IMG/VR virus record: IMGVR_UViG_3300025892_001566
Coordinates: 1 to 32,029 of that record
Reading direction: 5' to 3' (one strand)
DNA length: 32,029 bases
Source of the DNA: a virus
The notes beneath the pieces were generated by a model. That model ran no database searches. It was not told the DNA's origin and worked only from the letters and a program-made list of their open reading frames with translations. Of this stretch, positions 1-32,029 are shown in pieces (the first letter of the stretch is position 1; each line of letters opens with the position of its first letter). Position numbers and translations under genes: made by a program.

Positions 1-5
1 AACTA

Positions 6-1181
6 ATGGCATGGAAAAATATACCAGGCAGACCCGGATGGTTGTTTAAAGATGACGCTGTTGTGCCTTCATTTACATACTTGGGTGCAGGAACGTCTGT
101 AGCAAACGCCGCTAAAACTACTGCGGGTGTTCGTACAGAGGGTGGTGTTCAAACGTATATTCAGACCAGAAAAACCACTGATGCTGAAACTGTTAATCGT
201 GGTGAAATAGACGCGACATCTACACTAGCAAGCGTTGGTGTGTCAGGACCACAACCCGCATCGTTCTTTTCTGATCTCCCCGCAGTAGGCGGAGGAGGCG
301 TACAACCTTTCGGTGGGCAAGCATTCACATATGCACTCACATCAGAAACAGATCCCACTAGTGCTAATTGGACAGCGAAACAACCTGCTGGATACACTTA
401 CTATCCAGGCGAAGGTATAGGTGCTGATGCTCCTATTACTGATATGAATAGTATGTTTTTAGGCAAATCAACATTCAATGAAGATATTAGTTCTTGGGAT
501 GTGAGTAGTGTTACTAATATGAGTAGTATGTTCAACAATACTAACGCATTCAATCAGGATATTAGTTCTTGGGATGTGAGTAGTGTTACTAATATGAGTG
601 CTATGTTTCAAAACAATAGTGGATTCAACAATGGTGGTGTAGCATTAAATTGGGGAACTAAAACTGCCAGTGTTCGGTTTATGAGTGCTATGTTCAACAA
701 TGCTGACGCATTCAATCAGGATATTAGTTCTTGGAATGTAAGTACTGTTACTACTATGAGTGGTATGTTCAGCAATACTAACGCATTCAACAATGGTGGT
801 GTAGCATTGGGCGGAACTTTTGCTAGTACAATGACTAGTGTTGCTAATATGAGTAATATGTTCTTCGATACTAACGCATTCAATCAGGATATTAGTTCTT
901 GGAATGTAAGTAGTGTTACTAATATGACTCAGATGTTCAACAATAATAGTGGATTCAATCAAGACATTAGTTCTTGGAATGTAAGTAGTGTTAGTTTTAT
1001 GAATAGTATGTTCTTCAATGCTGATGCATTCAATCAAGATTTGAGTGGTTGGAATGTAAATAATGTTACTAACGCTTCTGGTTTCTCTTCTTTGGCTGAT
1101 CAAAAAGGAACTTTGGCTGCAAACTGGCAAGAGGCAGAACATCCATCAAATGTAGGGCTGGGTAACTTCTACAATACATAA
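6..1181 (+). CDS. DUF285/BspA-type repeat protein, probable tail-associated or host-contact protein
   Basis: 391 aa. After a Gly/Thr-rich N-terminal region (about 1-135) comes a run of about eight 20-27 residue repeats built on F-N-Q-D-I-S-S-W-[DN]-V-S-S-V-T-N-M followed by a Met-Phe pair. This is the signature of the DUF285 (BspA-like/mycoplasma lipoprotein) repeat. Two repeats are degenerate, with FNNGGVAL replacing FNQDISSW. There is no signal peptide. The start is fixed by a TAATG junction: an upstream gene's TAA at 4-6 overlaps this ATG. In large phages such repeats are often found in tail-fibre or adhesin-like proteins, so a role in host recognition is inferred. The protein could instead be an unplaced virion decoration protein. 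Family call fairly sure, role uncertain. Confidence 0.8.
   Translation: MAWKNIPGRPGWLFKDDAVVPSFTYLGAGTSVANAAKTTAGVRTEGGVQTYIQTRKTTDAETVNRGEIDATSTLASVGVSGPQPASFFSDLPAVGGGGVQPFGGQAFTYALTSETDPTSANWTAKQPAGYTYYPGEGIGADAPITDMNSMFLGKSTFNEDISSWDVSSVTNMSSMFNNTNAFNQDISSWDVSSVTNMSAMFQNNSGFNNGGVALNWGTKTASVRFMSAMFNNADAFNQDISSWNVSTVTTMSGMFSNTNAFNNGGVALGGTFASTMTSVANMSNMFFDTNAFNQDISSWNVSSVTNMTQMFNNNSGFNQDISSWNVSSVSFMNSMFFNADAFNQDLSGWNVNNVTNASGFSSLADQKGTLAANWQEAEHPSNVGLGNFYNT
476..1071 (+). repeat. In-gene DNA repeat of about 60-75 bp encoding the DUF285 units
   Basis: The block around GATATTAGTTCTTGG, followed by GTAAGTAGTGTTACTAATATG or close variants, recurs across this stretch. Neighbouring copies are nearly identical at the DNA level, for example the units beginning near 483 and 558. 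Conservation in DNA as well as protein suggests recent duplication or recombination between units. Confidence 0.75.
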
Positions 1182-1203
1182 AGTGTGCCATTGGTCTCAC
1201 TTT
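1180..1203 (+). terminator. Weak hairpin after the DUF285 gene, possible terminator
   Basis: AAAGTG (1180-1185) pairs with CACTTT (1198-1203), and an inner CCA/TGG pairing shortens the loop. The stem overlaps the TAA of the DUF285 gene. Only TTTAAG follows, so the U-tract is poor. It sits between a finished gene and a new late promoter, which fits termination, but the evidence is weak. Confidence 0.35.
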
Positions 1204-1246
1204 AAGTAGATTCTAGAAAAATAACACTCCTGAATAAATTCACTTG

Positions 1247-1254
1247 TATAAATA
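1247..1254 (+). promoter_or_regulatory. T4-type late promoter (TATAAATA)
   Basis: Exact match to the T4 late promoter -10 box TATAAATA, in one of the few intergenic gaps (1182-1286), about 33 bases before the next start codon. T4-like phages read such boxes with gp55/gp33 and the sliding clamp. The exact octamer plus its intergenic position make this a good call. It would drive the secreted-protein cassette late in infection. Confidence 0.7.
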
Positions 1255-1286
1255 ACCCTGTATACCAATTATAGGAAGTTTATGTG

Positions 1287-1844
1287 ATGCGATATTTGAT
1301 GTTTATATTGATTCTTTGGACCATGCCTCTGTATGCACAAGAGTCAGACGCCACAGAAGATGTGATTAAAACCGACTCTACCACGAACAGTACGGTTACG
1401 ACACAAACCGATTCAACGACTACGTTGAAGTCGCCTCCTGCTTCGGCTATTTCTCCGACCATCAACACATCCAATAGTGATCTGTGTACGTTCGGTGTGG
1501 CAGGTGCAATTCAAACTCAGATTCTGGGCATCAGTACTGGCACACAGGTTACCGATGAGAACTGCGAACGCATGAAACTGGCGAAGAACCTATACAATAT
1601 GGGCATGAAAGTTGCGGCGGTATCTACGTTGTGTCAAGACGAACGAGTTTTTAATGCGATGAAAATGGCAGGAACGCCATGTCCATTTGATGGATTGATT
1701 GGTCAGGACGCATTGGCGGCTTGGGAAGCAAATCAAGAATTACAACCTAGTGCAGAAAAAGACGAAGAGGGTATGAGTGATGGTACGAAGACATTGTTGG
1801 GCAGTGCTGGCGTTGCTAGTTTACTCCTGCTCCTCTTACTCTAG
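1287..1844 (+). CDS. Exported protein with C-terminal membrane segment, marine T4-like phage family
   Basis: 185 aa from ATG 1287; a GTG directly before it at 1284 is the alternative start. AGGAAG at 1273-1278 is suitably placed. The N-terminus is a typical signal peptide (about residues 1-18, ending LYAQ). A Ser/Thr-rich linker follows, then a domain with four Cys (in LCTFG, NCERM, LCQDE and TPCPF) that I recall from conserved proteins of marine T4-like phages. The C-terminus ends in a hydrophobic stretch with seven Leu. The last 65 bases also encode the start of the next gene in another frame. Function unknown; a periplasmic or envelope location is inferred from the signal peptide. Confidence 0.75.
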   Translation: MRYLMFILILWTMPLYAQESDATEDVIKTDSTTNSTVTTQTDSTTTLKSPPASAISPTINTSNSDLCTFGVAGAIQTQILGISTGTQVTDENCERMKLAKNLYNMGMKVAAVSTLCQDERVFNAMKMAGTPCPFDGLIGQDALAAWEANQELQPSAEKDEEGMSDGTKTLLGSAGVASLLLLLLL

Positions 1845-2685
1845 CGAAGCAGTTTACGGTACAACAGGTAACGCCGCTAGTGCTGGTTATAACTGGGTGA
1901 TGACCAATGTGCTTCCTCAACAATTGGGGTTGTCGGTTAACAGTGTCATCTACCAGTACACAACGAATAAGATTGCTGAAGACAATATGTTGGTTCACGT
2001 ACAGAACGAGAATGCACGAGGACCAGGCTACATTTTTCGTGAGACAGATGATTGGTCTGGATTGCCTGGCAATACGATTAATAAGATCGTTCCAGTAAAT
2101 ATGATTGACATTTCTTATTGGGGCAACGGTTCAATTGAAGTTGAAGGCAATGGTACGGTATCAGATGCGGGAGTTTATTACTCGTATCAGTACATACCCT
2201 GTGAGGACGTTCAGAGTGATCCTACGTGTCCAGGCTATGTAGATCCGACTGGTGCTTCTCTCGTAGAACAAGCAATAGCAGTTGATACGAGTAGTGAAGA
2301 GTATATTCAAAATGAGATAGACAGAAAAGCGAATTTAAAGTCGCAGAAAGAAGAAGAAGAACGAGAAGAACGACAACGAGTCGCTAAAGAAAAAGAAGAA
2401 GACATAAGAGATAGCCTTGAAGTCTTGTTAGGTTTGGATCTAGGTGCAAGTCTACAAAGAGCCGAGGACACATTATTGCATAACGCATTAATGGCAACAA
2501 ATTATCTGCCAAGAAGTTACTTCATGGCGATAAAGGGTGGTGAATATCCGGACGCTGAACCGCTGAAGGATAGTAAACTGCCTGATTCAAAGAGAGGATT
2601 GAGAGTGGGCCTTGCTTCAGAATTGAAGCATAGGCAGTTAGTTGATTTACAGTATGGTAATCAACCAAAGGAGGATCAGAAATGA
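1780..2685 (+). CDS. Exported, possibly lipid-anchored protein, marine T4-like phage family
   Basis: 301 aa from ATG 1780, with AGAGGG about 8 bases upstream; a GTG at 1777 is possible. The N-terminus has Arg residues, a hydrophobic core (WAVLALL) and a VYSC sequence resembling a lipobox, so it may be a lipoprotein. The middle (about 60-130) contains YQYTT, HVQNEN, GYIFRE and WSGLPGN, patterns I recall from an exported family next to the preceding gene in marine T4-like phages. A highly charged Glu/Arg/Lys coiled coil follows (about 180-215). It overlaps the upstream gene by 65 bases and the downstream one by 4. Function unknown. Confidence 0.72.
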   Translation: MVRRHCWAVLALLVYSCSSYSSEAVYGTTGNAASAGYNWVMTNVLPQQLGLSVNSVIYQYTTNKIAEDNMLVHVQNENARGPGYIFRETDDWSGLPGNTINKIVPVNMIDISYWGNGSIEVEGNGTVSDAGVYYSYQYIPCEDVQSDPTCPGYVDPTGASLVEQAIAVDTSSEEYIQNEIDRKANLKSQKEEEEREERQRVAKEKEEDIRDSLEVLLGLDLGASLQRAEDTLLHNALMATNYLPRSYFMAIKGGEYPDAEPLKDSKLPDSKRGLRVGLASELKHRQLVDLQYGNQPKEDQK

Positions 2686-3182
2686 TCAAAAAAACACTCT
2701 TATTATTGGCACTTGGTACATTTGCATCAAGCGCAATCGCTGAAGACATGGAAGTGGTTGGGAACGTGCAATCAAAGTGCGTTGTGACTCCTGACACTGC
2801 CGGTGTGTATGGTAACCCATCACCCGATAAATTGGATTCTGACCCCGCTTCTGGTGGAGTTGATCCTATTGTGCGATATGATGTGATTCAAGCAAGTTAT
2901 TATAAAGCGAAGATCACATACCCTAATGCTTTTTCAGAAGCGCCTGCTTTGGCAGACGTTGTGAATTGGACAGGGGATACAGCGACATCACAAGTATCTG
3001 ACACAGGAATGTCTGGATACGATGCCGCTAAAATTGAATATGATAATGTCACGGAATTTTCATTAACTGTAGCAGGAAGCACATGGTTTAAGACAGAGAC
3101 ATTGGCTGAGTACGGATATGGTAAGGCGTTTCCCGCCGGAGTATATCGCGCAGTAGTGACCGCAGAATGCATCGCTATTTAA
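2682..3182 (+). CDS. Exported protein, possibly beta-sandwich (pilin/fimbria-like)
   Basis: 166 aa. The signal peptide MIKKTLLLLALGTFASSAIA has an A-x-A cleavage site. The mature chain contains two Cys, one near the start (QSKCVV) and one near the end (TAECIAI), plus the pattern YRAVVTAEC. This resembles small disulfide-locked beta-sandwich proteins such as Csu/fimbrial subunits, but that similarity is only a guess from spacing. AAAGGAGG at 2667-2674, 7 bases before the ATG, is the strongest ribosome site of this cassette. The gene begins in an AATGA overlap with its upstream neighbour. It belongs to the same secreted-protein cassette. Function unknown. Confidence 0.7.
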   Translation: MIKKTLLLLALGTFASSAIAEDMEVVGNVQSKCVVTPDTAGVYGNPSPDKLDSDPASGGVDPIVRYDVIQASYYKAKITYPNAFSEAPALADVVNWTGDTATSQVSDTGMSGYDAAKIEYDNVTEFSLTVAGSTWFKTETLAEYGYGKAFPAGVYRAVVTAECIAI

Positions 3183-3538
3183 TATTATTGTTAATATGGA
3201 TAAGTGGGTACGCAAGTGCCCACGAATTCACTCCTACCTATCCGAAGATGAAACAGTCGCATGTGGAGAATGTAGTCACCACTAAGATGAAACTGTTTAA
3301 TTTACGAAAAGATGTGGAGTATTACGAAATCGAAGTGTTCAATCAAAACTGGGAACCAGTAGCGGTTGCTGTCCCAAAAGGTAATCCGATTAAAATATCA
3401 CATTTAAAAACGAAAATGATAGACATTTATTTAAAAAACAATTCGGGGGCGAGATACATTTGTTCTACGTCTAAACTGATACTGACCGGTGGTGGTAAAA
3501 CTGCCGTTCGTTCGAGGATCTGTTCGAAGATAAAATAA
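3167..3538 (+). CDS. Exported small protein, possibly PapD-like chaperone fold
   Basis: 123 aa. A clear signal peptide ends near residue 18 (GYASA), followed by HEFTPTYPKMK, a start I recall from conserved proteins of marine T4-like phages. The centre (KLFNLRKDVEYYEIEVFNQ then WEPVAVAVPKG) reads like the first beta strands of a PapD/MSP-type chaperone domain, in which periplasmic chaperones bind exposed subunit strands. Together with the possible beta-sandwich protein just upstream (16-base overlap), this could be a chaperone-subunit pair, but that is inference. Two Cys near the end may form a disulfide. Confidence 0.65.
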   Translation: MHRYLILLLIWISGYASAHEFTPTYPKMKQSHVENVVTTKMKLFNLRKDVEYYEIEVFNQNWEPVAVAVPKGNPIKISHLKTKMIDIYLKNNSGARYICSTSKLILTGGGKTAVRSRICSKIK

Positions 3539-3966
3539 TGATTAGATTTATATTATTGATGATGATGAGTTCGATGGCATGGGCACAGAGTAGTTCTTTG
3601 AATTTGAATCTACCATCCACGCCAGGATCTTATGCATCAGACAGAATTAGGACTAGTGAGAATGTCGAATGTTCAATGGCAATCGGCGGTTCGGTAAATG
3701 TTGAGTTCGGTGTGGTTGGTGTAATCAACCAGAACGGGCCCTTCTATAACAATCAGGGTCTTTATCCAGAAGGATATGATCCCGATGGAATAGTAAAAGA
3801 TGTGGGTGTTTATGCAAAGATTACAATACCGTTGAACGCACCAAAAACCAGATTAGACTGCAACCGATTGTATCAGTTGGAGTTAGAAAGAACCAGAATG
3901 GAAATTCAAAAACTAAAAGCAGAAATGCAACAGTTGAGAAATTTGAAGTTCGAAGGAGATGAATAA
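3538..3966 (+). CDS. Exported protein with C-terminal coiled coil
   Basis: 142 aa. The signal peptide is MIRFILLMMMSSMAWAQ. The mature part starts with an S/N/L-rich segment, then GGSVNVEFGVVG and a region with two conserved-looking Cys (VECSM and LDCNR). It ends in a charged helix of about 30 residues (LELERTRMEIQKLKAEMQQL) that should form a coiled coil. The start lies in a TAATG junction with the gene before it, and its own stop forms another with the gene after it, so the cassette is probably translated in a coupled way. The family is familiar from marine T4-like phages but has no function I know. Confidence 0.7.
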   Translation: MIRFILLMMMSSMAWAQSSSLNLNLPSTPGSYASDRIRTSENVECSMAIGGSVNVEFGVVGVINQNGPFYNNQGLYPEGYDPDGIVKDVGVYAKITIPLNAPKTRLDCNRLYQLELERTRMEIQKLKAEMQQLRNLKFEGDE

Positions 3967-4382
3967 TGGATAAAGTAGAAGCGGTTGCTAAAGTAAACAA
4001 CGTATTTGAATATCAGTACGATAGTGATCAGTATCAAGTTGCTGACTATTGGCGTGTACTTGATATGAGCCAGGATAAAGACCAAGGAGATTGTGAAGAT
4101 TATGCACTTACTGTAGGATGGATGCTTGCAGGGCAAAGTCGTATGAAGTTTCTTTGGATGATTCTCACAAAAAAGATTAAGATTTGCTTTATTAGTTATG
4201 TGGATGGTGGTCATGCAGTACTAGAATACGAAGGATTATTGGTCGACAACTGGAAGAAAGAGTGGACTCCTCGTAGCACATATGAAAAAGATTACGCACA
4301 GTATAAGTGGGAATATAAATTTTACTATAACCCTCTAGTTGTAGTAAAGAAACTCATTCAAGGTAAGTTCTGGAAAAAATAA
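3966..4382 (+). CDS. Transglutaminase-like cysteine peptidase (BTLCP-like)
   Basis: 138 aa. The sequence holds the Cys-His-Asp set of bacterial transglutaminase-like cysteine proteinases: Cys43 in GDCEDYAL, His83 in GGHAVLEY and Asp94 in LVDNW. The length fits a minimal single-domain member. No signal peptide is visible, so it would act in the cytoplasm or virion unless released by lysis. Members cleave peptides or amides; no substrate can be read from the sequence. It lies directly between an exported coiled-coil protein and a membrane coiled-coil protein with TAATG junctions on both sides, so one of these may be a partner. The fold call is good, the activity is inferred. Confidence 0.75.
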   Translation: MDKVEAVAKVNNVFEYQYDSDQYQVADYWRVLDMSQDKDQGDCEDYALTVGWMLAGQSRMKFLWMILTKKIKICFISYVDGGHAVLEYEGLLVDNWKKEWTPRSTYEKDYAQYKWEYKFYYNPLVVVKKLIQGKFWKK

Positions 4383-4861
4383 TGGCAGAGTTCGAATTTG
4401 CGGGTACAACATTTCGTGGTGGCAAGATGGCAGTTATATTGACTGCACTCTCTACACTGGGTGGTGGTGCATGGGGTGCGTTTGAGTTCTATAAAGACTA
4501 CATGGACATGAAAGAGATCATTGCTAACATAGACACTGACGCAATAGAAGTAAGAAACAATGAGATAGAAGTAAAACTTGATAACGTGTTGATGACTGTG
4601 GATGAAGCCATAGACTATTCACGAAGTATCAAGAATGATCTGCGAGACGATTTCAACAGAATGGAAAAGAATGTTGATCGTATCGAAGATCAAAATAGAG
4701 AAATGCAGGATGATGTCAGAGCAATGATTGACAAAGCATCCGAACGGTTTGACACAAAAAGAGAGAGTTTACAAACTGACACTGAACTGAAGATCAATGC
4801 TCTTGAAGATCGCCTTAATAAAAAAATACAGAATGTGCTTGATAATCCTTTAACAGACTAA
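4382..4861 (+). CDS. Membrane-anchored coiled-coil protein
   Basis: 159 aa. A short N-terminal domain (FEFAGTTFRGGK) is followed by one hydrophobic segment (about 16-35, Gly/Ala/Leu-rich, ending GAFEFYKDY). About 110 residues of strongly charged, heptad-like sequence (Asp/Glu/Arg/Asn) then continue to the end. This layout (a phage N-terminus, one membrane helix, a long coiled coil) recurs in marine T4-like phages. It might scaffold something at the inner membrane or be a minor virion part. A holin role is unlikely with a single helix and so long a soluble tail. Function unknown. Confidence 0.65.
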   Translation: MAEFEFAGTTFRGGKMAVILTALSTLGGGAWGAFEFYKDYMDMKEIIANIDTDAIEVRNNEIEVKLDNVLMTVDEAIDYSRSIKNDLRDDFNRMEKNVDRIEDQNREMQDDVRAMIDKASERFDTKRESLQTDTELKINALEDRLNKKIQNVLDNPLTD

Positions 4862-4871
4862 GGAGAGAGAC

Positions 4872-5063
4872 ATGAGAGTTAGAGTAACATTTACGAATGG
4901 TACGGCGATGTTTGGAAAAATGAGCATACCATCCAATGCAACATTGGGTGATGTGCTGAACGATACTAGTGGACCCTTTGTGGTCTTTATACAGCCTAAC
5001 GAGAAAGAAGTCCTATTGAACAAACAAGCGATTGCTTACATCGTAGAAGATCCTTTAGATTAA
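4872..5063 (+). CDS. Small conserved phage protein
   Basis: 63 aa, with AGGAG at 4861-4865 and good spacing to the ATG. It is compact and beta-rich: VRVTFTNGTAMFGKMSIP, then DVLNDTSGPFVVFIQ, then VLLNKQAIAYIVED. This is the size and pattern of a small beta-barrel domain, and the strand rhythm faintly recalls DUF6812-type proteins. No Cys and no signal peptide, so it is presumably cytoplasmic. I know no function for it. Confidence 0.6.
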   Translation: MRVRVTFTNGTAMFGKMSIPSNATLGDVLNDTSGPFVVFIQPNEKEVLLNKQAIAYIVEDPLD

Positions 5064-5100
5064 TATACATACTATGACTTGATAGACTTTTAGGCATTTC

Positions 5101-5472
5101 ATGCAACTGTTTGATGAATTAAATGAAGACAATTTTTTACTTTTTGCGGCTAAGAATTATTACAATCCTCGCTGTATAGACGCAGAAGAATTTTATGAAG
5201 ATCTAAAACGTTTCAAGTACATAAAACGTCTTATCACGAGGTTCACTGAGACTGATCAATTATCGGTGAACCTCATGATGAATCACCTCATCATTATTTT
5301 TAACGTCTTTGACGTGGGATCTGGCCTCAAGATGCTGGAATATAAATTGAGCCGTGAGCAATTCAGCATTGTCAAACCCTTTCTTATTTACCTCAAGTTG
5401 ATTGAAAACTCAGAATTGACCGGCATACGTATGAATATGAAGGTCGTGGAACAACTGAGAAACCTTAAATGA
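5101..5472 (+). CDS. DUF7207-type conserved phage protein
   Basis: 123 aa, all-helical in appearance. The sequence NYYNPRCIDAEEFYEDLKRFKYIKRL, split by an acidic patch, followed by NLMMNHLIIIFNVFD, matches a small protein I recall across marine T4-like phages (DUF7207 in current domain lists, from memory). No catalytic motif is visible. It has its own 37-base leader gap and ends in an ATGA overlap with the downstream glycosyltransferase. Role unknown. Confidence 0.6.
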   Translation: MQLFDELNEDNFLLFAAKNYYNPRCIDAEEFYEDLKRFKYIKRLITRFTETDQLSVNLMMNHLIIIFNVFDVGSGLKMLEYKLSREQFSIVKPFLIYLKLIENSELTGIRMNMKVVEQLRNLK

Positions 5473-6287
5473 AAAAACTAATCTATCAATATTATTTGAT
5501 GGACGACAACACACGACCATTGTCGCTCTGGGCGCAGTGGGGGCAGTGGTCAGTAAAGAAGTATGCCGAGAAGTATGGATGGGACTATGAGTTTAGTCAG
5601 ACACCTTGGCACACTGAAGGACCAGATACGTTTATTAATCCTTCGGATGGTGTACCCCCCGCGTGTCGTTGGTTTGATATTAGTCGTGTGTGGGAAGATC
5701 CGTATTTTGATCAATGGGATCAAGTATTATTTTTAGATCTAGACATTGTTATTCATCCACGATCACCTGATATATCGTTAATTAATCCGAGACATGTTGC
5801 TGGTTGGATTGAATGTGTTCCACCAGGAGCCAACGGTGGACCTAGTTATGATCGCCCGGGTAAACATGCCGATATATTAGCGAATGCCATGGAGTACATA
5901 GGTTCGCCGCATCCATATCCAGTATTTGAAGCAACCGGTGTTACACGAATATGTAATAGTGGTGTGCTATTGTGGTCAAAAGAAGCCCGTCTGATTGCAC
6001 GAGAAAAGTTTGGCACAGAGTATTGGAAATGGTGGGGTATGAGAGAGACTCACGATTACCCTCGTTGGTTGTGCTTAGATCAAATCTATGTGAGTGCTAT
6101 GATGAACAAGTATGGCTTGGATCTTGTTGAGTTAAATTGGAAATGGAATTCTTGTCCAACTAACTGGAATAAACTACCACAACCTGCATCATATTTCTAT
6201 CACTTCAGTAATGAACGCAAAAAAATGGTGGACACGTGGTGCAAACAAACGTGGGGTGACGATCACGATTTTGTTCCGTATAAATAG
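5469..6287 (+). CDS. GT-A fold glycosyltransferase (GT8-like)
   Basis: 272 aa. Begins MKKLIYQYYLMDD, and the gene at 19802 starts in almost the same way, so the two are probably distant paralogs. The metal- and sugar-nucleotide-binding motif is FLDLDIVIHP (about residues 92-101). A conserved CNSGVLLWSKE segment then matches the NSGV/LxN region of GT8-type enzymes, and LCLDQIYVSAM supplies the usual D-Q acidic site. No membrane segment. It sits apart from the main glycan island, among late genes, so it might glycosylate a virion or surface protein. Donor and acceptor are unknown. Confidence 0.72.
   Translation: MKKLIYQYYLMDDNTRPLSLWAQWGQWSVKKYAEKYGWDYEFSQTPWHTEGPDTFINPSDGVPPACRWFDISRVWEDPYFDQWDQVLFLDLDIVIHPRSPDISLINPRHVAGWIECVPPGANGGPSYDRPGKHADILANAMEYIGSPHPYPVFEATGVTRICNSGVLLWSKEARLIAREKFGTEYWKWWGMRETHDYPRWLCLDQIYVSAMMNKYGLDLVELNWKWNSCPTNWNKLPQPASYFYHFSNERKKMVDTWCKQTWGDDHDFVPYK
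6279..6286 (+). promoter_or_regulatory. T4-type late promoter (TATAAATA)
   Basis: Second exact TATAAATA box. It overlaps the last codons and stop of the glycosyltransferase and lies 25 bases before the GTG of the next gene, with AGAGGA as ribosome site in between. Position and exact match support a gp55-type late promoter for the 6311-8835 block, which contains the spanins as expected for late genes. Confidence 0.65.
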
Positions 6288-6310
6288 ATACACAGAAAGA
6301 GGATATAAAC

Positions 6311-6892
6311 GTGTCATTAGCAAATAGAGCGGGCGATTTATATTTTACGTTTAGATTTTTAAAGTTGTTGACCACGCCATGGATTGATACTGAGGCGTAC
6401 AAACTGGGTCTTATAGATGACAACGGCAAGAGACTAAAGAGTAAGAAAATACAATCGTCCGAAGAAAAAGATGCTTACACATCATTCATGAGAGTGGTGT
6501 TTAACATGAAGAGGCTGATTCAAAAACTGCCTGGTGGTAGTAATAAGATCGCATCATATGCTTCTGCTCTGCTGTTGATCCGCGAAGAGATGGGTGTCAC
6601 GGACAAGGGCATAGAAAAACTAGTCAAAGAAATGGATCTAGATCCCGCAGATTTTATTAGCGAACGCAATGAGTGGTACGTTCTAGAGGACAAACGACTT
6701 TCGCCTGGCATGTACATAGTTAAGGAAGAGAAGTTAACCAAGCAGTTCAATGAAGTCTATGCTAAAGATAAAATAAGAGTTCCCGAAGAATCATATCCTA
6801 TAGGTAACATATTTGGGTTGGATGTGTACGAGGTAACACACATCAATACTAATCAACCCGTTCTTATTACACTCGGAGAAATCTACAAATGA
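6311..6892 (+). CDS. Conserved T4-like marine phage protein, possibly virion-associated
   Basis: 193 aa with a GTG start; AGAGGA lies about 10 bases upstream. The N-terminus ANRAGDLYFTFRFLKLLTTPW, then a segment with LGLIDDNGKRLK, and FMRVVFNMKRLIQKLPGG match a family I recall throughout marine T4-like phages, annotated as hypothetical or structural. The C-terminal half ends IGNIFGLDVYEVTHINTNQP, a small beta region. The exact late promoter in front suggests late expression, consistent with a structural or assembly role, but this is inferred. It ends in an ATGA overlap with the 54-aa peptide. Confidence 0.62.
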   Translation: MSLANRAGDLYFTFRFLKLLTTPWIDTEAYKLGLIDDNGKRLKSKKIQSSEEKDAYTSFMRVVFNMKRLIQKLPGGSNKIASYASALLLIREEMGVTDKGIEKLVKEMDLDPADFISERNEWYVLEDKRLSPGMYIVKEEKLTKQFNEVYAKDKIRVPEESYPIGNIFGLDVYEVTHINTNQPVLITLGEIYK

Positions 6893-7053
6893 AAACTTTC
6901 AAGCAAATGTTTGATGAGGAAATGATGACCACTGGTGATGCTGGTATTCCTCAAGACACCAAGGACATGGGACCAAAAAAGAAAAAGAAATATTCGGTCT
7001 TAACTCGCAACTACATAGAAGTCAATGGTAAAAGAAAAAAGCAATTTAAATAA
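6889..7053 (+). CDS. 54-aa basic peptide with capsid-targeting-like N-terminus
   Basis: The first ten residues MKTFKQMFDE resemble the T4 internal-protein capsid-targeting sequence (MKTYQEFIAE, from memory). The remainder is Lys-rich (PKKKKKY) and ends KRKKQFK. A short basic peptide of this kind could be packaged with DNA or be a small internal head protein. The cleavage site is imperfect, since residue 8 is Phe rather than Leu or Ile. It overlaps its upstream neighbour by four bases and shares TAATG with iscU, under the same late promoter. Existence as a gene is supported by tight coupling on both sides. Confidence 0.6.
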   Translation: MKTFKQMFDEEMMTTGDAGIPQDTKDMGPKKKKKYSVLTRNYIEVNGKRKKQFK

Positions 7054-7433
7054 TGGCATATTCAGATAAGGTGATGGACCACTACGAGAATCCTCGTAAT
7101 GTGGGAAGACTAGATAAAGAAGCAGAGGATGTGGGCACTGGCATGGTCGGTGCTCCTGCTTGTGGTGATGTAATGCAGTTGCAGATTAAAGTAAACGACG
7201 AAGGAGTTATTGAAGATGCTAAGTTCAAAACCTACGGATGTGGAAGCGCAATTGCTTCATCAAGTTTACTTACTGAGTGGGTTAAGGGAAGAACCTTGGA
7301 TGATGCTTCTGCTATTAGGAACACTGATATTGCCAATGAATTAGCCTTACCGCCCGTTAAAATCCATTGTAGTGTCTTGGCTGAAGACGCAATCAAAGCG
7401 GCAGTAAACGATTATAGGATGAAACATGTTTAA
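7053..7433 (+). CDS. iscU: Fe-S cluster assembly scaffold IscU
   Basis: 126 aa, full length compared with about 128 aa for E. coli IscU and alignable end to end by eye. All functional residues are present: Cys37 in ACGD with Asp39, Cys63 in YGCGSAIAS, the HscA-binding LPPVK at 99-103, His105 and Cys106. IscU receives sulfur from IscS and iron, builds a [2Fe-2S] cluster and passes it on with HscA/HscB. No iscS, iscA, hscA or hscB is in the window, so host partners are presumably used. It lies in a late block between a 54-aa peptide and the spanins. The intact motif set argues for a functional protein acquired from a proteobacterium-like source. Confidence 0.95.
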   Translation: MAYSDKVMDHYENPRNVGRLDKEAEDVGTGMVGAPACGDVMQLQIKVNDEGVIEDAKFKTYGCGSAIASSSLLTEWVKGRTLDDASAIRNTDIANELALPPVKIHCSVLAEDAIKAAVNDYRMKHV

Positions 7434-7938
7434 AATATATTTGATAGTTGCTTTCATGGGCGCTATTGCAGGAGGTTACTCCTATCATCAAGTTACAGTT
7501 TCTAAGTTTGAAGCCGGTATTGCTAAACTAGAAGCAAACAACCGTACCCTCAAAGAGAACAAAGTCCAGTTAGAACTTGCGAAAGCAACCGCAGAGAAGT
7601 CTCTCAAGGTGGCAGAAGAACAAGCAAAAGCACAAGGTGAGGCGATGACCAAACTCACTCAAGCAAACAATGCGTTGCAACGAGACAAAGACCAGGCGAT
7701 GAGAATCTTCAAGGATCACAACCTCACTCGCTTGGCACGTGCACGACCAGATAGTATTCAACGTTTATCCAATGCGAAGACAAAGAAAGTGTTTAAGGAA
7801 CTAGAAGATGATACCAAAGAAATTATGGCTCTTGACGATACCCCTCCTACTGACGGGGTGCAACCTAATGCCGAGACTGGAGTTCGGACCAAAGGAACAA
7901 ATAATCCAACCGGAACCACAGATAGTAACGGTAGTTGA
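7426..7938 (+). CDS. Inner-membrane spanin (Rz-like)
   Basis: 170 aa. One N-terminal membrane helix (about 4-20, IYLIVAFMGAIAGGYSY) is followed by a long Lys/Glu/Ala-rich coiled coil (about 25-110) and a flexible Thr/Gly/Asn-rich tail. This is the i-spanin plan. A lipoprotein gene starts inside it in another frame and runs past its end, the hallmark Rz/Rz1 arrangement. Spanins join inner and outer membranes after murein loss and cause their fusion in Gram-negative hosts. No sequence match to lambda Rz is claimed; the call rests on architecture. Confidence 0.75.
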   Translation: MFKIYLIVAFMGAIAGGYSYHQVTVSKFEAGIAKLEANNRTLKENKVQLELAKATAEKSLKVAEEQAKAQGEAMTKLTQANNALQRDKDQAMRIFKDHNLTRLARARPDSIQRLSNAKTKKVFKELEDDTKEIMALDDTPPTDGVQPNAETGVRTKGTNNPTGTTDSNGS

Positions 7939-8242
7939 GAAAGAACCACTCCGTATCTATCAACCTCCTCTACCCGCATCAATTGACCTGCTTGACGTAA
8001 ACTTCTTTGTCATCACAGAGGAGAACTTTGAAGAACAATTCAAGATCATAGAAAAGATGCAAGGGGGTCAGTTTGTTGTCTTTGCCCTCACCCCCGACGG
8101 TTACGAAAAGATGAGTGAGAACTTCCAAGAGGTTCGTCGCTATGTGTTACAACAGAAAGAACTCATCATCTACTACCGTGAAGCGACCACCGAGTCCGAA
8201 GGGACTACAGCAGAAGAGTGGCAAGAGAACAATGAAAAATGA
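7808..8242 (+). CDS. Outer-membrane lipoprotein spanin (Rz1-like)
   Basis: 144 aa. The signal peptide ends in the lipobox LLTGC with Cys18 as lipidation site. After it come Pro/Glu/Val-rich residues (PEPQIVTVVEKEP and YQPPLPAS), typical of o-spanins, then a folded-looking C-terminal part. The first 131 bases overlap the i-spanin gene in a different frame. It is longer than classical Rz1 (about 60 aa), so it may contain an extra domain. AAGGAA lies about 10 bases upstream of the ATG. Acts in the outer membrane together with the upstream gene product. Confidence 0.75.
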   Translation: MIPKKLWLLTIPLLLTGCNLMPRLEFGPKEQIIQPEPQIVTVVEKEPLRIYQPPLPASIDLLDVNFFVITEENFEEQFKIIEKMQGGQFVVFALTPDGYEKMSENFQEVRRYVLQQKELIIYYREATTESEGTTAEEWQENNEK

Positions 8243-8835
8243 GTGTTGATCACAACGGCGGTCTTCATCCAAATTTGTCATGGCTGCCTGATGTTTTTGC
8301 TGAAGGTCATATGCCAAACACCGCTGAAGTGAGTCATATGTGGAGAGCGATCAAAAGAATCACAAATTTTAAAACAGTGACTGAAATTGGTTTTAATTCT
8401 GGGCATAGCAGTTCTATCGTCATGTCTTTATTTGATGATGTTACAGTAACATCTTATGATATTTGTCTTCATCCAGAGACGATTGCCAACTCTGCGGTAG
8501 TAAAGGAGCACTTTGGTGATAGGTTTAACTTTCATCCTTATCACTCGTACTTTCTCAGAGAAGATTATCTATCCGGAGTCACGCCCGTTGAGAAAACCGA
8601 TATCATCCTTATAGATGGCAGTCACCGTGGATTCTTTGTGAATAGTGATGCCGAGTTAGCCGAAGCCGTTGGATTTGAATGGATTCTTTTTGATGACTAC
8701 GACTTTAGATCTGTTCGTGATCAAACCCACCGAGACACAATGTCTTTTCAAAATTCATGGCGATATGAAACTCGCAATAACAATGGCACTCCCGGTGTAA
8801 GTAGCCTCGCTCTTTTCAAGAAAAGTCTTGCTTAA
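8239..8835 (+). CDS. Class I SAM-dependent methyltransferase (Methyltransf_24-like)
   Basis: 198 aa. Motif I is VTEIGFNSGHSSSI (about 47-60), an acidic SAM-ribose residue follows in SYDICLHP, and DIILIDGSHRG and EWILFDDYDF form the later motifs. This pattern matches small O-methyltransferase-like enzymes often found with glycan genes. The substrate cannot be told. It starts in an overlap with the o-spanin stop and is the last gene before the promoter of nrdJ. A similar enzyme lies at 12828. Confidence 0.72.
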   Translation: MSVDHNGGLHPNLSWLPDVFAEGHMPNTAEVSHMWRAIKRITNFKTVTEIGFNSGHSSSIVMSLFDDVTVTSYDICLHPETIANSAVVKEHFGDRFNFHPYHSYFLREDYLSGVTPVEKTDIILIDGSHRGFFVNSDAELAEAVGFEWILFDDYDFRSVRDQTHRDTMSFQNSWRYETRNNNGTPGVSSLALFKKSLA

Positions 8836-8856
8836 TCCTATAGGATGATATATAAT
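8828..8856 (+). promoter_or_regulatory. Sigma70-type promoter for nrdJ
   Basis: TTGCTT (8828-8833), a 17-base spacer and a perfect TATAAT (8851-8856), located at the end of the methyltransferase gene and in the 69-base gap before nrdJ. GAGGAAG (8891-8897) is the ribosome site. Suggests early or middle transcription of the reductase by host RNA polymerase. Confidence 0.6.
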
Positions 8857-8904
8857 AGTTCCACCGTATAAACAATAAACCTTGACGAATGAGGAAGTCT
8901 AAAC

Positions 8905-10824
8905 ATGCCCAGTAATTATCTACCCACCAGTTACCAAGAATTTATCCACCTGTCACGTTACTCAAGGTGGTTACCAGAAGAAGGGAGGCGAGAAACGTGG
9001 GAAGAAACAATCGGGCGTTACTTTGATTTTTTCACCGAACATCTCTGGGATACGTGTGAATACAGGCTACCTGCAAAAGTCCGCAACGAATTAGAAGAAG
9101 CAGTACTGACTCAGAAGGTCATGCCATCTATGCGGTGTCTAATGACTGCGGGTGAAGCACTCAAGCGCGAGAACATCGCTGGTTATAACTGTTCATACAT
9201 TGCAGTTGACAAACCTTCATCGTTTGATGAGATCCTCTATGTGCTGATGAACGGTACTGGTGTTGGATTCTCGGTAGAACGCCAGCACATCTCATTATTG
9301 CCTGTTGTAGCAGATGAGTTTCACAGTACCGATACCACTATCGTTGTTGGAGACAGCAAACTCGCTTGGGCAAAAGCAATGAAAGAACTTGTTGGTCTGT
9401 TGTATGCGGGGCAAGTACCTGCATGGGATATGAGCAAAGTTCGTGCCGCAGGAGAACCGCTAAAGACTTTTGGTGGTCGTGCATCTGGTCCACAGCCATT
9501 GATTGATCTCTTTCAATTCTGTGTTGAGACTTTCAAGGGCGCCGCGGGTCGTAAGTTGACTTCAGTAGAGTGTCACGATATTGTCTGTAAGATTGCAGAG
9601 GTTGTCGTAGTAGGTGGTGTTCGACGTTCTGCGTTGATCTCACTGTCTAACCTGTCAGATGATCGTATGCGACATGCTAAAGCAGGGCAGTGGTGGAATG
9701 ACTACGGGCACAGGGCACTAGCAAACAACAGTGCGGCATACACTGAGAAGCCTGATATCGGCATCTTCATGGACGAGTGGAAAGCACTGTATGACTCCAA
9801 GTCTGGTGAACGTGGTATTTTCAATCGTCAGTCTGCAAATCTAATTTCAGAAAAGTCTGGTCGCCGCGAGGTGGGTAACCATGAGTTTGGTACCAACCCT
9901 TGTTCGGAGATCATCCTTCGCTCTCGTGAATTCTGTAACCTATCAGAGGTTGTGGTTCGTGCGAGTGACAACCGCGAGACGCTACTTGAGAAAGTCCGTC
10001 TCGCAACTATTCTAGGAACGTTCCAATCTACTCTCGTGAACTTCAAGTATGTCTCTAAGGGATGGGTCAAGAACTGTGAAGAGGAACGTTTGCTTGGTGT
10101 GTCTATGACTGGTATCATGGACAACAAGTACACCAATGGTAAGTTGGGTGATCTACCCTCTCTGTTAGAAGAACTCAAAGCAGAAGCGGTCAAGGTGAAC
10201 AAAGAACTTGCTACTAAACTTGGAATCAACCAATCTGTAGCAATCACCTGTGTTAAACCCTCTGGTACCGTCTCACAGTTAGTGGACGCCGCTTCTGGCA
10301 TACATGCACGACATAACCCCTACTATATTCGTACTGTACGCGGAGACAAGAAAGATCCACTAACCAACTTCATGATTGATAAAGGCTTCCCTGCTGAAGA
10401 CGATGCGATGAATCCATCACAGACTGTGGTATTTTCTTTCCCTGTTAAAGTAGACAAGGGTGCTGTATTCCGCACTGATATGACTGCTATTGAACAGTTA
10501 GAGATGTGGTTGATCTACCAGAAGCACTGGTGCGAACATAAGCCTTCTGTTACTATCTCTGTCAAAGAGCATGAGTGGATGGACGTAGGCGCATGGACGT
10601 ATAATAACTTTGACTACATGAGTGGTGTATCATTCTTGCCTTTCAGTGATCACACGTACAAGCAAGCACCTTATCAGGATACTGATGAAGCAGGATACAA
10701 AGAGTTGCTGAAGATTATGCCGAAAGATGTAAACTGGGCAGATCTGAGCCAGTATGAAATGACTGATATGACGATTGGTTCTCAGGAACTTGCGTGTGCC
10801 GCAGGCAACTGTGAGATACAATAA
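8905..10824 (+). CDS. nrdJ: Adenosylcobalamin-dependent (class II) ribonucleotide reductase, monomeric RTPR type
   Basis: 639 aa. Converts ribonucleoside triphosphates to deoxy forms using coenzyme B12 to make the thiyl radical, without a second subunit and without need for oxygen. Visible landmarks: Cys96 (AGYNCSY), NPCSEI with the radical Cys333 and Glu335, the redox partner Cys344 in FCNLSE eleven residues later, KPSGTVSQL, and the C-terminal shuttle pair Cys631/Cys636 (CAAGNC). The spacing fits Lactobacillus leichmannii RTPR, though the protein is somewhat shorter than that enzyme (about 739 aa). B12 must come from the host. It stands behind its own promoter and is joined by TAATG to a zinc-ribbon gene. 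Confidence 0.93.
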   Translation: MPSNYLPTSYQEFIHLSRYSRWLPEEGRRETWEETIGRYFDFFTEHLWDTCEYRLPAKVRNELEEAVLTQKVMPSMRCLMTAGEALKRENIAGYNCSYIAVDKPSSFDEILYVLMNGTGVGFSVERQHISLLPVVADEFHSTDTTIVVGDSKLAWAKAMKELVGLLYAGQVPAWDMSKVRAAGEPLKTFGGRASGPQPLIDLFQFCVETFKGAAGRKLTSVECHDIVCKIAEVVVVGGVRRSALISLSNLSDDRMRHAKAGQWWNDYGHRALANNSAAYTEKPDIGIFMDEWKALYDSKSGERGIFNRQSANLISEKSGRREVGNHEFGTNPCSEIILRSREFCNLSEVVVRASDNRETLLEKVRLATILGTFQSTLVNFKYVSKGWVKNCEEERLLGVSMTGIMDNKYTNGKLGDLPSLLEELKAEAVKVNKELATKLGINQSVAITCVKPSGTVSQLVDAASGIHARHNPYYIRTVRGDKKDPLTNFMIDKGFPAEDDAMNPSQTVVFSFPVKVDKGAVFRTDMTAIEQLEMWLIYQKHWCEHKPSVTISVKEHEWMDVGAWTYNNFDYMSGVSFLPFSDHTYKQAPYQDTDEAGYKELLKIMPKDVNWADLSQYEMTDMTIGSQELACAAGNCEIQ

Positions 10825-10964
10825 TGGACGAGTTTAATTACACACTCGTATGTCCTTCTTGTGAAGTGAGTGTGGAATTAAAAGTTTATGTTGAGGACGA
10901 GTTACCTGTCTATTGCTCTATGTGCGGCGAAGATGTCAACGAGGAGTGGACTATAGCCGACTGA
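10824..10964 (+). CDS. 46-aa zinc-ribbon protein
   Basis: Starts inside the nrdJ stop (TAATG). The short chain contains two CxxC knuckles, CPSC (residues 10-13) and CSMC (31-34), with an acidic remainder, which is a minimal zinc ribbon. Such proteins may bind nucleic acid or act as adaptors. Overlap with nrdJ suggests co-translation. The reading frame is well formed and stops 11 bases before the next gene. Confidence 0.65.
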   Translation: MDEFNYTLVCPSCEVSVELKVYVEDELPVYCSMCGEDVNEEWTIAD

Positions 10965-10975
10965 TATATAATACC

Positions 10976-11395
10976 ATGAGCGAAGAATGGTATTACAATG
11001 GTAAGCCCTATGAACCCACCGAAGAGGAATTAAACTCTTTGGTGGGTTTTGTGTATGAGATAGAAGAAAAGAACACAGGTAAAAAATACATTGGTAAGAA
11101 AGGCTTTTGGCGATCAAAGATACTTCCTGTCACGAAAACGCGCAAGAGACGGAGGAGGACGCTCGTGGAGAGCGATTGGCGTAAATACTATGGTAGTAGT
11201 GCTCTTTTAAAAGAAATGGTAATTGAACACGGCGAACATATATATAATAGAGTGATTTTAAAATTGTGCATCAGTAAAGGGGCGATGTCCTATTACGAAG
11301 CCAAATTGCAGTTTGAGAACGATGTCTTACTGAGAGACGATTATTACAACGAATTTATTGGATGTAAAATTCACAGCAAACATGTTAAACTTTAA
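10976..11395 (+). CDS. GIY-YIG-like endonuclease, SegA-like
   Basis: 139 aa from ATG 10976; the longer frame starts upstream inside the zinc-ribbon gene and is less likely. VGFVYEIEEKNTGKKYIGKK supplies the paired G-[FI]-[YV] and YIG elements of the GIY-YIG fold. Then come a basic Lys/Arg patch (TRKRRRR), SDWRKYYGSS, and YYEAKLQFENDVLL with a candidate catalytic Glu. I recall this family in marine T4-like phages as putative homing or Seg-type nucleases. It cleaves DNA, but whether as a mobile element or in genome processing is not clear. Confidence 0.7.
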   Translation: MSEEWYYNGKPYEPTEEELNSLVGFVYEIEEKNTGKKYIGKKGFWRSKILPVTKTRKRRRRTLVESDWRKYYGSSALLKEMVIEHGEHIYNRVILKLCISKGAMSYYEAKLQFENDVLLRDDYYNEFIGCKIHSKHVKL

Positions 11396-12065
11396 ACAAT
11401 ATCTCAACGAAGGGATCAATGATCCCGCCATCTTCAAAGCAATCTTTCTTGCTGGTGGCCCTGGCTCTGGTAAGTCATTCATCGTAGGAAAGACTGGTTT
11501 GCCCGCCCTTGGTTATCGTGTTGTCAATTCAGATGACTCATTCGAACTCGCCATGCAGAAAGCAGGGCTTATACCCATGACACCCGAAAAGATCTTCTCT
11601 GTGAAAGGGCAAGAGATTCGTGGCAAAGCAAAAGCAATCACCGCAAAGAAGCAAGAGATCTTGATCAAAGGTCGCTTGGGTCTCACCATTGACGGTACTG
11701 GGCGTGACATTGACAAGTTGAAACGTCAAGCAAAAGAACTCAAGAAGTTCGGTTACGATGTCGCGATGATCTTCGTAAACACCGACAAAGAAACAGCACT
11801 CGCACGTAATCGTGCACGAGCAAGACAATTACCTGATGAAGAGGTCGCACGTATGTGGGAGACCATTCAAAAGAACATTGGTGCGTTTCAAACAATCTTT
11901 GGTAAGAAGAATTTCCTTGTTGTTGATAACAGTGACGGTAAGGATTTTACGAAAGAGACGTTACGTGCTTATCGTGACGCAACTAAATTCACCAATGCGC
12001 CTGCAAATAACCCTAAAGCGGTGAAGTGGATTGCAGACGAAAAGAAGAGACGTGGTATAAAATAG
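11382..12065 (+). CDS. P-loop kinase (zeta-toxin/polynucleotide-kinase-like) with capsid-targeting-like N-terminus
   Basis: 227 aa from ATG 11382. A TTG eight codons earlier is possible, but starting at MLNFKQYLNEG gives a clear N-terminal motif. Walker A is GGPGSGKS (25-32). VVNSDDSFE follows, then DGTGRD and a LARNRAR segment that fits the arginine-bearing lid of zeta-toxin/AAA_33 kinases. These phosphorylate nucleotide-sugars, nucleic acids or small molecules. Residues 1-11 align without gaps to the T4 internal-protein targeting peptide, including L-N-E before Gly where a gp21-type protease would cut, so the kinase may be packaged in the head and injected. The start overlaps the nuclease gene by 14 bases. 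Confidence 0.75.
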   Translation: MLNFKQYLNEGINDPAIFKAIFLAGGPGSGKSFIVGKTGLPALGYRVVNSDDSFELAMQKAGLIPMTPEKIFSVKGQEIRGKAKAITAKKQEILIKGRLGLTIDGTGRDIDKLKRQAKELKKFGYDVAMIFVNTDKETALARNRARARQLPDEEVARMWETIQKNIGAFQTIFGKKNFLVVDNSDGKDFTKETLRAYRDATKFTNAPANNPKAVKWIADEKKRRGIK

Positions 12066-12067
12066 TT

Positions 12068-12084
12068 CTTGACAAGTTGTCAAG
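12068..12084 (+). promoter_or_regulatory. Perfect 17-bp palindrome over the -35 box, putative operator
   Basis: CTTGACAA-G-TTGTCAAG is a perfect 8-bp inverted repeat around one central base, and it contains the whole TTGACA -35 element. This is a classic layout for a dimeric repressor binding site that blocks RNA polymerase. No candidate repressor is adjacent. Confidence 0.55.
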
Positions 12085-12097
12085 TCTTGTGTATAAT
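12069..12097 (+). promoter_or_regulatory. Consensus sigma70 promoter before the DUF6433 gene
   Basis: TTGACA (12069-12074), 17 bases, TATAAT (12092-12097): both hexamers perfect with ideal spacing, in the 64-base gap before the GTG at 12130. Expected to be a strong early promoter. AAGGAG (12116-12121) provides the ribosome site. Confidence 0.85.
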
Positions 12098-12098
12098 G

Positions 12099-12110
12099 TA
12101 CTTATAAGTA
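12099..12110 (+). promoter_or_regulatory. 12-bp palindrome at the start point, possible second operator
   Basis: TACTTATAAGTA is a perfect self-complementary 12-mer one base after the -10 box, covering the expected transcription start. It could be a second operator half or simply an AT-rich chance palindrome. Confidence 0.35.
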
Positions 12111-12129
12111 TCTTTAAGGAGATAGTGAA

Positions 12130-12573
12130 GTGGTAGAAACAGTTAGAAAACGTGATGTGTGGGAAGTCTTTACTGAGATTGAAACAGCAAAGACTCGTAA
12201 GAAAAAACTAGAGACCTTGAAAAAATATGAAAATGAAATGCATGTAAGAGATGTATTGCAAGGCACATTTGATGATAGAATCCAATGGAATCTACCACTG
12301 GGAACACCTCCCTACACTCCCGGATCAGACGATGCTCCTCCTCAGGCATCACTCATGAAACTCCATTTGCGGTTCAAGTATTTTATAAAAGGCTTGAGGG
12401 CATGCGAAGAGTTACCCGCAATCAAACGAGAAAGGATGTTCATTGACATTCTTGAAACAGTTCACCCCAAAGACGCCCAAATATTGGTGTCAATGGTCAA
12501 TAAAACCAAACCAGAATTTGATGGATTAACTAAAAAACTAGTACAGGAGGCTTTACCCGATTTAATCCCATGA
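12130..12573 (+). CDS. DUF6433-type conserved phage protein
   Basis: 147 aa with a GTG start; AAGGAG lies 8 bases upstream. Helical N-terminus (EVFTEIETAKTRKKKLETLKK), a Pro-rich middle (LGTPPYTPGSDDAPP), then FKYFIKGLRACEELPAIKRE, RMFIDILETVHPKDAQIL and LTKKLVQEALPDL. I recall this ordered set from DUF6433 proteins of marine T4-like phages; it carries no catalytic motif I know. Its strong palindrome-bearing promoter suggests an early, tightly controlled product. Confidence 0.7.
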   Translation: MVETVRKRDVWEVFTEIETAKTRKKKLETLKKYENEMHVRDVLQGTFDDRIQWNLPLGTPPYTPGSDDAPPQASLMKLHLRFKYFIKGLRACEELPAIKRERMFIDILETVHPKDAQILVSMVNKTKPEFDGLTKKLVQEALPDLIP

Positions 12574-12615
12574 TGATTATGTGAATACCCAAATCGATAA
12601 CAAGGAGACTTGCCT

Positions 12616-12774
12616 ATGGTGGTAAACCAGATTGAACGACTAAAAAAAGACTCTAGGGAACTTGGACATTATATTCACAAGTTAAATAAAAAAGGTAAAG
12701 GAGATGCCGCTCATCGAATGCTTAAGAAACAAGCATTTTTAGATGCGGCAATACAGCAAGTCAACAGGGGGTGA
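12616..12774 (+). CDS. 52-aa helical basic protein
   Basis: ATG 12616 with AAGGAG at 12602-12607, ideally spaced; stop at 12772-12774. The chain is helical and Lys-rich (KKDSRELGHYIHKLNKKGKG, then HRMLKKQAFLDAAIQQVN). No motif recognised. The good ribosome site and its place between a promoter-driven gene and a hairpin support a real gene. A small DNA- or protein-binding factor is possible but unproven. Confidence 0.6.
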   Translation: MVVNQIERLKKDSRELGHYIHKLNKKGKGDAAHRMLKKQAFLDAAIQQVNRG

Positions 12775-12787
12775 TCCAGATCTAAAC

Positions 12788-12809
12788 GGGTGCCTCATGA
12801 GAGGCACTC
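12788..12809 (+). terminator. Stem-loop between the 52-aa gene and the methyltransferase
   Basis: GTGCCTC-ATGA-GAGGCAC is a perfect 7-bp stem with a 4-base loop (12790-12807), extendable by a G-U and a G-C pair. Only TATTAG follows, so a rho-independent stop would be leaky; it may be an attenuator or an RNA-processing or stability element. The next ribosome site AGGAGA starts 5 bases after the hairpin. Confidence 0.5.
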
Positions 12810-12827
12810 TATTAGGAGAAAATAATC

Positions 12828-13412
12828 ATGATGTACGGTGAAAATAATGGATCCAGTGAGATACTAAGGTATATCAAAAGTGGAACTATCGGCGCAGAGA
12901 TTGGCGTCTGGAAAGGTTCTACATCGCAACACCTCGTTAAAAAGAAACTCAAAGAATTGCATCTGGTTGATCCATATGCACTACCCTCTGACCCTGTTGC
13001 AAAAGCAAATATGATCAAAAGATATGCACCCATGATTGATGGGAACACAGAGAAAGATTTTGTTAAATACTATGATGGTGTGCACGAAGGCATTTTGAGC
13101 ATGTTTAAGAATCATAACGAAGTCACAATGCATCGGATGTCTAGTGAAGAGTGGTTTGCTCAAATAGAAGATAAGACGTTTGATTGGATCTACGTAGATG
13201 GTGACCACACGTTTGAGGGTTGTTACTTTGATCTAGTAGAGGCTGCCAAAAAGATTAAATCCGGTGGAGTGATGTTGGGTGATGATTACAAATCACTCCA
13301 GTGGAAAGGGAAAGAAGGTGTTGTACAAGCAGTGGATAAGTTTACTGCATTAAATTCACAGCATAAATTTACTATGCTAGATAAAGGGCAATTCAAATTT
13401 GAGATCGCATAA
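12828..13412 (+). CDS. Class I SAM methyltransferase (Methyltransf_24-like)
   Basis: 194 aa. Motif I is GAEIGVWKGSTSQHL (about 23-37), the SAM-ribose acid sits in LHLVDPYA, and DWIYVDGDHTFEGCYFDL plus GGVMLGDDYKS are typical of the family. These enzymes often methylate sugars or small phenolic groups. The ribosome site AGGAGA (12814-12819) follows the hairpin. It is joined by TAATG to the next small gene. The substrate is unknown; the glycan island downstream suggests a sugar. Confidence 0.75.
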   Translation: MMYGENNGSSEILRYIKSGTIGAEIGVWKGSTSQHLVKKKLKELHLVDPYALPSDPVAKANMIKRYAPMIDGNTEKDFVKYYDGVHEGILSMFKNHNEVTMHRMSSEEWFAQIEDKTFDWIYVDGDHTFEGCYFDLVEAAKKIKSGGVMLGDDYKSLQWKGKEGVVQAVDKFTALNSQHKFTMLDKGQFKFEIA

Positions 13413-13690
13413 TGCCAACCTATGATTTAAGAAACACAAAGACGGGTAAAGAGATATCGCATCTGTGTACTATTGCAGAGAAAGAAGCAATGGTCGCTAG
13501 TGGTGAATGGGAACAGTTTCACTCGCGGATGCCGGCAGATGTTACACACACCGGTAACATCATCAATAAGACCAGCGGTGACTGGAAAGATTTGATGAAG
13601 AAGATCAAGAAAGAAGCGGGTGGAAATACAGGGCTTTCAAAAGAGAAAAAGCGTAATTACGGATTCTTAGATAACTCAGTCAACACATGA
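13412..13690 (+). CDS. Small conserved phage protein (MPTY-start family)
   Basis: 92 aa. Begins MPTYDLRNTKTGKEISHLCTI, which resembles the first strands of FmdB-like proteins, but the usual two CxxC zinc knuckles are missing. The middle is ADVTHTGNIINKTSGDWKDLMKKIKKEAGG and the tail is basic. I recall similar proteins immediately beside phoH or late-transcription genes in marine T4-like phages. It overlaps phoH by four bases. No function known. Confidence 0.6.
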   Translation: MPTYDLRNTKTGKEISHLCTIAEKEAMVASGEWEQFHSRMPADVTHTGNIINKTSGDWKDLMKKIKKEAGGNTGLSKEKKRNYGFLDNSVNT

Positions 13691-14379
13691 GAAATAATCA
13701 AACTCCCGATATGCGTATCCGTCTAGATCAGATGGACACAATCTCTCCTATTACACCTCACCAAGAAGATGCTTGGAAAGCGTGGCGTGACGGTGATCAT
13801 CTAGCACTCACTGGTACAGCAGGAACAGGTAAGACATTTCTTGCCATGTATCTTGCACTTGAAGAAGTGATGGACAAAAGTACACCGTATGAGACTCTTC
13901 ACATTATCCGCAGTGTCGTGCCTACACGAGAGATAGGTTATCTGCCTGGTTCTGTAGAAGAGAAACTCAACGCATACACTGGACCATATCGCGCCGCGGC
14001 GACTGAATTGTTTAATGATCCTAAAGCATATGACAAGTTAGTGCATAACAATTATGTTACTTTTGAGTCCACATCCTACATTCGTGGTGTGACATATGAT
14101 AGCAGTATTATTCTTGTTGATGAGATGCAGAACTTAAACTTTCACGAGTTAGACTCTGTGATCACTCGCGTGGGTCAAGCAACCAAGATTATGTTCTGTG
14201 GTGATTATTATCAGTCCGATTTTAAGCAAGAAAAAGATAAATCTGGGGTCAATCAATTTATAAATATCCTAGAGAATATGAAAGCATTTACATGTGTGCA
14301 GTTTGGATGGGAAGATATTGTCCGATCAGATTTTGTGCGTGACTATATCATGACCAAAGAATGGTTAAACATCAAATAA
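13687..14379 (+). CDS. phoH: PhoH-like P-loop ATPase
   Basis: 230 aa. Walker A is GTAGTGKT (43-50). Other landmarks are the R-x-x-V-P-T-R-E-I-G-Y-L-P-G motif characteristic of PhoH, the Walker B ILVDEMQNL, and the sensor region MFCGDYYQSDF. PhoH-like ATPases are common in marine phages and are thought to act on nucleic acids; a link with phosphate starvation is not shown in phages. No fused PIN domain is present. Starts in an ATGA overlap with the gene before it. Confidence 0.92.
   Translation: MRNNQTPDMRIRLDQMDTISPITPHQEDAWKAWRDGDHLALTGTAGTGKTFLAMYLALEEVMDKSTPYETLHIIRSVVPTREIGYLPGSVEEKLNAYTGPYRAAATELFNDPKAYDKLVHNNYVTFESTSYIRGVTYDSSIILVDEMQNLNFHELDSVITRVGQATKIMFCGDYYQSDFKQEKDKSGVNQFINILENMKAFTCVQFGWEDIVRSDFVRDYIMTKEWLNIK
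14259..14266 (+). promoter_or_regulatory. TATAAATA box inside phoH, possible late promoter
   Basis: Third exact TATAAATA, within phoH and 124 bases before the DUF1353 gene. It encodes part of QFINIL, so the match may be chance. If used, it would give late expression of the downstream membrane-protein genes. Confidence 0.35.
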
Positions 14380-14389
14380 GGAGAACTGT

Positions 14390-14971
14390 ATGGATTTAAT
14401 TTTAGATTTAGCGATAACATTTTGGCAATGGGTAATCGTAGGTTGTATTGTTCTGGCTGGCTGGGTATGTACAAAGTTAGACGGACAGGGTGAAGAACGT
14501 GTTGGATTTAAATACGATGAAATGCCCAAGATGTCGCCTTTACCTATTGAGACTGCAAATAAAGGTTTCTGGAAAGGAGTCTGGCTGTGGTTGATGGGTG
14601 TACGTCAGTGGGAAATCGTAGAAGACTGGTACTTCTATCTTGAAGGACAACAGTATGTTGTACCCGCAGGATTCCAATTCGATGGTGCATCCGTACCTAA
14701 GTTTCTTGCCACCTTTCTATCACCCGTCGGTGTATTGCTCATGGGCGGACTAGTCCATGACTATGCATACAAGTATGCTACACTGCGCAAAGCAACCAAG
14801 AAGTATAGCGACATTGGTCCTATCACTCAACAACAAGCAGATGTATATTTCCGTGATATCTGCATTGAAGTCAACGGGTTCAAAGTGTTGAACTATCTCG
14901 CATACTGGTCGCTCCGTCTTGCTGGTTTCGTAGCATGGAATGGTCACAAGAAGAATGGTACTCACATCTAA
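14390..14971 (+). CDS. DUF1353 membrane-anchored protein
   Basis: 193 aa. AAGGAG (14378-14383) precedes the ATG. There is one N-terminal membrane helix (about 6-26, TFWQWVIVGCIVLAGWVC). The DUF1353 core follows: YVVPAGFQFDGASVP, then LLMGGLVHDYAYKY with an invariant-looking His-Asp pair, then ADVYFRDICIEVNGFKV. DUF1353 proteins occur in many tailed phages, often near lysis or tail genes; their activity is unknown although the conserved His/Asp suggests a hydrolase or metal site. It ends in a TAATG junction. Confidence 0.8.
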   Translation: MDLILDLAITFWQWVIVGCIVLAGWVCTKLDGQGEERVGFKYDEMPKMSPLPIETANKGFWKGVWLWLMGVRQWEIVEDWYFYLEGQQYVVPAGFQFDGASVPKFLATFLSPVGVLLMGGLVHDYAYKYATLRKATKKYSDIGPITQQQADVYFRDICIEVNGFKVLNYLAYWSLRLAGFVAWNGHKKNGTHI

Positions 14972-15342
14972 TGTCTGCGCCAACTCCTAGTGAGATTCTC
15001 CGGAGGTGGCAAGAAGATGAAGCACATTATAAGCGCAGATTAAAAAACCTTGACCACAACCCTAAAGATCCCGAGTATCGAATTCCTCCTCAGGGCAATT
15101 TGACGGTTTGTGATATGCAAAGAAAAATTTGGCAGATAATTCATGACGATGATCTGATAAGCATGACTGAACAGGGAAAGGCCGAGTTAGAACATTATTT
15201 GGAAAGAGCGTTTCTTATGGCGAAAAAAATGAACGCTAAATTGAGGCAATACAAATATGACTATGACGATACTTGGTATGCTGAAGAACGAGCAAAAGAA
15301 GCACTCTGGCTTGACGAGTTAAAACACGGAAATAAGGAATAA
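14971..15342 (+). CDS. Conserved hypothetical helical protein
   Basis: 123 aa from ATG 14971, chosen because its ATG overlaps the TAA of the DUF1353 gene in the TAATG pattern used repeatedly here. An in-frame ATG at 14935 would overlap by 37 bases. The N-terminus is APTPSEILRRWQEDEAHYKRR, the rest is rich in charged and aromatic residues and helical (LEHYLERAFLMAKKMNAKL), and one Cys is present. No domain recognised and no membrane segment. Confidence 0.55.
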   Translation: MSAPTPSEILRRWQEDEAHYKRRLKNLDHNPKDPEYRIPPQGNLTVCDMQRKIWQIIHDDDLISMTEQGKAELEHYLERAFLMAKKMNAKLRQYKYDYDDTWYAEERAKEALWLDELKHGNKE

Positions 15343-15344
15343 AA

Positions 15345-15506
15345 ATGAAATACGCAAAAAAACTTTTAGGCGAACGTACAACTATGGACGGCATTGTTAT
15401 CTGTGCTGTATGTGGTATGGTTATTTTATTTGGTGGTCTTGCTAAGATGTTAGCATGGGGCGGATTAGCATATGGCGCATGGACATTATTTAAAACTGAG
15501 AAATAA
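15345..15506 (+). CDS. 53-aa small membrane protein
   Basis: Starts two bases after the previous stop and ends at 15506. MKYAKKLLGERTTMDG is followed by a long hydrophobic stretch (about 17-47, VICAVCGMVILFGGLAKMLAWGG broken by a Lys) that can form one or two membrane helices, and a short charged tail. I recall very similar small proteins in marine T4-like phages. A holin-like role is conceivable but not supported by more than size and hydrophobicity. Confidence 0.65.
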   Translation: MKYAKKLLGERTTMDGIVICAVCGMVILFGGLAKMLAWGGLAYGAWTLFKTEK

Positions 15507-15522
15507 ATAATGCGAAGTTATT

Positions 15523-16326
15523 ATGAGTCTCCAAGGATTTGAAACAAAGCCAGGCACTGATCACATCGTCCGAGGCTTGGTAAAAAGCGCAAAAGGTACC
15601 ATGTACAAGCGCACTGGACCTGTTGTTGATATGTGGGAACGAACTGAGTGGGAAGCAGGATACAATTACGAAGATCCTATTGCGGTCTTTGGCATTCTGC
15701 GTGGCACTGCCGATCTTATCAAGCAAGCAAAGACCTGGTACTATTTTGATCATGCTTACATTGCAGGCAACAAACACGGCAAAACATTCCTAGGCGAACC
15801 CATCTATAGACTCACGAAGAACTGGTATCATGTCAGGGAAATTCAAAAAATGGACAAGAGCGCAGACGCTCGCATTGCCAAGTATAAGGGCAAGTACGAG
15901 ATAAAGCCTTGGCAACGAGACGGTAAATATATTCTTGTATGTCCACCGACACCTAATATGGAACACCAGTTTAATAAGAAAAATTGGCTCAATACCACGT
16001 TACAAACTCTTCAAAAATATAGCGACAGACCTATACTCATTCGTGACAAATATTCAGAGAAATCTTTGAGTGACGATTTAAAGAATGCATATGCCATGGT
16101 GTCATGCACGACGGCGGTATGTATTGATGCTATTCTTACAGGTGTACCTAGTTTTTGTGATGACATAGCAGTAGGACGTCCTATGTCGCTTACGGACTTT
16201 AGTAAAATAGAAACTCCTTACTATCCAGACGACCGGCAAGAATGGATATATACATTACTAACACATCAATTTACGATGTCTGAAATAAAAAATGGTACTG
16301 CGTGGAATATAGTTAATGGCTTATAA
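15523..16326 (+). CDS. GT-B-like glycosyltransferase or capsule-synthesis-like protein
   Basis: 267 aa. YILVCPPTPNMEHQF opens a Rossmann-like second half, and AYAMVSCTTAVCIDAILTGVPSFCDD reads like the nucleotide-sugar-binding segment of GT-B enzymes and capsule transferases (a gap with conserved small residues, then G-x-P). WYYFDHAYIAGN in the first half is like the start of capsule or polysaccharide export-linked enzymes. It is the first gene of the glycan island and overlaps the next gene by 11 bases. Enzyme class plausible, donor and acceptor unknown. Confidence 0.5.
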   Translation: MSLQGFETKPGTDHIVRGLVKSAKGTMYKRTGPVVDMWERTEWEAGYNYEDPIAVFGILRGTADLIKQAKTWYYFDHAYIAGNKHGKTFLGEPIYRLTKNWYHVREIQKMDKSADARIAKYKGKYEIKPWQRDGKYILVCPPTPNMEHQFNKKNWLNTTLQTLQKYSDRPILIRDKYSEKSLSDDLKNAYAMVSCTTAVCIDAILTGVPSFCDDIAVGRPMSLTDFSKIETPYYPDDRQEWIYTLLTHQFTMSEIKNGTAWNIVNGL

Positions 16327-16957
16327 TGAACTCAATCTGGGTCTTCTAAAGGACTACGTTTCCTCCTCTTACAATCTTGCTGACACAATGGCACTTCTAT
16401 TGTGTAATAAGAATGGTCGTTACTTAGAGATAGGCGCGCACAAGCCTATCAAAGCCAATAACACCGCACTGCTAGAACTCAATGGTTGGAATGGTATCAG
16501 TCTTGAACTGAGCCAGAGAATGAAAAAGATATGGGCTGATGCAGGACGAAAACCTACAATAGTTATTGCTGACGCCATCACGTATGATTATGATGGACTG
16601 ACCGACAAAGAGTTTGACTTCATTCAGTACGATATAGATCCTGCGGTGAATACGTTCAAGGTCTTTTATAACACAATGAAAGCGAACTTATCAACCAAAT
16701 TTATTACCTATGAGCATGACCTCTATAGAGACTCGGGTCACAGTGCCTTTAAGTCTCAGGCACGTGATATGCTACATAGAAGAGGTTATAAAACTTTATT
16801 TGAAGATGTACCCGTGTTAGATGGACCTCGTTATATCCATGAAGACTGGTACGTAAGAGAAGATACTTTTGTTCCATTTGATCATAAGACATGGTACTCA
16901 TGGGCGTCAGAGTATAGAACACATTTTGTTCCACACACAAGGAAATTAGTTAGATGA
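16316..16957 (+). CDS. FkbM-like SAM methyltransferase
   Basis: 213 aa. Motif I is RYLEIGAHKPIKANNT (about 35-50), then GWNGISLELS places the acidic residue that binds SAM ribose. DFIQYDIDPAVNTF and KFITYEHDLYRD complete the pattern, close to FkbM-type sugar methyltransferases that act on surface polysaccharides. It overlaps the upstream gene by 11 bases and the downstream gene by 4, so it is part of the same transcript. Confidence 0.65.
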   Translation: MAYNELNLGLLKDYVSSSYNLADTMALLLCNKNGRYLEIGAHKPIKANNTALLELNGWNGISLELSQRMKKIWADAGRKPTIVIADAITYDYDGLTDKEFDFIQYDIDPAVNTFKVFYNTMKANLSTKFITYEHDLYRDSGHSAFKSQARDMLHRRGYKTLFEDVPVLDGPRYIHEDWYVREDTFVPFDHKTWYSWASEYRTHFVPHTRKLVR

Positions 16958-17148
16958 CAAGTATTAACGAAGCGATGAGAGTTTATCTTGAAGGCAAAAG
17001 AGCCTATCATGTTATGAACTGGCATACGTTTACAGCGAATCCCGTCGGTGTTGCCGAGCATGGTGATTTTATGGAAACGTTAGAGAAAGAACTAGAGCAT
17101 ATCGCCAAGTATGACGAACTGCTCGCTACCCTGGAGAAGTTACAATGA
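16954..17148 (+). CDS. 64-aa conserved small phage protein
   Basis: Helical, with a Trp/His-rich start (KRAYHVMNWHTF) and an acidic/Leu tail (TLEKELEHIAKYDELLATLEKL). ATGA overlaps on both sides couple it to a methyltransferase gene and to the lysozyme. I recall similar tails (KYDELLA-type) in marine phage small proteins. No function known; given the position before the endolysin it might assist or regulate lysis, but nothing in the sequence proves that. Confidence 0.55.
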   Translation: MTSINEAMRVYLEGKRAYHVMNWHTFTANPVGVAEHGDFMETLEKELEHIAKYDELLATLEKLQ

Positions 17149-17591
17149 ACAGAGAAGAAGTATTTGAAACCTTAAAAATAGATGAAGGAGTCAAGTATGA
17201 AGTTTATGCCGACCACCTCGGATACCACACTTTTGGTGTCGGGCACCTCGTTACAAATGAAGATCCCGAATGGGGTGACTCGTTTGGGACTGTCGTCTCC
17301 GAAGAAAGAGTATGGGAATGTTTTGAAAAAGACCTTGATACCTCAATCAGTGAGTGTCACGCTTTATACGGCGAAGGGGACTTTGACGCATTTCCCGAAG
17401 AGGTCCAACAGATATTGGTCAACATGATGTTCAACATGGGTCGAACACGATTGTCTAAATTCAAGAACATGAACAAAGCAATTGAGGCAGGCGACTGGGC
17501 AAAAGCGGCAGTTGAAGGGCGTGATTCACGTTGGCACAAGCAAGTAACAAATCGGGCTGAACGTCTGATGGTTAGATTAGAGAACGTTTAA
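17145..17591 (+). CDS. T4-type lysozyme, endolysin (GH24)
   Basis: 148 aa. Cleaves the N-acetylmuramic acid-N-acetylglucosamine bond in peptidoglycan. The catalytic set Glu14, Asp23 and Thr29 has the same spacing as T4 lysozyme E11, D20 and T26, within LKIDEGVKYEVYADHLG, followed by HTFGVGH. The C-terminal lobe is VNMMFNMGRTRLSKF then RDSRWHKQVTNRAERL. No signal peptide, so a holin would be needed to reach the wall. It lies 9 kb from the spanins and not beside them. Confidence 0.93.
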   Translation: MNREEVFETLKIDEGVKYEVYADHLGYHTFGVGHLVTNEDPEWGDSFGTVVSEERVWECFEKDLDTSISECHALYGEGDFDAFPEEVQQILVNMMFNMGRTRLSKFKNMNKAIEAGDWAKAAVEGRDSRWHKQVTNRAERLMVRLENV

Positions 17592-17602
17592 GAAGAAGTG
17601 AC

Positions 17603-17740
17603 ATGGCAAAGTATGGTAAATTTGATCCGCGAAACAAGAAGCGAACTAAAGATAAATATAGAAGTGAGACTAAGCGGTCTAAACCTGTGAATAAAAAACC
17701 AACATCAGTTGAGGACTATGAACAGATTAAAACTGCGTGA
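17603..17740 (+). CDS. 45-aa basic peptide
   Basis: Starts 12 bases after the lysozyme stop. The sequence MAKYGKFDPRNKKRTKDKYR and then SETKRSKPVNKKP is strongly basic, and the KYGKFDPRNKKR start is one I recall in marine phages. Probably binds nucleic acid or is a small head protein; not proven. The last 23 bases overlap the start of the next gene. Confidence 0.6.
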   Translation: MAKYGKFDPRNKKRTKDKYRSETKRSKPVNKKPTSVEDYEQIKTA

Positions 17741-17873
17741 TCCAAACGGTGCTAATTGGTACTTGTTTGATCAAACAATAAATTTTGCAGGTCGCTCTGG
17801 TGTGGGTGATGTGATGCTTGGTCTCAACACCGCATTTTATTGTTCGTATGTTTTAAAAAAAAAGTTACTCTAA
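17718..17873 (+). CDS. N-terminal part of a split glycosyltransferase-like gene
   Basis: 51 codons from ATG 17718, with GAGGA just upstream. It ends in Lys-Lys-Lys-Leu-Leu and a TAA straight after a run of nine A. The last residues before the run (SGVGDVMLGLNTAFYCSYVL) correspond to the GLGD start of the glycosyltransferase-like protein at 22282. The matching remainder continues in the -1 frame from 17855 on. It is therefore either the short product of a programmed frameshift or one piece of a gene broken by a single-base deletion. On its own, 51 aa is too short to be an enzyme. Confidence 0.6.
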   Translation: MNRLKLRDPNGANWYLFDQTINFAGRSGVGDVMLGLNTAFYCSYVLKKKLL

Positions 17874-18580
17874 ACTTTTACTGGCCTAACGACAAAGACT
17901 GGACGTTTCACTTTGAAGATCCACAAACATTAGTGGAACAACAGAAGTATCTGCATAGTCGGATGCATGGCTATGATACTGTAGATGTTGAAGTGAATAA
18001 TATCTTCAACGCAGACACGAGTTTTCTTGAGGGTGCATTACACTCTGGTATTGAGAATAAGTTTGGCTATAGAGTTCTCCACAATATCAACACATGGTTC
18101 TTTCGTGAACAATTTCTGAACGTACCTGTTGTTGACAATCTGGTCGTGATATGGAGAACAAAGTGGATTGATTCTAAATATCCTCTGTTCAAAGATAGTT
18201 ATGACGCTTCATATTGGGATCTAATCATACCTATTCTAAAGATGAAGGGATATAATGTAGTAGAGGTCACTCATCGCACACCCATAAGCGAAGTCTTTTA
18301 TTTGATCAGTCGGTGTAGGTTCGTGGTAGCCTACAACGGCATGTATCACTATCTTTCCAAGAATCTGATTAAGCCTATGATCGTATTAGGCAATTCTAAA
18401 ATAATCCGAACACATAATCCACAAGCAATGTATTTCTATTCACCTGAAGAAGATGAAACTCCAAGAGCGTTATTAGATTATCTGATAGATATAGATAAGA
18501 ATCTACCGTTAATGGAAGAAAAGGTGAAGGGTATTAAAGAAAGATTATATCCTAAAATATATGGCAAAAAATATGCTTAA
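17840..18580 (+). CDS. Main part of a split GT-B-like glycosyltransferase
   Basis: The frame opens at a TTG inside the upstream gene without a ribosome site, so it probably depends on the -1 slip at the A9 tract. Joined to the 17718 frame it gives about 287 aa, a sensible enzyme length. After the junction come VTLNFYWPND, then a middle domain, then SEVFYLISRCRFVVAYNGMYHYLSKNLIKPMIVLGNS split by a Gly. The latter resembles the donor-binding segment of ADP-heptose/GT9-type enzymes and of the neighbour at 22282 (FVGVNSGMFCFSW). Downstream it overlaps a GT25 gene by 20 bases. The enzyme class is inferred. Confidence 0.6.
   Translation: MFVCFKKKVTLNFYWPNDKDWTFHFEDPQTLVEQQKYLHSRMHGYDTVDVEVNNIFNADTSFLEGALHSGIENKFGYRVLHNINTWFFREQFLNVPVVDNLVVIWRTKWIDSKYPLFKDSYDASYWDLIIPILKMKGYNVVEVTHRTPISEVFYLISRCRFVVAYNGMYHYLSKNLIKPMIVLGNSKIIRTHNPQAMYFYSPEEDETPRALLDYLIDIDKNLPLMEEKVKGIKERLYPKIYGKKYA
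17855..17864 (+). other. A9 tract with A-AAA-AAG slippery heptamer
   Basis: Nine A (17855-17863) followed by G. In the frame of the 17718 gene the codons are AAA AAG preceded by A, the classic bacterial -1 frameshift heptamer (as in dnaX, from memory). A -1 slip there joins the 51-aa frame to the 17840-18580 frame with no gap in homology. A tract of ten A would also join them. No stimulating stem-loop or internal Shine-Dalgarno sequence was evident. Confidence 0.6.
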
Positions 18581-19166
18581 ATGCGCAGTAGGTATGATTC
18601 ATCTTCCTGATGATCCTATATCACAGACATATAAAAATCTTGTATCACAGTCATGGATAAACGATGGCTTTACTCTGAGTTATTATCCTGGCATAACACC
18701 GGCTGACTTAGAGACAATAGAAAAACCTCTCACCTTTGGTCTCAAGGCGAATGGTAGAAACAAAGGTAATCCTCTGACAGATACCGAGAAAGCAATATGG
18801 TACAGTCACCGAATGATGTGGAACTATGCCAGCAAGAAAGCCAATCCTCTTATTGTTATAGAACACGATGCTCTGTTGCTAAAACATTTAGATGTATCCT
18901 CTATTAAACGACATCCTATTGTGGGCATATGTCACTGTAGTCTTTTATCAAAGAATCATGAGAGAGGTTATCGTATCTCAGCAGGAGGCGCATACATTGT
19001 TACACCTCGTATGGCAAGAAAAATGATAGCACAAATTCCTAAAGAAATTACTTTTAATAGTGACGCATTTATTCACAATTATATCACCCGATATGGTGTT
19101 TTTGAACACGAGTCTGTCACACAATTGTACTTGCCTGACGTAGGAAGTACAATTCAACATGACTGA
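18561..19166 (+). CDS. Family 25 (LPS-type) glycosyltransferase
   Basis: 201 aa; an ATG four codons in (18573) is an alternative start. Landmarks are LTDTEKAIWYSHRMMW, where GT25 enzymes have the acceptor-side ExAxxxSH pattern, then PLIVIEHDALL with the E-x-D metal site, and RISAGGAYIVTPRMARKMI, the G-x-Y-x-[VI]-[TS] segment typical of GT25. Such enzymes add galactose or similar sugars to LPS cores. Two relatives lie at 23031 and 25381 in the same island. Confidence 0.75.
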   Translation: MAKNMLKCAVGMIHLPDDPISQTYKNLVSQSWINDGFTLSYYPGITPADLETIEKPLTFGLKANGRNKGNPLTDTEKAIWYSHRMMWNYASKKANPLIVIEHDALLLKHLDVSSIKRHPIVGICHCSLLSKNHERGYRISAGGAYIVTPRMARKMIAQIPKEITFNSDAFIHNYITRYGVFEHESVTQLYLPDVGSTIQHD

Positions 19167-19851
19167 TTTTCAAGTATTCATAGGCTGGGATCCAAGAGAG
19201 AACGATGCATTTGAGGTAGCAAGAGCCTCAATTCTTGAGTATGCGCCTGACGTTCAAGTAACGCCTATTGTGCGCAGTGAACTAGAAGACTCTGGTCTGT
19301 ATGACAGACACCATGACACCCTAGGAACATCTGAGTTCACGATCACACGATTCTTCGTGCCTTATTTAAGTCGTTATGAAGGGTTGTCTTTGTTCATGGA
19401 TTGTGATATACTATGTACAACGGACATCAGAGAGATACTTAAAGAAGTTAATCCAGAAAATGCTGTAAGTTGTGTTCAGCATGACTACACACCTAAGACG
19501 ACAGTAAAGATGGACGGTCAATCTCAGCATAACTATCCTAGAAAGAACTGGTCATCTGTCATGGTGTTTAACAATGCCAAGTGTAAGATCCTGACACCTG
19601 ATATCGTGAATAGTGCGACCCCTAAATATCTGCACAGAATGTATTGGGCATCAAGCATAGGCAAGTTAAGTCACACATGGAACTATCTTGCAGGTTATTA
19701 TGATGATATTGAACTACCCAACATCATTCATTATACAGATGGTGGCCCTTGGTTCAAAGGCTATGAGCATTGTGATTTTGCGAATGAGTGGATAAATTTT
19801 TATGAAAAGATTAATATATCAAGTAAGAGTGGGAGAAAGTCGCAACAGTAA
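19159..19851 (+). CDS. GT-A glycosyltransferase, GT8-like
   Basis: 230 aa. Opens with FQVFIGWDPREND, a typical GT8-like strand, then TRFFVPYLSRYEGLSLFMDCDILC with the D-x-D motif (DCD). WSSVMVFNNAKC matches the N-x-G/V-MVFN step, and ELPNIIHYTDGGPWF provides the late His and Gly-Pro-W motif. Strongly like GT8 family enzymes that use UDP-sugars. It ends in a 50-base overlap with the next gene, longer than usual here, so the last residues may be dispensable. Confidence 0.75.
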   Translation: MTDFQVFIGWDPRENDAFEVARASILEYAPDVQVTPIVRSELEDSGLYDRHHDTLGTSEFTITRFFVPYLSRYEGLSLFMDCDILCTTDIREILKEVNPENAVSCVQHDYTPKTTVKMDGQSQHNYPRKNWSSVMVFNNAKCKILTPDIVNSATPKYLHRMYWASSIGKLSHTWNYLAGYYDDIELPNIIHYTDGGPWFKGYEHCDFANEWINFYEKINISSKSGRKSQQ

Positions 19852-20590
19852 GTTGTACGACACCTGTATTACTTCAGTCAAAAACTATTGTGACAGACAC
19901 TCTATTGATCATTATGTTCTCAGATCACCACGTCTGCGTATAGCACCTGATCCTTTTACCTCTAACAGAAGCCAAGAGTCGCATCAAAAACATGGTGGAT
20001 ATTTGCCTATCTATGAGAAAGAGAATGCGTTTGATCTCATGGATGAATATGATCAAATTTGTATTGTAGACGCTGACATCTATATCCGAGAAGACGCACC
20101 CAATATATTTGATGATTTTGGTACTGACAAAGCATGGGGATCTGTTGCAGAACGAGAGATGCCTATTACTAAAGAGTACAAGCAAAAGATTGTCAATTAC
20201 TCTCAAATGCAGTATCGGACATTGCATCCAAATCCTAACTTCAAGCCTAATAATCTTGGCTTTGAGTTCTACAACATGGGTATGATACTGATCAATTCAA
20301 AACTGTTTAAGCCTTATCTCAAGGGTCAGTCTGCGAGTCAGTTCATACGCCGCTTTGAGTTTCAGAAGTTTGTTGATGGTCAAGGCGCATGGAAATGGAG
20401 CACCGATCAGACATTGCTCAACTACTTTCTAAAGAGAGACAAAGTGCCTGTCAAACACATGAACTTCAAGTGGAATGGTCTGTTCACTGCCAACACCAAG
20501 ATAACCGAGTGTCATTTTGTGCATTTCTTTTTAAAGGATAAACTGCCTAATCGTGGCGAAAACGTAGACGAACTAATGAAACTGATATGA
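19802..20590 (+). CDS. GT-A glycosyltransferase, paralog of the gene at 5469
   Basis: 262 aa. MKRLIYQVRVGESRN echoes the MKKLIYQYYLMDD start of the 5469 gene. The D-x-D site is QICIVDADIYIRED (about 85-98), and FYNMGMILINSKLF is the NxG(V/M) step. KWSTDQTLLNYFL and ECHFVHFF resemble the later acidic and His elements of GT8-like enzymes. It begins inside the gene upstream and ends in ATGA with a radical SAM gene. The donor is unknown. Confidence 0.72.
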   Translation: MKRLIYQVRVGESRNSKLYDTCITSVKNYCDRHSIDHYVLRSPRLRIAPDPFTSNRSQESHQKHGGYLPIYEKENAFDLMDEYDQICIVDADIYIREDAPNIFDDFGTDKAWGSVAEREMPITKEYKQKIVNYSQMQYRTLHPNPNFKPNNLGFEFYNMGMILINSKLFKPYLKGQSASQFIRRFEFQKFVDGQGAWKWSTDQTLLNYFLKRDKVPVKHMNFKWNGLFTANTKITECHFVHFFLKDKLPNRGENVDELMKLI

Positions 20591-21690
20591 ACTTCGAAGA
20601 AAAAACACAAAAATATAGTACATGGGGTGACAAGTATCTCCAACACACCGATGTCTTACACTCTATCCAATATGAAGACACGTTCAAACCTATAACGGTT
20701 CAATTGTGTCCTGTTGAGATGTGTGATAGTGACTGTCCGTTCTGTTCAGTTGCGGCACGACCACTCAAGAGTTATATCAAGTGGGACGAGATGGTCCAGT
20801 TGTGTGCTGACTTTAAGCGCCTCGGTGCCAAAGCAGTAGAGATTACCGGTGGTGGTAATCCTTTACTGTATCGTGATAAAGAAGCAGGTAAAGATATCAA
20901 TGATGTCATTGAATTGTTTGGCATGGAAGGGTTTGATATCGGCATCATTACCAACACAGAAAAACTAGAGCGACATCTAAACCCTAAGTTGTATAACTTC
21001 ATCAACTGGATACGAATCTCTCTAATCAAATTAGATGAGGGCAAAGATCCTGAAGACTATGATTTTGGATCATTTCCTAGAGATCGTATGGGGCTATCTT
21101 ATATCATCTATGATGGTAACGATAAACCGGATGTGCTGTCACGTACAGGACGAGTCTACTCAGGCACGACCAAAGAAACGATTCAGCGAATCGCTCGTGT
21201 GATTGAATTGAATCCGAAGATCAAGTTTTGCAGGATTGCAGGCAACGCCTTAATAGAAGGTGCGCAGATAGAAATACAGAACAAATATCGTGAGGTAGTG
21301 ACTGAACTAGACACACTTAATAAATTCTTCATCAAGGATATATGGGGTGACACTCATGCGTTTGATGCTGGTTGTTATGTAGGTCTTACACGTCCTTACA
21401 TTGCACCACATCCAGATGGCGGTGATTATCAAGTGTATGTCTGCACGAGTCACGTTTTAGAGAAGAGAACCTACGATCTAGATTTTAGTCTTGGATCCAT
21501 TCAAGATGTGATAAAGATTTGGGATGATTGCAACAAGCGGTATGCCATCAAAGGTGTGCCCTACGAGATTCGTGGTGCAGGTGACGGCGGTTGGTCAGAT
21601 GCTTGCTCAACGTGTTTGTACTATAACAATAACCGATTGCTACATACAGTGGCTCAACCTATGGATTATGATGATAGGAATTTCGCATGA
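20587..21690 (+). CDS. Radical SAM enzyme with C-terminal cysteine domain
   Basis: 367 aa. The CxxxCxxC triad Cys46/Cys50/Cys53 (CDSDCPFC) binds the [4Fe-4S] cluster that cleaves SAM. EITGGGNPLLYRD is the G-G-[NE]-P SAM-binding segment. Extra Cys residues toward the end (a CYVGL, a CTSH and a CSTCLYY) suggest an additional cluster like SPASM/Twitch domains. Such enzymes modify peptides, sugars or cofactors. Within a glycan island a sugar-directed reaction is possible, but the substrate is not evident. It overlaps its neighbours by four bases on each side. Confidence 0.85.
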   Translation: MNFEEKTQKYSTWGDKYLQHTDVLHSIQYEDTFKPITVQLCPVEMCDSDCPFCSVAARPLKSYIKWDEMVQLCADFKRLGAKAVEITGGGNPLLYRDKEAGKDINDVIELFGMEGFDIGIITNTEKLERHLNPKLYNFINWIRISLIKLDEGKDPEDYDFGSFPRDRMGLSYIIYDGNDKPDVLSRTGRVYSGTTKETIQRIARVIELNPKIKFCRIAGNALIEGAQIEIQNKYREVVTELDTLNKFFIKDIWGDTHAFDAGCYVGLTRPYIAPHPDGGDYQVYVCTSHVLEKRTYDLDFSLGSIQDVIKIWDDCNKRYAIKGVPYEIRGAGDGGWSDACSTCLYYNNNRLLHTVAQPMDYDDRNFA

Positions 21691-22289
21691 CCTTTGATGA
21701 AAATTATTTTAAATCTGTTAACTATATTGACTACATGAAAAGAGGTGGAAGATATGTCCAACTAGCAGATGAGATCATGAAACACCTAAAGGTCCATAAT
21801 CTCGATCAAGGTCCTATTCTAGATTTTGGTTGTGCTGTCGGATTACTACTTGACGGGCTTCAAGAAATAGGTTATAATGACTTGTATGGTGTAGATATTT
21901 CTGACTGGGCTATTGAGCAAGCCACAAACAAAGGTCATACCGTATATAAAAAGCCACTGTATGATTCGGTGCATGGTGTGACTTTTGCTTTGGATGTTCT
22001 AGAGCATATGAGTGAAGATGACCTGCAGTACTTTATGACGGGTCTTTTAACGAAGGTGTTAGTGTTTAGAATACCTATTCGTCGTGAAGAAGATGATGAT
22101 TACTTTTTAGAATGCTCACGAGCAGACCCAACGCACACTATCTGTTGGACAAAGAAAGAATGGGAACAATATTTTAAAGAACGGAATTATGTACCTCTGG
22201 ATATCAATCTTCATACCATATACAATGGTGCTGGTGTGTATTCAGGCATAGCAATCAACCACGCCTTTTTGGATTATTTTAATGAATGA
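21687..22289 (+). CDS. Class I SAM-dependent methyltransferase
   Basis: 200 aa. GPILDFGCAVGLLLDGL (about 38-54) is motif I, DLYGVDISDWAIEQA carries the SAM-ribose Asp, and FALDVLEHMSEDDLQYF is the D-V-L-E-H motif of Methyltransf_23/11 enzymes. These are common in surface-sugar clusters, where they methylate sugars or amides. It follows the radical SAM gene in an ATGA overlap and precedes a GT-B-like gene. Confidence 0.8.
   Translation: MTFDENYFKSVNYIDYMKRGGRYVQLADEIMKHLKVHNLDQGPILDFGCAVGLLLDGLQEIGYNDLYGVDISDWAIEQATNKGHTVYKKPLYDSVHGVTFALDVLEHMSEDDLQYFMTGLLTKVLVFRIPIRREEDDDYFLECSRADPTHTICWTKKEWEQYFKERNYVPLDINLHTIYNGAGVYSGIAINHAFLDYFNE
21850..21878 (+). promoter_or_regulatory. Possible internal sigma70 promoter
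   Basis: TTGACG (21850-21855), 17 bases, TATAAT (21873-21878) inside the methyltransferase gene. Eleven of twelve consensus bases with ideal spacing. It could lift transcription of the distal half of the glycan island; its position in coding sequence lowers the confidence. Confidence 0.4.
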
Positions 22290-23034
22290 TATAGCAGTCA
22301 ATGCTTTAAGTAGACGATCAAAGCGCGTCTGGACAACACCAGGTCTCGGAGACCGAGCGTTAGTTGTCGCAATGCTAGGCAACTATGTAAAGAAACATGG
22401 CTATACACGATTGCATCTCAATAGAGAACACACACGAGCGGGTAGGGTAGAGAAGTGGCTAGAGATGGCGCAGTTTGTACCTGAAGTTGAAGTGGTCATG
22501 CATGACATTGGTGCGATGGACGATGGACCATGGAAACAATATCTTCTCGGTAAGGGATACAATGCAAAGTTGTATTGGTTTACTGAGACTATGGATATCA
22601 CACCCATGGCAGATTTTAATCTACACACATATTTGAAAAAGTCACCTTTATTACCACCCGCAACTGTTTCGTATGATCTACCAGAAAAGTATATGGTTGA
22701 GCAGTGGGACTCTACTGATCCTAAACGACGAACCATACCTGCACAGAAGAAACAAATTCGTAAGAAGTGGCTAGATCAAGGCTATGAGTTGATCACGATA
22801 GGTGGTGAGGCAACGTCTGATTTTGCTAAGTACGACCTGACCAATATCAGCCATCTGATCGCAAACAGTTCAGGTTTTGTGGGCGTCAATTCAGGTATGT
22901 TCTGTTTCTCGTGGCTGTTTCTACCGTTTGATAAGATTTGGTTCTATGGCAAACCAGGTCAAGATCATGTGGATTGGATGGCAAAGTGGTGTAATTTCAA
23001 TACGGGTGTAAAAGAGTTTAGGGCAGAGAAATGA
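22282..23034 (+). CDS. GT-B-like glycosyltransferase (GT9/heptosyltransferase-like)
   Basis: 250 aa. VWTTPGLGDRALVVAMLGNY contains the G-x-G-D start of GT9-like enzymes. ELITIGG and NISHLIANSSGFVGVNSGMFCFSWLF carry the G-x-x-S-G-x-x donor-site pattern, and KIWFYGKPGQDH closes the domain. It is shorter than typical GT9 enzymes (about 340 aa). The same start and donor pattern appear in the split gene at 17718-18580, so they are likely paralogs. Acceptor unknown. Confidence 0.55.
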   Translation: MNDIAVNALSRRSKRVWTTPGLGDRALVVAMLGNYVKKHGYTRLHLNREHTRAGRVEKWLEMAQFVPEVEVVMHDIGAMDDGPWKQYLLGKGYNAKLYWFTETMDITPMADFNLHTYLKKSPLLPPATVSYDLPEKYMVEQWDSTDPKRRTIPAQKKQIRKKWLDQGYELITIGGEATSDFAKYDLTNISHLIANSSGFVGVNSGMFCFSWLFLPFDKIWFYGKPGQDHVDWMAKWCNFNTGVKEFRAEK

Positions 23035-23720
23035 AAGGCTCTATCATATATGTGAAAGGTCATGCGAAGTCTGAAGAGCAAGCGAGCCAAGCACAACAAT
23101 CATTTATCAAGTATGGTTGGAATGTAGATCTTGTTGAAGGTGTTACACCTGAGACGTTAGACGATAAAGAATGGGATGTCTCTTGCATAGAAGGTGGTAG
23201 ACTCATTGGCTTTCAACAAAAAGGTGAGCGGTCTTATCTGACAAAGAAATCCTGTCTGACAAATCATTACAGGCTCTGGCAGAAAGTCATAGAAACAAAA
23301 CGACCTATGGCATTCATAGAACAAGATGCTATTTGTTGTGGTGCACCACCGAGTACATTTACGGGTGAGGTCTTAATTCTTAATGTTGATTATGCATTCT
23401 TACCACCATCGGTGCTAGGCTCACTCTCAAGAATGCATGGTTATAATCCACCCGCTAGTCTGACACCCGCATCATTACCCCGCGACTATCCGCTCAAGTA
23501 CTACAAGAACAATGTGTATAAAGATCATGCAATGATGCCTGGTACTGCCGCGTATGTTGTAACACCAAAGGGCGCAAAGAAACTATTAAAAGCGGCAGAT
23601 ACACACGGCATTGATCAGTCTGATTTCTTTATCAATAACCACAACGTAGACATCACATATATAAGTCCAAGCCCAGTAAAATTCAACAGTATAAATTTGA
23701 ATCTGAGTCATAAATTATGA
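23031..23720 (+). CDS. Family 25-like glycosyltransferase
   Basis: 229 aa. MKGSIIYVKGHAKSEEQA is the usual GT25 start. The middle has LTKKSCLTNHYRLWQKVIETKRPMAF, split by a Lys, with the S-C-x-x-x-H-x-x-x-W step. FIEQDAIC is the E-x-D site. MMPGTAAYVVTPKGAKKLL is the G-x-A-Y-x-V-T-x-x-x-A segment. It belongs to a set of three GT25-like paralogs in this island. ATGA junctions on both sides indicate one transcript. Confidence 0.72.
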   Translation: MKGSIIYVKGHAKSEEQASQAQQSFIKYGWNVDLVEGVTPETLDDKEWDVSCIEGGRLIGFQQKGERSYLTKKSCLTNHYRLWQKVIETKRPMAFIEQDAICCGAPPSTFTGEVLILNVDYAFLPPSVLGSLSRMHGYNPPASLTPASLPRDYPLKYYKNNVYKDHAMMPGTAAYVVTPKGAKKLLKAADTHGIDQSDFFINNHNVDITYISPSPVKFNSINLNLSHKL

Positions 23721-24088
23721 ACATAGAAATACCCACCTCAGTAGGTGATCTCATTGATAGAGTCACCATTCTTTCAATCAAAAGCATTCGCATACCAAAC
23801 AGTGATGACACTGAATATGAAGAACTGAATGCTATTTTAGGTTCACTACCACTGTCCAATTGTGTGATGCATCACCAATATATTCTACTCGCTATCAACC
23901 AAGAGATATGGGAGGTTGAAGATTTCAATAGGCAGTGTGAGAGAGATCAAGAGTTTGGTGCATCTTTCATTGACAACGCAAGATCAGTCTACATGCTGAA
24001 CGATCTTCGTGCACAGGTGAAGCGAACAATCAATAAGATGAGTGGTTCGGCGCTCACTGAATACAAGAGTCACGGAGACTACTCATGA
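23717..24088 (+). CDS. DUF6165 family protein
   Basis: 123 aa. VGDLIDRVTILSIKSIRI and EYEELNAILG match the start of DUF6165 proteins ([GS]-[ED]-[LV]-[IV]-D-[KR]-[VI]-T-I-L, from memory), and the end is LNDLRAQVKRTINKMSGS. The family commonly sits beside glycosyltransferases in surface-sugar clusters; its function is not known to me. Here it lies between a GT25 gene and gmd, with four-base overlaps. Confidence 0.7.
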   Translation: MNIEIPTSVGDLIDRVTILSIKSIRIPNSDDTEYEELNAILGSLPLSNCVMHHQYILLAINQEIWEVEDFNRQCERDQEFGASFIDNARSVYMLNDLRAQVKRTINKMSGSALTEYKSHGDYS

Positions 24089-25050
24089 AAAGAGCAATGA
24101 TAACAGGCATATATGGTCAAGACGGAGCGTATCTTGCCAAACTTCTAGTCGAAAAAGGATATGAGGTCTACGGCGTATCTTCACGGCGTGTCAATCAATC
24201 AACGTCCAATCTAGACTGGCTCGGTGTTACTGGTATCAATTTTGTAAACGCTGATATGACAGACCAGACCAGTCTACAAAATGTAATCAAATCAATTCGA
24301 CCCGATGAGTTCTATAATTTAGCCGCTATGAGTTTTGTGGGTAGCAGTTGGGACACACCGGTGTACACTTCGAATGTCAACGCTATGGGCGTGTTGTATG
24401 TGCTAGAAGCGATTAAAAATTATGCACCGCACTGCAAGGTCTATCAAGCCAGCACTAGTGAGATGTTCGGCAATTGCGGTGGTTTTCTTCCTAAGAATGA
24501 AGAAACTAATTTTGTGCCTCGGTCACCGTACGGAGTTGCGAAAACATTTGCTCACAATATGATGGTAAACTATCGTGAGAGTTACGGCATGTTTGCCGCT
24601 AATGGTATTCTCTTTAATCACGAGAGTCCTATTCGTGGGTTAGAGTTTGTCACACGAAAGATCACTGACGGTGTGGCTAAGATCTCACTGGGTTTGCAAG
24701 ACACCATATCGTTGGGCAATCTAGACTCTAAGCGAGATTGGGGTTTCAGTGGTGATTATGTGAAAGCCATGCACGCCATGCTTCAAGCAGATGAGCCTGA
24801 TGATTTTGTGATCGCAACAGGAAAGACATATACGATTCGTGACTTTCTAGATCTTGCTTTCATGGAGGTAGGTATTGAGGACTGGAGTAAACACGTATAT
24901 CAAGATCCCGCATTTATTAGACCCGCGGAGTTAGATGTGTTGCTGGGTGATTCTACTAAAGCCAAGTTTGTTCTTGGATGGGAACCAGAAGTACCTATCG
25001 GTGGACTTGTTGCGATGATGGTGGAGGCTGACATTGAGCGAAACTCATGA
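24085..25050 (+). CDS. gmd: GDP-mannose 4,6-dehydratase
   Basis: 321 aa, normal length. Converts GDP-mannose to GDP-4-keto-6-deoxymannose with bound NADP. TGIYGQDGAYLAKLL is the Gly-rich cofactor loop; QASTSEMFG provides the catalytic Thr/Ser and Glu; SPYGVAK is the Y-x-x-x-K pair. NGILFNHESPIRG then VTRKIT is strongly specific for GMD, as is KRDWGFSGDYVKAM. No GDP-fucose synthase (fcl) or rmd reductase is in the window, so the host or another part of the genome must use the keto sugar. It overlaps the cupin gene by 17 bases. Confidence 0.95.
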   Translation: MKRAMITGIYGQDGAYLAKLLVEKGYEVYGVSSRRVNQSTSNLDWLGVTGINFVNADMTDQTSLQNVIKSIRPDEFYNLAAMSFVGSSWDTPVYTSNVNAMGVLYVLEAIKNYAPHCKVYQASTSEMFGNCGGFLPKNEETNFVPRSPYGVAKTFAHNMMVNYRESYGMFAANGILFNHESPIRGLEFVTRKITDGVAKISLGLQDTISLGNLDSKRDWGFSGDYVKAMHAMLQADEPDDFVIATGKTYTIRDFLDLAFMEVGIEDWSKHVYQDPAFIRPAELDVLLGDSTKAKFVLGWEPEVPIGGLVAMMVEADIERNS

Positions 25051-25384
25051 AAGAGATTGGGGATGGTGGCACATTCTCGTAGAGAAGGAGCCTCATGTCA
25101 AGGTGAAAGAGTTAGTTCTTGAGCCTGGTGGTGCACTATCGTTTCAAAAGCATAGCAAGAGAAACGAACACTGGTTTGTACTCAAAGGCAAGTTCACATT
25201 ATATTTGGAAGACAAGTTAGGCAAGTCCGAGAGAACATACTCTGAGTACGAATCCTGTGTCATACCCAAGGGAACGTGGCATCAAGGTTGCAATCCATTT
25301 GATGAACCATGTTCTATACTTGAAGTTCAGTATGGTACTGAGTGCGTAGAAGAAGATATCAAGAGGAAGAATAGAAAGTTTTGA
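25034..25384 (+). CDS. Mannose-6-phosphate isomerase type II-like cupin
   Basis: 116 aa with a TTG start at 25034, supported by GGAGG (25023-25027) and the lack of an in-frame ATG near the conserved start. RDWGWWHILVE resembles the R-P-W-G opening of the ManC C-terminal isomerase domain. KVKELVLEPGGALSFQKHSKRNEHWFVLKG (broken by a Ser) is the metal-binding cupin motif with H-x-x-R-x-E-H-W, and VIPKGTWHQG holds the second His. In bacteria this domain is fused to a GDP-mannose pyrophosphorylase; here it stands alone next to gmd. It could feed mannose metabolism or have another sugar-isomerase role. Confidence 0.75.
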   Translation: MSETHERDWGWWHILVEKEPHVKVKELVLEPGGALSFQKHSKRNEHWFVLKGKFTLYLEDKLGKSERTYSEYESCVIPKGTWHQGCNPFDEPCSILEVQYGTECVEEDIKRKNRKF

Positions 25385-26043
25385 AAGGCTTCGTTATTAC
25401 AATTGAAGATTTACCTAAGTCAGTCGCTGTTGCTGAGAGGTGTCAAAAATCTGCGGAGAAGTTTGGTGTAAGCACCGATATTTTTCCTGCGGTCACACCT
25501 GCTTTTAACCCTCGTGAACTCATCAAGAAGTTACGGCTCAACGATGAGCATTTCAAGGACGATATCGGCAGTAGACCTGATAATGTTATTGCTACATTTC
25601 TATCACACTATCGGCTATGGAGTAAATGCGCCGAAGGAAAAGAAACGTTTGTGATTTTTGAGCATGACGCGGTTGTGATTAACGAGATACCTAAGTATGC
25701 TATTTTTGCGGGTTGTATGAATATTGGTGCACCCAGTTACGGTAAGTTTGAACAACCTAGTATGATTGGTGTAAATCCTCTCACATCTAAGAATTATTTT
25801 CCAGGTGCTCATGCTTATATGCTCAAGCCACAAGCGGCAAAGATTTTGTGTGAGACTGCGATCACGACTGCGATGGCAACTGACGTATTTCTTCAGAAGT
25901 CTTTATTTCCTTGGCTAGAAGAATTTTATCCATGGCCGGTGATTGCAAAAGATACCTTCACTACAATACAAAATGAAACCGGTTGTTTAGCCAAGTACAA
26001 CTACAGAAAGAATCCTACCGAATATGAATTCCTCAAAGTCTAG
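25381..26043 (+). CDS. Family 25-like glycosyltransferase
   Basis: 220 aa with a TTG start that overlaps the TGA of the gene before; AAGAGGAAGA ends 10 bases upstream. MKGFVITIEDLPKSVAVAERC is a typical GT25 opening (one residue longer than shown in some relatives). VIATFLSHYRLWSKC and FVIFEHDAVV (E-x-D) follow, then GAHAYMLKPQAAKIL. Third member of the GT25-like paralog set. The late part (PWPVIAKDTFTTIQNE) matches the usual C-terminal acceptor-side region. Confidence 0.74.
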   Translation: MKGFVITIEDLPKSVAVAERCQKSAEKFGVSTDIFPAVTPAFNPRELIKKLRLNDEHFKDDIGSRPDNVIATFLSHYRLWSKCAEGKETFVIFEHDAVVINEIPKYAIFAGCMNIGAPSYGKFEQPSMIGVNPLTSKNYFPGAHAYMLKPQAAKILCETAITTAMATDVFLQKSLFPWLEEFYPWPVIAKDTFTTIQNETGCLAKYNYRKNPTEYEFLKV

Positions 26044-26689
26044 AGTATTTTTTACAGGGTGTGACAAGAACACCGAGTGGCAGTTACCGTGGTTTGTAAA
26101 GAACTACCAGAAGCACAATGACACACCGTTGGTCTTTGTGGACTTTGGTGTGTCAAACGAGATGCGAAGACAACCATTCTTCTCTAAGTTTATACAAGTA
26201 CACACTGCACCTAAAGTAGCCGCAGGTGGTTGGTTTCACAAACCCGCTACAATGAAAATGATTGGCGAATTGTATGATGAAGCCTGTTGGTTAGACACGG
26301 ATATACATATACTCGGTGATATGAGCGGCATCTTTGACTACGTAGAGAAAAACAAATTGTGTATGGTAGAAGACAAACCGTGGTCATCACGAAGAGGTGA
26401 GACGTGGCACAACAGCGGAGTGGTTGCATTCTCTGGAGTTCCTGATATACTTAACGCTTGGGTTACTGAATGTACAAGAAATCCAAGGCAAGGTGATCAA
26501 GAAGTTTTGCATGAGATTGTCCGAGAGTCTCCACTCAAAAGAATCGCTAACATATCAGATGCGCCTAACAAATATAACTGGTTGCGCATTCAGTTAATAG
26601 ATGGACAAGACAGTTGGGATAAAGTGGCAATGCATTGGACAGGTGAAAAGGGTAATATGCAAATTAAAAAGTTGATGTACAATGAGTAA
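26024..26689 (+). CDS. GT-A glycosyltransferase-like protein
   Basis: 221 aa. After VFFTGCDKNTEWQLPWFV come WFHKPATMKMIGELYDEACWLDTDIHIL (split at a Gly-Glu) with the D-x-D motif in LDTDIHIL, and TWHNSGVVAFSG as the NSGV step. RQGDQEVLHEIV provides the usual D-Q pair and AMHWTGEKG the late His. The pattern is that of GT8/GT-A enzymes. It overlaps the previous gene by 20 bases. Confidence 0.72.
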   Translation: MNSSKSRVFFTGCDKNTEWQLPWFVKNYQKHNDTPLVFVDFGVSNEMRRQPFFSKFIQVHTAPKVAAGGWFHKPATMKMIGELYDEACWLDTDIHILGDMSGIFDYVEKNKLCMVEDKPWSSRRGETWHNSGVVAFSGVPDILNAWVTECTRNPRQGDQEVLHEIVRESPLKRIANISDAPNKYNWLRIQLIDGQDSWDKVAMHWTGEKGNMQIKKLMYNE

Positions 26690-27446
26690 TGTTTGGCACG
26701 TTCTAGGTAACGGTGATAAGGCTGTCTATTACAATCAACGTAAACAGAAAGAAGGTAAACTGTTATTGTGTAATATGCCTCCCTTTGAAGTTGACAAGAA
26801 GCCTTATGGCACGATGATGGTTGACTTTAAGATGATGATGGCACTTAACGAAGGTACTGTAAAACTTGATGCATATGATTGGATATTGGGCACACGTCCT
26901 CGTATATGGATGTACGAGCAAAGCAATTTTTATCTGAAATATGCTCGGTGTGTCAAAGAGTTTTATACGCACGTTCCAGATTATGCTGGCAATGCTACTA
27001 ACTTTAACTGTGGTCATGCGGCAGTTCACTATGCCGCCAATCATAAGAAAGCGGATGAGATTCACATGTATGGTTTTGATACATTGTTTGATTTCAATAT
27101 GAGATCTGTAACAGACTTGGTCCTGTCCAGTGATAGAACACAGACAAACAACTACAGATTGCTGAACAACTGGCGCCCGGTTTGGCGTGATATCTTTCGT
27201 GAATTTCCATCAACAAAATTTATACTACACCATAACCACGACAAATTAAAAATACCTGTGCTTGACAACATGGAAATAATAGTGTATAATGATACATTAA
27301 CTAAAGCACAAACCGTCACAGATGCTTCTGATATATCCGATGGTCGTGGTATGGATCAACAAATCATCAATCCTGGTGCAGAGATTCCGCCCAATCGTGC
27401 AGAGCGTAGGAGATTAGCCGCCCTTGAAAGAAAGTATAAAAGGTAA
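26682..27446 (+). CDS. Rossmann-like glycan enzyme, possibly sialyltransferase- or DUF115-like
   Basis: 254 aa. MSNVWHVLGNGDKAVYY has the G-N-G-[DP]-S/K opening seen in GT29/GT42-like sialyltransferases and in MptE-like (DUF115) proteins. CGHAAVHYAANHKKADEIHMYGFD is split by a basic pair and resembles their conserved E-I-x-x-Y-G-F element. The C-terminal tail ends PPNRAERRRLAALERKYKR, a basic helix. CMP-sugar use is conceivable but not shown. It is the last gene of the glycan island. A promoter for the following block lies inside it. Confidence 0.45.
   Translation: MSNVWHVLGNGDKAVYYNQRKQKEGKLLLCNMPPFEVDKKPYGTMMVDFKMMMALNEGTVKLDAYDWILGTRPRIWMYEQSNFYLKYARCVKEFYTHVPDYAGNATNFNCGHAAVHYAANHKKADEIHMYGFDTLFDFNMRSVTDLVLSSDRTQTNNYRLLNNWRPVWRDIFREFPSTKFILHHNHDKLKIPVLDNMEIIVYNDTLTKAQTVTDASDISDGRGMDQQIINPGAEIPPNRAERRRLAALERKYKR
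27262..27290 (+). promoter_or_regulatory. Consensus sigma70 promoter inside the last glycan-island gene
   Basis: TTGACA (27262-27267), 17 bases, TATAAT (27285-27290): perfect in both boxes with ideal spacing. It lies 134 bases before the exonuclease start. A match this exact by chance in coding sequence is unlikely, so it probably starts the exonuclease/TAGT/bilin block. Confidence 0.65.
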
Positions 27447-28143
27447 ATTCATTCATGAGCCAGTGATGATCGGCTATGACGATCTGATATCAGAAACACT
27501 CAGTACTGGTAGAACTTATAACACACCCGAGGGCAAGAAATATCCCTCAATAACAACCATCCTAAGTATACTGAGTGAAGAGAGTATACAAAAGTGGCGA
27601 GCGCGTGTTGGTGAAGAAGAAGCCAATCGTGTGTCTACACGTGCCTCACGGCGTGGAACTGCTGTTCACGAAGCGTTAGAAAAGTATGTCAATAATGTGG
27701 ACTGGAAAGAATTGCTTGACACACAGACCCCAGATGTGATACAATCTATATCCAGTGTACGTGATGTCCTGGACAAATCACTAGGTAAAGTATATGGACA
27801 AGAGATCCCGTTATATTCTCATCATCTTAGGACTGCTGGTCGCGTTGACTGCGTTGCTGAGTTTAATGGAAAACCATCAATCATTGACTACAAAACAAGT
27901 AAAAAACTCAAACCAAAAAAGTTCATTGAAAACTACTTCTGTCAAGAAGCCGCTTATGCGATCATGTGGGAAGAACGCACCGGCATGCCAATTACCCAAC
28001 TCGTTACCGTGATTGCGGTTGACGCTGGTAATGATGGCTTACCGTGTGCGCAAGTAGTGATAGAAAATCGTGACAATTGGACACCTATGTTATTGGAGAC
28101 AATAGAAAAATATGAGCAAAGACAAAGTAAAAGAATCCGCTGA
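27424..28143 (+). CDS. PD-(D/E)XK exonuclease (MGME1/RecB-like)
   Basis: 239 aa from TTG 27424, supported by AGGAGA (27408-27413) ten bases upstream; ATG 27466 would give 225 aa. TPEGKKYPSITTILSIL is the typical opening. Then come RASRRGTAVHEALEKYV with the His-Glu motif, AGRVDCVAEF with Asp142, and SIIDYKTSKK with Asp155-x-Lys157. Gln in QEAAYAIMWEE follows as the QxxxY motif. It cuts single-stranded DNA ends and probably serves recombination or DNA repair. It starts the right-hand block and overlaps its neighbours by 23 and 32 bases. Confidence 0.85.
   Translation: MKESIKGKFIHEPVMIGYDDLISETLSTGRTYNTPEGKKYPSITTILSILSEESIQKWRARVGEEEANRVSTRASRRGTAVHEALEKYVNNVDWKELLDTQTPDVIQSISSVRDVLDKSLGKVYGQEIPLYSHHLRTAGRVDCVAEFNGKPSIIDYKTSKKLKPKKFIENYFCQEAAYAIMWEERTGMPITQLVTVIAVDAGNDGLPCAQVVIENRDNWTPMLLETIEKYEQRQSKRIR
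27716..27745 (+). promoter_or_regulatory. Possible internal promoter in the exonuclease gene
   Basis: TTGACA (27716-27721), 18-base spacer, TACAAT (27740-27745) with a TG one base upstream (extended -10). A single mismatch to consensus, in coding sequence; uncertain. It would lie about 370 bases before the 28112 gene. Confidence 0.35.
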
Positions 28144-28450
28144 GTATGATAACTTTATTGGTGACAAGGTTGACATGTCACCTATAGGTCTAGATGCTTT
28201 TGGATTAGAAGTAACAGGTGTTGACCCTCAGTCTGCTGAAGCACACTGGGTTGGTATGCCTGAGTTTCGCCAAGAAGATCAAAAACCATTCAAGACTCTT
28301 TATGTTCATTTTCGCACTGAAGATGATTACAAAGAGTTTGCAGATGTGATCGGTCAGATTCTCACCAAAAAAACCAAGAGCATTTGGCACCCCAAGAATG
28401 AGATCACTAAAAATTCATTGTTAAGATGGGTAGAAGATGACGAATCCTAA
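28112..28450 (+). CDS. Conserved phage protein, KTKSIW motif
   Basis: 112 aa. HWVGMPEFRQEDQKPFKTLYVHFRTEDDYKEF (broken by a Lys-Pro) and TKKTKSIWHPKN are patterns I recall in small proteins beside ParB-like, methylase or DNA-modification genes of many phages. It is mostly alpha/beta without a visible catalytic residue. It is translationally coupled to the exonuclease (32-base overlap) and to the TAGT-like gene (14-base overlap), so a role next to DNA modification is possible. Confidence 0.6.
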   Translation: MSKDKVKESAEYDNFIGDKVDMSPIGLDAFGLEVTGVDPQSAEAHWVGMPEFRQEDQKPFKTLYVHFRTEDDYKEFADVIGQILTKKTKSIWHPKNEITKNSLLRWVEDDES

Positions 28451-29405
28451 GTATCCTGTATACATTATTAGTAAGGGTAGACATGAATCAATGTACACCT
28501 CTAGATCACTTGCTAGGATGCACGTGCCTCATTACATTGCTATTGAGCCACAAGATGAAGCAAACTATGAGGCTTGCTTAGATACGTTTGGTATTCGTGA
28601 GTATGTGACGCTATTGATTGCACCATTCAGCAATCATGGTGATGGTCCTGGTCGTGCTAGAAACTGGTGCTGGGATCATTCTATGGCTATGGGTGCTAAA
28701 CGTCACTGGGTCATGGATGATAACATCACCGACTTCTATAGACTCCATGAGAATGTCCGCATTCGTGTTGGTTCTGGTGTATGTTTCAAGATCATGGAAG
28801 ACTTTGTAGATCGGTACAAGAACGTCAAGATTGCTGGACCACAGTATCGTTTCTTTTGTGCGCCTAATCAGAAGTATCCACCATATGTGAAGAACACTCG
28901 GATCTATTCTTGTCTGTTGATTGAGAATGACTGTAAGCACCGCTGGCGTGGTCGATACAATGAAGATACTGATATCTGCTTGAACGTATTGAAAGACGGT
29001 GACTGTACTGTTCAGTTCAACGCATTCCTTCAAGGTAAAGGTGCTACTCAAACACTCAAGGGTGGTAACACTGAAGAGTTTTATCACAAAGAGATTGGTT
29101 ATGATGCCGAGACTGGTGAAGCGATTCAAGCAGATGAAACTCTAGAGGTAAAAGACCGATACAATGTGGCAGGTACTGTGGCTAAATCTCAGATGCTTGT
29201 TGATATGCATCCTGATGTAGCAAAGATGGTGTTTCGATATGGACGTTGGCATCACCATGTAAACTATGAGCCGTTTAAGAAACTGCCATTAAAGTATACC
29301 GACGGTATAGATATACCTAAGGGCGTAAACAATTACGGCATGAGACTAATCAAAAACTGGAATTCAGATGAGCAATATCAGAGACGCGACCAAGACATTG
29401 CATGA
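28437..29405 (+). CDS. TET/JBP-associated glycosyltransferase (TAGT-like), DNA hypermodification
   Basis: 322 aa. PVYIISKGRHESMYTSRSLA, then VPHYIAIEPQDEANYEA, then GPGRARNWCWDHS and HWVMDDNITDF with the D-D-N metal site at 94-96 form the ordered motif set I associate with the TAGT family of phage GT-A enzymes. That family adds sugars to 5-hydroxymethyl- or similar bases made by TET/JBP dioxygenases, protecting DNA from host nucleases. RGRYNEDTDICLNVLKDG carries the E-D-x-D step. No TET/JBP or 5mC methyltransferase gene is in the window, so the base-modifying partner must lie elsewhere. Family call from memory, not a search. Confidence 0.7.
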   Translation: MTNPKYPVYIISKGRHESMYTSRSLARMHVPHYIAIEPQDEANYEACLDTFGIREYVTLLIAPFSNHGDGPGRARNWCWDHSMAMGAKRHWVMDDNITDFYRLHENVRIRVGSGVCFKIMEDFVDRYKNVKIAGPQYRFFCAPNQKYPPYVKNTRIYSCLLIENDCKHRWRGRYNEDTDICLNVLKDGDCTVQFNAFLQGKGATQTLKGGNTEEFYHKEIGYDAETGEAIQADETLEVKDRYNVAGTVAKSQMLVDMHPDVAKMVFRYGRWHHHVNYEPFKKLPLKYTDGIDIPKGVNNYGMRLIKNWNSDEQYQRRDQDIA

Positions 29406-29898
29406 CAGGCTTGAAGCCTTACCTTTTAACAAGAGAATGTTTGAAGGTAATCAAACGAACGCCGAACGAGCGACATACCTTTGTTCTAATTTGGAAATCT
29501 TTGAAGTGTTAGATCCTCACGTTCCCGAAGACATGAGACGTAGCCATCTAATAGAAGAAGACATAGGCAAACTTGCCGAAGCCTTTGCAGACGCCCCTTC
29601 GACCACGTTTGCTTATAGGACATATCTAGAAAGAGTATGTGACGATTTAAGACCGCACATTTATCTTAACTATATGGGATTCATGTTCGGTGGTCAGATA
29701 ATGAAGAAACGATATCCTCTAGCCGCTTCAATGTATGAGTTTGATGACATTGAAGGCAAGCGTGAATACATTCGTGAACGAGTCTGTGAAGGATATAATT
29801 CTCCTCACTGGAGAGGGTTTGTAGATGAGGTCAAGATTGGGTTTAAATGGCATATAGGTATTTCAAAAGAACTAGGCACATACTTTAATGTGGAATAA
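29368..29898 (+). CDS. ho: Heme oxygenase
   Basis: 176 aa, on the short side (typical about 190-240). Opens heme to biliverdin, CO and iron. The proximal heme-binding His12 lies in ATKTLHDRLEALPFN, the right position for the family. The distal helix YLNYMGFMFGGQIMKKRYP has the flexible Gly-rich segment over heme. The end (WHIGISKELGTYF) resembles the last helix. Start ATG 29368 overlaps the TAGT-like gene by 38 bases. It directly precedes a bilin reductase, so the biliverdin is presumably passed on. Confidence 0.85.
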   Translation: MSNIRDATKTLHDRLEALPFNKRMFEGNQTNAERATYLCSNLEIFEVLDPHVPEDMRRSHLIEEDIGKLAEAFADAPSTTFAYRTYLERVCDDLRPHIYLNYMGFMFGGQIMKKRYPLAASMYEFDDIEGKREYIRERVCEGYNSPHWRGFVDEVKIGFKWHIGISKELGTYFNVE

Positions 29899-30568
29899 GT
29901 TTATAGATTTTGCTGAGTATGCTCAGATCATGATGAGTGGCTTTTGTGGTAAACCAGAAGTCTCTGTCAATGGTCCTCATACGGACATTCGCTACTCATC
30001 CACAAATGTTGATCTAGCAAACATATCTATTATTGATATGCGAGCAGAAAAGAAAATGTGGATGATGCACATTGCGTGTTTTGCCAATCCACGAAGACCC
30101 ATGCCTATCTATGGGTTTGATGTTATATGTGGTGAGAACAAAGTTACTGGATGTTTTCATGACATGTCGCCCACACAACCGGGTGCACATCCGACACTGA
30201 CTAAGTTCGGTGAGTTTGTGGGTCACTTCGTTCCCGCAAGAGAACGCGAGTTACCACCTTGGGCAAAAGAAATATTCTCACCTCACATGGTCGTCGCGGG
30301 TGCTACAAAAGACGAAAAAGAAACCACCAATCTTGTTTACATGGGTAAAGAAAATCTTTTCACTTGGTTTCAACATAACTCTGAAGACGGTGAGCATTGT
30401 AACCCTCCAATACAGACAGATCCTAAGATCATCTCCGCATATCTACAGTCCCTCAGTAAGTATTGTACAAACCAATTGATGAACACCAACTCTAAGAATG
30501 TTATGATATCATTAGGGCTGGATGAAGACTACGTAACCGAGTTCAAGAAACGCCAGTTTCCTTACTAA
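29888..30568 (+). CDS. pcyX: Ferredoxin-dependent bilin reductase, PcyX/PcyA-like
   Basis: 226 aa, normal length for the family. Reduces biliverdin IXalpha to a phycobilin with electrons from ferredoxin. His61 (WMMHIACF) and Asp78 (PIYGFDVI) have the 17-residue spacing of the PcyA catalytic pair His88/Asp105. FHDMSPTQPG is the D-[LM]-S-P step. ISAYLQSLSKYCTNQL and YVTEFKKRQFPY match the C-terminal family region. The sequence is closer to the non-cyanobacterial marine viral PcyX form, reported to make phycoerythrobilin, than to PebS, but I did not align them. The 11-base overlap with the heme oxygenase gene shows they work together. Confidence 0.85.
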   Translation: MWNKFIDFAEYAQIMMSGFCGKPEVSVNGPHTDIRYSSTNVDLANISIIDMRAEKKMWMMHIACFANPRRPMPIYGFDVICGENKVTGCFHDMSPTQPGAHPTLTKFGEFVGHFVPARERELPPWAKEIFSPHMVVAGATKDEKETTNLVYMGKENLFTWFQHNSEDGEHCNPPIQTDPKIISAYLQSLSKYCTNQLMNTNSKNVMISLGLDEDYVTEFKKRQFPY

Positions 30569-31476
30569 TGAATAATCTTATTCCTACGGTATCTGTGGAT
30601 CAGTGGCAGATGATTGAACATCGCCGCCAACAAGAATCGGACCACTGGCAAAAGATTCAAGAGCGAAATGCACTTAACTCTATTCTTACGATTGAGATAA
30701 ACACCACAGAACTCTGCAATAGGTTCTGTGTATTCTGTCCTAGACATGATCCAAAAGTATATGATAATAGAAATCTCCATCTCACCATCAAAGGTGCGAC
30801 CATCATCGCTGAAGAACTAGAGCGGTCATCATTTGAGGGCAAGATCTCGTTTAGTGGCTTTGGTGAGAATCTACTCAATCCATGGTTTCCTGAAATCATC
30901 TCGGTGTTTAGAAAACATAGACCCAACAATGTCATTGAGTGCAACACCAACGGCGACAAGTTAGATGAGCATTATACACGTCGGATATTTGATGCGGGTA
31001 TGTCCATCATTTATGTGAATCTCTATGATGGTGCAGAACAAGTTGAGCATTTTGATAAAATCTTTACCATGGCAGGCATACCTCAAGAAAAATATAGATA
31101 TAGAGTGCACTGGGGTGACATGGAGAACCATGGTCTGGTGCTAAACAATCGGAGCGGTGTGGTTGACTGGATGGGCATTGAGGAATCAACGGTAGAAGCC
31201 GTCAAAGGCAAGCCTTGCTACTATCCATTCTATAAGATGTTTGTGGATTGGAATGGTGACTGTGTTTTATGTTGTAATGACTGGAATCGTGAACAGATTG
31301 TGGGTAATTTGATCACTCAGAGCCTACATGATGTCTGGTTTGGTAAGCCAATGCGTAAAATCCGAGAAAAACTGGGAAAAGGTGATCGCTCTGAGACCCC
31401 TTGCAAGAACTGTAACGTAGACGGCACCTTGTTTGGTAAGCAATCTTACGATTTCATAAATGGATTAGACACATGA
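30568..31476 (+). CDS. Radical SAM/SPASM enzyme
   Basis: 302 aa. The CxxxCxxC triad is Cys50/Cys54/Cys57 (CNRFCVFC) in TIEINTTELCNRFCVFCPR. SFSGFGENLLNPWF is the G-x-G-E SAM segment. The C-terminal SPASM region contains GKPCYYPFYKM, CVLCCNDWNREQIVGNL, and CKNC, so it should hold one or two extra [4Fe-4S] clusters. Such enzymes often mature peptides or modify sugars and bases. It starts in a TAATG junction with the bilin reductase, which links it to the pigment block, but a role there is only suggested by position. Confidence 0.85.
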   Translation: MNNLIPTVSVDQWQMIEHRRQQESDHWQKIQERNALNSILTIEINTTELCNRFCVFCPRHDPKVYDNRNLHLTIKGATIIAEELERSSFEGKISFSGFGENLLNPWFPEIISVFRKHRPNNVIECNTNGDKLDEHYTRRIFDAGMSIIYVNLYDGAEQVEHFDKIFTMAGIPQEKYRYRVHWGDMENHGLVLNNRSGVVDWMGIEESTVEAVKGKPCYYPFYKMFVDWNGDCVLCCNDWNREQIVGNLITQSLHDVWFGKPMRKIREKLGKGDRSETPCKNCNVDGTLFGKQSYDFINGLDT

Positions 31477-31859
31477 AAAAAGCACTATGGTATACCGCTG
31501 GTATGCTCTCTCTGGGCATGGCCTACATCGGATTTGTCACACCTGGCATACCATTTAGCATCTTTTTGGTGTTTTCCGCATATTGTTTCAGCAAATCCTC
31601 TAAAAAAATGCATGATTATCTGTACAATCACAAGCACTTTGGACCCTTTCTGACTAATTGGGTAGAGAAGAGAATATTCCCCACCCGAATGAAGTACGCC
31701 ATGGTGCTGGTTATGAGCAGTTCTATCGCATTCCTCTGGTTCACCACCTACAATCTCAACGCAGTACTGTGGTCAGGTGGCTTTATGGCGGCTGTGGCTA
31801 TCTGGGCATGGAGATACCCTGGTTCAGAACATGAATGGAATTCACGTAATCCCTCCTGA
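31473..31859 (+). CDS. DUF454 (YbaN-like) membrane protein
   Basis: 128 aa. LSLGMAYIGFVTPGIPFSIFLVFSAYCFSKSS is interrupted by no charged residue until the Lys pair, forming two membrane helices. MHDYLYNHKHFGPFLTNW is the conserved DUF454 loop (H-x-x-[FY]-G-P). A second pair of hydrophobic segments (MVLVMSSSIAFLWF and GGFMAAVAIWAW) follows. Inner-membrane protein of unknown function, common in bacteria but unusual in a phage. Overlaps the radical SAM gene by four bases. Confidence 0.78.
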   Translation: MKKALWYTAGMLSLGMAYIGFVTPGIPFSIFLVFSAYCFSKSSKKMHDYLYNHKHFGPFLTNWVEKRIFPTRMKYAMVLVMSSSIAFLWFTTYNLNAVLWSGGFMAAVAIWAWRYPGSEHEWNSRNPS

Positions 31860-31896
31860 ACATGAAAATAAATCATGTAAAAAGATCTAAAAACTG

Positions 31897-31925
31897 TTGA
31901 CAAAACATAAAAAACCTGCCATAAT
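31897..31925 (+). promoter_or_regulatory. Sigma70-type promoter before the last gene
   Basis: TTGACA (31897-31902), 17 bases, CATAAT (31920-31925) in the 99-base gap between the DUF454 gene and the final start. A 6-bp inverted repeat ACATGA/TCATGT (31860-31865, 31873-31878) lies upstream and might be a weak terminator or site. The promoter call is good. Confidence 0.65.
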
Positions 31926-31958
31926 GTACTCATCAATTAAAGAAAAGAGTGCAAAAAC

Positions 31959-32029
31959 ATGGCTATATCAATCTTCGAAGTGTGTCACATAGGTACTGTT
32001 AAAGGTGTTATTGCTGATACAGTTCACTA
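31959..32029 (+). CDS. Start of an unidentified gene, cut by the window edge
   Basis: Only 23 codons are visible (MAISIFEVCHIGTVKGVIAD then TVH), open to the last base. AAGAAAAGAG lies upstream as a moderate ribosome site, and a clear promoter precedes it. Too short to assign a family; the sequence does not look like a signal peptide. Confidence 0.6.
   Translation, partial: MAISIFEVCHIGTVKGVIADTVH

Follow-up and report, generated by a model that had tools for sequence, protein, structure and literature searches.

In bacteriophage T4 the internal proteins IPI, IPII and IPIII are marked by a ten-residue N-terminal tag, with aromatic residues at positions 4 and 7, Leu or Ile at position 8, Glu at position 10 and a small residue next to it. 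Residues 4 and 7 determine the targeting to the head and residues 8 and 10 the processing (PMC9026906), which is performed by the gp21 protease cutting after L/I-x-E, and leaders of this kind are cut in T4 (PMC9026906). The internal proteins are small inhibitors of GmrSD restriction enzymes (PMC12373910), and the recognition of such proteins by means of their signal is established for the T-even phages (PMC12373910); among the papers found for the term 'capsid targeting sequence', judged by title and abstract, there was none on marine phages. T4 also packages its ADP-ribosyltransferase Alt along with the DNA; gp21 processes this enzyme, which is injected as well (PMC9026906). In the cyanophage papers enzymes were described in virions, and it was asked whether these are cargo or contamination; the leader is not mentioned in the sections of the virion papers that were consulted.

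The locus described here lies in a window of 32,029 nucleotides, the whole stretch of DNA that was analysed (IMG/VR virus record IMGVR_UViG_3300025892_001566), where a P-loop kinase of 227 amino acids (11382..12065, + strand), recognized by Pfam, by its relatives and by an AlphaFold model, carries a leader of the T4 type. The tag has the same architecture as that of the T4 internal proteins and gp21 is present in relatives, but the proposed cargo is a P-loop kinase instead of a small inhibitor. The route proposed for it has its counterpart in Alt, the fold of which is unrelated. The cyanophage protein T4-GC190, which was found in virions, has the leader in common with the kinase, shares its gene neighbourhood in relatives and is sometimes fused to it, but is a different enzyme. 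The delivery system is already known and the cargo is new: what is novel is a cargo of this kinase family, the recognition of the tag in marine phages of the Kyanoviridae type, where virion data stand behind it, and the polyprotein arrangement. We propose, with a probability of about 0.78, that the kinase is a virion cargo, the leader of which is bound to the scaffold and cut by gp21, and that it is injected.

The kinase gene and its leader

The kinase ORF opens with MLNFKQYLNEGINDPAIFKAIFLAGGPGSGKS, its ATG being at 11382, and residues 1-11 read MLNFKQYLNEG. In the leader (MLNFKQYLNE, codons 1-10, 11382..11411, +) the aromatics F4 and Y7 match the T4 targeting positions, and L8, E10 (11409-11411) and the small residue G11 (11412-11414) match those of a gp21 site, the predicted cut L-N-E/G falling between codons 10 and 11 (11409..11414, +). 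The initial annotation had noted the residues at 4, 8, 10 and 11 (11382-11414) by comparison with the T4 leader MKTYQEFIAEA; these residues are present, and in the T4 record both ipII and ipIII do read MKTYQEFIAEA.

The kinase is preceded by a SegE-like GIY-YIG endonuclease ORF (10979..11395, +; Pfam SegE_GIY-YIG 6.2e-34), the end of which overlaps the kinase start by 14 nt; DUF6433 is the other neighbour and a ribonucleotide reductase is encoded upstream. Downstream of 11382 no further in-frame ATG, GTG or TTG precedes the Walker A motif, and the sole nearby alternative start is the TTG at 11358; consequently any P-loop product has to begin with the leader or ahead of it. In the AlphaFold model (pLDDT 84.6) residues 1-9 fall below 50, i.e. 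they are disordered, and the kinase fold follows thereafter.

Since only about five positions of the leader are constrained, coincidence had to be considered, and the core pattern [FYW]xx[FYWH][LIMVF]xE was scored against its frequency at internal protein positions (2.6e-4 per position). The N-terminal matches were in excess throughout: in the window 1 was seen where 0.033 were expected, in 13 phage records 27 where 0.89 were expected (20 and 0.75 when T4 and the kinase orthologues were left out), and in C48C1 5 where 0.045 were expected, which is a large excess even within a single genome, although p-values for this excess are overstated because orthologues across genomes are not independent. 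Chance was ruled out by these counts, leaving it practically no weight; the resemblance of the kinase leader to the T4 tag is not accidental. The initial annotation had suggested a scan for further proteins with the same start: leader-bearing genes were indeed found in relatives, and within the window the kinase gave the one match to the core pattern, accompanied by a leader-like ORF at 6889..7053.

T4 served as control, where the pattern recovered ipII, ipIII and the uncharacterised gp61.1. This last product (gene 61.1, NC_000866 18966-19130, locus L281; 54 aa, hypothetical) begins with MKTFKEFIKED, a full capsid-targeting pattern, which makes it a possible addition to the internal proteins of T4.

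Conservation of the leader and of the predicted cut site

The kinase has more than 500 viral relatives, and the marine T4-like phages that make it are of an abundant kind. About 150 viral loci were collected in two IMG/VR scans, the first with a leader-derived pattern and the second without any, and the picture agreed; 17 further loci came from one genome-contig scan. Of 85 distinct leaders of free-standing kinases, 68 have Phe at position 4; two residues ahead of the Glu, every one of the 85 has a hydrophobic residue, which is Leu or Ile in 76. A pattern in which F4, E10 and G11 were fixed beforehand yielded 47 distinct leader DNAs of 11 codons, and in these position 8 is only L, I or M and position 7 only F, Y or H, positions 2, 3, 5, 6 and 9 being free to vary. 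Shorter leaders in HTVC008M (MIPFILKEG) and Melnitz (MKTFAELQEG) retain both F4 and L-x-E/G. Homologues lacking the leader, which according to the initial annotation would speak against it, do exist in part: some kinases are internal domains of larger proteins, and among the free-standing ones a few carry a short or altered leader.

The kinase might also be packaged and remain uncut, the leader binding the scaffold only and the E-G pair belonging to the kinase domain. E10 and G11 are invariant in 30/30 aligned kinases, the internally fused ones included, therefore E-G alone is no proof of a cut site, and at the fused junctions Val dominates two residues before the Glu (9/16). However, Leu or Ile at this position, as gp21 requires, is enriched in the free leaders (76/85 against 7/16 at fused junctions, Fisher p=1.4e-4), and T4 leaders of like kind are cut, which makes the uncut form rather unlikely. 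Judged from these sequences, cleavage by gp21 at E10/G11 is likely. The search for a gp21 homologue, suggested earlier, succeeded in the relatives (G006, G007, G009, G010, G012, HTVC008M, Melnitz-3 and Atu_ph07), and none was found inside the 32-kb window fragment.

Leader-bearing proteins in published virions

The S-CREM2 virion proteome contains four regulatory or metabolic enzymes beyond structure and lysis (PMC10665884). Three of them bear the tag: the SAM hydrolase (MKDFDSFLEE), the cytidylyltransferase (MKNFSSFLTEA) and an APH/ChoK-like kinase (MKRFDAFLTEE), which resembles our kinase in its leader but is of another kinase family. The fourth, Cas9, has the variant LRFASFMAEA about 17 residues in. 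Strict leaders were found in 4/52 virion-detected against 0/167 undetected CDS of S-CREM2 (p=0.003), or 3 against 0 with a narrower position 8 (p=0.013), with the strict pattern fixed when some S-CREM2 proteins were already in view; and virion detection in CsCl preparations can, according to the authors, reflect carry-over (PMC10665884). The cytidylyltransferase/NMNAT-like protein (T4-GC190) detected in S-CREM2 virions (PMC10665884) has family members that were identified by mass spectrometry in the virions of S-SM1 (PMC3037559), S-SCSM1 (PMC9602691) and S-SZBM1 (PMC9146016), the starts of which are MKKFSAFLNEA, MKSFLQFLKEA and MRFRQFIIEA, respectively. In S-CREM2, S-SM1 and S-SCSM1 together 6/7 strict leaders belong to virion-detected proteins against a background of 18%, three of the six being orthologues; one of the two strict leaders of S-SCSM1 is without virion-protein annotation.

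The Cas9-like nuclease reported in S-CREM2 virions (OR473000.1 7704-10313, locus L134; leader-like LRFASFMAEA near the N-terminus) adjoins a small protein, gp13, with a leader-like MKDLHSFLTEQ. Packaging of a Cas9 in this phage would be remarkable, if true.

The same tag marks enzymes found by mass spectrometry in related cyanophage particles, for this reason it is very likely that the kinase, too, is packaged by means of its T4-like capsid-targeting sequence. These detections concern leader-bearing proteins other than the free-standing kinase; the nearest virion datum of the kinase itself is a kinase-domain protein of Atu_ph07, CDS 53 with accession AUZ94865.1, which lies inside the CDS 31-76 block holding 29 MS-identified virion proteins. 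The packaging predicted in the initial annotation thus gains comparative evidence and published virion data of related leader-bearing proteins, while the cut it predicted fits the gp21 rule but falls at an E-G pair which fused kinases share.

Timing of expression

The T4 late-promoter octamer TATAAATA shows a strong strand bias in the relatives. It lies within 80 nt of 18/46 kinase starts against 81/1101 genes (7%; p=6e-9, relatedness ignored), from which we infer that the kinase is a late gene in the closest relatives. No late octamer was found near the kinase upstream in the window, the nearest one being about 5 kb off (6279..6286, +). The position downstream of ribonucleotide reductase, the missing octamer of its own and the circumstance that the virion data belong to other leader-bearing proteins would suit an ordinary intracellular enzyme outside virions, the leader-like start being a relic or having another role. 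This is improbable, even more so than packaging with an uncut leader, since the leader persists over wide divergence, the octamer stands upstream of many relatives' kinases and virion-detected proteins bear an identical leader type.

Identity of the enzyme

The kinase matches Pfam Zeta_toxin (1.3e-11; 44.7 bits against a gathering score of 22.3) and AAA_33 (2.8e-10). Like Zeta and PezT it has the Zeta_toxin domain, the Walker A motif and a conserved Asp after strand 2; unlike them it has no antitoxin gene adjoining it in the window (SegE and DUF6433 being the neighbours), and it is apparently packaged and not a member of a toxin-antitoxin pair. In structural alignment of the model (VIA-align) L-seryl-tRNA(Sec) kinase (PSTK) reached Z 14.8, UMP/CMP kinase 13.7, bacterial Pnkp 13.5, zeta 12.5 and nucleotide kinases 12-13.7, differences too small for the fold to assign the kinase class. 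PADLOC gave weak, non-specific matches only. The toxin-antitoxin reading was rejected for want of an antitoxin neighbour, and the toxin label is unsupported: 'zeta-toxin-like', the earlier name, stands at the family level in Pfam, whereas PSTK and Pnkp resemble the fold at least as closely as zeta does.

The nucleotidyltransferase partner has a fold of the NMNAT/NadD/PPAT type, and its leader is disordered in the model as in that of the kinase; at the sequence level, neither DUF6267 nor the nucleotidyltransferase could be usefully matched with a solved structure. Together with the nearness of the kinase fold to PSTK and Pnkp, the NMNAT/PPAT type of the partner suggests that the substrate is most likely a nucleotide, a cofactor or RNA. 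A dephospho-CoA or nicotinamide-riboside kinase role, in a CoA- or NadR-like pairing, is possible and is not singled out by the fold.

Neighbouring genes and fusions

In gp21-carrying relatives genes with leaders form a cluster. In G010 the leaders are MMRFTRYLTES, MNTFQQFVTEQ (DUF6267), MINSFRNYLVEEE (nucleotidyltransferase) and MIGFKSYIAED (DUF5824), in G012 MENFKAHITES, MINSFRNFLVEEE, MRNFKSFLEEK and MIKFKEFLEEK, and the clusters of C48C1 and G006 resemble these. G006 and G007 have the gene order of the window, with about 73% nucleotide identity in 3.1 kb over the ribonucleotide reductase, SegE and kinase genes. Uncultured viruses supplied 86 loci of the nucleotidyltransferase, and the leader (aromatic-x-x-Y/F-L/I-x-Glu) is nearly universal among them; in L263, L272, L274 and L277 nucleotidyltransferase and kinase form a single fused protein. 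A KWDGAPA motif common to DUF6267 proteins (G012:C1:131465-132691) resembles a nucleotidyltransferase/ligase active-site motif and was present in 76/86 nucleotidyltransferase loci (fetched flanks up to 3 kb, some more).

A 1269-aa protein encoded at about 5475-9269 of L246 begins in the manner of the nucleotidyltransferase and contains four leader-like cores (FEMFLEE, FEAYLNE, FEAFITE and FESYLEE) as well as a kinase, which is directly preceded by FESYLEE; from its sequence it looks like a packaged polyprotein.

The leader-like ORF of the window (6889..7053, +; 54 aa, MKTFKQMFDE/EMMTTGDAGIP) aligns with T4 gp61.1, itself leader-bearing, and is identical in 20/23 residues to the C-terminal part of the fused kinase L065, so that a domain fused to the kinase in one phage stands in another as a separate protein that begins like a leader. 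A tblastn search of the phage collection gave no match to this ORF, its link to the kinase resting on the fused relatives.

It is conceivable, and we suggest it tentatively, that the heads of abundant marine T4-like phages carry a modular, leader-tagged enzyme kit, composed of the kinase, the nucleotidyltransferase of NMNAT/PPAT type, DUF6267 and small basic proteins. Part of the kit would consist of polyproteins, the domains of which are separated by leader-like cut sites, and once injected it would serve to repair or rebuild a cofactor or RNA ahead of phage gene expression.

Further features were recognized in the window. An IscU Fe-S scaffold homologue (7053-7433; TIGR01999 1.6e-68, above the NCBIfam equivalog cut-off) is unexpected in a phage, and 29368-29898 encodes a heme oxygenase homologue (Pfam 1e-8). 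A DUF285 (BspA-like) protein with FNQDISSWDVSSVTNM repeats (6-1181) is possibly a tail or adhesion protein. Many glycosyltransferase-like ORFs, a GDP-mannose 4,6-dehydratase (24085-25050) and two radical-SAM proteins lie in 5469-31476, by their sequences a surface-sugar or modification island.

Proposed mechanism and significance

In the proposed mechanism the first ten residues of the kinase would bind the prohead scaffold core, as those of the T4 internal proteins do, after which gp21 would cut L-N-E/G and leave in the head, together with the DNA, a kinase starting at Gly11. By analogy with T4, the kinase would enter the next host upon injection and may act there as an early effector, ahead of phage gene expression.

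The shared ten-residue tag offers a sequence-level answer to the question of cargo versus contamination raised for cyanophage virions. It allows the prediction of packaged effectors in uncultured marine phages, and it nominates the kinase and the nucleotidyltransferase as candidates for injected effectors.
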